From: Pirellulales bacterium
Lineage (GTDB): Bacteria > Planctomycetota > Planctomycetia > Pirellulales > JAICIG01
Length of the DNA: 64,000 bases
Assembly: GCA_035533075.1 (NCBI GenBank)
Contig: DATLUO010000038.1
Span: 1 to 64,000 of the forward strand
Reading direction: 5' to 3'
Part shown: piece by piece, positions 1 through 64,000 of the stretch
Layout: every line of letters begins with the position of its first letter
How positions within the stretch are numbered: position 1 is the first letter of the stretch
Made by a program: the position numbers and the translations under genes
Notes under the pieces: generated by a model
Told to the model about the DNA's origin: nothing
The model's input: only the letters and a program-made list of their open reading frames with translations
Databases searched by the model: none

Positions 1-3000
1 CGCCGACTTGGTGCGGGTGCGGGTGGATGGGGCGACGACGGCTGCTCGAAAGGAAAGCGGCCGGATCGTGGTGCCGCTGCCCTCCGAGCGACGGTTTCCC
101 TTCGTCACCGTGGAGTTTTCGCTGCCGGGCGCGGCGCCGGGGCTGGTCTGCAACTGCGAAGCGCCCTGGCCAGCCATCGACTTGCCCGTCGCGTCGCGAG
201 AATGGCTGGTCTCGGCGCCGGGCCAGTATGAGCCGCTGATCTGGTCCGACATGCCGGCCGATGAGGGGCGGCCGATGCTGGGCCGGTTCGTTCGAAGCCG
301 CGGACAGCGACCCTTTGACGTCGCCAGGCTGTCTGACTGGCGGGAGTTGGCAACCCTGTCCGCAAACGCCGACGCACAAAGCGAGCGCGCTTCAAGCCTT
401 CTTGCTGCGCTGGGATCCGCATTGGCGGCCAGTGAGAGGCCGCCCCACGGCCACGGAACAGCTTCCGTCAGCACCTGGGGCCGCCTGCTGACCGAGGCCA
501 CGCGCGAGCGAGTGGGACTGTCGAAATCGTTGCGCGTCGACGCGCGATCGCTGGCGCAGCTCGATATCGGTCCTTCGACGCCACTCGGCTCATGGTCGGT
601 CCCGATGTCCGCCGCGGGACAGTCCGATGTGGAAATCGCACAGGCGGTCGCCGCCCAACTACTCCGCGAACACGGGCTGGCACTGCTGATGGATGGCGAC
701 CAGATCGTGCTCACGAACCGCTGGGCAGCGTTCGAAGCGGCGGGCGACCACGCATTGAGTGCCGGCTCGGTTGTCTTCAGGCGCGATCTGCCGGAAGCCG
801 GCGAGGGCGAGCCGGTGGTTGAAACAACGTCGGTTCTGCCGCTTTCGGCATGGCAAGCGGAGCCGGAGATGATCTGGGAAGGCAATGCTTCGTCCGCGGG
901 AGGTTTTTCCGACTTCGCCGCCCATGCCTGCCGCATCGACGGCTCTTTGGGTCCGACGTCGTTGACACTGGTCCGCCATGACGTGGTGACCGTGGCGGCG
1001 TGGTCCTTGGCCGCGGTGTTCGCCGCGCTCGGCATGTGGCTCGTCCGCGCTCGCCCTTCCGGCCTGGTGCTCCTCGCGGGTCTGGCCATGGTGGCAACAA
1101 TCTGGTGCCCACCGGTGCTCGGACCTTTGGGCCGGGGCGCCGTTGTGGGTTGCATCGCCGCCGCGGCCTGGTACTGGTTGAGTCCGGCCGGTCGTCGGCC
1201 GCGGACGACCGTGCGATCGGCGATAGCCTCGGCAGACCACCGCGGCGGCCCGGCGGTTGTCGCCCTGGCATTGGCGGTAACCGCCGCGGCCGCTCATGCT
1301 CTCGGCGACGACGCGGCCGGCCCCGCTACGACCTCGGAATCCGCGGTCCACAATGTGTTTGTGCCGGTCGATGCCGACGACAAGCCCGGGGCCTTGTACC
1401 AGGTGCCGCTCGACTTTTTGGAAGAGTTGCGCCGCCGCGCCAGCGCGAGCACCGACGAGCCGCGGGGCTGGCTGGTCACGGGCGCCGCTTATGAGTGTGC
1501 GCTGGCGCGTGGCAAACCCGACGAACCGATCGGCGTGAGCCAGTTCGTCGTACGCTACCACCTGCACGTGATTTCGCCCGACGCCCATGTCCGGCTTCGC
1601 CTCGACCGCCGGCAGGCCGAACTCGCCGACGACTCGGCCACGCTCGACGGCCAACCGATTTCGCTCGATTGGCAGGACGAAGGGACTTTGTTGGTCTGCG
1701 ACGTGGCGGAACCGGGCGACTACCTGTTGGAGTTTCGGCTGGTTCCCACGGTCAGCGACGAGCTGGAAACGCGCGTCCTGAGCCTGCGGATACCGCCGGT
1801 GGCCGCGTCCACGGTTGACGTGTCGTTGCCCGCCGAGCTGTCGAACGTCGAGCTGCCGACGATTCAGGGCGAAGCGCGTGTTGAAGACGGCGGTCGCCGC
1901 GTTCGGGCCAATCTTGGTCCCACGCCAACGCTGGCGGTGCGTTGGCCCCTGCAAGCCGCCGCCCCGGCCCAGGTTGAAGTCGAGGAGTTGCTCTGGCTCC
2001 GAATCCGTCCCGGATCGGTCGTGCTCGACGTCGATCTGAATTATGAAGTCAGCAGTGGCGCCCTGCGGCAGGTGCAGTTCACCGCCGATCGTCGGCTGCG
2101 GCTGATGCCGGGCACAACCTCCGCCCGAGAGCGAACGTTGCCGTCCGACCCGGCCAGTCCAGAAACACTGCAGGTGACGCAGATCGACCTGGAACGTGCG
2201 GTGGTCGACCGCACGACCTTGAGCTTGTCGTTTTTTCTCAGCGGCGCGTCGGGAGTGGGCAACGTGCGATTGCCGGCCTTTCACACCCAGAATGCAAGGC
2301 CAGTGCGACGTTGGTTGGCGGTGACCGTGGACCCGGGGCTGGAATACGCGGCCCGCGACGCCGAGCAGCTCGATCCGCTGCCGGCGGCCGACTTCGCCGC
2401 CAAGTGGCACGATGCGGACGTGGCGGCCCTGCGCGATGCGCTCGTCTATCGGCTCGACTCGGCCGACGCGCCTTGGAGCCTGGCGACGCGATCGCGCGAA
2501 CCGCAAACGACGGTCAAGGAGGTTTTGGCGCTGAGTTGCCAGCGGTCGAACGCGCTCGTGCGGTATGAAGCTCAGCTCATGACCACCGCGGGATTTGTGT
2601 TTCAGCATCGCCTGCGCGTTCCGCCCGACTTGCAGATCGAACGCGTTACCTTGACCGAAGAGGGCATCGATCGCGTGGCGCGGTGGGCGCGCAGCGAAGA
2701 GGGGCAGATCAGCGTGTTTCTCAACCGCCGCATCACCGGCGCGCAGCAGCTTACGCTGTGGGGCCGTTTGCCGATTCGTGCCAACGGGCGCCTGTCGCTG
2801 CCCGCGGTCACCGTGGAACCCGCTGCCCTCGGAACGATCGAACAGGTGGAGGTTCTTTCCCGCAGCCTGGAGCTTTATCGGCAGCCGGCGGTGCGTGTGG
2901 CGCTGGACGCCGCCGCCGGGCTCGGCGAGCTAGTGCAGCCCGCCCTCGAGCCGGTCCATCCGCGGCTGGGAAGGCTCGTCTTCACCTGCACCGCCGAGCC

Positions 3001-4588
3001 GAGCTACTCGGGCACCGTGGTCGTCTCCGCCAACGACGCACGCATCGCCGGGGCGGAACAGTTTACGGTGTTGCGCTTCGTCAACCAGGCGTGGGGCGCC
3101 GAGATCGATTATCGCTTTCGCGCGGAGGGGGGAGTCGTCGATGCCGTGCGGTTCGACGTGCCGGCCAACTGGGGCGCCAACCTGGAAGTGGCCTCACCGC
3201 CGGCCACGATCGAGCTGAGCGACCAGCCCGGCAAAACGCGAAAGGTGATGATCGTGCGGCCGCTGAAACCGCTAACCGGCGATTGCCAGGTCAAAATCCG
3301 TTCGCCGCTGAAATACGCTCCGGGCGATCCGATCTCCGCGCCCGACGTGGTGGTGCTGGGAATGCCCGCGGCCGAGCGTTACTGGTGCTTGCCGCTGCAG
3401 GTCGGCATCGAGGCCGTGAACTGGGACCCGCAACGGATGGCGCCGGCCACCCTGCCGGAAGACATGTCAACTTCGCTGCCCGGCCCGGAATCGGCCGTAA
3501 CGCTTCGCGCGGTCGGCGATCATCCCCAAGCGGTGATGACTTCCGTCAAGGCCGTGGTGGGTGCCGCCAGGGTCCGGCTGGCCGACGTTCGGCTGGCGCC
3601 GAGCGTCATCGGCGGTTGGACCGCCGCGGCGGCGTTCGACCTGGAGCCGGGCGGACGATCGAGTTGCCCGGTCCGCCTGGCAGCGGGCTGGCGTTTGGTG
3701 GCGGCCAGCGTGAGCGGACTGGCGGCGACGCCATTGCCCCAGGATGAAGGAGAATGGCAGGTCCCACTTTGCTCCGACCGCTTGCCGCAGCGCGTGGAGT
3801 TGGTCCTGATGAGCGACACGTCGCCTTCCTCCTCGATCAGGCGATTGCCGCTGCCCGTGGTCTGGTTGGAAGGATGGGCCGAGGAGGAGACGCTGCTCAC
3901 CGTGAATGCGCCGCGACAATACACAGTCGAATTGAATGCGGCCCGGGTCGACGACGCGTCTTGCGACTCGGCGCGAATCGACAGCGTGATGTCGCTGCTT
4001 GATTTGCCCGAAGAAATCGTGGCGACGACGTCCAAGAACGATCTTGCCGGCTGGTATCGCCCCTGGGCCCAATGGCTGGTCTGGTGCGGCAAACGGCCCG
4101 GCCCGCCGCGGCTGCCCCGCGGCGACGCGACGGGCAAGACGTCGGCGGTTCCCGACAACTGGCTGCGTTCGGCCCGACGACTGCGCGCGGAGGAGATCTT
4201 GGTCGGCATCGCCAATTCCCCCTCGCTGGCCGTTCAGACGATGGAAGTCTGGAACGAAATGCACGAATCGCTTGCGGCCGCCCAGTTTCGTTGGTCCGGT
4301 GACGGCCCGCGCCAACTCGCCATGCGACCCGGCTGGCAGAGTGCTTGGCGGACGCGCTCGATCGCGACGGCCTGGGCGACTTTAGCGGTTTTGACGTTGC
4401 TGCTGCTGCGTCGCATGGCGGTGGCGGCCGACCTGCCCCGTCGCTGGCCGCATTTGCTGGTGGTCGGCCTGGGAATCGTCTGGTGGCTTGTCTGCCAGCC
4501 GAGCGCGGCCGGCTGGCTGCTCGTCGCTTGGGGATTCGTGGGGGCCCTTCGCTCGGCAGTTTGGCCCCTTAAAGGGAAGGCAGAGTAG
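1..4588 (+). CDS. Large membrane protein of unknown function, 5' end outside window
   Basis: The frame is open to the left edge, so the N-terminus is missing; at least 1526 residues are visible and the stop is at 4586-4588. I recognise no family. There are hydrophobic membrane-type segments around residues 325-400 and again near 415-430, then about 1,000 residues of beta-rich, presumably extracytoplasmic sequence. Two or three more membrane segments close the C-terminus (about residues 1455-1520). This architecture, a long exported middle between membrane anchors, is common for lineage-specific planctomycete proteins of unknown role. No catalytic motif is visible. The gene is followed after about 90 bp by a separately promoted Fe-S assembly gene, so an operon is unlikely. 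The reading frame is certain; the function is unknown. Confidence 0.8.
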   Translation, partial: ADLVRVRVDGATTAARKESGRIVVPLPSERRFPFVTVEFSLPGAAPGLVCNCEAPWPAIDLPVASREWLVSAPGQYEPLIWSDMPADEGRPMLGRFVRSRGQRPFDVARLSDWRELATLSANADAQSERASSLLAALGSALAASERPPHGHGTASVSTWGRLLTEATRERVGLSKSLRVDARSLAQLDIGPSTPLGSWSVPMSAAGQSDVEIAQAVAAQLLREHGLALLMDGDQIVLTNRWAAFEAAGDHALSAGSVVFRRDLPEAGEGEPVVETTSVLPLSAWQAEPEMIWEGNASSAGGFSDFAAHACRIDGSLGPTSLTLVRHDVVTVAAWSLAAVFAALGMWLVRARPSGLVLLAGLAMVATIWCPPVLGPLGRGAVVGCIAAAAWYWLSPAGRRPRTTVRSAIASADHRGGPAVVALALAVTAAAAHALGDDAAGPATTSESAVHNVFVPVDADDKPGALYQVPLDFLEELRRRASASTDEPRGWLVTGAAYECALARGKPDEPIGVSQFVVRYHLHVISPDAHVRLRLDRRQAELADDSATLDGQPISLDWQDEGTLLVCDVAEPGDYLLEFRLVPTVSDELETRVLSLRIPPVAASTVDVSLPAELSNVELPTIQGEARVEDGGRRVRANLGPTPTLAVRWPLQAAAPAQVEVEELLWLRIRPGSVVLDVDLNYEVSSGALRQVQFTADRRLRLMPGTTSARERTLPSDPASPETLQVTQIDLERAVVDRTTLSLSFFLSGASGVGNVRLPAFHTQNARPVRRWLAVTVDPGLEYAARDAEQLDPLPAADFAAKWHDADVAALRDALVYRLDSADAPWSLATRSREPQTTVKEVLALSCQRSNALVRYEAQLMTTAGFVFQHRLRVPPDLQIERVTLTEEGIDRVARWARSEEGQISVFLNRRITGAQQLTLWGRLPIRANGRLSLPAVTVEPAALGTIEQVEVLSRSLELYRQPAVRVALDAAAGLGELVQPALEPVHPRLGRLVFTCTAEPSYSGTVVVSANDARIAGAEQFTVLRFVNQAWGAEIDYRFRAEGGVVDAVRFDVPANWGANLEVASPPATIELSDQPGKTRKVMIVRPLKPLTGDCQVKIRSPLKYAPGDPISAPDVVVLGMPAAERYWCLPLQVGIEAVNWDPQRMAPATLPEDMSTSLPGPESAVTLRAVGDHPQAVMTSVKAVVGAARVRLADVRLAPSVIGGWTAAAAFDLEPGGRSSCPVRLAAGWRLVAASVSGLAATPLPQDEGEWQVPLCSDRLPQRVELVLMSDTSPSSSIRRLPLPVVWLEGWAEEETLLTVNAPRQYTVELNAARVDDASCDSARIDSVMSLLDLPEEIVATTSKNDLAGWYRPWAQWLVWCGKRPGPPRLPRGDATGKTSAVPDNWLRSARRLRAEEILVGIANSPSLAVQTMEVWNEMHESLAAAQFRWSGDGPRQLAMRPGWQSAWRTRSIATAWATLAVLTLLLLRRMAVAADLPRRWPHLLVVGLGIVWWLVCQPSAAGWLLVAWGFVGALRSAVWPLKGKAE

Positions 4589-4618
4589 ATTTGCCGCTTT
4601 CCTTTTTCCAGCGGATCG

Positions 4619-4624
4619 TATAAT
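4619..4624 (+). promoter_or_regulatory. Putative -10 element upstream of the IscA-like gene
   Basis: A perfect TATAAT lies 55 bp before the ATG at 4680, in an AT-richer patch of an otherwise GC-rich gap. No convincing -35 hexamer at normal spacing is seen (TTGCCG at 4591 would leave 22 bp), so this is a weak promoter call. Confidence 0.4.
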
Positions 4625-4679
4625 TTAAGCAAGTGACGTTGTGAAAAGTCCCCTAACCTAAAAGAGACGGTCAAGCATT

Positions 4680-5012
4680 ATGGCAGTGGCATTGACAGAA
4701 AAGGCCGCCAAGGAAGTCCAGCGGATCATTGAAGAGCAGAAGTTCGAAGAAGACATGGTGTTGCGCGTGGGCGTGGCCGGGGGCGGTTGCAGCGGCTTCC
4801 AGTACAGCCTGGGCTTCGACAAAGGCTTCGACGAAAAGGCCGACAACCGATACCAGTTCCACGGCGTGACGGTGGTCGTCGATAAGAAGAGCGCGCTGTA
4901 TCTCGACGGCACGACCGTCGATTTCTTCGAAGGGTTGGAGAAACGCGGTTTCACGTTCGACAACCCGAACGCGGTCAAAAGCTGCGGCTGCGGTAGCTCG
5001 TTCTCGGCCTAA
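4680..5012 (+). CDS. IscA/ErpA-type iron-sulfur cluster carrier (HesB family)
   Basis: This 110-residue protein matches the A-type carrier family in length and in the three invariant cysteines: C37 in the segment GGGCSGFQY, and C102 and C104 in SCGCGSSF near the C-terminus. These ligate the Fe-S cluster delivered to apo-targets in the cytoplasm. The gene stands alone, so the sequence does not show whether it acts in general maturation (ErpA) or with a scaffold (IscA). The ATG at 4680 follows a short leader with a TATAAT box. Family assignment is firm; the exact paralogue is not. Confidence 0.93.
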
Positions 5013-5025
5013 CGGAACGCGACGG

Positions 5026-6426
5026 TCAGAAGTTCCACATGCCGCCGACCATCACGCCGTGCAAGATCAGATCGCCGTTGGTCTTGATGTTCTGCATGCC
5101 TTGCTGGTCGGCCCAAAAGGCCGGAATTTGATTGTCGGTCAGGCCGACTCGCGTCACGCCCATCAAGCGGTATGCCGCGAAGGCGCTGAACCGCGGCGTC
5201 ACCTGATAGCCCGCGCCGACGTCGATCTGCGCCAGCGTCGAAACCGTGCTGCGGCGGGCCAGCACGTCGAAGCCCTGCGCTCCGTCGCCGGAGTAGAGGT
5301 GCTCGCGCATCGAAACCTCGTTTCCGAACAGCCCCACCATCGGCTGGGCATAGAGCCGCACGCGCGGCACGACGAAGTAGTCGATGCGTGAGCCGAGCTG
5401 GATGCCCGCCAGGTTGTTGGTGACGTTGGTATTCAGATAGGCCGCGTAGGCGCCCCCGCCGTCGCTGAAATTCGTCGAATTGACGCCGCCGAAGATCAGG
5501 CCGTCTTGAAAGCGGAAGTAACGCAGGCCGGCGTAGCCGGTCCACATCAGACGGCAGGCGGAGGGACCAAACGCGGCCCGCCGCATGGCGTTCCACTCGA
5601 AGTTGTTGAAGCTGTCGCTGCGCCACAGAGCATGGGTGTGCGCGTTGTCGAAGTAGAACGTCGCACTCTGTTGGCCGACATTCACGTTGCCCAGGTTAAA
5701 GGGCGTGCTGAGCTGATAGTTCGGGTCGACGACGCTGGCGGTGCCGGTCATCGGTCCAAGCCCCCAATAAATGAACTGAAAGCCGTAGGCTTGGGGGCCG
5801 AACCAGCGGCCGAACATCACTTGCCCGCCGCCGGCCCAATTGTCGCGTGCCCGGCCGGTGTCGAGCAGGTTCGTGTTGACGTTCGACGAGTTATACGTGG
5901 TCGACAAGGCGTTGGGTGCGTCGCGCGTCATCACCAGTCCGGCCAGCGAGCCAAACCAGTAGCCGGGCTGAAGCCGCAGGCCATAGGGCAAGTTCAAGGG
6001 CGCCATGCCGGCGGTGTTCAGTGCCTGGGCGAACGGGCTGCCGCCCAGAAGCGGACACGTTCGGCAGCCCTGGCAACCAGCGGGCATGCCGCAACAGGCC
6101 GCGTTCTGCGCGGGAAGCACGTCAGCCCCATCTTTCGAACTTGCCGGCATGGCCTCCGTCGGCTCGTCCCACGCATAGCTCGAAGCCACCGAGGGCAGGG
6201 GGCCTTCGCCGGGCCACGACGACGGCGCGTAGTAGCCGTCGCGCTGCCCGCGGGCCAGGGGCGTGCGGGCTTCCAGCGCGGTGGCGCCCGCCGACGGACG
6301 CGGCAACGGGGGCGGAGCAAACGCGGGCAAGGGCAACAGGGATGGCGTTTCAGCGCCGCTGCCCTGAGCATGGGCGGCAACGGCCCACAGCAGCCAAGCT
6401 GCGCAAAAAACAGACGCGGTACGCAT
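5026..6426 (-). CDS. BBP7-type outer membrane beta-barrel protein
   Basis: This 466-residue protein begins with a clear signal peptide (hydrophobic core at about residues 5-18, ending AHAQG). A proline/alanine-rich linker follows, then a cysteine cluster around residues 105-125 (CC, then CxxC-type spacings), then a long region with alternating aromatic and polar residues typical of beta strands, ending in F as outer-membrane barrels often do. It resembles the BBP7 family, which is abundant in planctomycetes and of unknown function. It converges with the IscA-like gene, leaving 13 bp between stops. The cysteine cluster could form disulfides or bind metal; that is inference. Confidence 0.75.
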   Translation of the reverse strand: MRTASVFCAAWLLWAVAAHAQGSGAETPSLLPLPAFAPPPLPRPSAGATALEARTPLARGQRDGYYAPSSWPGEGPLPSVASSYAWDEPTEAMPASSKDGADVLPAQNAACCGMPAGCQGCRTCPLLGGSPFAQALNTAGMAPLNLPYGLRLQPGYWFGSLAGLVMTRDAPNALSTTYNSSNVNTNLLDTGRARDNWAGGGQVMFGRWFGPQAYGFQFIYWGLGPMTGTASVVDPNYQLSTPFNLGNVNVGQQSATFYFDNAHTHALWRSDSFNNFEWNAMRRAAFGPSACRLMWTGYAGLRYFRFQDGLIFGGVNSTNFSDGGGAYAAYLNTNVTNNLAGIQLGSRIDYFVVPRVRLYAQPMVGLFGNEVSMREHLYSGDGAQGFDVLARRSTVSTLAQIDVGAGYQVTPRFSAFAAYRLMGVTRVGLTDNQIPAFWADQQGMQNIKTNGDLILHGVMVGGMWNF

Positions 6427-6641
6427 CGGCTCGTGTCTCCTTCCGTGGCAGATCAGAGTCCTTTACCAGCATCGTCGGGCCTGCCGCGCGGATTGTTGCG
6501 ATTACCGGCCGCGGCCGTATGAATCGGATTGTGCCGGCGATGCCCGTGGAGTAACCCCGACGCCTTGCGCCGGCCGACTTTTCGGCACGCGGCCGACGTC
6601 TTGCCTGGTCGTTCTACTTTACGCGGCCGACTGAGATAGCC

Positions 6642-6817
6642 CTACTCCAGCGTCAGCTTCACCAGATCGCTCACCGAGCGGACGGCGCCGGGCGTGGCCA
6701 GGTAGCTGATGCCGCGGTGCAGGTGCAGCCGAAACTGTCGGGCGACCGTTTCGTCGTCGCAGCCATGCCCGTCCCGCTCGCACCGCTCCTTGACCAGCGC
6801 CAGATACAGTAGTATCG
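6642..6817 (-). pseudogene. dndE remnant (C-terminal part only)
   Basis: From about 6817 down to a TAG stop at 6642 the frame encodes roughly 57 residues. It contains LYLALVKERCERDGH and, later, FRLHLHRGISYL, the pattern of the C-terminal half of DndE, the small protein of the DNA phosphorothioation complex. There is no start codon and no N-terminal half. It is joined directly to the dndD remnant, which is read one frame over, as if a deletion removed the end of dndD and the front of dndE. The order dndC-dndD-dndE on one strand matches functional dnd operons. The assignment rests on remembered family patterns. Confidence 0.6.
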
Positions 6818-7304
6818 CCGGTCGACCTCCGTGTCGGTCGACAAGATGATCACCTGATGGCTGGCGTTGGGAAAGTACCGCTCGACCAGGTGCTCGCGGT
6901 GCCGTTGGTCGAGCCGGGCCATCGGCGTGTCGATGATCGCCGGCAGCGAGCGAGCGCTGGGCCGTGCCAGGCCCCATAGCACCGAGATGGCGAAAATCTG
7001 CTCCTCGCCTTCCGAGAGTCTTTGCTTGGCAAGCGCCTGCCCGTCGCTGCCGTAGAGCGTGATCGCGAACGTCCGCGGATCGATCATGATCTGCTCGACG
7101 AGCGTCTGCTTGCGCAGCAAAAAGCGGAACGACTCGGTCACCAGCGACGACAGCCGGTCGATCTTGGCCGCCGTCGCGCGGCGCAGAAACTCCTGCATCG
7201 TCGTCTTGGTCCGGGCCGCAAGGTTCGCCATCCGCACGGTCTCTTCTTCGCGAATCTCTTGCTGCACCCGCTTGCGCAGCAGCTTCTGCTGCCGATTGAC
7301 CCGA
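6818..7304 (-). pseudogene. dndD remnant (C-terminal ATPase part only)
   Basis: An uninterrupted stretch of about 160 residues resembles the end of the DndD SMC-like ATPase. It has a basic coiled-coil tail, the signature-like LSEGEEQIFAISVLWGLA, a Walker-B-like PAIIDTPMARLD, and an ILSTDTEVD motif near the end. DndD is normally about 650 residues with an N-terminal Walker A domain; here the first two thirds are absent and the fragment abuts a block of hairpin repeats at 7303. At about 6815 the reading frame jumps into dndE-like sequence. The fragment can be read from a GTG at 7267 to a stop at 6671, but the tail of that frame is not DndD-like. It is non-functional as it stands. Confidence 0.75.
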
Positions 7305-7531
7305 CCCCAACGGGGTCGTATTCGACAGCCTAGGGCAACGCCCTAGGTTGGCGTCGGCACCAACACGGCCACCCCAGCGGGGTGAAACGCCCGTCGCGCC
7401 GCTGGGAGTCGCGCCCCGTTGGGGCTTCTAAAATCATTGCCGCCGATAACCAAGGGCTCCGCTGCGCCGCGCCCTGGGCTATCGAATCGCGCCCCTTCGG
7501 GGCATTTTCTCCCTCTCCCTCCGGGAGAGGG
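7303..7531. repeat. Cluster of seven short GC-rich hairpins
   Basis: Seven inverted repeats follow one another: 7303-7317 (GACCCCAACGGGGTC), 7329-7347, 7370-7384 (CACCCCAGCGGGGTG), 7413-7425, 7452-7478 (imperfect), 7491-7503 (GCCCCTTCGGGGC) and 7511-7531. The last resembles a hairpin at 15996-16016, so at least part belongs to a dispersed family. The block sits exactly where the N-terminal two thirds of dndD should be. It could be a composite of REP-like elements or a structured RNA; no protein is supported. Confidence 0.7.
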
Positions 7532-7579
7532 CCGGGGTGAGGGCCGTCGCCTGCTTTCGGTTATCCCAGTTCTGGCCCC

Positions 7580-7916
7580 TCATCTCTCATCCCCCTCCTC
7601 AAACAACCTCTTCTGCGGCGAGCGCTTCGGCTCTTCGCCCTCCGCGGCCTTGAGCCGCGCTTCCTGCTCGGTGCGGATGCGGATCGCTTCTTCTTCGCTC
7701 TCGAATTGCCCGGCCTTGAGGCACTCTTCCAGCGCGTCGAACACGCCGGCCCGGCGGGTCATGCCGCGAAACTTCCGCTCGACGTCGCGCCAAAATACAG
7801 TCGAGCATGTCGGCCTGAATCTCGAAAAAATGCTGCTCGTCGCCGCACACCTCGGCCAGCAGCCGCCAGTCGTCGGGGCCTAACAAATTGTCGTCGGCCT
7901 GCCGGGCAGGAAACGT
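7580..7916 (-). pseudogene. dndC remnant, 3' part, frameshifted
   Basis: Two overlapping frames together spell the C-terminal part of DndC, the PAPS-reductase-like cysteine/ATP enzyme of phosphorothioation. The first gives DNLLGPDDWRLLAEVCG and continues to about 7800. After a one-base shift near 7790 the sequence continues RDVERKFRGMTRRAGVF and then an acidic helical tail, ending at the stop at 7580. The upstream half of dndC lies 2 kb away at 9893-10491, on the same strand and in the expected order. The gap is filled by two plus-strand genes. The frameshift alone would inactivate the gene. Confidence 0.72.
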
Positions 7917-8039
7917 TTAGCGCGTCATCGGCCGACCTAGCCCCTGTCCGGCGGCCATCGGCGGCCTTAAGATAGCGACCGGTCAATTTCATCGACTAAT
8001 TGCCGGCGAGCGACTTGTCGGCGAGCGACGGCATTAACA

Positions 8040-9326
8040 ATGGTCCCCAAGCACCAGCGCAACTACGAATTCCGCTGTCCGGTTCACGGGTTCATCACGC
8101 TCAGCGCTTGGGAGCGTGAGATCGTATCGCAACCAGCTTTCCAGCGGCTGCGGCGGATCCGCCAGCTCGCCTGGACCGACCAGGTCTATCCCGGCGCAAT
8201 GCACACGCGGTTTGAGCACTCACTGGGCGTCATGCACGTCGCAACGGCGATGTACGATGGCCTCGTGCATTCGAGTCGGAGCATTCTGGAACATGACCTG
8301 AAATTCGACGCCGCGGGGATCGAGCGAGATCGCATTCTCGTGCGACTAACAGCCTTGCTGCACGACGTGGGCCATGCACCGTTCTCGCACGCCGCCGAAG
8401 ACCTGTTTCCTGTGATCCGCGACGAGCGCGTTCATCGTTATCAGCATGAGGACTACTCGGCAGCCATCATCCGCCAGAAGTTGCGAGACGCGATCGAACA
8501 ACACCCGCTCAACGACAACTACAGGATCGGCGCCGACGAGATTGCCAACCTCCTCGAGCGATCCGTAGCGGCAGGGCGGGCACTCGTCTGGGGAGACATC
8601 ATCAGCGGCCAAATGGATGCCGACCGCATCGACTACCTCCTCCGTGATTCGTTGCACGCCGGCGTCCAGTACGGCCGTTTCGACTGGCGGCGACTGATGA
8701 GTTGCCTCGTGCTCGTTCCGTCGGTCGAGGAACCGGGCTTCCGACTTGGTGTCACGGAAGGCGGGCTGCACGCCGCGGAATCGCTCGTGTTGGCCCGCTA
8801 TCTCATGTTTACGCAAGTCTACTTCCACAAAACCCGCGTCGCCTTCGACCATCACCTCCACCATGCTTTAGCGGAAGTGCTGCCGGGCGGCGTGTTTCCG
8901 CCGCCATCCGCCGACGCCCTTGATGAGTTTCTTGGCTGGGATGATTGGCGGGTGCTGGGAGCGCTGGCCGAGGGTCGCGGCGGAGAGCATGGTCGAAGGC
9001 TCCGCCAGCGCGACCACTTTCGCGAGGTGTATCATACGCCGGAAACTCCCAGCGCACGCGACCTGGCCCGCTTCCGCGGCATTTGCGACAATTTGGGCCC
9101 ATTGCTCAGAACGGTGGTGTCCGCCGAAAAATCTTGGTATAAAGTGGACAAGTTGGAAATCCCGGTTCGTAGCGACAATCCCGGACGGCGTGTCGTCTCG
9201 TTGTCGAAGCTCTCGACAGTCGTTGCGGGATTGAAGCCCATTGACAAGCGGATGGCGTATTGCGCGCCGGAAGACAAGGAGCGGGCCTTGGCCATTGTCG
9301 TCAAACGAGAAGGAAGGAGCCGATGA
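8040..9326 (+). CDS. HD-superfamily phosphohydrolase (YwfO/dNTPase-like)
   Basis: This 428-residue protein has the full HD metal-binding set: H55 in HTRFEHSLGV, the HD pair H108-D109 in LLHDVGHAPFSH, and a later aspartate in MDADRIDYLLRD. These match the deoxynucleotide triphosphohydrolase-like branch that includes SAMHD1 and B. subtilis YwfO. The likely activity is hydrolysis of (d)NTPs or related nucleotides in the cytoplasm. Its stop overlaps the start of the next gene (ATGA at 9323-9326), so the two are translationally coupled. Such HD/YwgA pairs occur together elsewhere (from memory, in B. subtilis). The pair lies between the two halves of dndC and on the opposite strand, as expected for an inserted cassette. 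Confidence 0.85.
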   Translation: MVPKHQRNYEFRCPVHGFITLSAWEREIVSQPAFQRLRRIRQLAWTDQVYPGAMHTRFEHSLGVMHVATAMYDGLVHSSRSILEHDLKFDAAGIERDRILVRLTALLHDVGHAPFSHAAEDLFPVIRDERVHRYQHEDYSAAIIRQKLRDAIEQHPLNDNYRIGADEIANLLERSVAAGRALVWGDIISGQMDADRIDYLLRDSLHAGVQYGRFDWRRLMSCLVLVPSVEEPGFRLGVTEGGLHAAESLVLARYLMFTQVYFHKTRVAFDHHLHHALAEVLPGGVFPPPSADALDEFLGWDDWRVLGALAEGRGGEHGRRLRQRDHFREVYHTPETPSARDLARFRGICDNLGPLLRTVVSAEKSWYKVDKLEIPVRSDNPGRRVVSLSKLSTVVAGLKPIDKRMAYCAPEDKERALAIVVKREGRSR

Positions 9327-9886
9327 ACGCAGACAAACAAGGATGGTTCCGGTTGGCGGTGCTTGCAACGCTGGTCAAGCGCGCGCCGCAGCCGCCTGGC
9401 CGGACCGCCATGATGAAGTTCGCCTACTTGCTGCAGACGTTGCGCGGCGTGCCTTTGGGCTATGACTTCCGCTTATACAACTACGGGCCGTACGATATCC
9501 GCGTGCTGAACGATCTTTCGCAAGCCGAGAGGTTCCGGGCGGTGAAGGAGAAGACCGTATCCTATCCCAAGGGCGACGGCTATCAGTATTTGCCCAAAGA
9601 GCGGTGCGAGTGGGTTTGCGCCCAGGCGGCCGACGAGCTCGACGAGTTTGGCGAGGCCATCGATTGGCTCGTCGAGCGTTTCGCTTCCGAGCCGGCCTGG
9701 CGGCTGGAATTGTTTTCGACGATCGTCTATGCCGAGCGCGAGCTGCGGCGCAAGCAGCAGCCGCGTTCTCGCAACGAGCTTTGCCGCCGCGTGCAAAGCA
9801 TCAAACCCTACTTCGACGGCGAGAAGATCGCGGCCGCGGTCGACGCCCTTGCCCGTGACGGCCTGATCGAAGCCCCGGCCGATTAA
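9323..9886 (+). CDS. YwgA-like protein, partner of the HD phosphohydrolase
   Basis: A 187-residue protein starting at the ATG overlapping the HD gene's stop, preceded by AAGGAAGGAG. A longer reading from 9260 is possible but lacks such a site. The core KFAYLLQTLRGVPLGYDF followed by LYNYGPYD matches YwgA-like proteins, which resemble the DUF4065/Panacea fold found in toxin-neutralising and proteolysis-adaptor proteins. It may regulate or be coupled to the HD enzyme. No catalytic residues are recognised. The gene stops at 9886, only 7 bp before the truncated end of the dndC 5' fragment at 9893, so the downstream boundary of the inserted cassette is sharp. Confidence 0.65.
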   Translation: MNADKQGWFRLAVLATLVKRAPQPPGRTAMMKFAYLLQTLRGVPLGYDFRLYNYGPYDIRVLNDLSQAERFRAVKEKTVSYPKGDGYQYLPKERCEWVCAQAADELDEFGEAIDWLVERFASEPAWRLELFSTIVYAERELRRKQQPRSRNELCRRVQSIKPYFDGEKIAAAVDALARDGLIEAPAD

Positions 9887-9892
9887 GCTAGT

Positions 9893-10491
9893 TGGTCGAC
9901 CCAGCAGCCGAACCGGCTGGTGCCGCAGCTCGGCGTCGTGGTATCGACTACCAGCGGGCATTCGCCCCGTCGCTGGCCCCCTGATACATGCCCAACGGCG
10001 ACTTGTTGGTATGCCCCCAGGGGTTTTTGTATTGCATCAAAAACAGCCACACGTCGTCGTTCGACCAGTCTTCGATGGGCGTATAGGCCAGCGAGTTGGG
10101 CAGATTGGCGTTGGGCGTGAGCCGTTCGCGGACGCGGCGGGCATCATGTTTGGCCATCGTGCGTGCCCGGCGTTGGCTTTCGGCCTTGCGCGTGCCGAGC
10201 ACCAGAATGGCCTCGCCATTATCGCGGACGACGTCGCGAATGAGGCGGTTCGAAGGGTCGATCTTGAGCCGTTCGGTACACCAGCGAAACAGCTTTCGCG
10301 ACGTCGGATAGCCGCGGCCGATCAGGTTCACCCAAAAACTGCTCTTGGTTTCCGGCGTCAGCTCATGCGGTACGATCGGAATATGCTGTTCGCGAGCGGC
10401 ATCGCGCATTTTGGCCCGCGAGGCATCAACCAACGCCGCAACCAGCGGCTACTCAACCAGCGTGTCGTTGGTAATGACATGGTGGGACCGA
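9893..10491 (-). pseudogene. dndC remnant, 5'/middle part, with nonsense and frameshift
   Basis: The frame carries diagnostic DndC segments: VITNDTLVE, FWVNLIGRGYP, FRWCTERLKI, ILVLGTRKAES, YTPIEDWSNDDVW and MYQGASDG. After a frameshift near 9965 it continues ECPLVVDTTTPSCG and then SRFGCWVDQL, where the gene is cut off. A TAG codon at 10449-10451 stands where family members usually have Asn (LVE-stop-PLV). The N-terminus with the nucleotide-binding loop is missing beyond about 10491. It is clearly a pseudogene of the phosphorothioation desulfurase partner. The 3' part survives at 7580-7916 beyond the HD cassette. Confidence 0.85.
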
Positions 10492-10535
10492 ATTCGCGCC
10501 CTTCCTGTTCAAGGCGATGCCCTGAGCCATGCGTA

Positions 10536-12380
10536 TCAAGCGCGCGCGGCGTTGATTTCTGCGATCGCGTCACGAAACGCGGTGATAAGGCGGTTTTCCA
10601 AAATGTAATTCACCATGTCATCCAAATGCATGAACTCGTAGTCGCGTCCAAACGCGCTTCGCTGTTCGCTCTTCCAAGCGGCCATAAGTGGCTCGACGTG
10701 CGGATCTGCGTGGCCATTCCAGATAAGAATAGCGACGCGTTCTTCGACGGGATCGTGGATCTGAAAGGGATCGAGTGGAACCTGAAACATCTCTTCGAGT
10801 TGAAGACGAATCTGTCTCCAGCCCGCTTTTTTGATGTTACCGCATTTCGCTTGGTACATCCGCAGCACGAGCCGGCCGTTGTGTTCCGCGGCGACTGCGA
10901 TATCCTTACCGTACTCGATCGGTCCGTGCCGAATCTGCGCGTATCGCGGCACCGAATTCTGGAACAGACGAAGCAGTAGGCGACGGAAGTCGCGCTCGTC
11001 GGTGATTCCCTCTAAAGCGCGGTGCATCCAAAGGCGATTTGGTCCTTCGAGGATGCCGATGGCGCGCCGGTCGATAGCTTTCCGCACCGTCTCTGCTTCG
11101 ACTTGCCTAATGAGTGGAATACGATCAAGTGCGAGCATCGCCCGGCCAACGGAGCTAAGCCCCTGCCTGCGATCCGCACGCATCTGCTCAAAGCCAGCAT
11201 AGGCATGGTCAAGAAATTCCAACGTCGCAGGGTCGCCGTCGTTTTCGCCAAAGAACCTTATGTCCGATTCGAATACTGCTCGTGCGTCCGCTGCGCCAAT
11301 GCCATGATCCAGGCCGAGAGCACCAGCCAACATCCGAATCAATAGGTGATATCGATGGACGGCTGTGTGGGCATACGATCGATGATCAGGCATACATGCG
11401 GCTGCCTGAGAGATATACTCCTCCGCGCGTTCTGGATCTGTCACAGCTCGGGCGATCCATGAGCGCGATCGAAAGTACGGCGCCCACAGATGGCGGTTAA
11501 CCCCCGACCAGGCCCCGTCGGCATCTCTGTACGTCTCGGGACCCGTGTCCTCGAAAATCGTCGCAGCCCCCGCGAATGATTCGGCTGCGCATTGCGTAGC
11601 GGTAAACGCCTGCACCGCCATTTGCCAGCCGCGCAAATCTGGCGACTTAAAGGCCCACGAGCATCGTCCTGAGATCTCGTGAGCTGCACGGTAGTCGCCC
11701 ATACGAAGAAAGAGCTCGAATGCCGAGGGAACGCGGAAGCAAAATGTTCGGACGTGGCTGTCCCACGTCGTCGTTTCGGAGCTGACGACGCCGCCCGGGA
11801 ATTCCGGGGTCCACGGCCCGGTGATTGGCCCCTGCAAGCGCAAGCCATAAACGAGAAACGACGCAGCGTTGTGATGATCACTGAATCCGCGCACAAGGCG
11901 ATCGGCAAGCGTCAAATAAACCGCGTTGGTGTCGCGCGCCAACTGACGTTCATCCGCGTAATCGAGCGAGCGGAGTTCCTGGTACCATTGCCTTAGCGCG
12001 AGAAGCGCTTCCATCGAATCGGCAGGGCTCCCTTCAACGCAGGACCGGAATGCCGCAATGGCTCGGCCGATATAGCCAACCCTTGTTTTACGATCGAGCA
12101 GCCCCCATCCAGCACGCGTGGCGTCTATGAGCGCAATACCTGCCGCGAACGGATACCCCGTTGCCAACCATGAGTCAGCCGCTTGACCTAGCTGCTCGAC
12201 CCTCGTCATCGACGGGCTCTCAAAGCGCGGGCCCGCCCAATAGGCGTCCTCGGGCGTCAGAATCAATTGGTCTTTCATTCCGTAGTCGATCCGGCCTGCA
12301 TAGAAAACCTGCATTATACGCGGTCGGAGATCAAAACTCGCACGAGCGAGGCGAATTTGGAGAGTATCAAAGACGGTCAT
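10536..12380 (-). CDS. Unknown helical protein with C-terminal PD-(D/E)XK-like domain
   Basis: The likely start is the ATG at 12380, giving 614 residues; a longer reading to 12452 adds a low-complexity leader. I recognise no named family. Roughly the first 470 residues are helix-rich. The C-terminal 140 residues contain RHGPIEYGKDI (E489, D493) followed 17 residues later by MYQAKCG (Q510, K512). That spacing is reminiscent of the E-x(3)-D...Q-x-K core of Mrr-like PD-(D/E)XK nucleases, so a DNase or DNA-binding role is possible. The gene is divergent from a DUF262-HNH gene with a 160-bp shared promoter region, and both lie in a defence island. Codon use looks less GC-extreme than in flanking core genes. 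The nuclease call is inference. Confidence 0.55.
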   Translation of the reverse strand: MTVFDTLQIRLARASFDLRPRIMQVFYAGRIDYGMKDQLILTPEDAYWAGPRFESPSMTRVEQLGQAADSWLATGYPFAAGIALIDATRAGWGLLDRKTRVGYIGRAIAAFRSCVEGSPADSMEALLALRQWYQELRSLDYADERQLARDTNAVYLTLADRLVRGFSDHHNAASFLVYGLRLQGPITGPWTPEFPGGVVSSETTTWDSHVRTFCFRVPSAFELFLRMGDYRAAHEISGRCSWAFKSPDLRGWQMAVQAFTATQCAAESFAGAATIFEDTGPETYRDADGAWSGVNRHLWAPYFRSRSWIARAVTDPERAEEYISQAAACMPDHRSYAHTAVHRYHLLIRMLAGALGLDHGIGAADARAVFESDIRFFGENDGDPATLEFLDHAYAGFEQMRADRRQGLSSVGRAMLALDRIPLIRQVEAETVRKAIDRRAIGILEGPNRLWMHRALEGITDERDFRRLLLRLFQNSVPRYAQIRHGPIEYGKDIAVAAEHNGRLVLRMYQAKCGNIKKAGWRQIRLQLEEMFQVPLDPFQIHDPVEERVAILIWNGHADPHVEPLMAAWKSEQRSAFGRDYEFMHLDDMVNYILENRLITAFRDAIAEINAARA

Positions 12381-12541
12381 GCCAGTGCCGGGCCGCGATA
12401 CCGCGGCAGCGCTTGAAAGGCTTACCAAAGCTCTGGCCGATGGTGGAGGCATCCGGCGAAGCCGTCAAGGGCCGGCTCGTCGAAGCTTGTGGCCAAGGTC
12501 TTTGAGCGCTAGACTGGAATCGTTTGACCTAGCGCAATCGG

Positions 12542-13852
12542 ATGCCTCAGATGAAATTCGGCAAGACGGCTTACTCGTTAAAGGAACTCGTCGGTGCATG
12601 GAAGGACGGGTTGCTCGTTCGCAATCCCGAGTATCAGCGCGGCGAGGCATGGAGCCTGTCCCAAAAGCAGGCACTGGTTGATTCGCTCTTTCGCCACTAC
12701 CCTATCCCGCCGTTGTTCCTAGAACAAAAGGTTAAGGCGAGCCTTGGCGGGGCAAAATCGGAAAAGTACGAGATCATCGACGGCCAACAACGCCTCCTCG
12801 CGATCTCGGAATACTTTGACGGCAACTTCGCCCTGCTTGCGCCGCACGACAAGCGGCTGCGACTCCCAGTTAGCCTCCGGACACAATCCGCACGATGGGC
12901 GGAACGACGATATGACGGTTTAAGCCATGAATTGCGGACGGAACTGGATGACGCAAAGGTTGATGTTTTCGTCGTTTCGCACGTCGATCATCCCGATGAA
13001 GTACGAGATTTGTTCATCCGATTACAGTCAGGTACCGCGCTGACGAGACAGCAGATCCGGGACGCGTGGCCTGGCCATCTTGGGCCATTCGTCGAATCAC
13101 TGGCTGGTAAGTTGCAAAAGCGGCCGAGATTCGAGTTCTTTGAGCTCGTCGATGGCCGAGGGCTCCGCGATGAGGAGGGCGATGCTCGGGATCCGTATGT
13201 CAAGCATCGCCAGACCTGTGCGCAGCTCTTGCGGATCATGCTGGCCCGAATGATAGAGCCGGCCGAGTTTCCGAGCATTGCAGCGGGCGACCTTGACGGC
13301 CTCTATCATGAATACACGGACATCGACCTTGAGGGCCCGACGATACGGCGAGCTCTGCAGGTGTTTGACGCGGTCGAGGAAGTCGGGCACCAGATTGGCC
13401 GGATGTACACGCGAAAATACAAGATCCACAAGCAGGGCATGTTTGCGCTATGCACCTTCTTTCAGGACGCCTTTCGCAATCCAAACTTCAAGATGGACCG
13501 AGAATCCATCCGCAAGCTTGCGGAGTACGTCACAACGAAAGCCCCCAAGGCTGAGGGTAAATCGAGTTCCGCGGCCAAGAATGCGGCTTATTATGAAAGA
13601 TGGCGGGTCCAGTTGCCTGAGGGTATCGGCGTCAAGCTTGACCCGAAGCGGCTTTTTGACGACAGCCAGAAGCAGGAGTTACATCGCCTTTCGGGTGGCA
13701 AGTGCAAGAGGTGTGATCGACCGACCGAACTTGCTGATGGCGAGGGCGATCATTACCCAATACCTCATCGCGATGGCGGCCCGACGACGATCGAAAACGG
13801 GCGATTCGTCTGTAAAGAATGCAACCGCCCCGGCCGCCCAAGACTTCCATAG
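12542..13852 (+). CDS. DUF262 (GmrS-like) protein with C-terminal HNH nuclease domain
   Basis: This 436-residue protein has the DUF262 signatures: NPEYQRGEAW (residues 29-37), PIPPLFL, and the catalytic-type IIDGQQR (D80). A C-terminal HNH/zinc module of about 50 residues follows, with CKRC, GDHYPIP, an H-x-D-GG-x-T segment and CKECN. DUF262 is the nucleotide-handling ParB/Srx-like half of GmrSD-type modification-dependent restriction enzymes. It is also the N-terminal domain of SspE, which restricts phage DNA in phosphorothioating hosts. Here it is fused to HNH rather than DUF1524. The neighbouring dnd remnants and SBD-like HNH gene fit an anti-phage role. The target modification is unknown. 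Confidence 0.8.
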   Translation: MPQMKFGKTAYSLKELVGAWKDGLLVRNPEYQRGEAWSLSQKQALVDSLFRHYPIPPLFLEQKVKASLGGAKSEKYEIIDGQQRLLAISEYFDGNFALLAPHDKRLRLPVSLRTQSARWAERRYDGLSHELRTELDDAKVDVFVVSHVDHPDEVRDLFIRLQSGTALTRQQIRDAWPGHLGPFVESLAGKLQKRPRFEFFELVDGRGLRDEEGDARDPYVKHRQTCAQLLRIMLARMIEPAEFPSIAAGDLDGLYHEYTDIDLEGPTIRRALQVFDAVEEVGHQIGRMYTRKYKIHKQGMFALCTFFQDAFRNPNFKMDRESIRKLAEYVTTKAPKAEGKSSSAAKNAAYYERWRVQLPEGIGVKLDPKRLFDDSQKQELHRLSGGKCKRCDRPTELADGEGDHYPIPHRDGGPTTIENGRFVCKECNRPGRPRLP

Positions 13853-13907
13853 TAGGGATTCAATCACCGCAGCAAACGCGATAAATAGCCGGCGACACGC
13901 GCCGCCA

Positions 13908-14804
13908 TCAGTTCCCCTCAAACTTCTTCTCTCGGTGCCACGCGAGATGCTTGCGGTCGGGCCAAATCAGCTCGTTGCTCGGCAACCGAATTCGCTGCCC
14001 TGCGTAATCCTTCAGCGGCTTCTGGTCGGGGCATTCTTCGTCGAAACGGTCGGCGGCGACGAGAATGCGGTATTCGTCGTCGATCGACCAGAGGCCGGCG
14101 TCGAAGAGCCAGTGGGCGTTCTTCGAGAGAGCCAGGCCGTTGCGGGGGTCGTCGTTGCGGGAGTCGGAGAATTGATGGATGTGGGCGGCGTCGACGATGC
14201 TGCCCGCCGCGATCGTCGTCAAACGCAGGCCGGTCAACGCACAGGTGTAGTTATAGGCCGCCACGACATCGAGGCGGAACCGCACGTCACGACCCTTGCG
14301 CCGCGGGTCGTCGTCGGGCAAATAGCTGGCGTCGGCCGCAATCTGGTCGTCGGTCGGAAGGAGCATCTCGAACAGCGAGTAAAGTGCCAACCGCTCGGCC
14401 GGCTCAAAATACCTGGCGATCAGGATGCGCCGAGCCTGCTCGCGAAATGCTCCATCGGCCGCGGCCGCGACAAAGCGGGCATTCAACCGCGCCACGCGGG
14501 CCAACTTGTGATCGCTCGTCGGCTCGCCGCGGGCATCGAGCGGCGTCCAAACGCCCTCGGTCTTCAGCTTGGTGAACGGGAACCGCACATCGGGCTTCTG
14601 GTTGCGGCGGTGAGCCACGATCGACCAGTAAGTGCAGAAGCGAAAGGCGAGCTGCGGCGTCAGCGGCAGAACCTCGTGGCCAAGCGAGCCCTCTCGGGCC
14701 AAGTCGAGCACGACGAGCAGCAACAAAGGCTTGTGCGGCGCGTTCGATGCCGTGTCAATCCGCAGCCGGGCGAACTTCGCCAGCCAAAAGCCCTGATCGT
14801 TCAC
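13908..14804 (-). CDS. HNH endonuclease, probable phosphorothioate-DNA-dependent restriction enzyme
   Basis: This 298-residue protein starts at a GTG at 14804. The N-terminal half carries APHKPLLLLVVLDL and, further on, RFPFTKLKTEGVW, which resemble the sulfur-binding domain that recognises phosphorothioated DNA in ScoMcrA/EcoWI-type enzymes. The C-terminal half has an HNH core: CALTG, then VDAAHIHQF, SRNDDPRNGLALSKNAHW and LFDAGLW. The expected action is cleavage of DNA bearing phosphorothioate marks. It converges with the DUF262-HNH gene. A broken second copy lies at 15640-16165 beyond the ORF6N gene, implying a past tandem duplication. The HNH fold is firm; sulfur recognition rests on memory of motifs. 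Confidence 0.75.
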   Translation of the reverse strand: MNDQGFWLAKFARLRIDTASNAPHKPLLLLVVLDLAREGSLGHEVLPLTPQLAFRFCTYWSIVAHRRNQKPDVRFPFTKLKTEGVWTPLDARGEPTSDHKLARVARLNARFVAAAADGAFREQARRILIARYFEPAERLALYSLFEMLLPTDDQIAADASYLPDDDPRRKGRDVRFRLDVVAAYNYTCALTGLRLTTIAAGSIVDAAHIHQFSDSRNDDPRNGLALSKNAHWLFDAGLWSIDDEYRILVAADRFDEECPDQKPLKDYAGQRIRLPSNELIWPDRKHLAWHREKKFEGN

Positions 14805-14947
14805 CGCCGTCGAGCTCCCGTCGCCAGGGAAGAAATGGATGAGGGCATTCTAACGTGAACCACAAAGAGTACAAAGGACACGAAGGCAACAGGGCACAGG
14901 GCACAGGGAAGACGGAACCGGTGGCAGGGCTGCCCACGTACATTTCG

Positions 14948-14972
14948 ATGCGGTCACGAATTGTGACCGCAT
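14948..14972. repeat. Palindrome sharing its core with one inside the ORF6N gene
   Basis: Ten-base arms (ATGCGGTCAC and GTGACCGCAT) flank a five-base centre GAATT, just downstream of the ORF6N stop at 15002. The core GGTCACRAATTGTGACC is the same as in the palindrome at 15371-15399 inside the gene. Confidence 0.7.
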
Positions 14973-15001
14973 GCCTTCCTTTGAAGTCGCCGATTGTGAT
15001 C

Positions 15002-15598
15002 TCAAAGCATCGGCTTCGTCCGCGCGCTTCGCTTCCGCTTGGCTCGTTCGGCGCCACCGGCCCGCGGTGCGTCGCCCTCCGCGGCCGCGAAGCCGATGCG
15101 GCGCTTTTTGGGCGCCGGCGGCGGGGCCATGAGCTGGCGGATGGCCTCGAACACCACGCGAAAGTTGTCATCGTACTTGCGCTCCAGCTCCGCCAGCTTC
15201 GCCGCCAGATCTTTGTGGGACGCCAGGATTTCCCGCAGGCGGACGAAGGCCCGCATGATGGCGATGTTCACCTCGATGGCCCGATCACTGTTTAGGACGC
15301 TGGAGAGCATCGCAACACGCTGCTCGGTGAAGGCGTAGGGCAAATACTTGCGGTGTTGGCCGCGCCCGCTCTTTAAGGTCACAAATTGTGACCTTAAAGC
15401 CGCCGCCTCGTCAGCGGTCAGTTGGAACATGAAATCGTCGGGGAACCGCTTGGCGTTACGCTTGACCGCCTGATTGAATGCCTTTGTGGGCACGCCATAG
15501 AGCTCGGCCAGATCGCGGTCGAGCATCACTTTCTGGCCACGGATGAGCAGAATCGCCCGCTCGATTCGCTCCGCCGGAACTAAAAGCTCTTTCGCCAC
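15002..15598 (-). CDS. ORF6N-domain protein (phage-type DNA-binding domain)
   Basis: A 198-residue protein starting at GTG 15598. The first 110 residues match the ORF6N domain: [47 protein letters not shown] and [16 protein letters not shown] helical region and a basic, Ala/Pro-rich C-terminal tail follow. ORF6N proteins are phage-derived, probably DNA-binding, and often found in mobile or defence regions. The codons for RSQFVTLK form part of a 29-bp palindrome (15371-15399), repeated in shorter form just past the gene. It lies between an intact HNH gene and its degraded copy, consistent with a small mobile or duplicated block. The biological role is unknown. Confidence 0.85.
15371..15399. 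repeat. 29-bp near-perfect palindrome inside the ORF6N coding sequence
   Basis: Fourteen-base perfect arms (CTTTAAGGTCACAA and its complement) surround one central base within codons for the ORF6N domain. Because it coincides with coding sequence, its conservation at DNA level would need a separate reason, such as binding by the gene's own product. Confidence 0.8.
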
Positions 15599-15639
15599 CG
15601 AAACCTCATCGCACAGCCATTGGCCGCTTTAGGACGAAT

Positions 15640-16165
15640 CTACCGCCGTCAGCGGCGCCAAGCAACGGGGCGCCCCACATCAAGCCGGCACCGCACATCG
15701 CGCCCCTTCCACGGCGGACCGTCTTCAGACAAATGGCTGGCGTCGGAACCCCGGATCATTCGCCGCCGCGACAAAGCCGGCGTTCAACCGCGCCACGCGG
15801 GCCAGCTTGTGATCGCTCGTCGGCCCGCCGCGGGCATCGAGCGGCGTCCAAACGCCCTCGGTCTTCAGCTTGGTACACGGGAACCGCACGCCGGGCTTCT
15901 GGTTGCGGCGGTGAGCCACGATCGACCAGTAGGTGCGGAAGCGAAAGGCGATCTGTGGAGTGAGCGGGAGCAAAGCGGCACCACCCTCACCCTTGCCCTC
16001 TCCCTGTGGGAGAGGGGATTAGCGAGCGCTCTTGGGCCAGGTCGAGCGCGACGAGCAACAGCAGCGGCTTATGCGGCGCGTTGGTGGCCGTGTCGGTCCG
16101 CAGCCGGGCAAACTTCGCCAGCCAAGACCTTTGATTGTTTCACCGCCAACGGCTCCCGTCGCGAG
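15640..16165 (-). pseudogene. Degraded second copy of the HNH endonuclease gene
   Basis: Reading leftward from 16165, one frame gives SWLAKFARLRTDTATNAPHK and PLLLLVALDLAQERS, nearly identical to the intact protein's N-terminus. A hairpin repeat at 15996-16016 interrupts it. A second frame then gives LPLTPQIAFRFRTYWSIVAH through EGVWTPLDARG to FVAAAND, and a third gives DASHLSEDGPP followed by KGRDVRCRLDV. The middle (about residues 120-185 of the intact protein) and the whole HNH core are missing. It is a relic of a tandem duplication of the gene at 13908-14804. Confidence 0.85.
15996..16016. repeat. Hairpin repeat (CTCTCCC family)
   Basis: Inverted repeat CCCTCTCCC / GGGAGAGGG with a three-base centre, interrupting the HNH pseudogene. 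The same stem with a different centre occurs at 7511-7531, marking a dispersed repeat family. Confidence 0.7.
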
Positions 16166-16359
16166 GCATGTCATTCAGCCACGGATGAAACACCGATGAA
16201 ACACGGATGACAGACAGCAAGAGTTTTGATCCGTGTTTCGTCGGTGGCTGGCAGCGGTTTTATGACCCCTTGCTTCGGAACTACCATCGTAGTTCTTCCT
16301 TCGTCCCGCGTGCGGTGTTTGCAAGTCATTGCCGTTTAATACCTTACGTCGATGCCGAC

Positions 16360-16496
16360 GTAAAGCTTCGCCGAACCCGGTACGCAGGCGCCCTACACCA
16401 ACCCGAAGCGCCAGCGAGGAACATGAAAAAGGCGGCAAAACCTCGCTTGCGCTTCGGGTTAGTGTGGAAATGGGAACGGGTTCGGCGAAGCTTTAC
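16360..16496. mobile_element. Nested inverted-repeat element, MITE/REP-like
   Basis: Outer arms are a perfect 20-bp inverted repeat (16360-16379 GTAAAGCTTCGCCGAACCCG; 16477-16496). Inner arms at 16400-16419 and 16441-16460 (AACCCGAAGCGCCAGCGAGG family) pair with one mismatch and enclose 21 bp of A-rich sequence. The inner arm sequence recurs three times inside the coding sequence of nrdJ. No transposase is present, so it is at most a non-autonomous element. Confidence 0.6.
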
Positions 16497-16533
16497 ATGC
16501 CGACAGGCGGGTGCCGTGCCCCGCGGACACGGC

Positions 16534-16577
16534 GCGCAAAACAAAGGCGCCGCGCGCGCGGCGCTTTTGTTTTGCGC
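16534..16577. repeat. 44-bp palindrome
   Basis: Arms of 22 bp beginning GCGCAAAACAAA, with a single mismatch and a centre of alternating GC; no loop. It could form a cruciform or, if transcribed, a strong terminator-like stem with a T-rich flank. Confidence 0.7.
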
Positions 16578-16617
16578 GAGCGACTCTTTTTGATCCCGGT
16601 CTTCGAGACGGCGCAAA

Positions 16618-16647
16618 ACAAAAGCGACACGCGCGTGTCGCTTTTGT
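16618..16647. repeat. 30-bp perfect palindrome
   Basis: ACAAAAGCGACACGC followed by its exact complement. It shares the CAAAA arm with the palindrome at 16534 and the GCGACACGCG core with that at 16727. Confidence 0.75.
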
Positions 16648-16726
16648 CGCGCCCGCGGGGCCGGTTGTGCGCAAGCGTCTCGACGCTCAATCCGCGTGCC
16701 CGTCCGTTGTCGGCGCGGCGCCGAAC

Positions 16727-16742
16727 GCGACACGCGTGTCGC
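16727..16742. repeat. 16-bp perfect palindrome
   Basis: GCGACACGCGTGTCGC, the same core as in the palindrome 80 bp to the left. Confidence 0.65.
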
Positions 16743-16905
16743 TGGAGATAGCACAAAAAGCGGATTGCTCGCGGGATCCCTTCCCGACAGTCCGTTACGA
16801 GCAACCCGCGAACTCCGTAGCTCAGACTTTCCGGCCCTGACAGGACGGCGCGCCGATCCGGCAGCGTCCGTCCCTGATCTCGCATCCCTGATCTCTCATC
16901 CTTCC

Positions 16906-19900
16906 TTACGAGCAGCCCATGCTGTTGCCGCAGTTGTGGCAGAGATAACAGTTGCCGTTGCGGACCGTAATCGCACCGCAGTTGTCGCAGGTCGGAGCGT
17001 CCGCCTGGAAATTGGCGAACTGGTCGCTGCGCGTGGCCGGAAGCGCCAACAGATCGTTGGCGTCCCAGTCGGGTGCGATCAGGGCGGCGCGCTCCGGCAG
17101 GTTGGACTTTCCGGACGGAACGGGACTCTTGTGCGAGCCGTTCCTATATGGCCTCGCTGACGCTTCGGGTTGCTGTGGCCTCGCTGACGCTTCGCCTTGG
17201 TAGGTCGTCGCTTGCGCTTCGGGCTTGTGCAGGCCATTCGTCTGCGACTTGGACGCTCCGGTCCCATGGGCCAGCCCGCCGGCCTTCCTGGCGGCGGGCT
17301 TAACCTCCCCCGGCTCATCGTCTCCTCCGGTTTCCTTACCGGCCGAGGCGTCGGCTACCGGTAGTCCAGCACTCGCCTCGCGATAGCCGGGCAAAAACGT
17401 GATGCCCAACCAACGGAAAATATAGTCGACGATACTCTTGGCAATCCGGATGTCGGCGTTCTTCGTGTGCCCCATCGGCTCGAAGCGCGTGTGCGAGAAC
17501 TTGTTCACGTACACTTCCAGCGGCACCCCGTATTGCAAGCTCATCGAGACCGCCGTGCCGAAGCAGTCCATCAGGCCGCCGATGGTGCTTCCCTCTTTGG
17601 CCATGGTGATGAACAGCTCGCCCGGCCGGCCGTCTTCATACAGCCCGACGGTGATGTAGCCCTCGTGCCCGGCGATGCTGAATTTGTGCGTGATCGAGTT
17701 GCGCGTGTCGGCCAGCCGCTCGCGACGCGGGATGGCCTTCACCTTTTCGGCCGCCTTGTCGCCTTCGGTGCTCGTCGACAACGGTTGGCTCTCTTTCGAG
17801 CCGTCGCGATAAACGGCCAGCGCCTTGAGGCCCAGCCGCCAACCTTCGAGATAAGCGTCGGCGATGTCGTCGGGCGTGGTGTCGCGCGGCATGTTCACCG
17901 TCTTCGAGATCGCCCCCGATAGGAACGGCTGGGCCGCGGCCATCATCCGCACGTGCGCTTTCCAGGCGATCGACCGCGTGCCGTTGCGCGGCTGGAAGGC
18001 ACAGTCGAACACCGCCAGGTGCTCGGCCTTCAGATCGGCCGCGCCTTCGATCGTGTCTTCGCGGTCGATGTAGCCCAGAATCGACTCGATCTCCGGCTGA
18101 TCGTAGCCCAGCTTTTGCAAGGCCGCGGGCACCGTGTTGTTGACGATCTTCAGCATGCCGCCGCCGGCCAACTGCTTGTACTTGACCAGGGCGATGTCGG
18201 GCTCGATGCCCGTCGTGTCGCAATCCATCAAGAAGCTGATGGTGCCCGTGGGCGCGAGCACGGTGGCCTGAGCGTTGCGGAAGCCATATTGCCGGCCGTT
18301 GGCGAGCACTTCGTCCCAAACCGAGCGGGCCGCCTTCTTCAGATAATCGGGGCAGGCCAGGTCGATGTTCTCCACGGCGTCGCGGTGCATCTGCATGACC
18401 CGCAGCATCGGCTCGCGGTTGTCGGCATAGCCGTCGAACGGTCCCACGGCGGCCGCCAGTTCCACGCTGGCCAGGTTGCCGGCCCCGTGCAACAGGGCCG
18501 TCATCGCTCCGCACAGTCCCAGCGCCGCCGGCGAATCGTAGGCCAGTCCGCTCGACATGATCAAGCTGCCCAGATTGGAATAGCCCAGACCGAGCGGCCG
18601 GAAACGATGGCTGTTCTCCGCGATCGGCTTGGTGGGATAGCTGGCGTGATCGACCAGGATTTCCTGGGCGATGAAGTAGACGCGGCAAGCGGCCTGAAAA
18701 CCTTCCACGTCGAACGTGCCGTCGTCGCGGCGGAACTTCATCAGGTTGATGCTGGCCAGGTTGCAGGCCGTGTCATCGAGAAACATGTATTCCGAGCACG
18801 GGTTCGAGGCGTTGATTCGTCCGGAGTTCGGACAGGTGTGCCAGCGGTTGATGGTCGTGTCGTACTGCACGCCCGGATCGCCACAGTACCAAGCGCACTC
18901 GGCCATCTTGTGCATCAAGTCGCTTGCCTGATAGGTCGGGCCGTTGCGCGATGGATCGGTCACCCAGTGCGTGCTCCACGACTTGTCTTCGACCGCGGCC
19001 TGCATGAAGTCGTCGGTCACACGCACCGACAAGTTCGCGTTCTGGAACAGGATCGAACTATAAGCCTCGCCGTTGAAGTTGGGGTCGTAGCCGTTCTGGA
19101 TGAGAATGCGGGCCTTCTTTTCTTCTTTGGCCTTGCACTCGATGAACTCCAGGACGTCGGGATGCCAGACCTTGATCGACTGCATCTTGGCGGCGCGGCG
19201 GGTTTTGCCGCCGCTCTTGACCACGGCGGCAATCTGGTCGTAAACCCGCATGAACGACAGCGGACCGGAAGGCTTGCCCCCGCCCGACAGCTTCTCGCGG
19301 TGCGAACGCAGCGTCGACAGGTCGGTGCCGGTGCCGGACCCGAACTTGAAGAGCATCGCTTCGCTGCGGGCCAGCTCCATGATGGCTTCCATGTTGTCAT
19401 CGACGCTCTGGATAAAGCAGGCCGACCCTTGCGGATACTCGTAGGGATTGTCAGGCTGCCGCACTTCCTTGGCTTCGTGATCCCAATGCCAGTTGCACTG
19501 GGCGCCTTTCACGCCGTACTGGTGATAGAGGCCGACGTTGAACCAGACCGGCGAATTGAACGCCCCGTGCTGGTGCAAGCAGAGCCAGGTCAGATCGCGA
19601 TAGAACCGTTCGCCGTCGTCGGCCGAGGCGAAGTAGCCGTCGTGAATGCCCCAATCGGCGATGGTGCGGCTGACGCGGTGAATGAGTTGCCGCACGCTCT
19701 TCTCGCGTTCGGGCGTGCCGACTTCGCCGTAGAAGTATTTGCTGCACACGACGTTGGTGGCGAGCTGGCTCCAGAAGTCGGGCACCTCGCAATCGTTTTG
19801 CTCGAACAGCACCTCGCCCGACTCGCCTTTGATGGCCGCAGTGCGAATCTCCCACTGCACCGTATCGAAGGGATCGGCCACGTCCCGCGGGCAAAACCGC

Positions 19901-20004
19901 GACTCGACGACCACCCCGCGCGAGAAACGCCGGGGCGACTTGGGGCTAGGCCGGTCAGCGACTGCCAACGGGGCCGATTGAAGACGAACACTGGTATCTG
20001 ACAT
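16906..20004 (-). CDS. nrdJ: Adenosylcobalamin-dependent class II ribonucleotide reductase
   Basis: This 1032-residue protein reduces ribonucleotides to deoxyribonucleotides. Visible hallmarks are FGSGTGTDLSTLRSH, the active-site NPCSE loop near residue 395, the conserved APTGTISFLMDCDTTGIEPD, and a C-terminal zinc-ribbon tail with CDNCG, CYLCHNCG and CS-end cysteines, typical of long B12-dependent enzymes. A linker at about residues 870-960 is rich in Ala, Pro and Glu and includes KPEAQAT, GEASARP and PEASARP. These are encoded by three copies of a dispersed DNA repeat (17151-17226) read in frame. Two NrdR-type boxes lie about 160-210 bp upstream. It is monocistronic, and no subunit partner is needed. 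Confidence 0.96.
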   Translation of the reverse strand: MSDTSVRLQSAPLAVADRPSPKSPRRFSRGVVVESRFCPRDVADPFDTVQWEIRTAAIKGESGEVLFEQNDCEVPDFWSQLATNVVCSKYFYGEVGTPEREKSVRQLIHRVSRTIADWGIHDGYFASADDGERFYRDLTWLCLHQHGAFNSPVWFNVGLYHQYGVKGAQCNWHWDHEAKEVRQPDNPYEYPQGSACFIQSVDDNMEAIMELARSEAMLFKFGSGTGTDLSTLRSHREKLSGGGKPSGPLSFMRVYDQIAAVVKSGGKTRRAAKMQSIKVWHPDVLEFIECKAKEEKKARILIQNGYDPNFNGEAYSSILFQNANLSVRVTDDFMQAAVEDKSWSTHWVTDPSRNGPTYQASDLMHKMAECAWYCGDPGVQYDTTINRWHTCPNSGRINASNPCSEYMFLDDTACNLASINLMKFRRDDGTFDVEGFQAACRVYFIAQEILVDHASYPTKPIAENSHRFRPLGLGYSNLGSLIMSSGLAYDSPAALGLCGAMTALLHGAGNLASVELAAAVGPFDGYADNREPMLRVMQMHRDAVENIDLACPDYLKKAARSVWDEVLANGRQYGFRNAQATVLAPTGTISFLMDCDTTGIEPDIALVKYKQLAGGGMLKIVNNTVPAALQKLGYDQPEIESILGYIDREDTIEGAADLKAEHLAVFDCAFQPRNGTRSIAWKAHVRMMAAAQPFLSGAISKTVNMPRDTTPDDIADAYLEGWRLGLKALAVYRDGSKESQPLSTSTEGDKAAEKVKAIPRRERLADTRNSITHKFSIAGHEGYITVGLYEDGRPGELFITMAKEGSTIGGLMDCFGTAVSMSLQYGVPLEVYVNKFSHTRFEPMGHTKNADIRIAKSIVDYIFRWLGITFLPGYREASAGLPVADASAGKETGGDDEPGEVKPAARKAGGLAHGTGASKSQTNGLHKPEAQATTYQGEASARPQQPEASARPYRNGSHKSPVPSGKSNLPERAALIAPDWDANDLLALPATRSDQFANFQADAPTCDNCGAITVRNGNCYLCHNCGNSMGCS
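17151..17226 (-). repeat. Three REP-like repeats read in frame inside nrdJ
   Basis: Copies of CTCGCTGACGCTTCGGGTT type start near 17152, 17179 and 17207 (the last as TCGCTTGCGCTTCGGGCT). They encode peptides of the form KPEAQA/PEASAR at about residues 927-952. The same sequence forms the inner arms of the intergenic element at 16400-16460. Confidence 0.75.
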
Positions 20005-20165
20005 GGGGAATCCCCTGTTTGAGAAAGCCGGGCATCCATTCCAATATACAGGAGTACATAACTAGGTGAACATATCGGCACTTTCTGGCCCTCGGGATGC
20101 CACTCTTTGGACCGAATTCTGTTGCCATTTTCCGGCAGACCCGCCGGCCACGTCACCCGTGACAA

Positions 20166-20181
20166 CCACAATATATTGTAG
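20166..20181. promoter_or_regulatory. NrdR box 1 upstream of nrdJ
   Basis: CCACAATATATTGTAG matches all central positions of the NrdR consensus (C-w-A-t-A-T-a-T-w-G). It is paired with a second box 31 bp away, start to start, about three helical turns, the usual tandem arrangement for this ATP/dATP-sensing repressor. Confidence 0.75.
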
Positions 20182-20196
20182 GTGTCGCTCCGACAA

Positions 20197-20212
20197 CCAC
20201 AAGATGCTGTGT
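20197..20212. promoter_or_regulatory. NrdR box 2 upstream of nrdJ
   Basis: CCACAAGATGCTGTGT keeps the outer CCACAA and TGTG parts of the NrdR box but has a weaker centre. Both boxes are preceded by ACAA. It lies roughly 190-210 bp before the nrdJ start. Confidence 0.65.
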
Positions 20213-20524
20213 TTGTTAGGGCAAAGTCTACCGCCTTTCCGCCCGCCGTCAATCATCCTGGAAAAGTCGTGTCCGAAAGTCTTGCCGCTACGAACGTTAG
20301 CAAATTGTCAGCTAGCGGTTGTCTGCTAGCACTCCGCTCGCACCTTCCACACGCCATGATCGCATGTTGTTTACCGATAACGACTTGTGGCTCCGGATGG
20401 CCTTTCGTTGGGGCATCTCACGGGCACGGATCGCTTCAGGGCCCTGATCAGGCCTGCTTGCGAAACTCCGTGCGCCGGTTATTCTGGACGGGTAATCCAG
20501 CCTATTTCCGCTCAGGAGCCGCCG

Positions 20525-21418
20525 ATGAATCGCCGCGATCTGTTACTTGCCTCTGGGGCCGCCTTAACTCTCTCGCACTTCCCGTTCGGGTGGGTCGGCG
20601 CCTCGGACGAGAAAAAACGCAAGCTGCTCATGTTCACCAAGAGCGCCGGCTTCGAACATTCGAGCGGCAAGCGTCAAGGCGATCAACTTGCTCACAACGA
20701 GCGGGTCGTGACCGAGCTGGGCAAAGAGCACGGCTTCGAGGTGGTGGCCACCAAGGACGGCGGCGTCTTCGACAGCGACCTAGGCGACTACGACGCTTTT
20801 CTGTTTTACACCACCGGCGATCTGACAAAGGAAGGAACCGACAAAACGCCACCGATGTCGAAGGAAGGCAAACAGCGGCTCTTGGACGCGGTGCATGCCG
20901 GCAAAGGCTTTCTGGCCTCGCATTGCGGCGCCGACACCTTCCACTCGCCGGGCGTCAACAAAGAAAACCAGCCGCCCGAAAAACGCGATCCGTACATCGC
21001 CATGCTGGGCGGCGAGTTCATCCGTCACGGCGGCCAGCAGAAGGGGCGGCTGGCTGTGGTCGATCACAAGTTTCCCGGCCTGGCGAGCTTTGGCGACGAA
21101 CTGGTGATTCCAACCGAAGAGTGGTACTCGCTCAAGAATTTCGCCGACAACCTGCACGTGCTGCTGGTGCTCGACACGCAAGGCATGCACGATAAAGATT
21201 ATGAGCGGCCGCCGTTCCCCAGCACCTGGGCCCGCAAGCACGGCGAGGGCCGGGTGTTTTACACCTCGATGGGGCATCGTGAAGACGTGTGGACCAATCC
21301 CGATTTTCAAAAGGTGCTGCTCGGCGGATTGGCTTGGGCCTTTGGCAACGTCGAGGCCGATGTCACGCCCAACATCCGGCAGGTAACGCCGGGCGCCGAC
21401 GCCATGCCGCCGATCTAA
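20525..21418 (+). CDS. ThuA-like protein with Tat-type signal
   Basis: A 297-residue protein. The start at 20525 is chosen because it follows CAGGAGC and begins NRRDLLLASGAALTL, a twin-arginine-like export signal. The body matches ThuA (trehalose-utilisation/class I glutamine amidotransferase-like) proteins: KLLMFTKSAGFEH near the start, ASHCGADTFH at the position of the nucleophile elbow, GGEFIRHGGQ, and a C-terminal GRVFYTSMGHREDVW. Planctomycetes encode many secreted ThuA proteins thought to act on sugars; the substrate here is unknown. It stands alone between nrdJ and a convergent VWA gene. Confidence 0.85.
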   Translation: MNRRDLLLASGAALTLSHFPFGWVGASDEKKRKLLMFTKSAGFEHSSGKRQGDQLAHNERVVTELGKEHGFEVVATKDGGVFDSDLGDYDAFLFYTTGDLTKEGTDKTPPMSKEGKQRLLDAVHAGKGFLASHCGADTFHSPGVNKENQPPEKRDPYIAMLGGEFIRHGGQQKGRLAVVDHKFPGLASFGDELVIPTEEWYSLKNFADNLHVLLVLDTQGMHDKDYERPPFPSTWARKHGEGRVFYTSMGHREDVWTNPDFQKVLLGGLAWAFGNVEADVTPNIRQVTPGADAMPPI

Positions 21419-21463
21419 GGTGTCCGGTTTGAGGACATCCTGACCGACGGGTCGTTGTGCATT

Positions 21464-23455
21464 TTACAACTTAACGTCGTCGCGTTTGGGCTTGGGCTTT
21501 TCGAGCTTCTTGAGCGCGTCTTTGGCCGGCTTATTGTTGGCGTTGGCGGCCATCCGCTTCTGTAGCTCGAGCTTCATCGACTTCTCGCCCCATTTCCAGC
21601 CGATTGGCTCCTTCAACTCGCGCTCGGCCAACAACGCCCAAGGCGTGCCCGCGTGCTGCTGACGCACCCGTTCCAGATATTCGCGGGCCTGCTTGGCCAT
21701 CTTCTCGGTGGCACTGCCGACGCTGATTTCGTCGGCCGGCTCCAGCACAAACGTATCGCTGTCGGGCTTCTGAAACTTCAAGCCGCCCTTGGCCTTGGCC
21801 AACATCGCGTTATACGCCTCGGTGCGCACCTTGACTGCCAACAGACGGCCCATCGCCAGATCGTAACCGGCTTGCCAGCGCGGCTCGGTGAGCTTGCCGC
21901 GGTCTTTCTCGCCTTCTTTCAAAATCTGGTAGATCAGGTCGATCTTCGGACCCAGTTTGGCCGCCCCCTGCTGGGCTTCGTCGAGCACGCGCTTGAAGCT
22001 CGCCTCATCCGCTTTGGGGAACTCCAGCTTGGGGTGTTCCATCGGCTGCACCTGCGATTGCGCCGCCGCCTTGACCAGCGCCGCGCGGGCCTTGTTGTGG
22101 GCCAGCTTCTGCTCGTACTCCTTCACCGACACATAGTCGGGCTGATAGGTCCGCATGATCGACGGGTCGAAAAAGTGATCGAGCCGGGCCGACATGTTCG
22201 CCACGTCGCCCTGGCGCGTGCCCGAACTGCCGCGATTGGGATGAACGGTGAAGTAGATGCCGCCCGTCTCATAGCAAAGCCGCGTGAGCGCGAACGGACC
22301 GAACCCGGAGTCGAGGTGGTTCAAATCTTCGTTGCCGTGCGAAAAGGCCAACTGCACGCCCTCGGGATAGAGCGACTCCGGCCCCTGACGCACCGGAATC
22401 CACCGCGCGGTCTGATCGAACTTCGGGTCGGGATCGACGTATTTCACTTCGATCTCGCGACGGGCGAACGGCGCCGGGATGCCCACCACATAGACCGGCA
22501 TCTCATAGCGCCTGCAGAGCGAGAGCGAGTTGTCCAACTGCTGCTCGGCGTCGTCGCCCACTTCGTCGCTGAACACGATGATCATCACGTTGCGCCGCGG
22601 CGACTGCGTGCGGAAATGCTGAAACTTCTTGGCCACCATGCCCACCGCCGTGAACGTCATTTCCACGCCCGACGGGTCGTTCTCGATGCCGTCGATCGCC
22701 TGTTTGATCTCTGCGACGTCGTCGGTCGGTTCCTCGGTGCGGAGGCTGACGTTTTTTCCGAAGGCCACCACCGAGGCCAGCAGCGGAGCATTGGCCCGGC
22801 TGCTGTAGTCGTGCTGGTCGGCGACGCCCAACTCTTTATAGATGCGGTCGAGACGATCGACGATGCCCTTGCGCTGAGGCTGCATGCTCAACGATTGATC
22901 GAGCACCCACACCACCAGCGTGCGGCGTTCGTCGAGCGATTCGGCGATCTCCTCGGTCAGCCGGTCGACGGCGCCGGCCGCGCCGGTGGTGCCGACGCCG
23001 GCCGCGCCTTTCACCGTCAGGCTGGCGTTCGTCAGCGGCGCGGTCGAAAGATCGGCCAGCACGGGCACTTCCACCTCCGACATGTCGCTGCGAACATCCT
23101 CGCTGAGCTTCGATTCTTCGGCCAGGTTCTGGGCCATGGCCAGGGCCGATTCGCTGCCCGACAGGCTCTCGGCGCCGACCTCCATGTTCATGTCGTTGTC
23201 GAAGGTCGTGAATTGCTCGGTGACCTGCTCGACCTCCTGAGTATCGAGAGGCGTGACCGTGAGCGTGTAGTTGTTGCTGGGGCGATACTGGCAGAGAATC
23301 GCCAGGGCCACGAGAACGCCGAAGTGGACGAGAAAACTGACGATCCAGGCCGGCGTATCGCCTTCCAGCGGCGATTCGTCGTCACCCGTCCACTCTTGCC
23401 AACGGTGTTTTAAGCTGTCGACGCCACTCACGGCAGGCACTCCAATTCCAAGCAA
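21464..23455 (-). CDS. VWA-domain protein with N-terminal membrane anchor
   Basis: A 663-residue protein. One membrane span lies at about residues 36-58 (WIVSFLVHFGVLVALAIL). A Glu/Ser/Asp-rich linker follows, then a von Willebrand A-like domain beginning near residue 180: VVWVLDQSLSM is the MIDAS-type DxSxS variant and MIIVFSDE gives the later acidic strand. The C-terminal third is charged and helical, ending in a Lys-rich tail. The domain probably binds a protein partner in a metal-dependent way, outside the cytoplasm. It resembles planctomycete VWA proteins of unknown function. It converges with the ThuA-like gene and is upstream of nothing obvious in operon. Confidence 0.75.
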   Translation of the reverse strand: MLGIGVPAVSGVDSLKHRWQEWTGDDESPLEGDTPAWIVSFLVHFGVLVALAILCQYRPSNNYTLTVTPLDTQEVEQVTEQFTTFDNDMNMEVGAESLSGSESALAMAQNLAEESKLSEDVRSDMSEVEVPVLADLSTAPLTNASLTVKGAAGVGTTGAAGAVDRLTEEIAESLDERRTLVVWVLDQSLSMQPQRKGIVDRLDRIYKELGVADQHDYSSRANAPLLASVVAFGKNVSLRTEEPTDDVAEIKQAIDGIENDPSGVEMTFTAVGMVAKKFQHFRTQSPRRNVMIIVFSDEVGDDAEQQLDNSLSLCRRYEMPVYVVGIPAPFARREIEVKYVDPDPKFDQTARWIPVRQGPESLYPEGVQLAFSHGNEDLNHLDSGFGPFALTRLCYETGGIYFTVHPNRGSSGTRQGDVANMSARLDHFFDPSIMRTYQPDYVSVKEYEQKLAHNKARAALVKAAAQSQVQPMEHPKLEFPKADEASFKRVLDEAQQGAAKLGPKIDLIYQILKEGEKDRGKLTEPRWQAGYDLAMGRLLAVKVRTEAYNAMLAKAKGGLKFQKPDSDTFVLEPADEISVGSATEKMAKQAREYLERVRQQHAGTPWALLAERELKEPIGWKWGEKSMKLELQKRMAANANNKPAKDALKKLEKPKPKRDDVKL

Positions 23456-23506
23456 GCCTATCTCTGCTAGCGTATTCTTATAGATAGGTCGGTCGCTGGC
23501 AAGCCC

Positions 23507-24172
23507 TTACGGGCTGACGGTGATGCGTAACTCCATGCCGATGGGCAAAAGGTCGGCCCTCGGCAGGCGGTCTCGATTGGCGAAAAAAATCTCGTTAAAG
23601 CGGTTGGCAGAACCCAGATAACGCTGGGCCAGTGAGGGCAAAGTGTCGCCATCGACGATGCGGTGCAGAACGACCTTTGTCTGCTGCTGCGGCCCCGGCT
23701 CGTCGGCGTCCGAGGGGCGGCCTTCCCAGGCCGTCACTTTGCTCAGACGGCCTGGGAAGGACGCTCCACTGGGATTCTTCGGGAAGCCGGTGACCAGTAG
23801 CTTGTTGCCCGTGGCCTGGTCGTGGCTGTCCTCCGCGGTTCGGGCGGACGATCGCCAGCCCATCTCGCTGGCGGGGCGCGGTTCGAAAGGCCGGACATCG
23901 GGAGGTCGGACCGACGAAACGGCCGATTCGCCCACCGGATCGTCCCCGTTGTCGTCGGACGTCGTGAGCGGTTCAATGGTGCCTGTAAGCCGTGCCGGTG
24001 GAGACGGTTCGTCCGACAAGGCGAGCGGCACGGGCCCCAGGTTCGCGGGATGCTTCGCGATGGAGTGCGGTGGCGTCGGGAGAAGTGCGTTATGGCTGCG
24101 AAAAACGAGGGTCGCACCGGTCGCGCCGGCCAAGAATACCGCGGCAAGAGTCAGTTGATTACGCCGACGCAT
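23507..24172 (-). CDS. LysM-domain membrane-anchored protein
   Basis: Taking the ATG at 24172 gives 221 residues beginning MRRRNQLTLAAVFLAGATGA, a basic stretch plus one membrane span or signal. A longer reading to 24280 adds an unconvincing Arg/Cys-rich leader. A disordered Pro/Ser-rich middle is followed by a C-terminal LysM motif (HRIVDGDTLPSLAQRYLGS to PIGMELRI) that binds peptidoglycan-like glycans. It is probably a periplasmic wall-binding protein. It is divergent from the next gene with about 110 bp between starts. Confidence 0.75.
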   Translation of the reverse strand: MRRRNQLTLAAVFLAGATGATLVFRSHNALLPTPPHSIAKHPANLGPVPLALSDEPSPPARLTGTIEPLTTSDDNGDDPVGESAVSSVRPPDVRPFEPRPASEMGWRSSARTAEDSHDQATGNKLLVTGFPKNPSGASFPGRLSKVTAWEGRPSDADEPGPQQQTKVVLHRIVDGDTLPSLAQRYLGSANRFNEIFFANRDRLPRADLLPIGMELRITVSP

Positions 24173-24281
24173 AGTTGTTGCCGGACCCGATCGAACGAGA
24201 GCGCACGTGCCCGGAATCTCCCTTCGGCCGCCGCGACGACAAACATTGACACTCTTGGCCCGGCCTATTACGGTTGACATT

Positions 24282-25040
24282 ATGGCTCCACTTCCACCGT
24301 CAATTGCAGAAGAAGATGCCGAGGTCGACCGCGAACTTGGCCCCTACCGGGCCGTCAGCGGACTTGCCGTGGCCGGCTTGATCATGGGTCTGTTTTCGGC
24401 CACGGCGCTGATCCACCCGCTCCTATGGCTGGTGGCGTGTGTGGCGATCGTCGTCAACGCCCTGGCGCTGCGGCGGATCGCCGCGTTGGAACCGATGCTG
24501 ATCGGACGCAAGGCCGCCTTGGTGGGCCTGGCGAGCTCCTTGATCTTTGTGATCTCGGCCCCCGTGCAAAACCTCGTCCACCGCCGCGCGCTGCGCCAGG
24601 AGTCGATGGAAATCGCTCAGGAGTGGTTTACCGATTTGCGCGAGAACCGTCCCGAAATGGCGCACAAGATGTCGCAGTTCCCTCTCACCGCGGCGGCCCG
24701 GCTCAAGTCGCCCCTGCCGGACTATGAAAGCGGCAAGATTCCGTTGGACCCGCTGCGCAAGTTCGTCCGCGAGTCGCCCGTCGATTTGCTGCTGAAGCTG
24801 GGAAAGCGCGCGCGCATTCGCTGGTATGCACACGAAGACGTCTGGGCCGACCGTGGCTTGGAAGGCGTCCGCGACATCTATGCGGTCACGGTCGGTGATG
24901 GTCCGCAGGCGACGTCGTTTTTCATTCGGATCGGGACGACTCGTTCGCGCGACATTGTGACGGGCGAATGGCAATGGCAGGTCACCAAGCACGAGTTCGT
25001 TTCCGCGACGCCCACGGGGTTGCTTGGGAACGACGGCTGA
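24282..25040 (+). CDS. Hypothetical membrane protein with DUF4190-like N-terminus
   Basis: The ATG at 24282 is preferred over 24207, whose extra residues look like non-coding sequence; the product is 252 residues. Residues about 25-95 form two or three membrane spans with small-residue loops (SGLAVAGLIMGLFSA, LIGRKAALVGLASSLIF), similar to DUF4190-type domains. The soluble C-terminal part is basic and may sit in the periplasm. No catalytic motif is seen and the function is unknown. It converges with the aminotransferase gene, leaving 8 bp. Confidence 0.65.
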   Translation: MAPLPPSIAEEDAEVDRELGPYRAVSGLAVAGLIMGLFSATALIHPLLWLVACVAIVVNALALRRIAALEPMLIGRKAALVGLASSLIFVISAPVQNLVHRRALRQESMEIAQEWFTDLRENRPEMAHKMSQFPLTAAARLKSPLPDYESGKIPLDPLRKFVRESPVDLLLKLGKRARIRWYAHEDVWADRGLEGVRDIYAVTVGDGPQATSFFIRIGTTRSRDIVTGEWQWQVTKHEFVSATPTGLLGNDG

Positions 25041-25048
25041 CGCACCCC

Positions 25049-26269
25049 CTAGGCGATACGCTTCTCCGCGGCGCGCTTCAGGTAATTCGGGCCTTCCATC
25101 CCGTGACGAACGCCGAAGAAGGCCGCCGTCTCGCGGACCACGAGCTCCTGCTCGGCGGCCGTCAGCTCGGGAAAGATCGGCAAGGCCAGCGTCTCGGCCG
25201 CCGCACGCTCGGTTTCGGGCAAGTCGCCCCGCTGGTAACCGAGATGCGTAAAACACTCTTGCAGGTGCAACGGCACCGGGTAATAGATCTCGCTGCCGAT
25301 CTTGCGGTCGGTCAAGTGCTGCCGCAGGGCGTCGCGCCGGCCATCGGGCACGCGCACGATGTACTGATTCCAAACGTGCCGCCGACAGGCGGCGGTCTGG
25401 GGCAGCTTGACGCCACGCTCGAGGCCATACGCCGTAAAAAGCTGCGTGTAACGCGCGGCGTGCCGCTGCCGCCGCTGAGTCCAGTCGTCGAGGTGCGGCA
25501 ACTTGACGTTCAGCACGGCGGCCTGAAGGCTGTCGAGCCGGCTGTTGATGCCCAGCAGGCGGTGATGGTAACGCGGCTGCATGCCATGTACGCGAAGCAG
25601 CCGCAGCTTGTCGGCGAGATGATCATGGTTGGTGGTCAGCAATCCGCCGTCGCCAAAACCGCCCAGGTTTTTGGTGGGATAGAAGCTGAAGCAGCCGATG
25701 TCGCCGATCGCGCCGGCCCGCTGCCCGCCGTATTCGGCCCCGATGGCCTGCGCGGCGTCTTCGACGATCGCCAGGTCGTGGTCTCGCGCCAGGTCGACCA
25801 GCGGCGCCATTTCGGCACATTGGCCGTAAAGATGTACCGGCATGATGGCCTTGGTTTTCGCCGTGATCTGGCGGCGTATCAGGGCCGGGTTGAGGTTGAA
25901 CGTTTCGGGCTCGATATCGACGAACACCGGGCGGGCGCCCAGCCGCGCCACCGCCGCGGCCGTGGCAAAGAAGGTGTAGCTGGGCAAGAGCACTTCGTCG
26001 CCCGGCCCGACATCAAGGGCCATCAGCGCCAAGAGCAATGCATCGCTGCCCGAAGCGCAGGCCACGGCGTGCTTGGCGCGGCAGTATTTGGCCAACGCCT
26101 GTTCCAGCTCGGTGCAGTCGGGTCCCAGCACGAATTTGCCGGAGGAACAAACGCGGCTGATCGCGGCCAGCACCTCGCTCTCGATCGCGGCGTATTGACG
26201 GCCCATATCGATGAGTGGAACGGGGGCGGACGGCGCGGGATGGGGAGACTCGGCTTGTTTGGCGGTCAT
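25049..26269 (-). CDS. DegT/DnrJ/EryC1/StrS-family sugar aminotransferase
   Basis: Using the ATG at 26269 the protein has 406 residues. It is a PLP-dependent transaminase of the nucleotide-sugar type: FVLGPDCTELE, ASGSDALLLAL, VEDAAQAIGAEY, and the Schiff-base lysine in FSFYPTKNLGGFGDGG. Such enzymes install amino groups on keto-sugars for lipopolysaccharide, glycoprotein or secondary-metabolite sugars. No other sugar genes are adjacent, so the substrate cannot be named. Length and motif order are normal. Confidence 0.92.
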   Translation of the reverse strand: MTAKQAESPHPAPSAPVPLIDMGRQYAAIESEVLAAISRVCSSGKFVLGPDCTELEQALAKYCRAKHAVACASGSDALLLALMALDVGPGDEVLLPSYTFFATAAAVARLGARPVFVDIEPETFNLNPALIRRQITAKTKAIMPVHLYGQCAEMAPLVDLARDHDLAIVEDAAQAIGAEYGGQRAGAIGDIGCFSFYPTKNLGGFGDGGLLTTNHDHLADKLRLLRVHGMQPRYHHRLLGINSRLDSLQAAVLNVKLPHLDDWTQRRQRHAARYTQLFTAYGLERGVKLPQTAACRRHVWNQYIVRVPDGRRDALRQHLTDRKIGSEIYYPVPLHLQECFTHLGYQRGDLPETERAAAETLALPIFPELTAAEQELVVRETAAFFGVRHGMEGPNYLKRAAEKRIA

Positions 26270-26427
26270 TGGCAGAGAGTCCGTGGCTTGTCGAGGCTGC
26301 CCGGCTTGCCGCAACGGGCCGAGTGGGTCGGCAGCGCGGCGGCAGGACGTTAGAGTCTTGAGAGCGGCGGGTCAAGAGCGGCTAACGGCATCAAGAGCGG
26401 CGGGCGGCCACTCTGATCGCGACGACC

Positions 26428-27426
26428 CTATTTGTTCGGCACCGCGTTGTTCTCGATATACTCCTCGACGGCAGTCCGCTTGGGCGTGATGTCGCCGAGG
26501 TAATGGAACGCCTCCGCGTATTCGACGCCGTATTTCTTGCCCAACGCGCGGCTGCGGCCAAGCACAAACTCCTGGATGTAGTTGCGGTCGGCCGTCAGGT
26601 CGTCGTTGCCCAACAGCGGGAGCTTTTTGCCCTTCTTCGCCAGTTCGGCCCGAAGCCGCGAGCCGTGCGTGCCCGCCGGGCCTTTCGCCCGGTTGGCCCG
26701 GTTGGCGTCGATGATCTGATTGACAACTCCGCTCACATCGACGACCCGGGTGATCTCCGGCCGCCGCGCATAGTAATACTTTTCCTTGACCGCATGCGGC
26801 TCCAGCCCGGCCGCGAACTGCTCGGGATAGTCGTGTGCCCGACCGGCCATCCAACACGCCGCTTCCAGGCCACGGGCAATCTGAACGTGGTCGGGGTTCT
26901 CTTCATCATGCGCCCACGGATCCCAGCAGACGACCGTATCGACCTTGAGCAGCCGAATCAGAAAGATCAGCCGGCATTGCAGCTCGTTCCGCGGAACGTC
27001 GCCCATGCGGTGATTGGGATAGTTGAGGTCGAATACTTTCTTGAGGCCCAACACGCGGGCCACTTCGGCGTTGTCGCGCTCGTTGCCCAGCACGTGGTCG
27101 CCGACGCTGCCGGGGGTGCCGAGGCCGGGAGCGTCGCCCATGTCGTCGTTCGTGGCCCGCACCAGGTAGCCGGTGTAGCCTTCCTTGACCAGCTTGGCCA
27201 CCGTGCCCGCCGCCATCAAGGGAATGTCGTCGGAGTGCGCCTGCACGGCCAGCAGCACCTTGCCTTGGTGCGGTTTGCCCGCCGCGGGACGCTCGAAAAC
27301 GACGTCTGCGGCCGTCTCTTCCGCCTGCACGTTCGATAGCAGACGCGGCGCTTGCCAGAGCGCGATGCCGGCGAAAAGTCGCGTCAGGAATTCACGTCGT
27401 TCGAGGTCTGGGGTGTGTTGCGGCAT
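26428..27426 (-). CDS. PIG-L family (GlcNAc-type) deacetylase, exported
   Basis: The ATG at 27426 gives 332 residues and a Tat-like start (RREFLTRLFAGIALW). The metal-binding loop is AVQAHSDDIPL (H64, D66, D67), the usual H-x-D-D with Ser in place of Pro. A downstream H-x2-H-type ligand is seen in NPDHVQIARG. The family removes acetyl groups from N-acetylglucosamine-type substrates such as GlcNAc-PI or mycothiol/bacillithiol precursors, but many secreted planctomycete members have unknown substrates. It is divergent from the Uma2 gene, with 121 bp between. Confidence 0.85.
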   Translation of the reverse strand: MPQHTPDLERREFLTRLFAGIALWQAPRLLSNVQAEETAADVVFERPAAGKPHQGKVLLAVQAHSDDIPLMAAGTVAKLVKEGYTGYLVRATNDDMGDAPGLGTPGSVGDHVLGNERDNAEVARVLGLKKVFDLNYPNHRMGDVPRNELQCRLIFLIRLLKVDTVVCWDPWAHDEENPDHVQIARGLEAACWMAGRAHDYPEQFAAGLEPHAVKEKYYYARRPEITRVVDVSGVVNQIIDANRANRAKGPAGTHGSRLRAELAKKGKKLPLLGNDDLTADRNYIQEFVLGRSRALGKKYGVEYAEAFHYLGDITPKRTAVEEYIENNAVPNK

Positions 27427-27547
27427 GGCTGGTTCCAGGAGATGACTGGCCGCATGCGATGCTAACGCGCCGCCCAGTGCGGAACAACTGGCGAAGGGTT
27501 TTGCGGCGGGCGTCCGCAGGCTAAGATGAAACCAAGGAGAATCCAGC

Positions 27548-28201
27548 ATGGCGTCCATTCAACACGACGTCGGTCCGGCGGAACCCGTAGTCGTCCGGCC
27601 GCATCCCGTAAAAACCATGAGTGAGGAGGAATTCGTGGCCTGGTGCGATGAAGACACGCGGGCAGAGTGGGTCGACGGAGAAGTGGTCGTCATGTCACCG
27701 GCGAACTTGGTTCACTGCAAGCTCAATCGGTTTCTCTTGTCGGTTTTGGGCGACTTCGTCGATGCCCGATCGCTAGGCGAGGTGGTTGGCACCGAGTTTT
27801 CGGTTCGGCTCAACTCTAAGCGTCGCCGGCTTCCCGACGTATTGTTCGTCGCCAATGAGCGACTGGGCAATTTGAGCAACACCCATTTTGAAGGGCCTCC
27901 GAGCCTGATTATAGAAATTGTCTCGGAAGACAGCGTCGACCGCGATTGGCGAGACAAGTATCTTGAGTATCAGGCGTCGGGGATGGATGAGTATTGGATT
28001 GTCGATCCGCTTTATCGGCGGATCCAGGCGTATTCGCTGGGTGCCGAAAAAGTGTACCGCGGCATTGCCGCCGTAGACGGCAAAATCGCGTCCACGGTTG
28101 TTCCCGGCTTCTATTTGCGGCCGGAATGGCTTTGGCAGCAACCGCGGTCGCACGTGAGTGCTGTCTTGGCCGAATTCCTTGGGACACCGGGAGCCGGTTG
28201 A
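27548..28201 (+). CDS. Uma2/DUF820-family putative endonuclease
   Basis: This 217-residue protein matches the Uma2 family: MSEEEFVAWCDEDTRAEWVD (residues 24-43), PDVLFV, IEIVSEDS and DKYLEYQASGMDEYWIVDP. These form a PD-(D/E)XK-type fold; the D, E and K of the presumed active site are present. The family is very numerous in cyanobacteria and planctomycetes and its real function is not established. ATG 27548 follows CAAGGAGA. The next gene starts 4 bp after the stop, suggesting co-transcription. Confidence 0.88.
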   Translation: MASIQHDVGPAEPVVVRPHPVKTMSEEEFVAWCDEDTRAEWVDGEVVVMSPANLVHCKLNRFLLSVLGDFVDARSLGEVVGTEFSVRLNSKRRRLPDVLFVANERLGNLSNTHFEGPPSLIIEIVSEDSVDRDWRDKYLEYQASGMDEYWIVDPLYRRIQAYSLGAEKVYRGIAAVDGKIASTVVPGFYLRPEWLWQQPRSHVSAVLAEFLGTPGAG

Positions 28202-28204
28202 GCC

Positions 28205-29188
28205 ATGGACGATGATGCCTGGTGGGGTATCGAGCGCGTGACCGAGGAGATCCGAGCCTCGGCCCTTTCAGAATACGCCGATGTGCTAGTTCAGGAGCTC
28301 CGGCCCTCTGCGCGGCTCGTCGTCAGGGAAGCGATAGTAGACCATGCCGAACTAGGGCTCCGATCACACCTGGGTGGAATCCCGCTGCTGCCGCGCGGCA
28401 TCGAATGGCCCATGTGGGACAAGCGAGATTTCTTACAAGGTCAGATTTTGCGTCTCGAAGAAAAGTTCGAGCAGGACGCTCGCGCAAGCGGTTTGCGCGA
28501 CATTGCTGCAAGAATGCGCGACGATCTGCCAATAGGACCGACCCCGTTGGTTTTCCTGGCGCAAATATTTCTCGATGAACTACACCCCAGCGCACCCGTG
28601 CGCGGATGGCCGGCCGACGGATCGCTCGCATTTTTCTGTGATCCTAGCGCATGGGGATTCGATCCGCTTACTCGGGGGCATTGCCGAGTATTATTTGTCG
28701 CGGCTGATGAAAGGCTGCTACCGCAAGAGGCCCCGACCGGTTTTGCTGGCCGCGGAAGCGTCCCTGGCCGCCGCGCAACGTTCCAGCGCGAGTGGACGCT
28801 GCCCTCGTCGGCGCGTCGGCTGGACGTGTCGATTTGGACGAACACTAACTACCGCCGCCTGTGCGGCCGACTTGTGCGATGTTCGGGCGCCGATGAACCG
28901 GTCCACCGGTTTGGTGGCTATCCACAGGAAATACAAGGCAGCATGGAACTTGAGTGCCAACTCGTCTCCAACGGGATCTACTGCGGCAATCCAGATGGCT
29001 ACAAGGATCCCCGTGCGGATGCCCTTGCCAACGGTGCTGACGACTGGCGGTTGCTTTTGCAAGTCGATACCGACGATCGCCTCGGATGGGAATGGGGTGA
29101 TGCGGGCCGCGTGTACTTTTGGGCACGCCAAAACGAGATTGAAGCCGGCAACTTCGAACGCGCTTGGTCGATCACACAGTGCTACTGA
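28205..29188 (+). CDS. DUF1963 (YwqG-like) protein
   Basis: A 327-residue protein with features of the DUF1963/YwqG family: SHLGGIPLLPRGIEWP near residue 55, PLVFLAQIFLDEL, GSLAFFCD, and near the end LLLQVDTDD...WEWGDAGRVYFWA. The family is thought to act in cytoplasmic stress or toxin-immunity settings, but no activity is established. It is transcribed with the Uma2 gene just upstream (3 bp gap). No membrane segments. Confidence 0.85.
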   Translation: MDDDAWWGIERVTEEIRASALSEYADVLVQELRPSARLVVREAIVDHAELGLRSHLGGIPLLPRGIEWPMWDKRDFLQGQILRLEEKFEQDARASGLRDIAARMRDDLPIGPTPLVFLAQIFLDELHPSAPVRGWPADGSLAFFCDPSAWGFDPLTRGHCRVLFVAADERLLPQEAPTGFAGRGSVPGRRATFQREWTLPSSARRLDVSIWTNTNYRRLCGRLVRCSGADEPVHRFGGYPQEIQGSMELECQLVSNGIYCGNPDGYKDPRADALANGADDWRLLLQVDTDDRLGWEWGDAGRVYFWARQNEIEAGNFERAWSITQCY

Positions 29189-29371
29189 GTTCCGCGTTTA
29201 CCCCTCGAACCGGATCTCCAGAATCTCGGGGGGCAAAGCAAGACACCCATCCCAGCCCGTCCCAGGTTACCGACCTTGGCCAACACGAGCACCTCTTTCA
29301 AGACCAACTCGGGCCGAGGTGATACACGCGATGAGCCAAGAATACTGCGCAGAAATGAAAGTTACAGGCGA

Positions 29372-30439
29372 TCAATCTGGCTCCAGCTCGAACGGCTCGA
29401 TTTCCACTTCCTTGCCCGACGCGCTTGAGGCATAGAGCGCGTCGAGCATGGCGATGATGTTGGCCGATTGTTCGGGCGGGATGGGCACCGGCGCGTCGGC
29501 CAGGATGGCCCGTGCAAACTCGCGGACAACCTGATGGTGCGCCTTCTCGCCCTTGGCCTCGCGAAGCTGCAGGTCCCAGGGAATAAGCTGGTCTTCGCCC
29601 ACAATCTGGCAGTCGGGCCACGAGACGCCGGCGTGCGTGCCGTAAATCTGCAGCCGCCAGAATTCGTCTTCGGGCTGAAACCCCAGCCAACTTACTTCCA
29701 GCGACAAAGCGCTGCCGTTGGTGAAGCGGACAAGGCCGACCGCGAAGTCTTCCACGTCGATCGTCGTCGGCTCCCAGGTGCCCCACTCGCTGCCGATGTC
29801 GCGACGCCGGGCCAATCGGTTGAACGTTTGTCCGCTGATCGTCGCCGGACGCGGACAGCCGGTCAGCCACCAGGCCAGGTCGAGCATGTGTACTCCCAGA
29901 TCGTACAGCGCGCCGCCCCCGCTCAGCCGCCGGTCGGTGAAACCCGGCCGCGCCGGAAGCCGCCGCCGCCGCAGCCACTGGCCGCGGGTAAAGTACACGT
30001 CGCCGGGCGGGTTCCGCTGCAAATAGGCCCGCAGTTGAACGACGCTCGGCTCGAACCTCATGTGCTGGCCGATCATCAGCTTTTTGCCGCTGGCCCGCCA
30101 GGCGTCGAGCATGCGGCCGGCCTCGGACCGCGACGTGGCCATCGGCTTCTCGCACAACACGTGCTTGCCCGAAAGCAAGGCCGTGGTGGCCACCTCGCCG
30201 TGCAGAGCGCTGGGCACGCAAATATCGACCACGTCAATGTCGCGGTCGTCGAGTAGCTCCCGATAGTCGGCCACGCGGCGCTCGATCTGAAACTCGCTCG
30301 GCACGGCCGACAGCGACACCGGCGAAGGGTCGGCCAGGGCCACCACCTTGAATTCCGGCAGCTTCGACCAGGCGGGCAGGTGCTGACTGCGGGCAATGGC
30401 GCCCGTGCCAATCAACGCGACTCGCAACGGCAGCGTCAT
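29372..30439 (-). CDS. Gfo/Idh/MocA-family oxidoreductase
   Basis: The start is the ATG at 30439, which overlaps the upstream gene's stop as ATGA, giving 355 residues. The N-terminal Rossmann domain has VALIGTGAIARSQH, VDICVPSALH and the family signature LCEKPMA; the C-terminal alpha/beta domain follows. It uses NAD(P) to oxidise or reduce a sugar or cyclitol. Coupling to a solute-binding lipoprotein gene suggests a role in using an imported carbohydrate. The substrate is unknown. Confidence 0.92.
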   Translation of the reverse strand: MTLPLRVALIGTGAIARSQHLPAWSKLPEFKVVALADPSPVSLSAVPSEFQIERRVADYRELLDDRDIDVVDICVPSALHGEVATTALLSGKHVLCEKPMATSRSEAGRMLDAWRASGKKLMIGQHMRFEPSVVQLRAYLQRNPPGDVYFTRGQWLRRRRLPARPGFTDRRLSGGGALYDLGVHMLDLAWWLTGCPRPATISGQTFNRLARRRDIGSEWGTWEPTTIDVEDFAVGLVRFTNGSALSLEVSWLGFQPEDEFWRLQIYGTHAGVSWPDCQIVGEDQLIPWDLQLREAKGEKAHHQVVREFARAILADAPVPIPPEQSANIIAMLDALYASSASGKEVEIEPFELEPD

Positions 30440-31938
30440 CGCAACCCCAGGCTGTGGCGATAGGCGGCCCGTTGTCGATCGGGTCCCAACTCGTCGGTGA
30501 TTCTGCGCCAGGCATCGGCCGCTTCTTGCAAAGCCGCCTCGCTCGTCTTGTCTCCCGCCAGCGCGGCCCGCACGGCTTCGTCGAGTGCGGCCAGATAGCG
30601 GCTGCGGCCGGCAGTCCGCGGGGCACCGAAAACGTCGGCCGAGCCGAGCGACTGTTCGACCGTTTCGGCGTATTTGAGAGCGGCCAGGCCGTCGATGCGC
30701 GGATCGGTCCAATCTTGCGGCGACTTCAAGTGCGACCGTCGGAAAAGCGTGGTGCCCGCGGCGGTGGGCGAGACGCGCGGGCTCCATTCCGGTCCCGACA
30801 GCCAGCCGAGCAGGTGAAATGCCGCCTCCGGTTGTTGGCTGGCCGAAGTCACCGAGCCGAGCACGCCCGAAATGCCGACCAGCGGCACGTGGGCCGATTC
30901 ATCGTCGCGCCGCGCGTCCCACTCGCCCGTTTTGGGATTGAACGCTTCCGGCGAACCGGGCAAGGGGGAAAAGCCGATCTCGATCTTGTCCCACCCTACG
31001 GCGCCGCCGGGCGCGAACGCGGGCGACGTCCAGGTGAGCGCCATGCCGCACTTGCCCATCAGCAACGCTTCGTGGACCCGGTCCGGCGTTTCGTCGATCG
31101 CATCCGTCCCCATCGACTCGTGCGCACGGCGCAGCTCGTCGAGTGCCCGCACGAATGGCGGCCCGGCAATGAGCGGCTCCATCGACTCCATGTCGAACAA
31201 AGTGGAGTAATGGCTGCGATGCTTGGCGTAAGAGGCGGCGCGGGCCAGCAAGGTCAAGCCGGCCCAGCCCTTGGCGAGCGGTTCCCTCGTGCCCGACCAA
31301 GAGGCGTTGGCCGCTGTCTCGCCCACTTTTTCGCGATCGGCCAGCGACTTCGCCAGTTCTTCGTATTCCGACCAGGTGGTGGGCGGCTGACGAGCGAGCT
31401 TTTCGAGCAGATCCTTGCGGTAGCAGCAGACCAGCGTCGGCGAGCCAAACGGAAACGCATGGGGCGTTGAGCCCCAGCTTGCATCGTGCGACTTATCGGC
31501 CTCGAAAACTTCCTGCCAGGCGACGTCGGGACTGTTCAGTTCTCGGTCGCCGAGCGGGCGTAGCAACTGCTGCTCGACCAAGGGGCCGAGACCGGAAGCG
31601 GGATAGATGATCGCGTCGGCATCGAAGGATTTAGCCTCCAGCAGTTCGGTCTGGGTCATTTCAACGACCTGGACGTCGGCACCCGTGGTCGCCCGCCATT
31701 CGCCTCGTAATCGCCCAATCGTCTCCGCCAGGCGGGCGTCTTCGACCACCAGTAGGCGCAGCGTGACGCCCATGAAGGGAAGCGACTTCTCCTTTGCGGC
31801 GTCTTGGCCGCCGGCATCCTGCCTCGTTTCTCCGCAACCCGCCAACAGGACCGCGCAAAGAGCGACGGAGACGCAATGCGCGATACAGTGCGCATTCCGA
31901 CGATGCTGCTTTTGTTTCGATGAAATCATTTGCGCCAA
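30436..31938 (-). CDS. Extracellular solute-binding lipoprotein (ABC sugar type)
   Basis: This 500-residue protein has a lipobox LLAGC with the lipidated cysteine at about residue 35. Its fold signature is that of family 1 substrate-binding proteins: an early alpha/beta domain (VTLRLLVVEDARLAETIGRL, DADAIIYPASGLG) and a mid-protein GKCGMALTWTSPAFAPGG. It is the receptor for an ABC importer, but no permease or ATPase gene lies in the window, so transport partners must be elsewhere, or it acts as a sensor. It is translationally coupled to the oxidoreductase. The start could also be the ATG at 31929. Confidence 0.82.
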   Translation of the reverse strand: MAQMISSKQKQHRRNAHCIAHCVSVALCAVLLAGCGETRQDAGGQDAAKEKSLPFMGVTLRLLVVEDARLAETIGRLRGEWRATTGADVQVVEMTQTELLEAKSFDADAIIYPASGLGPLVEQQLLRPLGDRELNSPDVAWQEVFEADKSHDASWGSTPHAFPFGSPTLVCCYRKDLLEKLARQPPTTWSEYEELAKSLADREKVGETAANASWSGTREPLAKGWAGLTLLARAASYAKHRSHYSTLFDMESMEPLIAGPPFVRALDELRRAHESMGTDAIDETPDRVHEALLMGKCGMALTWTSPAFAPGGAVGWDKIEIGFSPLPGSPEAFNPKTGEWDARRDDESAHVPLVGISGVLGSVTSASQQPEAAFHLLGWLSGPEWSPRVSPTAAGTTLFRRSHLKSPQDWTDPRIDGLAALKYAETVEQSLGSADVFGAPRTAGRSRYLAALDEAVRAALAGDKTSEAALQEAADAWRRITDELGPDRQRAAYRHSLGLR

Positions 31939-31998
31939 TACGTTCTTGTCGCGGGCGGCGAAACGGCATGGTATACGCGACCCGCCCGGCGCGTCAAA

Positions 31999-33519
31999 CT
32001 AATCGGCGTTCGCCTCGGCGACCAGCCTATCCCAATACCCCTTCGCCTCGTCCCAGACTTTGGCGCTCAGATCCGACAGTGGCCCGCCGTCCTCCATTGC
32101 CTCGCGCCGCTCGTCCAGCCAGTCGAGAAAGAAGTTCGCCGAGGCCTTGCTGATCCGTTTCGGTTGCGAGCCGATCTCGACGAACCACGGAGCGCTGCTG
32201 GCAAAGCGATACGTTTCGGCAACGTCGGTCACTGCCCGCACCAGGAACCAGCCGCTCTCCTCAAACTCCAGCGGCCGGAAGCGACCGTCCTTGGCCAACT
32301 CTTCGAAGCGAATGCTTTGCGCCACGCGGCCGTTCTTCACGAGCTCGAAATAGCTGATCGGATCGGCCCCGGCGAAGCTCATCACCACTTCGACCGAAAG
32401 CGGTCCCTCCGACAGCGCGAACACGTGGCCGGGCACGTGGCCATTGGCAAACGGCCGGATGAGCGGCCCGTTGGTTACGACCGTGCGGCCCATGCGTACC
32501 GCCTTCCACCAGGCCTCGTAACTGAACTGGTCTTTGTCGACCCAGGCGTACACGCGGTCATAACCCACCGGGTTGGACGACTCGCCGGAGCCGCTGCCGG
32601 CCGAAGGCGGAATCCGCAGGCCGCAATTGAGAACATGGTAGTAGATTTCATGCGTCCAGCGGCCGATGCCACTGGCGCCCGGCATGATCTTCTTGTCTCT
32701 CGGCCGGCCGTTGGCGTCGTCGATCGTTTCGCTGCGGCAAAACTGGTCGTGGCACAGCTCGATCGAATCGACGCGGCCGGTCGCCAGCCACAGCGGCAGG
32801 TCCCACGCGGCCGGGCGAGAGACATCAATCCAGGCCGCCGGCTCTTCGCGAGCGGCCGCAAGGAGTTTCAATTGGTCGTCGGCCGTCTTGCCTTCGCCCG
32901 ACAGCGGCTTGCCGGCATTGAGTATCAGCAGCGAACCGCCGGCTGCGGCACTCTCGCCGGCAAGCAGATAGTAATAGCGGTTGCCGTCGAATTCCTTCAG
33001 CGTGCTGGTCGGAACCGGCCGGCCCGCCCACTCGTTCTTTTTCTCGCTCCACGTGATCGGGGCGGCGACGTGCAAATCGTCGGAGAGCATAAGTTGCTCG
33101 ATGTCTTTTATCGGGCGGTGCAAGTGCAGGTCGCCCGACCACCATCCTTCGTCGGCCATGTTGCAGACCCGCGGCAGATCGAGCACCTGCTGGTCTTGCG
33201 ACGTCTTTTCCATGACGAAGTGGCCGCCGCGCCGGGCATATTCCAGACCGCGCTCGATCTCGAACTGGTAGGTACCCGGCGGCAGTTTCAGCTTGACCGT
33301 GCCCGGAAGCGTGAAGTGATCGTGCCAGAACAGCATTCTGGTGGCACGCTGCGGCTTGCCTTTGCCGTTGCGCAGGTGCATGCGGCAGGGCACCGGCTTG
33401 CCGGTGGCGGTGTCGACGATCGTGAGCGTGAGCTCTCCGACCGCCAAGGCAGGTGAAACCGTTCCGAACAAGATGGCGGCACAAACGACGACGCTGGCGG
33501 GCTTCCGCGGCAGATACAT
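31999..33519 (-). CDS. Secreted CehA/McbA-like (PHP-type) metallohydrolase
   Basis: A 506-residue protein with a signal peptide (VVVCAAILFGTVSPALAV). It has an N-terminal beta-rich domain reminiscent of carboxypeptidase-regulatory modules, then WWSGDLHLHRP, the metal-binding motif of the CehA/McbA branch of PHP-like hydrolases. A second His/Asp cluster appears around residues 270-300 and a beta-rich C-terminal domain ends the protein. Planctomycetes have many such proteins; the substrate is unknown. It lies upstream of the solute-binding gene on the same strand with a 60-bp gap and could be in the same transcript. Confidence 0.75.
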   Translation of the reverse strand: MYLPRKPASVVVCAAILFGTVSPALAVGELTLTIVDTATGKPVPCRMHLRNGKGKPQRATRMLFWHDHFTLPGTVKLKLPPGTYQFEIERGLEYARRGGHFVMEKTSQDQQVLDLPRVCNMADEGWWSGDLHLHRPIKDIEQLMLSDDLHVAAPITWSEKKNEWAGRPVPTSTLKEFDGNRYYYLLAGESAAAGGSLLILNAGKPLSGEGKTADDQLKLLAAAREEPAAWIDVSRPAAWDLPLWLATGRVDSIELCHDQFCRSETIDDANGRPRDKKIMPGASGIGRWTHEIYYHVLNCGLRIPPSAGSGSGESSNPVGYDRVYAWVDKDQFSYEAWWKAVRMGRTVVTNGPLIRPFANGHVPGHVFALSEGPLSVEVVMSFAGADPISYFELVKNGRVAQSIRFEELAKDGRFRPLEFEESGWFLVRAVTDVAETYRFASSAPWFVEIGSQPKRISKASANFFLDWLDERREAMEDGGPLSDLSAKVWDEAKGYWDRLVAEANAD

Positions 33520-33603
33520 GATAATGGCACTCTTGAGGGCGAGAGACCGAGATCCTGTAACTATAGCTTAGCTGCGCAAGCGCACGAGCGGGAGCGCCAA
33601 GCA

Positions 33604-33644
33604 TGTAGGGTGGGACCAGCGAGCTTGCGAGCGCCGGCCCACCG
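33604..33644. repeat. Copy of a 41-bp hairpin repeat (GGTGGGACC family)
   Basis: Starts GTAGGGTGGGACCAGCGAGC and ends GCCGGCCCACCGT. It is identical over 41 bases to one arm of the inverted pair inside the CcoI gene (40797-40894). Another relative lies at 54867-54909. It is intergenic here, after the end of higA. Confidence 0.8.
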
Positions 33645-33705
33645 TGAAAGACCCAGCGCTGGCAAATAAGAAACGCTCGGGGCACGTTCGCGCCCGCATC
33701 GGCGG

Positions 33706-34131
33706 TTAAAGATTCGCAGCCAACACCGTGATGTCGACCTTAAAGTACTCGGCCAGCTTACGAATCATCGACCGGCTGAATGCCTTTTTGCCGCGGAGTA
33801 TCTCGGAGATCGTCGATTTGGCGATGCGGGTATCATGACTCAATTGCGTTTGGCTGATTCCTTTTGCTTCCATCAAGTGACGCAGCATGTCGGCGTCCGA
33901 TGCGGTAGGAACGGCATGATGTTCATCTTCGTAGGCCGCCACCAAATCACTCAAGGCATCCAAATAGGCGATCTCGCCTTCGCCCAATTCGCCTCGTGCA
34001 AGGAGACGATCAATGACCCTCTGAGCGGCGGCAAGTTGCTCCTCCGATTTCACCGAAGTCAGCGCGAATGCGCTCACAAGTTCCAGATAGCGATCGCGGA
34101 CCTTACCACGCAAAGCGAACGTCGATTTCAT
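33706..34131 (-). CDS. HigA-type antitoxin, XRE-family regulator
   Basis: A 141-residue protein. The first 80 residues are helical; residues about 85-135 form a Cro/CI-type HTH: GISQTQLSHDTRIAKSTIS, then RGKKAFSRSMIRKLAEYF. It follows a HigB-type toxin gene by one base (toxin stop at 34133-34135, antitoxin start at 34131), the toxin-first order typical of higBA. It presumably binds and inhibits the toxin and represses the shared promoter upstream of 34522. Confidence 0.88.
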   Translation of the reverse strand: MKSTFALRGKVRDRYLELVSAFALTSVKSEEQLAAAQRVIDRLLARGELGEGEIAYLDALSDLVAAYEDEHHAVPTASDADMLRHLMEAKGISQTQLSHDTRIAKSTISEILRGKKAFSRSMIRKLAEYFKVDITVLAANL

Positions 34132-34132
34132 T

Positions 34133-34522
34133 TCAGTATTCCCTCTGGCTTTTCCCGTTCGAATTCACGCCGGTATTCTTCTGGTTCTTATCTCGTGAAG
34201 GCGGCGAACCGAAGCAGCCGCATTCTTCCGGCCACTTGTTCTCGTCGTATTCGGCATGTGTCATCACCTTGAGCACAAACACCTTCTGGCAGATATAGAG
34301 TATTCGCGTGACGAGCCGGTATTTGTTCCCGCCCATGTTGAACACCGTGCAGTTTCCGACGATGCTGGCTGTGGCAAAATCCGCCTTGACGTCGGCCCAT
34401 GACTGCCAAATCACCGATTTGCTACTTACGCGCGAATGCCAAGCGCGAAGCGGCCCTTCGGCATCCCCTCGGCCGGGACGTTCCCAGAACTCGCGAAGTC
34501 GTGCTTTGGAGATAACCCGCAT
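34133..34522 (-). CDS. HigB-type mRNA interferase toxin
   Basis: Starting at the ATG 34522 the product is 129 residues. The core MRVISKARLREFWE, WQSWADVKADF, NCTVFNMGGNKYRLVTRI and VFVLKVMTHAEYD matches ribosome-dependent HigB toxins, which are usually about 95-110 residues. After the conserved core an extra tail of about 30 residues (starting CGCFGSPPSRDK) is added; it may be a lineage variant or a read-through caused by a lost stop. A much longer reading frame to 35443 is not credible because it overlaps the SDR gene on the other strand. Confidence 0.87.
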   Translation of the reverse strand: MRVISKARLREFWERPGRGDAEGPLRAWHSRVSSKSVIWQSWADVKADFATASIVGNCTVFNMGGNKYRLVTRILYICQKVFVLKVMTHAEYDENKWPEECGCFGSPPSRDKNQKNTGVNSNGKSQREY

Positions 34523-34672
34523 CGCGGTGCCACGCAGACGCTGAAACCCACCGCATTCTAGTTCGCATTTTACGAACTTGCAAGACTGAAGCGCCGCTTG
34601 CCCCGCAGGCCCGTTGAAATCCATCTCCAATTTCCGCATACTCTTGCCTGTCACTGACGTGAGACCAACAAG

Positions 34673-35485
<813 letters not shown>

Positions 35486-35493
35486 GAGCCTGC

Positions 35494-36576
35494 ATGAGCA
35501 GCTTGAAGATTCGTCAAGACAAGTGCGACCTCGATTTCCTGGCTTTGGGGGCGGTGGTTCACCGGCTCGATCCGGGCGTGATTCCGTTTCGCAAGGCGCG
35601 CTCGGTCGAGATCCATGTCTCCGGCGGCGAGTACAACGTGGCGGCCAACCTTTCCGATTGCTTCGGCCTGCGGACCGGCATCGCCACGGCGATGGTCAAG
35701 TATCCGCTGGGCGAGCTGGTGCAGGGCCGCATTCGCGAGACGGGCGTCACGCCGTTCTACAAGTGGTTCGAGCACGACGGAGTCCGCGGCCCGAACATCG
35801 CCACCGTCTACAGCGACCGCGGCCAGGGCGTGCGGCCGCCCGTCGTGTTCTACAACCGGGCCAACGAAGCCGGCGCGCAGTTGAAGCCCGGCGACTTCGA
35901 CTGGCCGGGCCTCTTCGGCCGCGGCGTGCGCTGGTTTCATTCGGGCGGCATCTTCGCCGCGCTGTCGCAGACCACGTCCGAACTGATCGTCGAAGGAATG
36001 CAGGCGGCCAAGGCGGCCGGCGCGATCGTCTCATTCGACCTCAACTACCGCGCCAAGCTGTGGTCCTCGGTCGGCGGCACGAAGCGTGCCCACGAGGTGC
36101 TGAACCGCATCGTCAGCCAGGTCGATGTGCTGGTGGGCAACGAGGAAGACCTGCAAAAGGGCCTGGGCATCGCCGGACCCGACGTGGCGGCCAAGTCGAA
36201 GCTCGATCCGGAATCGTTTTTTCAGATCATCGACCGGGTGGTGGAAAAGCACCCCAACATCAAGCTGGTGGCCACGACGTTGCGGGAAGTCCACTCCACC
36301 AACCGTCACGACTGGGCCGCCGTGCTCTGGCTCGACGGCCAGCGGTTCGTGAGCCCCACCTGCCAGCTCGACGTGCTCTGCCGCATCGGCGGTGGCGACG
36401 GCTTTGCGGCCGGTTTCATTTACGGGCTGATCGCCGGCCGGCCGACGGAAGAAGCGTTGCGGCTGGGTTGGGCGCACGGCGCCTTGCTCACCACCTTCCC
36501 CGGCGACATCACCATGGCCAAGTTGGACGAAGTCGAGGCACTGGCCAAAGGCGGGTCGGCGCGGGTGCAACGCTGA
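35494..36576 (+). CDS. PfkB-family sugar kinase, probable 2-keto-3-deoxygluconate kinase
   Basis: A 360-residue ribokinase-fold protein. VEIHVSGGEYNVAANLSDCF is the substrate-binding N-terminal motif, and GGGDGFAAGFIYGL near residue 300 is the anion-hole/catalytic-base motif with Gly in place of the usual Ala of GAGD. The AGGAG ribosome site overlaps the preceding SDR stop, so the two are one operon. KDG kinase is the natural partner of a mannonate/fructuronate SDR; other keto-sugar kinases are possible. Confidence 0.85.
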   Translation: MSSLKIRQDKCDLDFLALGAVVHRLDPGVIPFRKARSVEIHVSGGEYNVAANLSDCFGLRTGIATAMVKYPLGELVQGRIRETGVTPFYKWFEHDGVRGPNIATVYSDRGQGVRPPVVFYNRANEAGAQLKPGDFDWPGLFGRGVRWFHSGGIFAALSQTTSELIVEGMQAAKAAGAIVSFDLNYRAKLWSSVGGTKRAHEVLNRIVSQVDVLVGNEEDLQKGLGIAGPDVAAKSKLDPESFFQIIDRVVEKHPNIKLVATTLREVHSTNRHDWAAVLWLDGQRFVSPTCQLDVLCRIGGGDGFAAGFIYGLIAGRPTEEALRLGWAHGALLTTFPGDITMAKLDEVEALAKGGSARVQR

Positions 36577-36583
36577 CGCCGGC

Positions 36584-37528
36584 ATGCCGGCAGACATGCG
36601 AACCTCATCGAAAACAAGCCTGTTTGTGATGCTCTCCGTCACATCGGCCATGCTGGCGGGAGTAACGCCGGACCGCGAGACACGACCGATCACGCTCAAG
36701 CTGCTGACGTACAACACGCACCTGCTGCCTCGCATCGGCGAGGCGTTCGCCTCGCACCGCAGTCGCGGCGACTACCGCGCGGAGACGATCGGACGCCGCC
36801 TGGCAGCCTATGACCTGGTCGGTCTTTGCGAGGTGTTTGACCCACGCTATCGAGAGGCGTTGATCGACGCCGCTCAAGCAGGTGCGGAGGGCAAGTTCCA
36901 CGTGTTATGGACCAAGAAGCCGCGCGGCGTCGGTCTGGCCAACAGCGGCCTGCTGCTCCTCAGCCGGTTTGCCATCGTGGAGCATCACACGATTACTTAT
37001 ACCAGCGCCTCGGGTTTTTTGAGGCACGGCTTTCGTGCCGATGGCTTCGCCGCAAAAGGGGCGCTATACGCCCGGCTACGGCTGCGCGAAGATTCGCCGC
37101 TCGACATCGACTGCTTCCTGACGCACCTGGAAAGCCGGTCGGCCGCCGCCCGCACCGACCAACTGCGGCAGCTCGCCGACTTCCTTCGCTCGCATGCCGC
37201 CGCAGACCGGCCCACGCTCTTGATGGGCGACCTTAATATGTCGGCCCACGGTCCGGCATACAGTCAGCTTGCGGTGGCATTAGCAAGTTCGGGCATCGAA
37301 CTGCTCGACGCATGGACGGCGGCCGGACACGGGCCCGGCGGCACCAGTGATCCGTTGGCCGAAGACGGTGGTCGGCGGATTGACTACGTCTGGGTCTCGC
37401 GCGGCTCTGGCACACGCTCGCGAGCGGCCATTCGCACTGTTGAAGTCTTGCGTTTTCTCGACTCCGCCGTGCCGGAAGGCTCACTTTCGGACCACTCGGG
37501 AGTGGCCTGCAGCTTGGAGTTGCGGTGA
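36584..37528 (+). CDS. Endonuclease/exonuclease/phosphatase-family protein, sphingomyelinase-like
   Basis: A 314-residue protein (or 310 from the ATG at 36596) with a hydrophobic N-terminal signal. The EEP fold is shown by LTYNTHLLP, GLCEVFD (metal-binding Glu), LTHLES, LLMGDLNMS (catalytic D-x-N) and the final LSDHSGV (catalytic DH). Export plus the secreted sphingomyelinase-like spacing suggests a phosphodiesterase acting on lipids or nucleic acids outside the cytoplasm. It follows the kinase by 7 bp and may be co-transcribed, but the function seems unrelated. Confidence 0.85.
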   Translation: MPADMRTSSKTSLFVMLSVTSAMLAGVTPDRETRPITLKLLTYNTHLLPRIGEAFASHRSRGDYRAETIGRRLAAYDLVGLCEVFDPRYREALIDAAQAGAEGKFHVLWTKKPRGVGLANSGLLLLSRFAIVEHHTITYTSASGFLRHGFRADGFAAKGALYARLRLREDSPLDIDCFLTHLESRSAAARTDQLRQLADFLRSHAAADRPTLLMGDLNMSAHGPAYSQLAVALASSGIELLDAWTAAGHGPGGTSDPLAEDGGRRIDYVWVSRGSGTRSRAAIRTVEVLRFLDSAVPEGSLSDHSGVACSLELR

Positions 37529-37616
37529 CGCTCCGCGGCTTTGGGAAATCCGCTTGACTCTCCCGTTACTGGAGGCCGTAAGATGGCTGCATCGTCGCCA
37601 CCAGCGAGCTTTCGGC

Positions 37617-37772
37617 ATGTTCAGCATCGGAGAACTCTCGAAACTTACGCAACTTCCGGTTAAGACGCTGCGCTACTATCACGAAGAAGGGCTGCTGATT
37701 CCCGCCTTCGTCGATCCCGACACGGGCTACCTGACCGAGATCCAGATTCTGATCGAGGCCAAAGAAGTGTGA
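37617..37772 (+). pseudogene. Truncated MerR-family regulator (HTH only)
   Basis: Only 51 residues: MFSIGELSKLTQLPVKTLRY, then YHEEGLLIPAFVDPDTGYL, which is the start of a MerR-type winged helix (BmrR/YfiR-like). Family members are 120-270 residues with a dimerisation helix and effector domain. Here the sequence runs into an unrelated EIQILIEAKEV and stops. It could be a decayed gene or, less likely, a miniature DNA-binding protein. An upstream in-frame extension to 37347 overlaps the preceding gene and is not credible. Confidence 0.7.
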
Positions 37773-37786
37773 AGCGCGGACAGTGT

Positions 37787-38218
37787 TCACGATTCCGGTG
37801 GGTGCAGCCCCAGCGAAGTCCAGATCAACCGGACCTGTACGATGCGAGGCTGGTTCATCTTCAGAGCGGCAACGGTAGCGCAGCCGACGGGAGTTTTCCC
37901 TAAAACCATACCAAGGTCGTCGCTCCAGCGGAAGTGTTGGCCCCACGATTGAACTCGAGGGTTGAACAATCGAAATCGACGTTGCGTCGTCGGCTCGCGG
38001 CCCATCAGTTGCGCCCGTTTGGCGTTGTTGCACACCGGGCAGGCCAAGCAAAGGTTTTTCAATACGGTTTGGCCGTTGAGAGCACGTGGAATGATGTGGT
38101 CCACTTCAAATGGCGCCGGGCAAAGATCCTGTCGCAAATGGCAGTATTCGCACAACCCTCGTGCGCGTCGAACTACGGCGCGGCGCAAGCGCGCCGGCAC
38201 GTAAGCACCGGGCGTCAT
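37787..38218 (-). CDS. Small HNH endonuclease
   Basis: A 143-residue protein with a complete HNH core: RARGLCEYCH, FEVDHIIPRALNG, LKNLCLACPVCNNAK (both zinc CxxC pairs and the DH pair). A C-terminal region of about 70 residues follows (WGQHFRWSDDLGMVLGKTPVG). Its start overlaps the stop of the preceding small gene (ATGA at 38215-38218). Such two-gene units, a short helical protein plus this HNH type, recur in cyanobacteria and planctomycetes from memory; the role is unclear. Confidence 0.9.
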   Translation of the reverse strand: MTPGAYVPARLRRAVVRRARGLCEYCHLRQDLCPAPFEVDHIIPRALNGQTVLKNLCLACPVCNNAKRAQLMGREPTTQRRFRLFNPRVQSWGQHFRWSDDLGMVLGKTPVGCATVAALKMNQPRIVQVRLIWTSLGLHPPES

Positions 38219-38538
38219 GGTTTAGGCGAGCGTCGAGGAACGCCCGCCCGCTCGGACGCGCTCTTGCCCTCTGCCAAGGCCTGGGCACTCGCCAGCGTCA
38301 GCGATTCGAACTCTTCAACCAGGGCATTGAGTTCAGCGTCCTCCGCGGAGGTCAAGGTGCCGGAATTTGCCTTGAGCAAAAGTTCCGACATTCGCCTGGT
38401 CCGTCGCAGCGGCATTCGCTTCGCGGCCGGCGCTGCTTCACATCTCGCCAGTTCGCGTTGCAAGCGCCTTCTGTCTGCTGACGAAAGCTGGCCCACCGCC
38501 TCCAAAATCTGCTCGATGGTCAAATCAACGGTTGCCAT
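38215..38538 (-). CDS. Small helical protein coupled to the HNH gene
   Basis: With the ATG at 38538 the product is 107 residues (a reading from 38595 gives 126). It is strongly helical and charged: DLTIEQILEAVGQLSSADRR, a basic stretch RRTRRMSELLLK, then SAEDAELNALVEEFE. I do not recognise a family by name. The coupled ATGA overlap with the HNH gene suggests a functional pair, perhaps an immunity or specificity partner. Start uncertain. Confidence 0.7.
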   Translation of the reverse strand: MATVDLTIEQILEAVGQLSSADRRRLQRELARCEAAPAAKRMPLRRTRRMSELLLKANSGTLTSAEDAELNALVEEFESLTLASAQALAEGKSASERAGVPRRSPKP

Positions 38539-38821
38539 TGAATCCGTGGTCGAAGGGACGTCTCTTGGTACGGTATATAGCGCCGCCTCCGTCACGCCAA
38601 TTCTACACCATACCGGCGAACATGAAAGCCGGCCTCGCGGCTGTCAGGCTCACAAGCTGAACCGAGGGCGGCGCATGCTCATCGGTCAGGGATGCCAATA
38701 AGCTGCACAAAGAAGCCGGAAACGGTTGGCGCCGCAAAGCGGAAGGCGATCGGCGTTGCCCCGACGCCGGCAAGCGCTGGGCATGCCCGTGTTGCTGACA
38801 CGGCGTGCGACCGGGCGCCGC

Positions 38822-39171
38822 CTAATCTTCGACGACGTACCACCAATCATTGTCCAGTTGCACTTGCCACCAGTAACGCGGGGCGTCTCGCGCGACGCCA
38901 CGCGCAAGCCCAAATCGGCCGGCGGAGCCGGGGCCCAAGCCGCCGGTCCATAGCTTGATACTGCGACCTGGCTGGGCCTCGATGTGACGAATCAGAAAGA
39001 GCCCTGCGCGGCATGGCACTTCAGGGTATTCTCCGGCTTCGACGGCCTTCGCGAGATCGTTGATCGCTCGCCTGGAGAGAACGAATCGCACGCGCAAGGG
39101 GGTGTTGTCGGCCCGACAGCAGAAGTGGTCAGCAGCAACGCGCGCAAGCTGAATTGGAATGGTCGGCTCAT
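38822..39171 (-). pseudogene. Small planctomycete-type protein, probably frameshifted
   Basis: From an ATG at 39171 the frame starts MSRPFQFSLRALLLTTSAV, an N-terminus typical of many small planctomycete proteins, but soon loses sense. In the next frame a coherent sequence runs (FVLSRRAINDLAKAVEAGEY, CRAGLFLIRHIE, PRYWWQVQLDNDWWYVVED) to a stop at 38822. A one-base shift near 39110 would join them. Alternatively the downstream frame is a 91-residue gene starting at TTG 39097. The function is unknown. Confidence 0.5.
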
Positions 39172-39253
39172 GACGCCAGTTACCGCGTGTGGCGGCCGAA
39201 GGGCCAGACCGGGCCTTCCGTCGGTCACGTTGAAGGGGCAGAAACTCAGCGGC

Positions 39254-39961
39254 TCAGCGATCGCCCAGGCACGCCGGGCAACTTGCCGCGGCCACCTGTG
39301 CATCCCGTTGCAGGAAGGCGACTCCGCGTGAAATGGAAAGCCCGCCCGTGATGATGACGCAGCAGGCGGCAAGGTGCAGCAGGCGGCGACGGCCGGCCAG
39401 GCTGAGCAAGCTGCCGCCGCAGCCGGCAAGCACCATGATGGGAAGCGTGCCCAGGCCAAACAGAAACATGTGAGTCAGGCCGGAAAGCATACTCTCCGTG
39501 CTGGTGGCCAAGGCCAGATAGGCATAGACCAGACCGCAGGGCAGAAGGCCGTTCAAGACACCGGCCAGAAATACGTTGGTGAGTCGCGGCGCCGTGAGGA
39601 ACGGTGCGAACAGGCCGGCGGAAAGACAAGAATGGTGTTTGCCGTGAGAGAGCACGCGTCGCCAGAGGCCGCTTGCGGCAAGTCCCTGAATGACCAACAG
39701 CACGCCGGCCAACACGGCGAGCCACGATTGCGCGTGGACGAGCGGCGGCAGCGAACGGGCCAGCCGCCAGCCTCCGTAACCGGCCATGGCACCGGCGGAC
39801 GAATACGTGAAGATGCGGCCCAGGCTGTAAACCAGTTGCCGCGCCAGGTTGACGCGCCAATTCGCCGAAGCGGCCCCGATGGAGATGGCAAACCCGCCGC
39901 ACATGCCGACGCAGTGGGATGAGCCGAGCAGGCCGCCCACAAAGACCATCAAGAGTTCCAT
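39254..39961 (-). CDS. SafE/TauE-type membrane protein of the cbb3 operon (CcoH-like role)
   Basis: This 235-residue protein has six hydrophobic segments and the conserved GSSHCVGMCGGFAI near the N-terminus and NGLLPCGLVYAYLAL later; both cysteine motifs are typical of SafE/UreH-domain proteins in cbb3 clusters. It is the last gene of the operon and overlaps the CcoI gene's end by 13 bp. It is expected to act in oxidase maturation or copper handling at the inner membrane. A conserved role is inferred from context. Confidence 0.82.
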   Translation of the reverse strand: MELLMVFVGGLLGSSHCVGMCGGFAISIGAASANWRVNLARQLVYSLGRIFTYSSAGAMAGYGGWRLARSLPPLVHAQSWLAVLAGVLLVIQGLAASGLWRRVLSHGKHHSCLSAGLFAPFLTAPRLTNVFLAGVLNGLLPCGLVYAYLALATSTESMLSGLTHMFLFGLGTLPIMVLAGCGGSLLSLAGRRRLLHLAACCVIITGGLSISRGVAFLQRDAQVAAASCPACLGDR

Positions 39962-42249
39962 GTCGACAGCCTCAACGAATTGCCGATCACCAACGTGCTG
40001 CTGACGACCATCGCCGCGGCCGCCCAGACGGGGCTTAACTGCCCGCCGGCCGCCAACGCGATGCCCAGCACGTTATAGGAAAAGGCCCAAAACAAGTTCT
40101 GACGGATGGTTGTTACCGTCGCGCGTGCCAGGCCGACCGACCACGCAACACGCCGCAGATCGTCGCTCAACAGGCAGACATCGGCCGCTTGACGCGAGAC
40201 GTCGGCCCCGCAACCCAGCGCGATGCCCACATCGGCCGCGGCCAACACCAGCGCATCGTTGATGCCGTCGCCCACCATCGCCACCGGACAGGGCTTGCGC
40301 GATTTATGATGCGGCCGTCCCGGCTGCGTCGATGCAGGCGGGGCGCCTACACCCCAATTCCGCAAACGGGTGATCGCCGCAACCTTTTCTTCCGGCAGCA
40401 AGGCGCCCGTGGTTGGCAGAGCCAGTTGGTTGCCGAGCCGCTCGACCCGCGACGCCGCGTCACCAGAAAGCACCGAAACCTTCAGGGCAAGCCTGTGGCA
40501 GCCGTCGATCGTCTCCCTCACTTCCGGACGCAGCTTCTCGTCGAAACCGAAGATGCCTCGCACATGCCCCTGCCAGCCGATGCAAACCACCGAGCGGCCA
40601 TCGTCTTCGAACTGTTGCGAAACGTGTCGGAGTCGATCGCCGAGCGCGAGGCCCTGCTCGCGCATCAATCGCGGGCTGCCGAGGAACACGGCCGGATCGC
40701 CATCCAGTCCGCAGGCCATTAGGCCGCGTCCTGGAAGCGTGCGGGTCTCGATCGGCACCGTTGCCGCGCCAATTCTATGGCGAACGTCTTCTGCGCCGTA
40801 AGGTGGGACCAGCGAGCTTGCGAGCGCCGGCCCACCGTTAATGACGTCGATTACGGTGGGCCGGCGCTCGCAAGCTCGCTGGTCCCACCCTACGCCTACG
40901 CCCGATGCAAAGTCGGCAATGGCCGTGGAGAAAACGTGGGTTGACGTTGCCGCTAGCGCCGCCGCCGTTTGCAGCACCGTCTCGCGCGGCGTAACGCCGT
41001 CGCTGGCAAAGCTTGCGACATGGCCCGCGCCCGTTGTGAGCGTGCCGGTTTTGTCAAAGGCGATCGCGCCCACGCCGGCCAGCCGTTCCAGCGCTTCGCC
41101 GTGCTTGAACAGGACCTGACAGCCGGCCGCTCGCCCGATCGCCGTCCATACGGCCAACGGCGTGGCCAGCCCCAGCGCGCACGGGCAGGCGATCAGAACC
41201 ACCGCCAGGCCCGCCAGCACGCCCGGCTCAAAACCACCCGTCAAACCATGCGCGATTCCACTGGCCACCGCCACCACCGCCACGCCGGGCAAAAAATAGT
41301 ACGACAATCGGTCCGCCAGCCGCTGATACGCTCCTTTGCTTTCTCGTGCCGCATGCACGGCGGCGACGAGCCGACGCAGGGCGCCCGCGCCGGCCGGGGC
41401 GGTGACCTCGACCACCAATTCGCCGTCGAGATTCAGCGTGCCGCTGAGCACCAAGTCCGACGGCTCTTTGACCGCGGGCCGGCTCTCGCCGGTGAACAGT
41501 TGCTCGTCGACGGCCGCCCTGCCTTGCACGATACGCCCGTCGGCGCCGAATCGCTCGCCGGCCAACACGCGCATCCGATCGCCCACGCTCACTTCCTCCA
41601 GCGGCAGGCGGCATTCGCCGTCGGTCCGCAGCACCCGGACCTCGCTGGGCAGCAGCTTTTCGAGCGCGTCGAGTGCCTGTGTAGCTCGCAGCTTGCCGGT
41701 CGCCTCCAGCCAACGGCCGAGCGTGGCCATCACCAGCACTACGCAACCGACCTCGAAGTAAACTTGCCCCTGGCCGCGGAACACCGCGACCGCCGAATAG
41801 CCGTAACTGGCCGCCACGCCAAAGACGAGCAAGGGATCGGTCGATGGGATGCCCGAACGGAGGCTTTGCCAAGCGCCGCGCGCCAGCGGAGCGCCCAGCA
41901 GCCACAACACGGGCAGCGACAACAGCAGCGACAAGTAGCGAAACAAGCCATCCAGAGACGTTGCCAGCGGAGAGGCGCCGTCGGCCGACGCATACACGTC
42001 TTGCGTCCACAGCGCCATGCTGAACATGACGACGTTGATCGTGAGAAAAACGGCGATTCCCAGCCGGGCCAGTATCCAGTTCGACTGCCCTTGCTCGCCC
42101 GATTGCCCGGCGACATCGGCGGCGAACCGGCAGCCATAGCAGCAATAGACCGGCCCATCGGCCGCCGCGGCACGCATCGGCTGCCACGAGCGTGGCACGG
42201 GCAGACCGCAGTAGTCGCAACTGTGCTGGCTTTGTTGTGGGGCGTTCAC
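39949..42249 (-). CDS. ccoI: Copper-translocating P1B-type ATPase of the cbb3 operon (CcoI)
   Basis: The GTG at 42249 overlaps the previous stop as GTGA and gives 766 residues; the longer frame to 42351 overlaps the upstream gene needlessly. Features in order: an N-terminal zinc/copper motif CDYCGLPVP and CCYGCRF, membrane helices, FTGES (actuator), IACPCALGLATP (metal-binding CPC), DKTGTLT (phosphorylated Asp), GDGINDALVLAAADVGIALG. The enzyme exports copper to the periplasm for the oxidase. At about residues 451-484 a 97-bp REP hairpin is read in frame as GWDQRACERRPTVID and GGPALASSLVPPYGAED, inserted in the nucleotide-binding domain. Whether it disturbs function is unknown. Confidence 0.93.
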   Translation of the reverse strand: MNAPQQSQHSCDYCGLPVPRSWQPMRAAAADGPVYCCYGCRFAADVAGQSGEQGQSNWILARLGIAVFLTINVVMFSMALWTQDVYASADGASPLATSLDGLFRYLSLLLSLPVLWLLGAPLARGAWQSLRSGIPSTDPLLVFGVAASYGYSAVAVFRGQGQVYFEVGCVVLVMATLGRWLEATGKLRATQALDALEKLLPSEVRVLRTDGECRLPLEEVSVGDRMRVLAGERFGADGRIVQGRAAVDEQLFTGESRPAVKEPSDLVLSGTLNLDGELVVEVTAPAGAGALRRLVAAVHAARESKGAYQRLADRLSYYFLPGVAVVAVASGIAHGLTGGFEPGVLAGLAVVLIACPCALGLATPLAVWTAIGRAAGCQVLFKHGEALERLAGVGAIAFDKTGTLTTGAGHVASFASDGVTPRETVLQTAAALAATSTHVFSTAIADFASGVGVGWDQRACERRPTVIDVINGGPALASSLVPPYGAEDVRHRIGAATVPIETRTLPGRGLMACGLDGDPAVFLGSPRLMREQGLALGDRLRHVSQQFEDDGRSVVCIGWQGHVRGIFGFDEKLRPEVRETIDGCHRLALKVSVLSGDAASRVERLGNQLALPTTGALLPEEKVAAITRLRNWGVGAPPASTQPGRPHHKSRKPCPVAMVGDGINDALVLAAADVGIALGCGADVSRQAADVCLLSDDLRRVAWSVGLARATVTTIRQNLFWAFSYNVLGIALAAGGQLSPVWAAAAMVVSSTLVIGNSLRLSTWNS
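40797..40894. repeat. Inverted pair of REP repeats inside the CcoI gene
   Basis: Two 42-bp arms, complementary with one mismatch, flank a 14-bp loop (40839-40852). Each arm carries GGTGGGACCAGCGAGCTTGC. It is read through in frame by the ATPase gene. A single arm also occurs at 33604 and, in variant form, at 54867. At RNA level it could form a very stable hairpin within the ccoI message. Confidence 0.88.
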
Positions 42250-42425
42250 GCGGGCGTGATCAATTCGGTTTGCAGATCGGGAAACAGGTAGCGCACCGTG
42301 TAATACACGGCGAAGCACCAGAAGCCGACCCATACCAGCCGCACGTACCACGGAATCCGGTTGCCGATGTAAGCGTGGTACTGGTCTTCGTCGCGTTCGG
42401 TAATTGTGTCAATGTCGTCGGTCAT
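42246..42425 (-). CDS. Small membrane protein of the cbb3 operon (CcoQ/CcoS position)
   Basis: From ATG 42425, 59 residues: an acidic N-terminus, then NRIPWYVRLVWVGFWCFAVY, a single membrane span, and a short tail. Size and position between CcoO and CcoI fit the CcoQ-type assembly/stability subunit, but the sequence is not clearly homologous. It overlaps the preceding small gene by 17 bp and the CcoI start by 4 bp, so it is translationally coupled on both sides. A longer frame from 42476 is less likely. Confidence 0.7.
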   Translation of the reverse strand: MTDDIDTITERDEDQYHAYIGNRIPWYVRLVWVGFWCFAVYYTVRYLFPDLQTELITPA

Positions 42426-42756
42426 CCAGCCACCTTTCGTGCTCGAGCATCGTTTCCTTCGGTCGCTCAATATCATGGAACATGCCGTTGGCGGCCGCCC
42501 AGCCGAGCAACAGTAGAAAGCCGGCGCTGGCCAACAGGTAGTTGACGATGGGAGCGATCGCGAACGCCCCGGTCATGTCGCCGCGGCAGATCACGACCAA
42601 CTCCCAAAACTTCGTGCAAAAACCGTACATGCACGGCAGCAGGATGACGAGCGCGAAAAACGTCCGCAGCAGCCGCCCGTGCCAGGGATGCGCAGGCTGC
42701 GCGTGGCCGTTGCGCGAGGGGACGTGATCGGCCCATCGTATGCGTGCCTTGGTCAT
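42409..42756 (-). CDS. Two-span membrane protein of the cbb3 operon
   Basis: The ATG at 42756 overlaps the CcoO stop (ATGA), giving 115 residues. A polar N-terminus precedes two membrane spans (LLRTFFALVILLPCMYGF and PIVNYLLASAGFLLLLGWA) separated by a loop with WELVVICRGD, and a charged C-terminus follows. Not recognised by name. Its conserved-looking place between CcoO and the CcoQ-like gene suggests an oxidase-specific accessory subunit. It is distinct from FixH, which has one span and a periplasmic domain. Confidence 0.72.
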   Translation of the reverse strand: MTKARIRWADHVPSRNGHAQPAHPWHGRLLRTFFALVILLPCMYGFCTKFWELVVICRGDMTGAFAIAPIVNYLLASAGFLLLLGWAAANGMFHDIERPKETMLEHERWLDDRRH

Positions 42757-43403
42757 GGCGCCGCCTCCTGCTCTTCGATCGGTGTGTAGTCTTCGTAGTA
42801 GGGATAACTTTCCAGCCAGCTTCCCAGCCACTGGATATAGGTCAGCACGGCCAGGCCGCGCTCGTTCGGCTTGCTCGGATCGTCATCGAAGAACCAGGGG
42901 TATTCGGGCATCGGCGAGCCGCTCGAAACCATCTTGGGGCGGAACAGATGCACCGCCTGCCAGTCGTTCGACCGGCGGCCTCCTTCGCGGCTCAAGTCCG
43001 GCCCCACGCGGCGCGTGCCGAACATCACCGGGCGTTGCAATTCGTTTTGATACTCTTCGGTCTTCGCCACGGGTCCCCAACGCAGCGACTCGTTCGACAC
43101 CGGCCGCACAAACTGGCTGTGACAGTGCCAGCAACCCTCACCGATGTAAATGTCGCGGCCGCGCCGCAGCGCCAACGCGGCGTTTTGTTCCGTCGGCTCG
43201 CCGTAGTGTTCCTTGAACGCTTCGGGAAACCGGCGGCTCAGGTCTTCGAACTCGTACATCAGGTTGGCGTTGACCACTTGTTCGGCGGTCCGCTCCGGCA
43301 GATTGCGATACATCAGGATCGGCACCACCGCGTTGGAGACGAAGGCGAAGGCAAAGAAGCCCAGGCCTCCGATCAACAGCACGCCTGCTTTACTCTCGAA
43401 CAT
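42753..43403 (-). CDS. ccoO: cbb3 oxidase mono-haem subunit CcoO
   Basis: The ATG at 43403 gives 216 residues, the usual CcoO size. One N-terminal membrane anchor (VLLIGGLGFFAFAFVSNAVV) precedes a periplasmic domain with one c-type haem site GCWHCHSQFVRP (C91, C94, H95) and a likely methionine ligand later (SGSPMPEYPW). It carries electrons to CcoN. It overlaps the CcoN end by 31 bp and the following gene by 4 bp. A longer frame to 43649 is only overlap with CcoN. Confidence 0.95.
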   Translation of the reverse strand: MFESKAGVLLIGGLGFFAFAFVSNAVVPILMYRNLPERTAEQVVNANLMYEFEDLSRRFPEAFKEHYGEPTEQNAALALRRGRDIYIGEGCWHCHSQFVRPVSNESLRWGPVAKTEEYQNELQRPVMFGTRRVGPDLSREGGRRSNDWQAVHLFRPKMVSSGSPMPEYPWFFDDDPSKPNERGLAVLTYIQWLGSWLESYPYYEDYTPIEEQEAAP

Positions 43404-44785
43404 GGAATGATCTCCGGCCGCGGACCTAAACGATAGGTGCGGTAAATGTTGTAAAAGAAGCAGAGCTGGCCGAAGATGATTCCCAAGCCGGCGAACAGAC
43501 GCACGATCCAGAACGGCTGCGAGCCGTCCACGGAAACGTCCCAGGGCTGCATCGACGACCAGTAATAACCTTGAAAAATGCCGGCCAGCGTCAGATCGCC
43601 GAACATCAGCACGATGCCCGCCGTCGAGAACCAATAGTGCCACTCGCACAGCCGCTGGCTATACCACTCGCGCCGCAGCAATCGCGGAAAGAGATACGTC
43701 ATGATGCCGAACAGCCACAGGCTGAACACGCCGAACATCACCAGGTGGGCGTGCCCCACGACCCAGTCGGTGAAGTGAATCAACGCCTGGAAGGTGAGCG
43801 TCACCTGCAACGCACACTGCAAGCACGTGACGAAGTACAGCACCATGCCGGTATAGAACCAGCGGATCGGCAGGTTGACGAGCACCTGCCGGCCCGAGCC
43901 GCGCAGCGTGCCGAAGAAATTGACGATCACCGTCATCACCACCATCTCCACGGCCACGGTGGCGATCACCGCGCCGTATTGCAGGAACATGGGAATGGGC
44001 GTGTAGAGGAAGTGGTGAATGCCGTTGAGCGGATAGAAGAAGGCCAGGCCCCAGAAGCCGACGAGCGAAAGGCCGTGGCTCCAGATCGGCTTGCGCAGAA
44101 TGACCGGCACGAAGTAATACATCAGCCCCCAGCCCAAGGGCGTGACGAACAGGCCGACCAGGTCGTGGATGAACAGTCCGGCGACGGCGCCGCCGCTGGT
44201 GCCCGCCGCCACATATTGCGGTATGAAGTTGCCCATGGCGTAAGTCAGAAATGTCCAGACGAACGCCGCCATGAAGTACCACAGCGTGACGTAGAGCGGC
44301 CCTTTGGCCCGCGTGATCGGGGCCATGAAGTTGACGGCGACCAGCAGCAGCCCCAACAGCGCGATCGGATCGACCCAGACCGGCGTCTCGCCCCACTCGA
44401 CGCCCTGGGCCTGACCGAGCAGGATGCCGACCGCGGTGGCCACCACCACCGCCTGCCAAGCGGCGAAGATGAAATACGACAGGCCGCGGTTATATACCGG
44501 CTTGAGCGTCAGCCGCGGCACCGACCAATACAAGGCACCGAGAAAGGCGTTGGCCAAAAAGCCGTAGGCGATGGCGTTGGTGTGAACCATCCGCCAGCGG
44601 CCCGGCGAGAGCAGCTCGATGCCTCGCAGCGGGTTCCAATGGATGAGCTGCAGGGCCATCAGCAGCCCGCCCACCAGCGAGATGGCCAGGTAGGTCAGGG
44701 CCGCGATAAAGTGCCAACGCACCAGCCGCTCCTCGACCAGGTCTTCGTGACGCGGCAAGTCAACCGCGGCGGTCGCCTCGCTCAT
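43373..44785 (-). CDS. ccoN: cbb3 oxidase catalytic subunit CcoN
   Basis: Starting at ATG 44785 (ATGA overlap with the upstream gene) the protein has 470 residues and about twelve membrane helices. Expected metal ligands are visible: the low-spin haem His in RMVHTNAIAYGF, the CuB ligands in GLAFFYPLNGIHHFLYTP, and the high-spin and second low-spin haem ligands in DWVVGHAHLVMFGVF. It reduces oxygen to water at high affinity and pumps protons. Length and motif order are normal. Confidence 0.96.
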   Translation of the reverse strand: MSEATAAVDLPRHEDLVEERLVRWHFIAALTYLAISLVGGLLMALQLIHWNPLRGIELLSPGRWRMVHTNAIAYGFLANAFLGALYWSVPRLTLKPVYNRGLSYFIFAAWQAVVVATAVGILLGQAQGVEWGETPVWVDPIALLGLLLVAVNFMAPITRAKGPLYVTLWYFMAAFVWTFLTYAMGNFIPQYVAAGTSGGAVAGLFIHDLVGLFVTPLGWGLMYYFVPVILRKPIWSHGLSLVGFWGLAFFYPLNGIHHFLYTPIPMFLQYGAVIATVAVEMVVMTVIVNFFGTLRGSGRQVLVNLPIRWFYTGMVLYFVTCLQCALQVTLTFQALIHFTDWVVGHAHLVMFGVFSLWLFGIMTYLFPRLLRREWYSQRLCEWHYWFSTAGIVLMFGDLTLAGIFQGYYWSSMQPWDVSVDGSQPFWIVRLFAGLGIIFGQLCFFYNIYRTYRLGPRPEIIPCSRVKQACC

Positions 44786-45414
44786 GTTTGCTCCGTTTGC
44801 GGTTGATAAGGAAGGTAGAGTCCCCACGGATAGACCACGACCATGGTCCAGCCGAACACCAGGTGCGTGAGGGCGGCCACCCACCAAGGCACCAATTCGA
44901 CAATCCAGTTGCCGCCGAGCAACAGCGGCTGCAGCCACGACAGGATGCCGTAGAAATTCACCAGCCAGACGGCCAGCGACAGGACGCTGACGACCAGCAG
45001 CCGTCTGCCGAAGGTGGCGTTGGGCGTAAAGCGCGTCAGCACGAGTTGAAAGAGGATGCCGTAGAGCATGCCCGTGCCGAGATAGAGGCAGCAGCCGACG
45101 GCCAGCGTGATGCCGGTGTCGATCTTTAGCGCGGTCTCGCCCAGCGGGAACGTGAGGTAGACCTGAATCAGCCGCAACGGGTTCTGCGGCTGGCCCTTGA
45201 GACCGTTCCAGACCAGCGAGCCGATGATGTTGGCCAGCAGGCTGGTGGCCGCGCCGAACATGCCGAGCAGGAAGCCCGTCGTGGCGTAATAGGCGGCGTA
45301 GTAGTCCGTCGGCCGCCAATGCGTCGGAGTCGTCTCCGCCGCGAGTTCGGCCTTGAGCTGCTGCACTTCTTGTTCGAGCGCGGCCAGTTGTTGAAGTTTG
45401 CTTTCGCGGTCCAT
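44782..45414 (-). CDS. Five-span membrane protein upstream of CcoN
   Basis: This 210-residue protein starts with a short coiled coil (LQQLAALEQEVQQLKAEL) followed by about five membrane helices (e.g. TTGFLLGMFGAATSLLANII, GMLYGILFQLVLTRF, HLVFGWTMVVVYPWGLYLPY). No haem or copper motif. I know of no named family; such genes precede ccoN in planctomycete clusters. It overlaps the CcoN start (4 bp). Likely role: oxidase assembly or regulation, by context only. Confidence 0.75.
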   Translation of the reverse strand: MDRESKLQQLAALEQEVQQLKAELAAETTPTHWRPTDYYAAYYATTGFLLGMFGAATSLLANIIGSLVWNGLKGQPQNPLRLIQVYLTFPLGETALKIDTGITLAVGCCLYLGTGMLYGILFQLVLTRFTPNATFGRRLLVVSVLSLAVWLVNFYGILSWLQPLLLGGNWIVELVPWWVAALTHLVFGWTMVVVYPWGLYLPYQPQTEQT

Positions 45415-45418
45415 CGGA

Positions 45419-45443
45419 GGGTTCAGGGTTCAGGGTTCAGGGT
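45419..45443. repeat. TTCAGGG heptamer tandem repeat
   Basis: Three tandem copies of a TTCAGGG-type heptamer overlap the last codons of the cytochrome c gene and the gap after it. The same heptamer in the reverse sense (CTGAACC) is repeated at 57135-57160. Confidence 0.6.
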
Positions 45444-46415
45444 TCTTCTTCGGGCACTGGAGATGAATTGCACGTAATGCACCAGGTGCCAGAAGGTGTC
45501 TGGCTCTTTGGAAAGCTTGGCCTCGAACGAAGGCATCGGCGTACCGTTGATGCCCGAAAAGATGCGACGATAAATGTCTTCCGGACGATTGCCGCCGTGA
45601 AACATGCCGGCGGTGAGGTCGGCCGCGCGGGTCTTGACGCCCCACACATCGTTGAAGCCCTGGGCGTTGTCGGTGGTGCGGCCGCGGCCATCGGACCCGT
45701 GGCACTTGTAGCAGCCCGCCTCTTCGGTGAGAAAGGCTTTCTTGCCCAACGCCACTGACTCTTCGCTGTAGAGCGGCATCTTGGTGAGCGGCCAGACGGC
45801 CTGCTGTTTGGCCTCTTTCCATTGGCCGACGATCATGGTGATCGATTCTTCGAGGGCCTCGTCGCTGATTTCGTCTTCGTTGTCGGCCTCGACCGCCAAC
45901 TGCAGTTCCAGCTCGCCGCGGTGCGTCAGCACGAGCACATAGTCGAGCACCGCTTCCAGCTCATCTTCGGGCAACTGGGCGAATGAGGGCATCGAGGTCC
46001 CTTTTGCGCCGTGCCGAAGGGTGCGGCGGAGGTCTTCGCGGCGCGGCTTGGCGCCGTAGGGCGTGGAAGTGAACTTGAAGATGCCGCGGCGATAGTCGCG
46101 CGGCCGCGGAGAGAGGTATGCGGCCGCTTCGCCGTTGCCGTCGCCGGTCGCACCGTGGCAGGCGACGCAGCGTTTCTGATAGATTGCCGCCCCGCGCCGC
46201 AAGTGGGTAACGTCGGCCGATTCGTCGCCCAACAATTTGGGCCGCACCGGTGTGCCGCAGTTCTTGTCTAGAATCTCGCGCACGCGCTGCTGCAGCGGCC
46301 CGGAGAGATCGAGCACTTCTTTGCTGGAAACATACTGCAATTCCACCTGGCGTTGACAACCGAGGCACATCGCGGCCAACAGGATCAACGCGCCGACGAG
46401 CGGGCGTATCGTCAC
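45423..46415 (-). CDS. Di-haem cytochrome c lipoprotein heading the cbb3 operon
   Basis: The GTG at 46415 gives 330 residues with a lipoprotein-like signal ending LLAAMCLGCQRQ. Two c-type haem sites are seen: CVACHGATGDGNG near residue 80 and CYKCHGSDGRG near residue 230, each followed by a downstream methionine candidate (TSMPSFAQL; TPMPSFEAK). It probably plays the CcoP role, delivering electrons to CcoO/CcoN from the periplasmic face. It is the first gene of the operon and lies 8 bp before the membrane-protein gene. A tandem TTCAGGG-type repeat fills that gap. Confidence 0.88.
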   Translation of the reverse strand: MTIRPLVGALILLAAMCLGCQRQVELQYVSSKEVLDLSGPLQQRVREILDKNCGTPVRPKLLGDESADVTHLRRGAAIYQKRCVACHGATGDGNGEAAAYLSPRPRDYRRGIFKFTSTPYGAKPRREDLRRTLRHGAKGTSMPSFAQLPEDELEAVLDYVLVLTHRGELELQLAVEADNEDEISDEALEESITMIVGQWKEAKQQAVWPLTKMPLYSEESVALGKKAFLTEEAGCYKCHGSDGRGRTTDNAQGFNDVWGVKTRAADLTAGMFHGGNRPEDIYRRIFSGINGTPMPSFEAKLSKEPDTFWHLVHYVQFISSARRRTLNPEP

Positions 46416-46832
46416 CCTCGTTCTCCATCCATAAAAGTAGCGAATTGGTTCGAGGCGAACCGTAAAGCACGGCGTGTACCGAAGCGGGCGAAATGGAATC
46501 GCTTGCAAAAGACGCCTGATTTTTCGGGAGGTCGATTGCGAGAGCGCGTGCGAGGCTTTGCAAAACGAGCGAAACCGCACACAGGTGTCGCGCTATCGCG
46601 CGCTTTGCAGCAACGGTGGCGGGGGCAGAAGCTGGCCGAGATCGATCCGGCCTTTGCAATACTCGCCGCCGGCCAGCGATGCCCCGGTGGTGGCGCTACC
46701 GGGCATCGCCGCGGGGGAGCAGTTTGCGCGGAACTGCCCAATCGGCGCGGCTCTGCCCCAGCCGACGCCATCCTGGCGTGCCGTTTGCTTCCGCAGCTCT
46801 TGACCAACAAACCACGCGCGAGTTCAACCGTG
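46416..46832. other. Divergent intergenic region
   Basis: No gene or strong repeat is seen in these 417 bp. The region should contain the cbb3 operon promoter (minus strand) and that of the DUF4405-like gene (plus strand). I searched by eye for FNR-type TTGAT-N4-ATCAA sites and found none. Confidence 0.4.
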
Positions 46833-47297
46833 ATGCCTGTTGCAGAACGTCCTCCGGCGGCGAGGCCCGATCGTGGTTCCGTCACCCCGCCACGGCCGCT
46901 GGCGGTGTCGCGCACGACGGTCAACTTCTTGCTCGACGCGGCGTTGCTGGCCGTGTTTTTGATGTTGGTTTGGGTTTCCGTGGTGTTACGGTTCGTATTC
47001 CCGGCGGGCACGGCGGCCGCGGGCTGGCTACTCTGGGGTCGCGGCTTCGACGACTGGTCGGCCTTTCAGTTCTCGCTGCTGTGCATGTTCGCCTTGGGTG
47101 TGCTGGTCCACCTGATGCTGCACTGGTCGTGGATCTGCGGCGTCGTCAGCAGCCGCGTGTCGCGATGGCGCGGGCGAGCGGTGCGTCTCGACGACGGCAC
47201 GCAGACGCTCTATGGCGTCGGCCTGTTGATCGTCGTCCTGAACGTCGTCGGCCTGCTGATTGCCGCCGCGGCGCTGGGCATTCGGGCGCCGCTTTAG
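46833..47297 (+). CDS. DUF4405-like membrane protein
   Basis: Starting at ATG 46833 the product has 154 residues. It has about three membrane helices with conserved-looking histidines in the second (LGVLVHLMLHWSWICG) and an early DAALLAVFLMLVWVSVVL helix. This resembles DUF4405, a haem-binding-like domain found near respiratory genes. It is divergent from the cbb3 operon. A reading from 46353 is not credible. Function unknown. Confidence 0.7.
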   Translation: MPVAERPPAARPDRGSVTPPRPLAVSRTTVNFLLDAALLAVFLMLVWVSVVLRFVFPAGTAAAGWLLWGRGFDDWSAFQFSLLCMFALGVLVHLMLHWSWICGVVSSRVSRWRGRAVRLDDGTQTLYGVGLLIVVLNVVGLLIAAAALGIRAPL

Positions 47298-47321
47298 GTC
47301 TCAGACACGCGGAACTGGACT

Positions 47322-47349
47322 TTGGCTGAGACGCATGGAATGGTATAAT
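47322..47349 (+). promoter_or_regulatory. Putative sigma-70 promoter
   Basis: TTGGCT at 47322-47327 and TATAAT at 47344-47349 with a 16-bp spacer, 46 bp before the ATG at 47395. Confidence 0.55.
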
Positions 47350-47394
47350 TATCCGCTGAAAATCAAGGAACGGGGTTCTCGGGCTGCATGCTCC

Positions 47395-47973
47395 ATGCAA
47401 TTGGCATTTGCTTTTTTATCGCGCGTGGCGGAGCGGTCGGCTGATGGGACCGTTCATGCTTTTGGTGCTGGTTGCGACGCACTTCGACTAGCCCGCCTTC
47501 CCGCTGCGCCGATGTCGCTTGCGCTGGTTGCCAAGTTCCGCTGTCAACCCGAAGAAAAGGGAGAACAGCACGAGGTGGCTGTCGACTTGAGTAGTCCCGA
47601 CGGAAAGCGTGCTCATCTGGCGGTAACGCGCGTCATGGTCGGGGAAGGCGTCGACAACGCTGGCCGGCCGTTGGGGGCGACGGTGGTCGCGGCGCTCGAT
47701 GCGCCCTTCGAGGCAGAAGGAGAACACGTCTTCCATGTGTCGCTTGACGGAAGGCAAGTCGTGTCGTTACCAATCACCGTGCTTGTTAACGGAACGGGAC
47801 AAGCGACAAGCAACGCGATGCAACTCCGGGCAAAGTGGATGCGTGAACTTGGGATGTCTGAAGAAGAGATCGCAATGCTTTGCGATGCAGAGGCTTACCC
47901 TGCCAGTGTCGAGGAAGAAGCGGCCCATCTCGGCGCGCTTGAGCGCATGCGGCCGTCGAAGTGGTCCATCTAA
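47395..47973 (+). CDS. DUF6941-like protein of unknown function
   Basis: The ATG at 47395, downstream of a good promoter, gives 192 residues. The pattern MQLAFAFLSRVAER..DGTVHAFGAGCDALRL, then LALVAKFRCQPEEKGEQHEV and VDLSSPDGKR resembles DUF6941-type proteins, small beta-rich domains with no assigned function. The last 45 residues are helical and acidic (MRELGMSEEEIAMLCD). It is followed 18 bp later by a possible PemK/MazF-like gene. A longer reading from 47260 is unlikely. Confidence 0.6.
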   Translation: MQLAFAFLSRVAERSADGTVHAFGAGCDALRLARLPAAPMSLALVAKFRCQPEEKGEQHEVAVDLSSPDGKRAHLAVTRVMVGEGVDNAGRPLGATVVAALDAPFEAEGEHVFHVSLDGRQVVSLPITVLVNGTGQATSNAMQLRAKWMRELGMSEEEIAMLCDAEAYPASVEEEAAHLGALERMRPSKWSI

Positions 47974-47991
47974 GGGACCGAGGCCACCGAA

Positions 47992-48387
47992 GTGGAAATT
48001 CGACTCATTCGCGGGAGGGTTGTGTGGGCGACCGTTCCCGACCCGCAAGGACGAAACCCTAAGTCGCGTCGGTGCATCGTCATCTCGGACGTCGATCCCG
48101 TAAACCCGCCCAACGAGGCGACGGTCGTCTATGTCACCTCAAGTATCAACGAGGCCGAAGGGGATGAGTACGTCCATTTACAATACGGACCCCGCTGTCT
48201 GACCTCGTTTGTCAAGCCAAGCGCGGCACATTGTATCGGCGTCTACAAGCTGCCGGCGAGCGCGATTACGGTCGATCGGGGAGTCGTAGGGCCTGCATAT
48301 ATCGAGGCGATTCGGCAGCGCATTGACGCGCTCGGAGATCGAGTCGTCGTTCAGGAGTACCCGTTCCCAGGCGATGCGATGGCATAA
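47992..48387 (+). CDS. Possible PemK/MazF-like protein
   Basis: 131 residues from a GTG start. IRGRVVWATVPDPQGRNPKS and RCIVISD resemble the first strands of PemK/MazF-type mRNA interferases (G-x-V-v-w-a...K-x-R-p-v-v-V-S). The middle ATVVYVTSS and LTSFVKPSAAHC fit the later strands. No antitoxin-like gene is directly adjacent, although the DUF6941-like gene upstream could be co-transcribed. Assignment by pattern only. Confidence 0.55.
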   Translation: MEIRLIRGRVVWATVPDPQGRNPKSRRCIVISDVDPVNPPNEATVVYVTSSINEAEGDEYVHLQYGPRCLTSFVKPSAAHCIGVYKLPASAITVDRGVVGPAYIEAIRQRIDALGDRVVVQEYPFPGDAMA

Positions 48388-48508
48388 CCGCGCGACGGAA
48401 CAGCGCCGTGTGCCGCCGCGGCGCTAAGCGTTTGGGCACCGTAGGTGGTGGCTCCCCTACCGCGGCTTAGCGGCGAAGGTCAGGTTCTGGTTTGGCAAGC
48501 GGCCGGGC

Positions 48509-49927
48509 CTATCCGTTTGGCAGGACCGCCTGGACCGCTTCCAGGGCCTTGCGTTCGCGGCGAAGCTTGCGGAGACGCCGTTTGCTGGATCTGGAAGCCG
48601 TTTGCGGCGCCGTCTGGCTGTTTGGAAGGCTGCCAACCGTTTCCAAGGCTGCCACGCTCGGCGGGGCGTCCCGCCGCAGTTCCACCGCCACCACGGCCGA
48701 ATTCGGAAGACTGCCAACCGTCTCCAAGGCTGCCACGCTCGGCGGGGCGTCCCGCCGCGGTTCCACCTCCGCCGCGGCCGAATTTGGAAGGCTGCCAACC
48801 GTTTCGAAGGCTGCCACCGTTTGCGGCGCCGAATCCGCGCACGCCGGCCGCACATCTCCGATCTGCCCACGAAAGCCCCAGAGCCACGGACCGCCCTGCC
48901 CGGCTTTCGTCGGGTGAAGCCCCATCTCGGCGGCGGCCCGCCGCACCGTCCGTTCGGAAAGGTGGCATTGACGGGCTTCTTCCCACAGCCGCTGGGCCTC
49001 GATCGGACCCTCCGAGAGGAGCTCCAACAGCCACTGGCCCGCCTGCCGCCTTTCATGGCGATCGACGGAGCGGACCGAGGCGGCCACGACCTCGTCGGCC
49101 GTCACCTGGCAGGTCGCCGCCTGCCATACCAGGCGATCGCCCGCCATCTGAAACGCCAGATTGTCGGCCGGGCGGCCCAATTGGTTCTGGGCGCACACCA
49201 CCACGCGGCTATCGGAACGATAGGGGTCGCGCCCCAGCAGCCAAACCATCGGGGCCGCGGCCAGCATGGCATCGAGCGCCCGGTTCGCTCCACCCCGGCC
49301 GCCTTTCTCCAACTGCCAGACGATGACCAGGGCAATCCGACGCCGCGCCGCCAGCTCGGACAACTTGTCAAACAGGGCGGCCAGCTCTTCGGCACGCGGG
49401 CCGGGCGTCCGCAGCCAGCCGCGCAAATGGTCGACCACCACCAGCCGGCAATCGGCGATTTGGTCCAGCGCGCTTTCCAGCTTGCCGATCAGGGCCTCGG
49501 CCGGCGTCACGCCGTTGTGGTGCAGGCGTCCCGCCTGCGTTTCCGGGGCGGGCGGTTCACCGTCGGCATTGATGAGGGCCAGCCGCCGCGGATCGGCGCC
49601 GGCCGCCAACAGCCGTCGTTTGACGACCGGGTTCAGGTGCCGGTCGGACTGCGCGATCAGGACCGGGCCGGGGAGCGTGTCGCCCGCCACCGCCTCGGGC
49701 CAGGCTGTGCCGCTCGACACACGTGCGGCGAGGTCGGCTGCCAGCAGGCTTTTGCCGCTGCCGGCCTCGCCCGCCACGACGGTCACGTGCCCCACGGGAA
49801 GCCTGTCGGGCCACAGCCAGTGGGTGTCGGCCCCGTCGATCTCGTCGAGCCGCAGCAGTTCGCAGGGGGCCGTGGTCGAGTCGCCGGTCCGAGACCGGCC
49901 GCCGTCAGAAAGAGATTCGCATGACAT
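48509..49927 (-). CDS. RepA-like AAA ATPase with C-terminal HTH and 27-residue tandem repeats
   Basis: The start at 49927 is supported by GGAGA six bases upstream and a promoter at 49969-49998, although the frame is open further upstream; the product has 472 residues. Walker A is GEAGSGKSLLAADLA (residues 53-67), and VVVDHLRGWLR gives the Walker B strand, as in RepA/AAA_25 helicase-like ATPases. At about residues 300-355 a winged helix-like region (CHLSERTVRRAAAEM) precedes a C-terminus of 27-residue repeats (PSVAALETVGSLPNS). Role: possibly DNA binding or replication control of a mobile unit; unknown. The last 20 residues are basic. Confidence 0.7.
   Translation of the reverse strand: MSCESLSDGGRSRTGDSTTAPCELLRLDEIDGADTHWLWPDRLPVGHVTVVAGEAGSGKSLLAADLAARVSSGTAWPEAVAGDTLPGPVLIAQSDRHLNPVVKRRLLAAGADPRRLALINADGEPPAPETQAGRLHHNGVTPAEALIGKLESALDQIADCRLVVVDHLRGWLRTPGPRAEELAALFDKLSELAARRRIALVIVWQLEKGGRGGANRALDAMLAAAPMVWLLGRDPYRSDSRVVVCAQNQLGRPADNLAFQMAGDRLVWQAATCQVTADEVVAASVRSVDRHERRQAGQWLLELLSEGPIEAQRLWEEARQCHLSERTVRRAAAEMGLHPTKAGQGGPWLWGFRGQIGDVRPACADSAPQTVAAFETVGSLPNSAAAEVEPRRDAPPSVAALETVGSLPNSAVVAVELRRDAPPSVAALETVGSLPNSQTAPQTASRSSKRRLRKLRRERKALEAVQAVLPNG
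48624..48850 (-). repeat. 81-bp tandem repeat in the AAA ATPase gene
   Basis: Units begin at 48624, 48705 and 48786, each with GGAAG.CTGCCAACCGT and, in full units, GGCGGGGCGTCCCGCCGC. Two are complete and the third partial. Period 81 bp keeps the frame and yields 27-residue protein repeats. Confidence 0.88.
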
Positions 49928-50596
49928 GGATTTGTCTCCAGTTGTAGGAATGGTTGAACATGTTCCTAAGTATACGATACATGGGAACATGGTGTCAACG
50001 GGCGACGGGACCGTGCTGTCATGCTGCGTCTGGTCGGTCGCCATCGTCGAATCGAAGGTGTTCTGGTCGGTCGTTTCCGTCACAGAAAGTTGGGTTGCGG
50101 CCGGCCCGGCAACGCCGTCGTACTGCGACTGCGCACTCGCGTCCTGGCTTCCCTGGGTGCCCTGCGCGTCTTGAATTTGCTGCTGAGCCAAGCCGTCCGC
50201 TGCCTGGTCATTTGAAGACGCCTGCTGGTCCGCCGTGCTCTGCGCGCCTTGCTCCGTCGTGGTCGCAGAGTCAATTGTGTTCGTAATATCCTGCTGTTGC
50301 GACAGGTCAAAGGCGTTTTCGTCAGTCGTGATTCCACCAAGTTGCGAGTTCAGCGTGTCCTGCGCCGACTGGAAGGCCGATTGCCACGTCCCGTCTTCGG
50401 TCGCTTGCGTGGCGGAATAAGCCGCCTGTGCTGTGGCCAGCGCGGTCTGGTAATCAGTCGTCGCGTCGAGCATCATGCGTGGCTCGAGACTTTCTGTGCC
50501 AAGCCGGCGAATGACCCTCGCGCGCCTTTTTCGCTTTTGACCGAGTTGCCGGGCGACCGTGAACGAACAAAGTTCAAACAGTGAAGAAAGGTGCAT
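49928..50596 (-). CDS. LEPR-motif protein N-terminus, running in frame into the ATPase gene
   Basis: An ATG at 50596 with TGGAG 8 bases upstream begins a protein whose residues 30-50 read RRLGTESLEPRMMLDA, the LEPR signal found near the N-terminus of many large planctomycete surface proteins. About 150 residues rich in Ala, Gln, Thr and Asp follow. The frame then passes through the promoter region and continues into the AAA ATPase without a stop. I think the fusion is accidental and that this is a truncated surface-protein start. The adjacent plus-strand gene has the same Ala/Asp/Thr-rich style. Confidence 0.5.
49953..49999 (-). promoter_or_regulatory. Promoter and overlapping dyad operator of the AAA ATPase gene
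   Basis: On the minus strand TTGACA (49993-49998) and TATACT (49969-49974) are 18 bp apart. Arms GTTGAACATGTTCC (49953-49966) and GGAACATGGTGTCAAC (49984-49999) form a dyad with a two-base bulge that covers the spacer and the transcription start, a classical repressor-site layout. GAACATGTTC at 49956-49965 is itself a palindrome. Confidence 0.7.
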
Positions 50597-50609
50597 GACG
50601 TAAACTCCA

Positions 50610-51623
50610 GTGGAAATGGTTCTGGTCCAGGTGCCGGCGCAGGTAACGCTTAACAAGACCCAGATCGACGACGCACGTGGGGAAGTGACGGGAGAGATCA
50701 ACGCCGACGTTCAGGACGGCAATACGCACGCTTCCGACGAGGATACACGCGACAAGGCGTACAGCGCTGCCCAGCTAGCATTCTTGCAGCAGGCCGACCC
50801 GGAGATTGCTGCCGACGAGGAGGCTGAGACGAGCAAGTCGGCGGACGATACGAACCAGGCAGCACAGGACGAAGCTGCGGCGATAAAGAAAGTGGATGCG
50901 GCGACGGAGCAAGAAGTGGACGACCTGGTGCCCGCCGGTCAAACGATGGTCGACAAGGAGGCGAACGCAGATAAAACGTTCGTAAAAGCGGAGGTGGATG
51001 CGGCGGTCGATGCGGCCAATACGGCGGCTGCGAACACGGCAACGACTGTGGCGGCAGAGCCGGACAGCGACTTCCAGGACGCCCAAACAATCGGCGCTCC
51101 AGGCATCTACATTGACGTGAGCGGCATCCACGCCTCGTTCCTCCTGCCGCTGATCGACGATACTGGTAAGCTCACGGGTTACAAGTTCTTCTCCTACTGG
51201 GATGCTTCGTGGAACCCAGGGGACTCAGGCGGCCATGCGTTCAACATCTTTGGCTACATTGGATTCAGGCAAGCCTTTGTCCAAACCAAAATCAAAGATG
51301 CCACATTTAATCCAGAAGAAAAGTTCGACTACTTTGTCCCAACGACGATGACCGGCCTGACGAACATGCTGAATTACGCGCAGCGGATTGAGCATGGCAT
51401 GGGGAGCTGGTGGTTTGGCTCGCAGTATTACAGCGTGCTCGATGGCCGCACCTGTGTCGGATTCGTCCTCGACACAATGGACGAGGCGGACCTGTGGCCG
51501 CTCGGGGCCGGATGGTACTGGCCTGGCATGACGCTGGCAACCCAACTGATGACACGCATTCCTTCAACGATCCGTCTTCCTAACGCCAACATCTGGGAAT
51601 ATGCGGTTCCCCCGCCGTACTAA
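50610..51623 (+). CDS. Unknown protein: Ala/Asp-rich repeat region plus C-terminal domain
   Basis: 337 residues from a GTG without a clear ribosome site. Residues 15-160 are rich in Ala, Asp, Glu, Lys and Thr and helical-looking (DAAVDAANTAAANTATT). Residues 160-337 form a compact domain with HAFNIFGYIGF (H at about 211), YFVPTTMTGLTNML, WWFGSQYYSVLDGRTCVGFV. The Cys in TCVGFV followed by LDTMDEADLWP recalls NlpC/P60-like or DUF4105-like folds, but this is a guess. No signal peptide: the true N-terminus may have been lost by an inversion that moved the LEPR start onto the other strand. Confidence 0.5.
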   Translation: MEMVLVQVPAQVTLNKTQIDDARGEVTGEINADVQDGNTHASDEDTRDKAYSAAQLAFLQQADPEIAADEEAETSKSADDTNQAAQDEAAAIKKVDAATEQEVDDLVPAGQTMVDKEANADKTFVKAEVDAAVDAANTAAANTATTVAAEPDSDFQDAQTIGAPGIYIDVSGIHASFLLPLIDDTGKLTGYKFFSYWDASWNPGDSGGHAFNIFGYIGFRQAFVQTKIKDATFNPEEKFDYFVPTTMTGLTNMLNYAQRIEHGMGSWWFGSQYYSVLDGRTCVGFVLDTMDEADLWPLGAGWYWPGMTLATQLMTRIPSTIRLPNANIWEYAVPPPY

Positions 51624-52102
51624 TGAAAAAAACGCTCTGGTTGGCGATCCTCATCATCGCCATCGTCGTGGTCTCCCTTTGGCCTCTGCGCAATCCGTGG
51701 CCGGACGCCTGCTGGCAGCCATTCAGCTCATGGGGTGATGCCTGGGTATTGCCGCCACGGCCCAGCGGGGCCTATATGATTTACCTGGCCTACCACAAGA
51801 AGGACGGTGGCCGCCTTGACAGCGCGACGAGGCGAACCGACATCAAGCTGACGGTCATTGACGAGACAGACGGCAGTGAGGTGCCGCTACTTCGCGATTG
51901 GGAGTACGGACAGATTGGCCCCAACAAGGATTGGCAGATGGAAGAGGTCGGCGATGTCCGGCTTGTCGAGGGGCACCGCTACCATATTGAAGTGGATGCC
52001 GAGCAACTCAAGCAGCTCTCCCGTTACCGTCACAAGCTAGGCGTGGATCTGGACGTATACGAAAAGATGAACTGGGGAAAACCCAAGAAACGGCCGCCCT
52101 GA
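51623..52102 (+). CDS. Small membrane-anchored protein of unknown function
   Basis: 159 residues: an N-terminal membrane span or signal (KKTLWLAILIIAIVVVSLW), then a beta-rich domain (AYMIYLAYHKKDGG, IKLTVIDETDGSEV, GHRYHIEVDAEQL) ending in a Lys/Pro tail. Its ATG overlaps the previous stop by one base (TAATG), so the two are coupled. No family recognised. Confidence 0.7.
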   Translation: MKKTLWLAILIIAIVVVSLWPLRNPWPDACWQPFSSWGDAWVLPPRPSGAYMIYLAYHKKDGGRLDSATRRTDIKLTVIDETDGSEVPLLRDWEYGQIGPNKDWQMEEVGDVRLVEGHRYHIEVDAEQLKQLSRYRHKLGVDLDVYEKMNWGKPKKRPP

Positions 52103-52252
52103 AGTGGCCACGATCATGGGCTGACGCCTCTGCCAGGTAATCAGCGCGGCCGCCCAGGAAGCTGTGCCGCCTGCGGCATCCGGGCGGAACAAACAAAAAT
52201 GGCCACCGTCTTCGGCTGGCCAAGCCGGGATTTCGCGCGTGCCGGTCCCACC

Positions 52253-54016
52253 CTACGGCGCGCGCAGCCAATCGACCAGCAGCCGCAGCTCGCGGTCGGT
52301 CAGAAGGTGGTGATCGGAGGACACAGACCGATCGGCAAACGGCGGCATGCGGTCGTTGCGGTCGCCGTAGAAGCGCTCGTCGCGCGGATTGCGGATGAAC
52401 TCTTCCAACCACTCGCGCGAGCCATAGCCGGTCAGATCGGGCGCCGAACCGAGTTCGCCTTCGTCGTGAAACTTGTGACAGTCCGTGCAGCCAAGTTCCC
52501 CAACGATCAACTGCCGACCCTGTTCCACGACGTCACTTTGCGAACCGGCGGCCGCCGGCGACGCTTCCGCCGCCAAGGCCATCGCCACGGCGTGGAGTTG
52601 CCCCGGCAATTTCTCGCTTGCGTCCGCGTGCAGATCGCGTATGGCACCAACCATCTCGCCTTCGGCGAAGCTGGTGCGGCCGAAATAGCGCGGGCCGACG
52701 ACGGCATCGGGATCGAGCAGCCCGGCGATCCACGGCGTCGAGCCAAAACCAACCAGGTCCGGCGCCGACGATTCCGCGGCCACAAAACCCTTGCCATCGG
52801 GACCGGAGTGCGAGTGACAACTTGCGCAATGCCGCTCGAAGATCAGCGGTCCTTGCGTTTCGGGGTCATCGCGCAACAGCGCCGACGCGCCTTCGGGCGG
52901 AATCCCGTTTTCGTCCGCCAACTGCCGCGCATGGTCGGCTAACTCGGCTGCCTGGACCTGTGCCTCCTGGTACTCCGGGTCGTTTGCGTCGCGGGCCAGC
53001 GAGGCCCAGGTGAGCCAGTCCCAAGCAGCGATGCCGGCAATCACCACCAGCCACCGCAGCGCCGTGCCGACACGCCGCCCGCAACCTTTGTCCAGGAAGG
53101 GAATCGCCAGAAAGAACGCCAGGACCGCCAACGGCACGACCAGCGTGGCCACGAATTCCCATTCGCCCGTGAAGTAGCGGCGCAGCTCGAAGAGCCAACG
53201 AAAGTACCATTCGGGCCGGGGTAGAACGGCGATCTCGGTGTCGGCCGGCGTGTCCAACGGCGCTCCGCGTTGCCAAGCCAGCCAAGCGACGATCGCCACC
53301 ACCGCGGCCACCACGGTGGCGTTGCGGACCGATTGATAGGGCCAATACGGCCGTGCCCGCGGCGAATCGGCGAGCGTGCCGCCGGCCAGGCCATGCCGGT
53401 AAACCTGACTCAGGTGGATGGCCAACAGCGTCAGACCTGCCAACGGCAACAGCCCGACGTGCAGGAAATAGAGGTGCGTCAAGGTGAGTTGCCCGACGTC
53501 GTCGCCGCCCACAAACAGCCGCTGAAAGGCCGGCCCTACCAGCGGAGTCGAGCCCAGGATGTTGGCCTCGACCTCGATCTGCGTCATCCCTTTCTGGCTG
53601 GCACAGAGCGGATTGCCTGTCACCGCCCAGGCAATCAGTAGCGGCAGCAACAGCAGGCCGGTGATCCAGATCAGCTCGCGCGGCGGCCGGAATGCCCGGC
53701 AGACGAGAACGCGGACGACGTGGACGCCCAGCAGCACGATCAAGGCGTGCGAGGCAAAGTAATGAATTCCGCGAAGGAAGCGGCCGGCCGTCGATTGCTC
53801 GATGTAGAACACGCTGGCCCAGGCGCTGGTGAACGAGGGACTGTACGTCGTCATCAGCAGCAGTCCGGTGACCACTTCGATGGCAAACACCCAGGCCAGA
53901 CAGCTCGCGCTCGTCAGCCACCAGCTTGGCCCATCGGGCAAAATCCGCCGGCGCAGCGGGGCCAACAGAGTCCGGTAGCCGGTACGCGCATCGAGCCAGT
54001 CGAAGAGCAGGCGCAT
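52253..54016 (-). CDS. Cytochrome b subunit of a bc-type complex fused to a di-haem cytochrome c domain
   Basis: This 587-residue protein starts as cytochrome b: helices with GIHYFASHALIVLLGVHVVRV (two His ligands) and, further on, LYFLHVGLLPLAGLTLLAIH, plus PEWYF, the Qo-site-type PEWY motif. After about residue 350 it becomes a soluble tail with two c-type haem sites, HCASCHSHSG near residue 400 and CTDCHKFHDEGE near residue 510. It oxidises quinol and passes electrons to its own c-haems and on to the cbb3 oxidase. The Rieske gene ends 3 bp upstream, so they form one operon. Confidence 0.93.
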   Translation of the reverse strand: MRLLFDWLDARTGYRTLLAPLRRRILPDGPSWWLTSASCLAWVFAIEVVTGLLLMTTYSPSFTSAWASVFYIEQSTAGRFLRGIHYFASHALIVLLGVHVVRVLVCRAFRPPRELIWITGLLLLPLLIAWAVTGNPLCASQKGMTQIEVEANILGSTPLVGPAFQRLFVGGDDVGQLTLTHLYFLHVGLLPLAGLTLLAIHLSQVYRHGLAGGTLADSPRARPYWPYQSVRNATVVAAVVAIVAWLAWQRGAPLDTPADTEIAVLPRPEWYFRWLFELRRYFTGEWEFVATLVVPLAVLAFFLAIPFLDKGCGRRVGTALRWLVVIAGIAAWDWLTWASLARDANDPEYQEAQVQAAELADHARQLADENGIPPEGASALLRDDPETQGPLIFERHCASCHSHSGPDGKGFVAAESSAPDLVGFGSTPWIAGLLDPDAVVGPRYFGRTSFAEGEMVGAIRDLHADASEKLPGQLHAVAMALAAEASPAAAGSQSDVVEQGRQLIVGELGCTDCHKFHDEGELGSAPDLTGYGSREWLEEFIRNPRDERFYGDRNDRMPPFADRSVSSDHHLLTDRELRLLVDWLRAP

Positions 54017-54019
54017 CGT

Positions 54020-54580
54020 TCAGACCTTGGGCACTTTCACGGTCAGCCCCTGCTCGAACCGCTCGTATCGCACTTCGACCCACCACTCGGAGTCGTTGTC
54101 GCGAACCAGGCGGCATTCCAGTCCGTCCATGCCGCGCGGGGCATGGCTCTTCTTGCCGCTCGGCTCCGGCAAGGGCTGGCCCGCCAGATCGAACGTGGCG
54201 CGGTGGCAGGGACATAGGAAACGCTGTTTGCCCGCATCGTGTTGGATGGCGCAGCCCAGGTGCGGGCAGACGGCGGTGAACGCCTTGACCTTGGGCTGCC
54301 GGCCGTCGGATGGATCCTTCTCGCACAGCAGCCAGACGCGGCCGATCACTTCGTCGGGGTAGAGCGTCCAAGCGTCGCGGCGGCTGCCGACGACGGGAAA
54401 CGATTTAGGTTGGCCGGGCACAAGATCGCTCAGCCGGGCCACGCGCTTGACGGTCGCGGCCTCGCGGCGGCGGATGCTGAGCGCCTCGGCCACGAAACGG
54501 CCGCCAGGCAGAGCGACCACGGCGGTGCTGGCGGTCGCCAGCGCGCCGCTGATCCATTTAAGTACGGTGCGTCGATTCAT
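54020..54580 (-). CDS. Rieske iron-sulfur protein
   Basis: ATG 54580 gives 186 residues; a longer reading adds repetitive nonsense. The start NRRTVLKWISGALATAS looks like a Tat-type signal and anchor. The cluster motifs are CPHLGC (C105, H107, C110) and CPCHRATFDL (C123, C125, H126), the complete set of four Rieske ligands plus the disulfide pair. It accepts electrons from quinol in the bc-type complex with the adjacent cytochrome b. Confidence 0.95.
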   Translation of the reverse strand: MNRRTVLKWISGALATASTAVVALPGGRFVAEALSIRRREAATVKRVARLSDLVPGQPKSFPVVGSRRDAWTLYPDEVIGRVWLLCEKDPSDGRQPKVKAFTAVCPHLGCAIQHDAGKQRFLCPCHRATFDLAGQPLPEPSGKKSHAPRGMDGLECRLVRDNDSEWWVEVRYERFEQGLTVKVPKV

Positions 54581-54711
54581 GTTCGGCGTCGGAGAAGATG
54601 GTGAGGAGGTCGCAACGCTGGCGGTCGGCAGACCCAGGCGGGATTCGGGCCTGCTTGCGGCGTGGCGGGCAAGGTTGCCAGCGACGTTTTGCAAACCGCG
54701 TACCTTACTCA

Positions 54712-54776
54712 TTTTGGATTTTGGATTTTGGATTTTCGATTGGCGGAATCCAAAATCCAAAATCGAAAATCCAAAA
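54712..54776. repeat. AAAATCC/GGATTTT inverted repeat block
   Basis: Direct copies of TTTTGGA on the left are mirrored by AAAATCC copies on the right with about 13 bp between. It would give a long AT-rich hairpin in RNA. Confidence 0.6.
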
Positions 54777-54866
54777 TTGCGGCGCCTCGCGGGCCTACGA
54801 CTGTGACACAATCGCTCAAGAGCGCGCGGATGAGCGCGCGCGGAACATACCAGCGAGCCGGCCAGA

Positions 54867-54909
54867 CGTAAGGTGGGGCAAGCTCGCTTTAGCGAGCGCC
54901 GGCCCACCG
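54867..54909. repeat. Variant of the GGTGGG-type hairpin repeat
   Basis: CGTAAGGTGGGGCAAGCTCG...GCCGGCCCACC: outer ends match the arms at 33604 and 40797, but the middle differs (AAGCTCGCTTTAGCGAGC, itself a hairpin). Confidence 0.65.
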
Positions 54910-55062
54910 ATTGCCGCGCTTGATCAGCCGAGCAGCCACGCCTCTTTACTACCTCGGATTGTCAAAAGAAATAAGGCACACGACGTGCATGCGTTGGTCG
55001 CGTCAGCGATTCCCAAACACGGACTCTGTCGCGCCGACTTCCTTCTGAACCGAGGCTCTGCC

Positions 55063-55863
55063 ATGCAAATCATTATCATCTCGATGTTCCTGGTTTTGCC
55101 GATGATCGTCATCGCGATTGCGGGCATCCTGTTTTGGGCCATCTCCAAGGAAGCGTTCGCGTCGCGAGGCAAGCTGCAACGCCGGCCTGCCACGGTGTCG
55201 CGGCTTCCGCTACTGCGCGGCGGTGCGCTGCGTGCCTGGGCGGCCGACTGGTCGAAATCGCTGGTGAAAAAACACGCGGGCGGCGCCTGGACGCGCGAGA
55301 CGGCCGCCGCGGTGGGCCGCGAGGTCGAGGCCCAAGCCAGTTTTGTCATCGACCGTGTTCTGCCCCCCGTCGCCGCTCGACATTCGATTTGCCTCGATTA
55401 TGGCGCAAAAGGCGTCCGCGTCACCGTGCCGGAGGCGCTGGCCATCGCCGACGAGTTGCACGCTCGGCTCCCGGCCGCCGACGTGCGGCGCATCATGCGA
55501 CGCGCCCACGATAACGAGGTCGCCGCCGACCAGGAAGCCAACAAGTGCCCGGCGGGTTTATGCCCGCTCTTGGGCGACGACGGGCACTGCCTGGCGTTCG
55601 GCACGCGCCCGCTGCAATGCCGCGGCCGTTGCGGGTTGCCGTGCGACCGGTCGACGGGCCCGGCGGCAACGTCGGCCGCCGAGTTCTCAGCCACGGTGAG
55701 CGATGCCATGCAACAAGGTCTGGCGACGGCCTTGACCGCGGCCGGGTTCGACGGGCACCGTTATGAATTGAACCAAGCGTTGGCAGCCGTGCTGGACGAG
55801 CCCGAAACGGTCGACCGCTGGACGCGCGGCGAAGCCTTGCTCATGGAACCAGCCGGGCGTTGA
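55063..55863 (+). CDS. Membrane-anchored YkgJ-like cysteine-cluster protein
   Basis: From ATG 55063, 266 residues. One N-terminal membrane span (IIISMFLVLPMIVIAIAGIL) precedes a helical domain; near residues 165-200 is a cysteine cluster CPAGLCPLLGDDGHCLAF, then RPLQCRGRCGLPC. The order C-x4-C-P-L-L...G-x-C-x-x-x-x-x-R-P-x-x-C-R is that of YkgJ-type Zn/Fe-cluster proteins. Likely metal-binding, function unknown. Convergent with the next gene, overlapping it by 23 bp. Confidence 0.65.
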   Translation: MQIIIISMFLVLPMIVIAIAGILFWAISKEAFASRGKLQRRPATVSRLPLLRGGALRAWAADWSKSLVKKHAGGAWTRETAAAVGREVEAQASFVIDRVLPPVAARHSICLDYGAKGVRVTVPEALAIADELHARLPAADVRRIMRRAHDNEVAADQEANKCPAGLCPLLGDDGHCLAFGTRPLQCRGRCGLPCDRSTGPAATSAAEFSATVSDAMQQGLATALTAAGFDGHRYELNQALAAVLDEPETVDRWTRGEALLMEPAGR

Positions 55864-57058
55864 GCCAGTCGGCGTGGTCGAGCACGTCGGCCCGATCGGC
55901 ATAATCGACGATCAGACTCAACTGCCGAGCATTGCCCAGATCGACGGCGATCGACAACGGCTTGTCGCCTCCCCGCACCACCGGGCTTTTGTAAAGCTCG
56001 CGCGCTCCCGCGAAGACGCGAAACACGACGCTGCCGCGGTTGGCCGTCTGGTCGTCGATCGCCAGGTCTGCCTGGAAACGGCGGTAGGGCCTGTCGAGCT
56101 GCCAGGTGAGTCGCGACGCGCTGTGCATGCCGACCCCCTTGGCGTAGATCGCGCCCCCGGCCCGCAGGCGCGTCCCCTCCACGTTCGCATCGAGCCGATA
56201 ATCCCACGGCGTGCCGAGATAAGGCAGATGCCGATAGCCGGCCGGACGCAGATCGGAGAGGTAGACGACCCGCCCGACCAGCGGCTGCACGAAGACCGGC
56301 CCGGCGTCGTCCGCCGACAATGGCAGCTCATCGAGCAGCGCCAACTCGAAATGCCCCTCCAACAAAGTCATCGACTTCGCCGAGATCACGCTGCCATCGG
56401 CAAAACCGACCAGCGTCCGCGGCGCCGTGGAGGGTTTGGCTCTTAACGTGGGATCGAACGCGATGGCCGCAAGGCGATCGCGTTCGACGCTCAAAGGGCC
56501 GACGTCGGCTTTGAACTCGACGCCGTTGTCGGTCAGCGCCACGACGCGCCCGCGCAGCTCATCGCCGTTTTCCAAAAACAGCCGGTCTCGGTTCTCGGCG
56601 GCCGCGTCGCCTTTTTCGGCGACCGGCGACATGATTCGGGCAACCAACTGGTCGCGCCGCTGCGGGTCGATGGGCGAATGGACCATCACGCCGGCCAGCA
56701 GCTTCAGCGGCAGCTTCAGAGTGCCGAACGTTTCGGCGCCGGCGATCAGCCAATCGTCTTCGGTGATGGGCATCGCGTCATCCAAGACGACGATACCTCC
56801 GTCGGCCAGCACCAACTGCACCATCGCCCTTGGCTCGACGGGCGATCCCCAAGCAACGAGCTCGCCCAGCGCCAGCCGACGCTCCCCGCTGTCGCAGGCG
56901 AATGCCGCTTCGCCCTCGGCCGAGATCGACAGCAGCGTCGCAGACAACCGATCGCCTTTCAGCGGCACCAGCGACCGCCGGAGCGGAGCGGAATCTTCGG
57001 CCAAAGTCGCTTGCACCGTCGGGCAGAACACAGCGAAGGGCCACGCTGCAACGACCAT
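55841..57058 (-). CDS. NPCBM-like domain protein, exported
   Basis: ATG 57058 gives 405 residues beginning with a hydrophobic signal (MVVAAWPFAVFCPTVQATLA); a longer reading from 57322 runs through simple repeats. The C-terminal 150 residues match NPCBM/NEW2 carbohydrate-binding domains: YLSDLRPAGYRHLPYLGTPW, AKGVGMHSASRLTWQL, FQADLAIDDQTANRGSVVF. The rest is beta-rich with a GDELRGRVVALTD segment. Probably binds polysaccharide or glycoprotein outside the cell. It is encoded just downstream of the toroid-protein gene on the same strand. Confidence 0.75.
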   Translation of the reverse strand: MVVAAWPFAVFCPTVQATLAEDSAPLRRSLVPLKGDRLSATLLSISAEGEAAFACDSGERRLALGELVAWGSPVEPRAMVQLVLADGGIVVLDDAMPITEDDWLIAGAETFGTLKLPLKLLAGVMVHSPIDPQRRDQLVARIMSPVAEKGDAAAENRDRLFLENGDELRGRVVALTDNGVEFKADVGPLSVERDRLAAIAFDPTLRAKPSTAPRTLVGFADGSVISAKSMTLLEGHFELALLDELPLSADDAGPVFVQPLVGRVVYLSDLRPAGYRHLPYLGTPWDYRLDANVEGTRLRAGGAIYAKGVGMHSASRLTWQLDRPYRRFQADLAIDDQTANRGSVVFRVFAGARELYKSPVVRGGDKPLSIAVDLGNARQLSLIVDYADRADVLDHADWLNARLVP

Positions 57059-57061
57059 TGC

Positions 57062-57165
57062 AAATTGCAAATTGCAAATTGCAAAATGCAAATTGAACCG
57101 ACGCCTGACGCCTGACGCCTGACGCCTAATTCCTGAACCCTGAACCCTGAACCCTGAACCCTTCA
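57062..57165. repeat. Array of three simple repeats
   Basis: Three arrays in 100 bp: TTGCAAA-type units (57062-57095), GACGCCT units (57104-57127) and CTGAACC heptamers (57134-57162). The last is the reverse complement of the TTCAGGG array at 45419. They probably arose by slippage; no gene is supported. Confidence 0.7.
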
Positions 57166-57171
57166 CCGTGC

Positions 57172-58236
57172 TCACCGTTGAAAAATCGGCAGATAGTTGT
57201 TGGGCATCTGCAATATAATGCACGCCATCGCGGTGCCGTACTCCTGGCAGATCGAATCCATCCAGGCGCCGTCGTCGCCCCGCTGCCGCACCAGCAGTTC
57301 GTCGCGGATGGCCGGATACCACTCGCGCCAGTGCTTACCCCCTGCGTGCCACATGGCCTGCACGGCGTAATAGTGCCCATAGAAGTAGTGCGTTTCGCGG
57401 TTGAACCCCACGGCGTCGCGGTTGGGCAAGAACGTCGTCAAGTAGGCCAGCCCTTTGTCGATCTCCTGGCCCTCGTAGATGCCGGCGCTGTAGAGGGCCA
57501 CCACGCCCGCGGCCGAACGCGGAAAGGCGCTCTGCCCGCCTTGCAGCATATACATGAAGCCGCCGTCGGGGTTCTGGCTCTTCTTGACGTAATCGATGGT
57601 GCGATCGACCGTGTCGCGGGGCACGAAGATGCCGGCGTTGCGTGCCGCCCGCAGCGCCATGATCTCGCAGATCGTCACCGAAATGTCGGCGTCGTGCCGG
57701 ATGGGCTGATAGCGCCAGCCGCCCTCTTTGTTTTGCGTGTTGACAATCAGCTCCACCGCCTTCGACAGCCGCTCGCGCACTTCCGCCTTCATCGACATGC
57801 CGTAGGTCTCGGCCAGAAACAGCGTGGCGAAGCCGTGACCATACATCGGCCCGTGACTGCTGGAGCCGGGCACGTCGATGAAGCCGTCGTCCTGCGAATT
57901 CTTGAGGATGAAGTCGACGCACTTTGCCACCTCGTCCCCGTAGGGACCGCGGTCGGGCGTGCTGCCGCCCGACATGAAGGCCATGCCGGCCAGTCCGCAG
58001 ACGGCCACATTGCGGCTGTAGCCTCCGCCGCCGAACGAACCGTCGTCGTGCTGTTGGCGGGCCAGGAAGTGCAGGCCGCGGTCGATGGCCTTCTGGGCTT
58101 CGGGCGTAATCAGATCCGCCGCGCGGACTTCGGCATCGTCGTCGTCATTGTCTTTGTCCGCGGCGAACGAGGCGGGCGGCAGCAGCAGCACGCAAATCAG
58201 ACACACGATGCTTGGCACACAATACACATTGAACAC
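57172..58236 (-). CDS. Prenyltransferase/squalene-oxidase-type toroid protein, exported
   Basis: A GTG at 58236 with GAGGTGG just upstream gives 354 residues and a signal peptide. Repeats typical of the alpha/alpha toroid fold are visible: FLARQQHDDGSFGG, FILKNSQDDGFID, LIVNTQNKEGGWRY, YVKKSQNPDGGFMY (QxxDGG-type units). Such planctomycete proteins are exported and have no catalytic DDTA motif, so it is probably not a cyclase. The partner gene upstream ends 8 bp before it. Confidence 0.85.
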   Translation of the reverse strand: MFNVYCVPSIVCLICVLLLPPASFAADKDNDDDDAEVRAADLITPEAQKAIDRGLHFLARQQHDDGSFGGGGYSRNVAVCGLAGMAFMSGGSTPDRGPYGDEVAKCVDFILKNSQDDGFIDVPGSSSHGPMYGHGFATLFLAETYGMSMKAEVRERLSKAVELIVNTQNKEGGWRYQPIRHDADISVTICEIMALRAARNAGIFVPRDTVDRTIDYVKKSQNPDGGFMYMLQGGQSAFPRSAAGVVALYSAGIYEGQEIDKGLAYLTTFLPNRDAVGFNRETHYFYGHYYAVQAMWHAGGKHWREWYPAIRDELLVRQRGDDGAWMDSICQEYGTAMACIILQMPNNYLPIFQR

Positions 58237-58244
58237 CTTCCACC

Positions 58245-59177
58245 TCACTTCTTGTCTCGCCGGCTGCCGACCAAAGAGCGAAAGTACTCGGCGATTTCCA
58301 ATTCGTATTTGGGCAGAAACTCTTCGTTGGCGGTCTGCTCCATTTGCTGTCGCAGGTGCGGCGGCAAGTGGCCCCAGACGTCCTTGAGCATTTCCTGCAT
58401 GCGGGCACGGTCGACTTTGGCCGTCTCTTTCTCTTTCAGGCGGGCGGAGCTGTCGCGGGCGGGCTTGTCGGACGCCTGCTGGCCGGGGTTTTGGCCCGGC
58501 TTGCTTGGGCCAGTCTGCTGCCGGCGCGACGATGACGCCGACTTCTTGCACTGACTGCACTGCCGCTCCATTTCGGCGATCAGCTTGCTCAAGTCGTCGG
58601 AGATTTCGTGCTGCAGCCGTTGTGTTTTCTCGTCGCCGTGCGCCACGGCAATCCGCCGTTCGACCTCCTTCATCCGCTGGTTCAGGCGGACGAGCGGGTT
58701 CTCGTTCGCCGGATTCGACGAGAGCGAGACGTCTTCGCCCTCCAGACCGTCGAGCAGTTCGTCGTCCAAGCCGCGTTTTTTCGGGGGCATCGAATCCGGC
58801 TTGATGGATTCTTCGTCCGTCGGCTTGCGCGTAACAGGCAGCGGCCTCTTCGCAGGAGCCGGCTTTTCTGGCTCCGGGGCAAGGTCTTCGAGCAACTGTT
58901 CATCGAGCGACTTGGCGCCGCGCGGTTTCGGTTCGACAGCCGAAGCAGTGGGCCAAGCCGAAAGCACAAACAGCATCACGGCCAGGCCACCGGTCGCTGC
59001 GAAAGTTCTAAAGGATGTTGACAACCGACTTCGGAAGTCGACGCAGGGGCGGACTGGAGCGCGCGAAATCACGGCTTGCGGGCCATTCGACGTGATGCTG
59101 GTTTTATTCCCACCGGAACAAGCGCGGATGGTGGCGATTGTCAAAACTGATAAGGGACGCATCCGATTTCCTCCCAT
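58245..59177 (-). CDS. Exported charged protein upstream of the toroid gene
   Basis: 310 residues on the longest reading; the true start may be later, near the signal at residues 60-80 (LAVMLFVLSAWPTASAVEP). A low-complexity Pro/Lys/Asp-rich half follows, then a helical segment (LNQRMKEVERRIAVAHGDEK) and a QCSQCKKSAS motif near residue 210. I recognise no family. It is 8 bp upstream of the toroid protein gene, and the two presumably work together in the periplasm. Confidence 0.65.
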   Translation of the reverse strand: MGGNRMRPLSVLTIATIRACSGGNKTSITSNGPQAVISRAPVRPCVDFRSRLSTSFRTFAATGGLAVMLFVLSAWPTASAVEPKPRGAKSLDEQLLEDLAPEPEKPAPAKRPLPVTRKPTDEESIKPDSMPPKKRGLDDELLDGLEGEDVSLSSNPANENPLVRLNQRMKEVERRIAVAHGDEKTQRLQHEISDDLSKLIAEMERQCSQCKKSASSSRRQQTGPSKPGQNPGQQASDKPARDSSARLKEKETAKVDRARMQEMLKDVWGHLPPHLRQQMEQTANEEFLPKYELEIAEYFRSLVGSRRDKK

Positions 59178-59311
59178 GTCGCCGCCCTCGGGTGTTCTTG
59201 TTTTTGAATTATAACGCGCGAAGCGACCCGTAGGGAACGCCGTCCCCGGCGTTTGACGACAAGCCGACAGGATGCGGTCTTCACTACGGCCGCGGCACGC
59301 CGCGGGCAGCC

Positions 59312-62227
59312 CTAATCCAGATATACAAACTCGTTCAGGTTCAGCACCAGCAGGCAGTAGTAGTCGATCGCCTGCCGGGCGTCCAGGCCATGCTCTTTTT
59401 CGAGCTGTTCGATCAGGGCCACGCCGCGGGCCACGCTCGCGTCGTCGGCCGCACGACAGAGAGCCAGCCGCAACGCCAGCCGCACCTGCGCGGCACGGTC
59501 GCCGCCCGCTTCACGCCGCAGCCGCGCGGCAAGCTGGCCGGCCTGCTCGTGGGCGAACTCCCCGTTGAGCATTCCCAAAGCCTGGGCCGGTTGCGTGGTC
59601 ACGAATCGCGCCTCGCAGCTTGCGTCCGTGTCGGGGAAATCAAAATCGGCCAACAGCGGCGTAATCAGCGAGCGTTTGACGTGAATGTAGACGCTGCGGC
59701 GGGCCTGCTCGTCGGGCGGCGAATCGCCCCAGCCTTTGCCCGGCGCCGATTGCGTCGCCATCACGTCCGCCGACAACTTCGGATAATAGCTCGGCCCATA
59801 CATCCGCGAATTCAACCGGCCTACGACCGCCTGGATCGAATCGCGGATTTCTTCGGCGCTCAACCGCCGCAGGTTGAACCGCCAGAACAGGTCGTTGCTC
59901 GGATCGCGCGCCAAAGCGGCCGCGTTCGATTCCGACGACATCCGGTAGGCGTTGGAGAGCAGGATCGTGCGGTGCAGCGGTTTGATTTGCCAGCCGCGGT
60001 CCATGAATTCACTGGCCAGCCAATCGAGCAACTCCGGATGCGTGGGCCGGTCGCCGAGGTAACCGAAATTGTTGGGCGAGCGGACGATGCCGCGGCCGAA
60101 ATGATGCTGCCAAATACGATTGACCATGACGCGGGCCGAGAGCCGGTTGTCGGGCGAGGCAATCCACTCCGCTAACACGCGTCGCCGGCCGGCGGTGGCT
60201 TGACCGGCCGATGCCGCGGGCAGCACGGGTTGGCCGCCGGCAATCAGGACCGGAAACCCCGGCTCGACTTTCGCTCCCGGCACATGCGCGTTGCCCCGCA
60301 CCAGCAGGTGCGTTTCGGGCGGCTGCGGCTCCTCCGTGACGCACAGCGCATACTCGGCCGGGGCCGGCTCGCGCTTCAACCGCTGCAATTCCGCGAAGCG
60401 CCGGCGATAGTCGGCATACCATTCTTGTCCGAGCAACTTGGCGGCCTGCGACCTCAGAATGTCCGGCAACTCCCGCGCTCCGGCGAACGGGCGTTTTCCA
60501 TCGCCGCTGGACAGCGGTCGCCGCTCGAACCCCGGCCCGCTCCACGCCACGCTCAGACCTCGCCCGCCCTGTGCCTGAAAATAGTCGAGGCGAATCGGCG
60601 CCAACCCCTGCTTGAGCGACGCGCCGGCCTGCTGCGGACTGCCCACGCTGTGGATGCCGTCGTATTCGATCAGCCGCTGCCCGGCGATGGTGAGCCGAGA
60701 GCCGTCGTCGGAATCGACGACGAACGTGTAGTCGCCGTCGACCGGCACCTTCAGAAAGCCGGTGAACACGAAACCGAAATCGCTCTCCCGCGTGGCCAGG
60801 CCGATGTCGAAGCGGCCGTCGCCGACCTTGCCGATCGTCTCCGGCTTGAGGTTGTCGAAGTCGGGCAACCGGTCCCAACGATCGCGATAGAAGCGATATT
60901 CAAGATCGTCGAGATCGGCTTGCCTCACCGAGTCGCCCTCGTGCGACTTGCGATAGATCGCCACGAATTCGTTTTCCAGCGCCGTCACCTGGCCTTGCAG
61001 CTCATCGCGGCGAGCTTCCCGCTGGCGCACGCGCTGTTCATAGGCCCGTCGGTCGGCGTCGCTCTCGAACAGCGGCCGCTCGATGTTCGGCCCCGTCGTC
61101 GTCATCGGCTTGATGCCGTGAAAAAAAGCGAGCAGGCTGTAGTAATCGTGCTGCGGAATGGGATCGATCTTGTGGTCGTGGCAACGGGCACAGTTGACCG
61201 TCAGGCCCAGAAACACTTGTCCGGTCGTCGTCACCAGATCGTCAAGCGTGTCGTATTGTGCTTGCAGCCGGTCGGCCGGCTCGTCGTCCCACAGGCCGAG
61301 TCGATAGAAGCCGGTGGCAATCAGCTTCTCCGGAGTGACGGGCGGAAGTTCGTCGCCCGCCAACTGTTCGCGGACGAACTGGTCGTAAGGCTTGTCGTCG
61401 TTGAACGAGCGGATGACATAGTCGCGATAGCGCCAGACGTGCGGCTTGGGGCCGTCGCGTTCGAAGCTGTTCGTCTCGGCGTAGCGCACCGCATCGAGCC
61501 AATGCCGCGCCCACCGCTCGCCATATTGGGGCGAGGCAAGCAGGCGGTCGACCAACCGCTCGTAGGCGTCGGGCGAACGATCGGCCAGAAAGGCATCCAC
61601 TTCGTCGGGCGTGGGCGGCAATCCGGTCAGATCGTAATGCACGCGACGCAGCAGGGCCAGCTTGTTGGCCGGCGGCGCCGGTGCGAGGCCGTTTTGCTCC
61701 AACCGGCTGAGGATGAAGGCGTCGATTGGGTTGCGGACCCAGTCGCGGCGATTCACGGTCGGTACGGCCGGACGAACAACCGGCTGGAACGCCCAGTGCT
61801 CTTCCCACTTGGCGCCCTCGGCGATCCAGCGGCGAATGAGCGCGACCTGCGCGGCATCGAGCGGCTTGCCTTCCGGCGGCATCCGCTCGGATTCATCCGC
61901 AACGGCAATGCGCCGCAACAGTTCGCTTTGGTCGGGCTGGCCGGGCACGACGGCATGTTCGCCCGAATCGAGCTCGGCCAGGGCGGTCTGGCGCTGGTTC
62001 AATCGCAATCCACCTTCGCCCTTGTCGGGGCCGTGGCAGGCGAAACAGCGTTTGGCGAAGATCGGCTGGATGTCGCGGCCAAAATTGATCGCTGCCGCCG
62101 GCGACTGCGCAGAGGCCGGACGGCAAAGCATCAAAAACGTCACCGCCGCGACTGCCGCCGGCACGGTCGTTACGCGCCGGCGGTCAGCGGCAGCAGCGCT
62201 CGAAATCAGTTCGACGCGATCGTACAC
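59312..62227 (-). CDS. PSCyt1/DUF1549/PA14/DUF1553 planctomycete cytochrome c-like protein
   Basis: This 971-residue protein is exported (signal at residues 20-40). It begins with PSCyt1: DIQPIFAKRCFACHGPDKGE, one c-type haem site (C61-H65). DUF1549 follows (YDLTGLPPTPDEVDAFLADR; CARCHDHKIDPI, a second CxxCH), a PA14-like carbohydrate module around residues 465-590 (GDYTFVVDSDDGSRL), and DUF1553 (VMVNRIWQHHFGRGIVRS; SAEEIRDSIQAV). These proteins are numerous in planctomycetes and are linked to polysaccharide degradation; their electron role is unproved. The start GTG is provisional. Confidence 0.92.
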   Translation of the reverse strand: MYDRVELISSAAAADRRRVTTVPAAVAAVTFLMLCRPASAQSPAAAINFGRDIQPIFAKRCFACHGPDKGEGGLRLNQRQTALAELDSGEHAVVPGQPDQSELLRRIAVADESERMPPEGKPLDAAQVALIRRWIAEGAKWEEHWAFQPVVRPAVPTVNRRDWVRNPIDAFILSRLEQNGLAPAPPANKLALLRRVHYDLTGLPPTPDEVDAFLADRSPDAYERLVDRLLASPQYGERWARHWLDAVRYAETNSFERDGPKPHVWRYRDYVIRSFNDDKPYDQFVREQLAGDELPPVTPEKLIATGFYRLGLWDDEPADRLQAQYDTLDDLVTTTGQVFLGLTVNCARCHDHKIDPIPQHDYYSLLAFFHGIKPMTTTGPNIERPLFESDADRRAYEQRVRQREARRDELQGQVTALENEFVAIYRKSHEGDSVRQADLDDLEYRFYRDRWDRLPDFDNLKPETIGKVGDGRFDIGLATRESDFGFVFTGFLKVPVDGDYTFVVDSDDGSRLTIAGQRLIEYDGIHSVGSPQQAGASLKQGLAPIRLDYFQAQGGRGLSVAWSGPGFERRPLSSGDGKRPFAGARELPDILRSQAAKLLGQEWYADYRRRFAELQRLKREPAPAEYALCVTEEPQPPETHLLVRGNAHVPGAKVEPGFPVLIAGGQPVLPAASAGQATAGRRRVLAEWIASPDNRLSARVMVNRIWQHHFGRGIVRSPNNFGYLGDRPTHPELLDWLASEFMDRGWQIKPLHRTILLSNAYRMSSESNAAALARDPSNDLFWRFNLRRLSAEEIRDSIQAVVGRLNSRMYGPSYYPKLSADVMATQSAPGKGWGDSPPDEQARRSVYIHVKRSLITPLLADFDFPDTDASCEARFVTTQPAQALGMLNGEFAHEQAGQLAARLRREAGGDRAAQVRLALRLALCRAADDASVARGVALIEQLEKEHGLDARQAIDYYCLLVLNLNEFVYLD

Positions 62228-62346
62228 AGCAGCGTCTCAGGTGGGCAAAGACTCTTGGCGAGAACCCTGGCTGGACGTGCCAGCCAGGGCCTACGATTCA
62301 TTGTGTCCCACAGGCGGCCTTGTGACAACGGAGCAAGCGGTCTACG

Positions 62347-62559
62347 CTACACCGGCGTAACCGAGGCCGCCTTCGGCCCCTTCCCTTTGCCTCCGCCGCC
62401 CTGATCGAGCGTGAACTCCACTTCCTGGCCTTCCGTCAAATCATCGTACTGGGCGCCGGTGACAACCGACGTATGGAAAAAGACGTCCTGTCCTCCCTGC
62501 TGCTTGATGAATCCAAACCCTTTGTCTTGGACGAGCTTCTTGATCGTTCCCTTCGGCAT
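62347..62559 (-). CDS. Cold-shock (CspA-family) RNA chaperone
   Basis: 70 residues from the ATG at 62559, chosen because GGAG lies 8 bases upstream; a GTG at 62568 is too close to it. Both RNA-binding motifs are present: KGFGFI (RNP1) and DVFFHTS (RNP2), followed by EGQEVEFTLDQG and a short Gly/Lys tail. It binds RNA or single-stranded DNA in the cytoplasm. It stands alone. Confidence 0.95.
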   Translation of the reverse strand: MPKGTIKKLVQDKGFGFIKQQGGQDVFFHTSVVTGAQYDDLTEGQEVEFTLDQGGGGKGKGPKAASVTPV

Positions 62560-62825
62560 GACAAACACTCCGCGCTAAAACTGCTTCGCGAAAACCTGGT
62601 GGATACGGCACGCTCTCGTTCGCGTTTCCGACAGCGCCCGCCGTTAATCAGTTGGTGATCTCAGCCAGAACGCTATTCCAAGGTCGGTAACTAAACGGAG
62701 AAGCGGCCAAAAGATTGGCCACATTCTAACCCTGCCTACGGGCGGCAGCAACGGGGGCGCCTTTCTTTTGACGTAAGTCGAAGCGGCGATAATCCCCATT
62801 CGTCTGGTCCGACGGACCCTTCCGG

Positions 62826-64000
62826 CTAAAATGCCGCTCGATAGACTTCTTCGATGTCGGCCACCGTCGGCACACGCGGGTTGACCCGCAGGATTCGCTT
62901 GATGGCAAACGCCTTCTCGGCAAACCGAGGAAGCTGCTCGCCGGTCACCCCCAAATCTCGCAAACGTGCGGGAATGCCGATGGCCGCCTTAAGCCGTTCG
63001 ACCGCCGCGATCGCCCGTTCGGCCCCCTGGGCTTCCGTCAGGCCGCGGATGTCTTCGCCCAGCAGTTCAGCAACGCGGGCGAACTGCTTGACGCGCACCG
63101 GCAGGTTGTAGCGCATCACAAACGGCAACAGCAGGCCGTTGCCCGCGCCGTGCGAACAATGCACCGCGCCGCCCACGGGATACTCCATCGCATGCACCAG
63201 GGCCACGCCGGTGTTCGAGAACGCCAGCCCGGCGACGGTGGCCGCCAGCGACATCCCTTCGCGGGCGATGAGGTTGTGCGGCTCGCACACCGCGGCGACC
63301 AGGTGCCGGCCGATCTGCTCGATCGCTTTTTCCGCCAGGCAATCGGCCAGCGGATGCCGGCCCTGATAGACCGAGCATTCGCCTTCAGGCAACGGAAACG
63401 CCTCGTTATCGACCGCCGTGTAGGCTTCGATGGCGTGCGTCAGCGCGTCGATGCCGCTATCGGCCGTGACCTTGGCCGGGCAGCTTACCGTCAGCAGCGG
63501 ATCGACGATGGCCAGCTTGGGCCGCAGGTAGTTGCTCAGCACCCCGACTTTGATCTGGTTGGCCGTATCGGTCAGCACCGAGGCGGCGGTCACCTCGCTG
63601 CCGGTGCCCGACGTGGTGGGAATGCAGACCAGCGGCAGCACGGGACCCGGCACGCGGTTTTCGCCCACATAATCGCGCGGACCGCCGCCATGAGCCAGCA
63701 CTGCGGCCACGATCTTGGCCAGGTCCATGTTGCTGCCGCCGCCCAGCCCCAACACACCGCCGGGCTTGATGCGCCGCGCTTCGGCCAGACAGCGTTCGAC
63801 GAGATCGAGCGACGGTTCCGGCTGTCCGCCGCTGAACACCTCGACTGCGATGCCGGCCGAGACCAGCGCGTCGCGCACGCCCCGGTCGAGCCCGGCGGCG
63901 ATGAGCCTCTCGTCGGTGACCAAGAGCACTCGGCGGAGCCTTAACTGTTCCGCGAGCTGGCCCGTCTGGTTGGCGGCGCCGCTGCCGAAAACGAGTTGTC
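62826..64000 (-). CDS. Iron-containing alcohol dehydrogenase, 5' end outside window
   Basis: The frame is open to the right edge: the 5' residues still visible there read LVFGSGAANQTGQLAEQLRL, the N-terminal part of the family, so the true start is missing. Family motifs: GGGSNMDLAKIVA (NAD), IPTTSGTGSEVTAASVLTD, DALTHAIEAYTA, and VHCSHGAGNGLLLP (metal-binding His). It oxidises or reduces a primary alcohol/aldehyde with NAD(P) and Fe or Zn. Substrate unknown. Confidence 0.93.
   Translation of the reverse strand, partial: QLVFGSGAANQTGQLAEQLRLRRVLLVTDERLIAAGLDRGVRDALVSAGIAVEVFSGGQPEPSLDLVERCLAEARRIKPGGVLGLGGGSNMDLAKIVAAVLAHGGGPRDYVGENRVPGPVLPLVCIPTTSGTGSEVTAASVLTDTANQIKVGVLSNYLRPKLAIVDPLLTVSCPAKVTADSGIDALTHAIEAYTAVDNEAFPLPEGECSVYQGRHPLADCLAEKAIEQIGRHLVAAVCEPHNLIAREGMSLAATVAGLAFSNTGVALVHAMEYPVGGAVHCSHGAGNGLLLPFVMRYNLPVRVKQFARVAELLGEDIRGLTEAQGAERAIAAVERLKAAIGIPARLRDLGVTGEQLPRFAEKAFAIKRILRVNPRVPTVADIEEVYRAAF

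Follow-up and report, generated by a model that had tools for sequence, protein, structure and literature searches.

A protein of 614 residues, TPR-REase, encoded in a 64,000-nucleotide stretch of DNA from a Pirellulales bacterium (the window, on contig C38 of an assembly of 8.5 Mb), joins a long TPR-like helical superhelix to a C-terminus that is predicted to be a PD-(D/E)XK nuclease of the Mrr/FokI type. On balance, TPR-REase is probably an effector nuclease that is rare, has spread horizontally and stands alone; most likely it acts against mobile elements, and its TPR coil would gate the nuclease. The parts are known, and their arrangement was not found described in the open-access literature searched, in which no described TPR-Mrr-like defence protein matches. 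The features on which the following discussion draws are collected in Table 1.

Table 1. Features of the window, with positions counted from its first nucleotide.
Feature	Position	Strand	Basis or remark
TPR-REase gene, 614 aa	10536..12380	minus	ATG 12380; homologues; AlphaFold2 model
TPR-like helical superhelix, aa ~43-457	11010..12254	minus	AlphaFold2 (pLDDT mostly 80-95); VIA matches
Predicted PD-(D/E)XK (FokI/Mrr-like) nuclease, aa 458-614; E489, D493, Q510, K512	10539..11009	minus	Homology; AlphaFold2; VIA
DUF262 (GmrSD_N, DGQQR) + PF01844 HNH, 436 aa (DUF262-HNH)	12542..13852	plus	Pfam
dndC remnant, aa 57-255, two frames, in-frame TAG	9898..10499	minus	Distance to the TPR-REase stop codon: 37 bp
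Remnants of dndD (aa 465-629) and of the dndE C-terminus	6645..7300	minus	Sequence match
SBD-HNH, probable phosphorothioate (PT)-dependent restriction endonuclease, 298 aa	13908..14804	minus	NF045808; motif; PDB
Degenerate second SBD-HNH copy (5' part), about 80% DNA identity	15668..16166	minus	Sequence comparison

The 614-residue reading frame is a true gene, as homologues and fold confirm. The longest frame containing it starts at 12452 (10536-12452, minus strand). The observed open frame has 642 codons, whereas in the region as simulated 300 times by a first-order Markov model the longest open frame had a median length of 193 codons and never exceeded 443. Translation bears out the C-terminal E-x3-D...Q-x-K motif given in the preliminary description of this DNA: from residue 485 the protein reads HGPIEYGKDIAV...MYQAKCG, in which E489-x3-D493 is followed by Q510-x-K512. 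The start is uncertain, and M35 (at 12278) is a possible alternative, because residues 1-39 form the low-confidence part of the AlphaFold2 model and the homologue alignments begin only near residue 40; the composition of codons 1-34 is still coding-like.

The full-length AlphaFold2 model, built from an eight-row alignment, has a pLDDT of 80.9, and the long N-terminal region, which the preliminary description recognized as helical and left unassigned, forms a superhelix of helix pairs that is all helix except for a small beta insert at residues 180-217. Its VIA matches are TPR and proteasome-lid repeats, Rap and LGN at Z 10-13, matches that are generic and fall in a range in which, by VIA's own caution, all-helical scores (Z up to 13) can arise by chance; generic TPR matches likewise dominate the Foldseek search with the whole model. 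No TPR sequence profile in Pfam matched, and the N-terminus is therefore TPR-like by fold only. Pfam and the model also agree that TPR-REase has no NTPase domain of the STAND type, which places it outside the Avs/STAND class.

The nuclease core spans residues ~458-595 according to AlphaFold2 and comparison with the PDB, and the domain modelled alone reaches a pLDDT of 86.2 and a pTM of 0.82. Its modelled order of helix, three strands, helix, strand, helix and strand (a-b-b-b-a-b-a-b) contains the alpha-beta-beta-beta-alpha-beta core of the PD-(D/E)XK superfamily, and the catalytic residues occupy the D ... (D/E/Q)-x-K positions, with D493 preceding or starting the second strand (494-500) and Q510-x-K512 ending the third (503-512). 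Residues 445-600 of the full model superpose on FokI with a VIA Z of 11.6 and an rmsd of 3.1 over 143 residues, and the domain-only model matches FokI (Z 11.7), the BspD6I small subunit (10.0), EcoT38I (9.8), MspJI (9.7), LlaBIII (9.6), AspBHI (9.4) and Avs4 (8.8), followed in lower rows (Z 5.8-7.5) by LmuA, Upx, Shedu, HamA, Can2 and Cap4. Since the leading rows are nearly all PD-(D/E)XK nucleases, the nuclease core suggested in the preliminary description is present in the predicted fold, as the Foldseek matches to the domain also indicate.

FokI, MspJI and AspBHI, like TPR-REase, carry their PD-(D/E)XK core at the C-terminus, and the D-x16-[DQ]-x-K spacing of TPR-REase is the same as in FokI; the N-terminus of these enzymes, however, is a DNA-recognition module, whereas that of TPR-REase is a TPR superhelix. 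The likeness raises the possibility of a type IV (modification-dependent) enzyme, in which the helical N-terminus and beta insert would read modified DNA and the C-terminus would cut close to it, in the manner of MspJI, AspBHI and Mrr. The best Foldseek matches of the domain are indeed MspJI chains (E 2.7e-4 to 9e-4), AspBHI reaches Z 9.4 in VIA, and the gene lies near a probable PT-dependent enzyme, but we regard this reading as unlikely, as Pfam finds no SRA, SBD, PUA or winged-helix reader in the protein, and a TPR superhelix, as which the N-terminus is modelled, is usually a binder of proteins or peptides.

Sequence comparison relates the nuclease domain to an Mrr_cat restriction endonuclease. 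The C-terminal 153 residues matched a 'restriction endonuclease' encoded on a Rhodococcus plasmid (WP_064075238.1, pdjl-6-4), with 71 residues aligned at a pairwise E of 5e-10, and this homologue passes the Pfam cutoff for Mrr_cat (PF04471); TPR-REase itself gave no match to Mrr_cat up to E 10 and lies outside the curated cutoff. Mrr_cat enzymes such as the Rhodococcus protein have the same HGP-x-E-x-GKD ... Q-x-K nuclease domain, but with the nuclease N-terminal and a helical C-terminus, so that the order in TPR-REase is reversed, and the helical parts are not alignable. Neither Pfam, NCBIfam nor PADLOC holds a credible match to the 614-residue family, and searches of the PDB by sequence with the protein, the domain or a profile gave nothing credible. 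Single-sequence searches of plasmids and phages returned nothing, and no relatives occur in the viral contigs; the single-sequence matches obtained in viral contigs and sampled genomes (L002, L003, L005 and L006) proved spurious, being antisense or unrelated frames. Olokun OloB gave only a weak match, to the Phycisphaerae relative described below (E 0.0073).

When 84,980 species genomes were scanned by an alignment-based method, which relied on the motif [RTI]HGP[LIY]ExG[KR]D and would therefore miss relatives with another motif, three full-length relatives emerged, each about 36% identical to TPR-REase, in MAGs of Planctomycetia (L017), Syntrophaceae (L018) and Phycisphaerae (L019). TPR-REase thus belongs to a family of which only four members are known so far. 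All the full-length relatives have HGPIEYGKD and the lysine in common; H485, G486, P487, E489, G491, K492, D493 and K512 are identical in 4/4 members, and Q510 is kept in three, being replaced by S in L019. Between members, identity is 47-51% in the nuclease domain and 24-31% in the helical part, and a profile of the helical part, run against 246 genomes of the phylum, revealed no other fusion partner. The Syntrophaceae gene (L018 9941-11665) is full length with two in-frame TAG codons and has an IS1595-like transposase immediately upstream; it is either a pseudogene or the product of an assembly error.

In the same scan, a Roseomonas protein proved to have this nuclease domain, as did two NACHT-like NTPases (L021 9911-12268 and L022 8339-11053), in which the HGPxExG[KR]D domain is N-terminal; the NACHT label is our reading of Walker-type sequences rather than a Pfam result. 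Avs4 (PDB 8dgf) also has a nuclease domain of the type found in TPR-REase, as its VIA score indicates. The fusion of such a nuclease to a NACHT NTPase is an architecture typical of defence. In Avs and NACHT proteins of the STAND type, an NTPase is present and the nuclease is N-terminal, whereas TPR-REase has no NTPase and a C-terminal nuclease.

The distribution of TPR-REase is scattered over Planctomycetota and Syntrophaceae; it is missing from sampled close relatives and was not found in any other genome sampled in the phylum. On the contig of the Planctomycetia relative there are two restriction genes, one of type IIG R-M and one of type IV (Mrr), while the neighbourhoods of L018 and L019 are ordinary, with no evident defence island. 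These ordinary neighbourhoods, and the use of PD-(D/E)XK folds in repair, would suit a cellular nuclease of DNA repair or processing, or a regulator, with no part in defence. We nevertheless consider a cellular role distinctly improbable in view of the very patchy distribution, the decayed L018 copy and the occurrence of this nuclease domain in NACHT fusions.

The gene adjoining TPR-REase encodes, as the preliminary description stated, a DUF262-HNH protein, with Pfam matches to PF03235 (E 1.1e-19) and PF01844 (E 2.9e-7). GmrSD, BrxU, SspE and DndI combine a DUF262 domain containing DGQQR with a C-terminal HNH nuclease (PMC11662687, PMC10952713). The resemblance to GmrSD and SspE that had been noted extends to the DGQQR-containing DUF262 domain and to an HNH domain at the C-terminus, but the HNH domain of the neighbour is PF01844, whereas that of GmrSD, BrxU, SspE and DndI is DUF1524, to which Pfam found no match in the neighbour; sequence comparison with these four in the PDB likewise gave no match. 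The neighbour is a common GmrSD_N+HNH protein that lacks DUF1524, rather than SspE or GmrSD proper. Its best full-length plasmid homologue (L027 4935-6206, Rhizobium plasmid p7) stands within an operon of SNF2, DNA methyltransferase and DEAD/DEAH helicase genes, possibly a restriction system.

The two genes had been proposed to form a two-gene anti-phage system acting together from a shared divergent promoter. They do adjoin one another in divergent orientation, and the supposed 160-bp promoter region corresponds to a real gap of 161 bp between the ATGs (263 bp if translation starts at M35), but no sigma-70-like promoter was found in it. The GC3 of both TPR-REase (0.62) and DUF262-HNH (0.64) is below that of most neighbours (0.73-0.83), and joint arrival is therefore allowed, though not proven. 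The gene-neighbour survey, however, speaks against the proposal. The flanking DNA examined around the three full-length relatives contains no DUF262 or SBD-HNH homologue, and the DUF262-HNH query, which does find homologues in other genomes, found nothing in the whole genomes of the three, which as MAGs may be incomplete; conversely, TPR-REase is absent from the surroundings of eleven DUF262 loci in genomes of the same phylum, the window's own included. The pair is thus not recurrent at the loci surveyed, where TPR-REase is independent of the DUF262-HNH gene, and a joint two-gene system is highly improbable; DUF262-HNH and SBD-HNH are best read as restriction genes in their own right that share an island with TPR-REase.

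This island also contains the dnd debris to which the preliminary description referred. The dndC remnant is split into two pieces in separate frames (aa 57-231 and aa 223-255), and the remnants of dndC, dndD and dndE keep their operon order, although an HD-domain gene and one further, small gene lie in between; the rest of the genome has no other dndC and no convincing dndD. An HD-domain phosphohydrolase gene at 8040-9326 adjoins a gene at 9320-9883 (+) for a 188-residue protein that, in PADLOC, weakly resembles the C-terminal portion of DarG (E 2e-8). The product of 15002-15598 (-) matches the PADLOC candidate defence family PDC-S05 (E 9e-58), and a BBP7 porin gene is present in the window (Pfam), which, like the relatives found, points to Planctomycetota. 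Could TPR-REase itself be a relic, its frame intact and its function lost as the island around it breaks down? The dead dndC, dndD and dndE and the decayed SBD-HNH copy that adjoin it, as well as the stop codons of one relative (L018), are compatible with such a fate, but with 614 codons open, all catalytic residues kept and no simulated chance frame exceeding 443 codons, we hold this to be very unlikely.

The intact SBD-HNH gene probably encodes a sulfur-binding, PT-dependent HNH enzyme, as judged from its resemblance to known members. Like SprMcrA and EcoWI, it combines HNH with the sulfur-binding-domain motif KPzzLL-PF-L-W (PMC7461809), here KPLLLL...FPF..L...W together with HNH_2 by Pfam, and it matches the sulfur-binding domain of PDB 8h0l at E 0.011. 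Its match to NF045808 (NCBIfam 'phosphorothioated DNA-binding restriction endonuclease') has an E of 2.4e-33 but, at 115 of 180 bits, stays below the cutoff for such PT-dependent enzymes. A published survey saw a possible link between SBD-HNH enzymes and a dnd cluster in <3.6% of cases, and it proposed a mutated dnd cluster as one reason for such pairings (PMC7461809). The position of SBD-HNH beside a dead dnd cluster fits this reason, and the broken operon next to it provides a concrete case for the proposal.

The computations establish the architecture and fold of TPR-REase, its conserved catalytic residues, the existence of its family and its independence from DUF262-HNH. We infer DNA as its substrate, the TPR coil as its sensor and inhibitor, and a role in defence from the way in which NACHT/Avs-type proteins and restriction enzymes use the domain, as well as from the patchy spread. 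In the mechanism that we favour, the TPR coil would keep the FokI/Mrr-type nuclease idle; it would bind a protein or peptide that originates from a phage or from stress; and this binding, or oligomerisation driven by it, would release the nuclease to cut DNA. The C-terminal homology to the Rhodococcus enzyme, the FokI-like fold, the conserved catalytic residues in the relatives, the NACHT fusions of the domain, the low GC3, the patchy spread, and the restriction genes and dnd debris nearby, with the two restriction genes on the L017 contig, all argue for a stand-alone, TPR-gated nuclease of this kind, while the location of L018 and L019 outside evident defence islands, the two TAG codons of L018, the S in place of Q510 in L019, the small family of four and the generic nature of the TPR matches argue against it. 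TPR-like sensors are part of Avs, and a more specific version, a 'minimal Avs', would be an undescribed single-protein immune sensor-effector in which the TPR coil directly gates an Avs-type nuclease, in the absence of an NTPase, upon binding of a phage protein; we put this forward only tentatively. Should control of the nuclease by the TPR coil prove to be direct, TPR-REase would be a sensor-nuclease that dispenses with the ATPase switch of Avs and NACHT proteins, and it would offer a simple setting for studying to what extent such a switch is required.

Follow-up and report, generated by a model that had tools for sequence, protein, structure and literature searches.

Back-to-back halves beside a repeated ATPase unit point to a possible inversion within one LEPR-type gene of a Pirellulales bacterium

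The window analyzed here, a 64,000-nucleotide stretch of a Pirellulales bacterium genome, contains two back-to-back frames that have codon signals, defined edges and a common structural type. On the minus strand lies a LEPR-type N-terminus that lacks a tail (50009..50596), and on the plus strand a frame that lacks a head (50604..51623). The most economical reading, which we hold with moderate confidence, is that one exported LEPR-protein gene was split by inversion of about 50.005–50.62 kb. This reading is favored because an exported N-terminus without a tail stands back to back with a gene without a head, both carry an uncommon type of rod, and the left edge of the arrangement is also the edge of an ATPase unit. 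The case is circumstantial, since no joined homolog was found, and the two rods have different compositions and fail to align.

Starting at 50596, the minus-strand frame encodes a basic leader and the SLEPRMML motif, followed by a helical rod rich in Gln, Ala, Thr and Asp, about 196 codons in all before it is cut off. A ribosome binding site, CTGGAG (50605..50610, minus strand), was recognized by eye eight bases upstream of the start. The frame has no stop as far as, and into, an AAA_25 ATPase gene (E 1.9e-19). The initial annotation, which described a well-started LEPR N-terminus running into an unrelated ATPase, was correct on both counts. As a protein, the LEPR half scores 14.3 bits with the LEPR-8K profile (NCBIfam NF012209; cut-off 17). 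In a LEPR-8K search of the bacterium's own genome, the site at 50596 ranks fourth of 17 matches with 16.3 bits, and only three of the 17 pass the cut-off. The half has the motif near its N-terminus, the basic leader and the ribosome site; the long protein behind the motif is found only if the frame is joined to the plus frame, as what follows here is the stub and then the ATPase promoter.

The stub is single-copy in its own genome (E up to 1). A script run over 15 of the 17 matched loci recovered, besides the window's own, 11 N-termini in which an ATG precedes a LEPR-like motif. Their open frames span 305 to 3519 aa, and the shortest two (305 and 502 aa), going by locus lengths, run up to a contig end. 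Two of the 11 (L078 and L079) have leaders like that at 50596. Codon signal was scored with a table trained on seven stretches of neighboring genes of our own choosing. In the LEPR frame, 13 of the 18 in-frame codon windows beginning at 50590 to 50080 are positive. The negative ones comprise one at 50290 and four over the leader, and the latter count against the inversion. The last signal occurs in the codon window that ends at 49991, and all five subsequent ones, beginning at 50050 to 49930, are negative.

The neighboring ATPase gene (48509..49927, minus strand, start at 49927) belongs to PF13481 and has several copies in the genome, where 11 stretches, the window's own included, are related to the ATPase region. 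A promoter-like site (49969..49998, minus strand) matches 11 of 12 consensus positions and is common to two paralogs; within 48000–53000, two such sites were found, with 0.6 expected. Because it has its own promoter-like site and its own start, shared with paralogs, the ATPase is a separate gene and not part of the LEPR protein, and its promoter marks the edge. Upstream homology to the two closest paralogs stops at 49998 and 50009. The leader of two paralogs is also open in the LEPR frame. A left breakpoint zone at 49999..50012 can be proposed from the ends of the paralog homology and from the loss of LEPR-frame codon signal. Since the ATPase stands as a separate gene, and the paralog homology edge and the loss of codon signal coincide there, the cut in the LEPR protein lies at about 50.0 kb, some 196 codons from its start.

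The ATPase promoter-like site is overlapped by a palindrome (49954–49991; 15-nt arms, 87%) with GAACATGTTC at its left end, a sequence that we take to resemble a Gram-positive SOS box. Inside the ATPase gene, an 81-bp tandem repeat (48624–48817; 2.4 copies, 91% match) encodes a 27-aa repeat near the C-terminus, and the match pattern suggests that its copy number differs among the ATPase paralogs. One copy of the gene (L072, 376–1249, on contig 189 of the same genome) is without the part that matches window positions 48717–49312 and is probably a broken paralog. Past the end of the ATPase gene lies a PemK/MazF-like toxin gene (47992–48387, plus strand; PF02452, 25.8 bits, cut-off 23.1). Elsewhere in the window, a cluster of GmrSD-like/HNH, HNH_2 and ORF6N genes at 12551–15598 looks like a defense or mobile patch.

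The plus-strand frame encodes a polar helical rod, which extends to about 51070, followed by an orphan C-terminal domain. It is open from 50604 and offers two candidate starts (GTG at 50610 and ATG at 50616); by eye, no clear ribosome site precedes them and no export leader is visible. Codon windows are positive from the first (50604–50693) through 51474–51563. The plus-strand gene without a start signal reported earlier close to the LEPR start is therefore confirmed. The right breakpoint would lie at 50611..50640, a zone that we partly infer and that separates the LEPR ribosome site from the coding part of the plus strand. No family was recognized for the C-terminal domain in profile searches, and an AlphaFold model of this part, built without relatives, has a mean pLDDT of 33. 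A papain/NlpC-like identity was considered and dropped.

Overlapping the plus-frame stop by TAATG is a coupled gene (51623..52102, plus strand) for a 159-aa product with a hydrophobic N-terminal helix. This helix is predicted at residues 3–23, which are hydrophobic in sequence, and in the AlphaFold model, likewise built without relatives (mean pLDDT 55), the first two ten-residue blocks exceed 70. Judged from these features, the product is probably exported, which would make a leaderless plus frame odd.

The two rods were compared with 275 control windows drawn from the window itself and from fetched stretches of the same genome. Polar content, calculated for a residue set (A, D, T, Q, E, N, S) picked after the sequences were seen, is higher in the LEPR rod and in the plus rod than in all 275 controls; an earlier control of 210 windows from eight stretches contained 0 of 210 with polar content as extreme. 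The 3.4–3.9 periodicity of ILVFYWM residues in both rods also exceeds that of all 275 controls, this set without Ala having been taken into the comparison after shuffles with and without Ala had been seen. In the within-sequence shuffles without Ala, the periodicity is reached by 1 of 1000 for the LEPR rod and 0 of 1000 for the plus rod. The result depends on the treatment of Ala: counted as hydrophobic, it yields a periodicity reached by 280 of 1000 shuffles for the plus rod and 0 of 1000 for the LEPR rod, and for Ala alone the values are 29 of 1000 (LEPR rod) and 810 of 1000 (plus rod).

The similar style that the initial annotation saw in these stretches holds in that both are polar; it does not extend to their makeup, the LEPR rod being rich in Gln, Ala and Thr, and the plus rod in Ala, Asp, Val, Thr and Glu. 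Measured from the LEPR rod by 20-residue composition, 16 of 480 controls are closer than the plus rod (9 of 480 with scaled values). With the plus rod as the reference, 149 of 480 are closer than the LEPR rod (365 of 480 with scaled values), an unremarkable distance. Alignment of one rod to the other is no better than that of shuffles, 446 of 1000 of which reach the score. The two rods are the same kind of structure; that they are parts of the same protein is not demonstrable from the comparison.

A joined LEPR and plus-frame homolog was not found in the relatives searched, nor were credible relatives of either part. The plus frame (or its 337-aa form) has no credible homolog in 97 relatives, 396 genomes of the order, 397 of the class, plasmids or viral contigs, and its C-terminal 183 aa have none in 392 genomes of the phylum or the genome contigs database; these genome samples overlap. 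No credible homolog of the 159-aa partner was found in 396 genomes. For the LEPR half, no rod homolog appeared in 196 relatives, the genome contigs database or plasmids, the 196 relatives yielding only other LEPR motifs. Because a single genome among the 97 relatives belonged to the same family, this absence says little about close kin. The refuting case set out in the initial annotation, separate halves in relatives, was neither seen nor countered by these searches.

Several weak matches were rejected. Those of the plus frame among the 97 relatives fall in two other genomes (E 0.004–0.008) and were discounted; one lies against a long frame (L004) that we take to read like an elongation factor, and the two in the other genome hold three stops each. 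The C-terminal 183 aa weakly match loci in 18 other genomes of the phylum, taken as chance or convergence. An NPGxSGG stretch is common to the query and 16 of the loci, and its PDB matches are proteases of the DegQ/HtrA/DegS type at E 0.57 or worse; another C-terminal match, L022, sits across the long frame of a different gene. When three frames of one strand were read, the matches of the 159-aa gene in two other genomes proved to run out of frame over another long frame (L030) or to contain an internal stop (L031). Matches of the LEPR half in four other genomes (L032–L035) carry a LEPR-like motif without a similar rod. Matches to triose-phosphate isomerase are below the cut-off and fall on the Ala-rich rod, and a weak match within the same genome (L002, E 0.077) was likewise set aside.

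These observations can be accommodated by an ancestral gene that would have run rightwards from beside the divergent ATPase gene and encoded a LEPR leader, a helical rod and a small C-terminal domain, with the coupled partner downstream. Some 600 bp (about 50.005 to 50.62 kb), including the ribosome site and the initial ~196 codons, would have been inverted once by illegitimate recombination. The tail-less N-terminus would since have pointed left into the ATPase promoter and the head-less remainder right, and the protein would no longer be made whole. Common origin as one gene, the direction of the change and the loss of function are what we infer from the arrangement. As both halves are still open, the event would, on the inversion reading, be recent. 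The earlier suggestion that an inversion would rejoin the halves thus stands as far as the back-to-back halves, the extreme character of both rods and the matching edge support it, and falls short in that no joined homolog was found.

The differing composition of the rods and their failure to align would also be expected if two different rod-type genes had been truncated separately and brought together by rearrangement, with no inversion of a single gene. The LEPR gene might, for example, have been cut by the arrival of the ATPase unit, which is multi-copy and has its edge at the break, the plus frame being an unrelated headless gene. We regard this as unlikely: it needs two truncations and the chance junction of two rods of the same uncommon structural type, for which 0 of 275 controls were as extreme by either measure. 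That nothing is broken at all is quite improbable. Two intact divergent genes would then be present: the minus-strand one would encode a short LEPR protein or an in-frame LEPR–ATPase fusion, and the plus-strand one, with its start at 50610 or 50616, a cytoplasmic rod protein. Both frames are without stops, and the LEPR frame is open into the ATPase, as is the leader of two paralogs in that frame. However, just 14–20 bp would separate the starts, no clear ribosome site precedes the plus frame, a promoter-like site and a start shared with paralogs belong to the ATPase itself, and LEPR-frame codon signal disappears between the LEPR part and the ATPase.

Phase variation, raised in the initial annotation, would have a recombinase flip a segment of ~600 bp to and fro and so turn an exported protein on and off. 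Both halves are open with codon signal, and the present orientation would therefore be young or reversible. The edges do not bear the idea out. No ungapped inverted match of 12–40 bp with at most 20% mismatch exists between 49930–50090 and 50560–50720, and exact inverted matches between the edges reach at most 5 bp, a length equaled or exceeded in 1682 of 2000 shuffles. A 5-bp match (50008–50012 / 50624–50628) would keep the two frames in the same phase, as worked out by hand from the coordinates; it was not counted as breakpoint evidence, its length being at chance level and phase agreement arising by chance in 1 of 3 cases. A repeat search of 49400–51700 gave 63 inverted pairs and 33 direct families. 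Among the 25 longest inverted pairs, the sole pair near both edges (50066–50083 / 50685–50702; 18 nt, 72%) is weak and would not span the proposed breakpoint zones. The check for invertase genes had a mixed outcome, in that the genome has two serine recombinases, both on other contigs; no tyrosine recombinase was found among the ten window genes scanned with Pfam. Phase variation by a recombinase is accordingly very improbable, and a reversible switch that flips the start of the LEPR surface protein without recognizable inverted repeats is extremely doubtful. If such a switch existed, the exported rod protein and its partner would in one orientation be driven from the region upstream of the ATPase; in the other the protein would be off, its N-terminus facing the ATPase gene. 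An assembly artefact, conceivable for a draft genome of 296 contigs with 2.69% contamination, is hardly likely either: no edge repeat that could mislead an assembler was found, either in the direct comparison of the two edges or among the 25 longest inverted pairs (of 63) and the 20 largest direct families (of 33), and the LEPR stub is single-copy. The locus looks like a one-off rearrangement, an ordinary gene breakage, and the analysis revealed no evidence of a switching system.

If the inversion reading is right, the locus represents a recent case in which a small inversion, at the border of a repeated ATPase unit, disrupted an exported-protein gene, and its significance would grow only with the discovery of both orientations in a population. 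Annotators should avoid calling a LEPR–ATPase fusion or a leaderless plus-strand gene here.

According to PMC11892184, inverted repeats of 10–40 nt flank invertons. The locus resembles them in its short, apparently inverted segment, which contains an exported-protein gene's start, and in that both halves are still open. It differs in that neither flanking inverted repeats of at least 12 bp nor a serine recombinase on the contig was found. With AAA_25 ATPases (PF13481) the likeness is confined to the neighboring gene, a member of this multi-copy family that forms no part of the split protein. LEPR-XLL domain proteins share with the stub a basic leader followed by a LEPR motif near the N-terminus. 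The stub differs from them in its LEPR-8K score, which is under the cut-off, and in its truncation at ~196 codons; Gln makes up 17% of the sequence after its LEPR motif, compared with 5% or less in the other 11 LEPR proteins of the genome.
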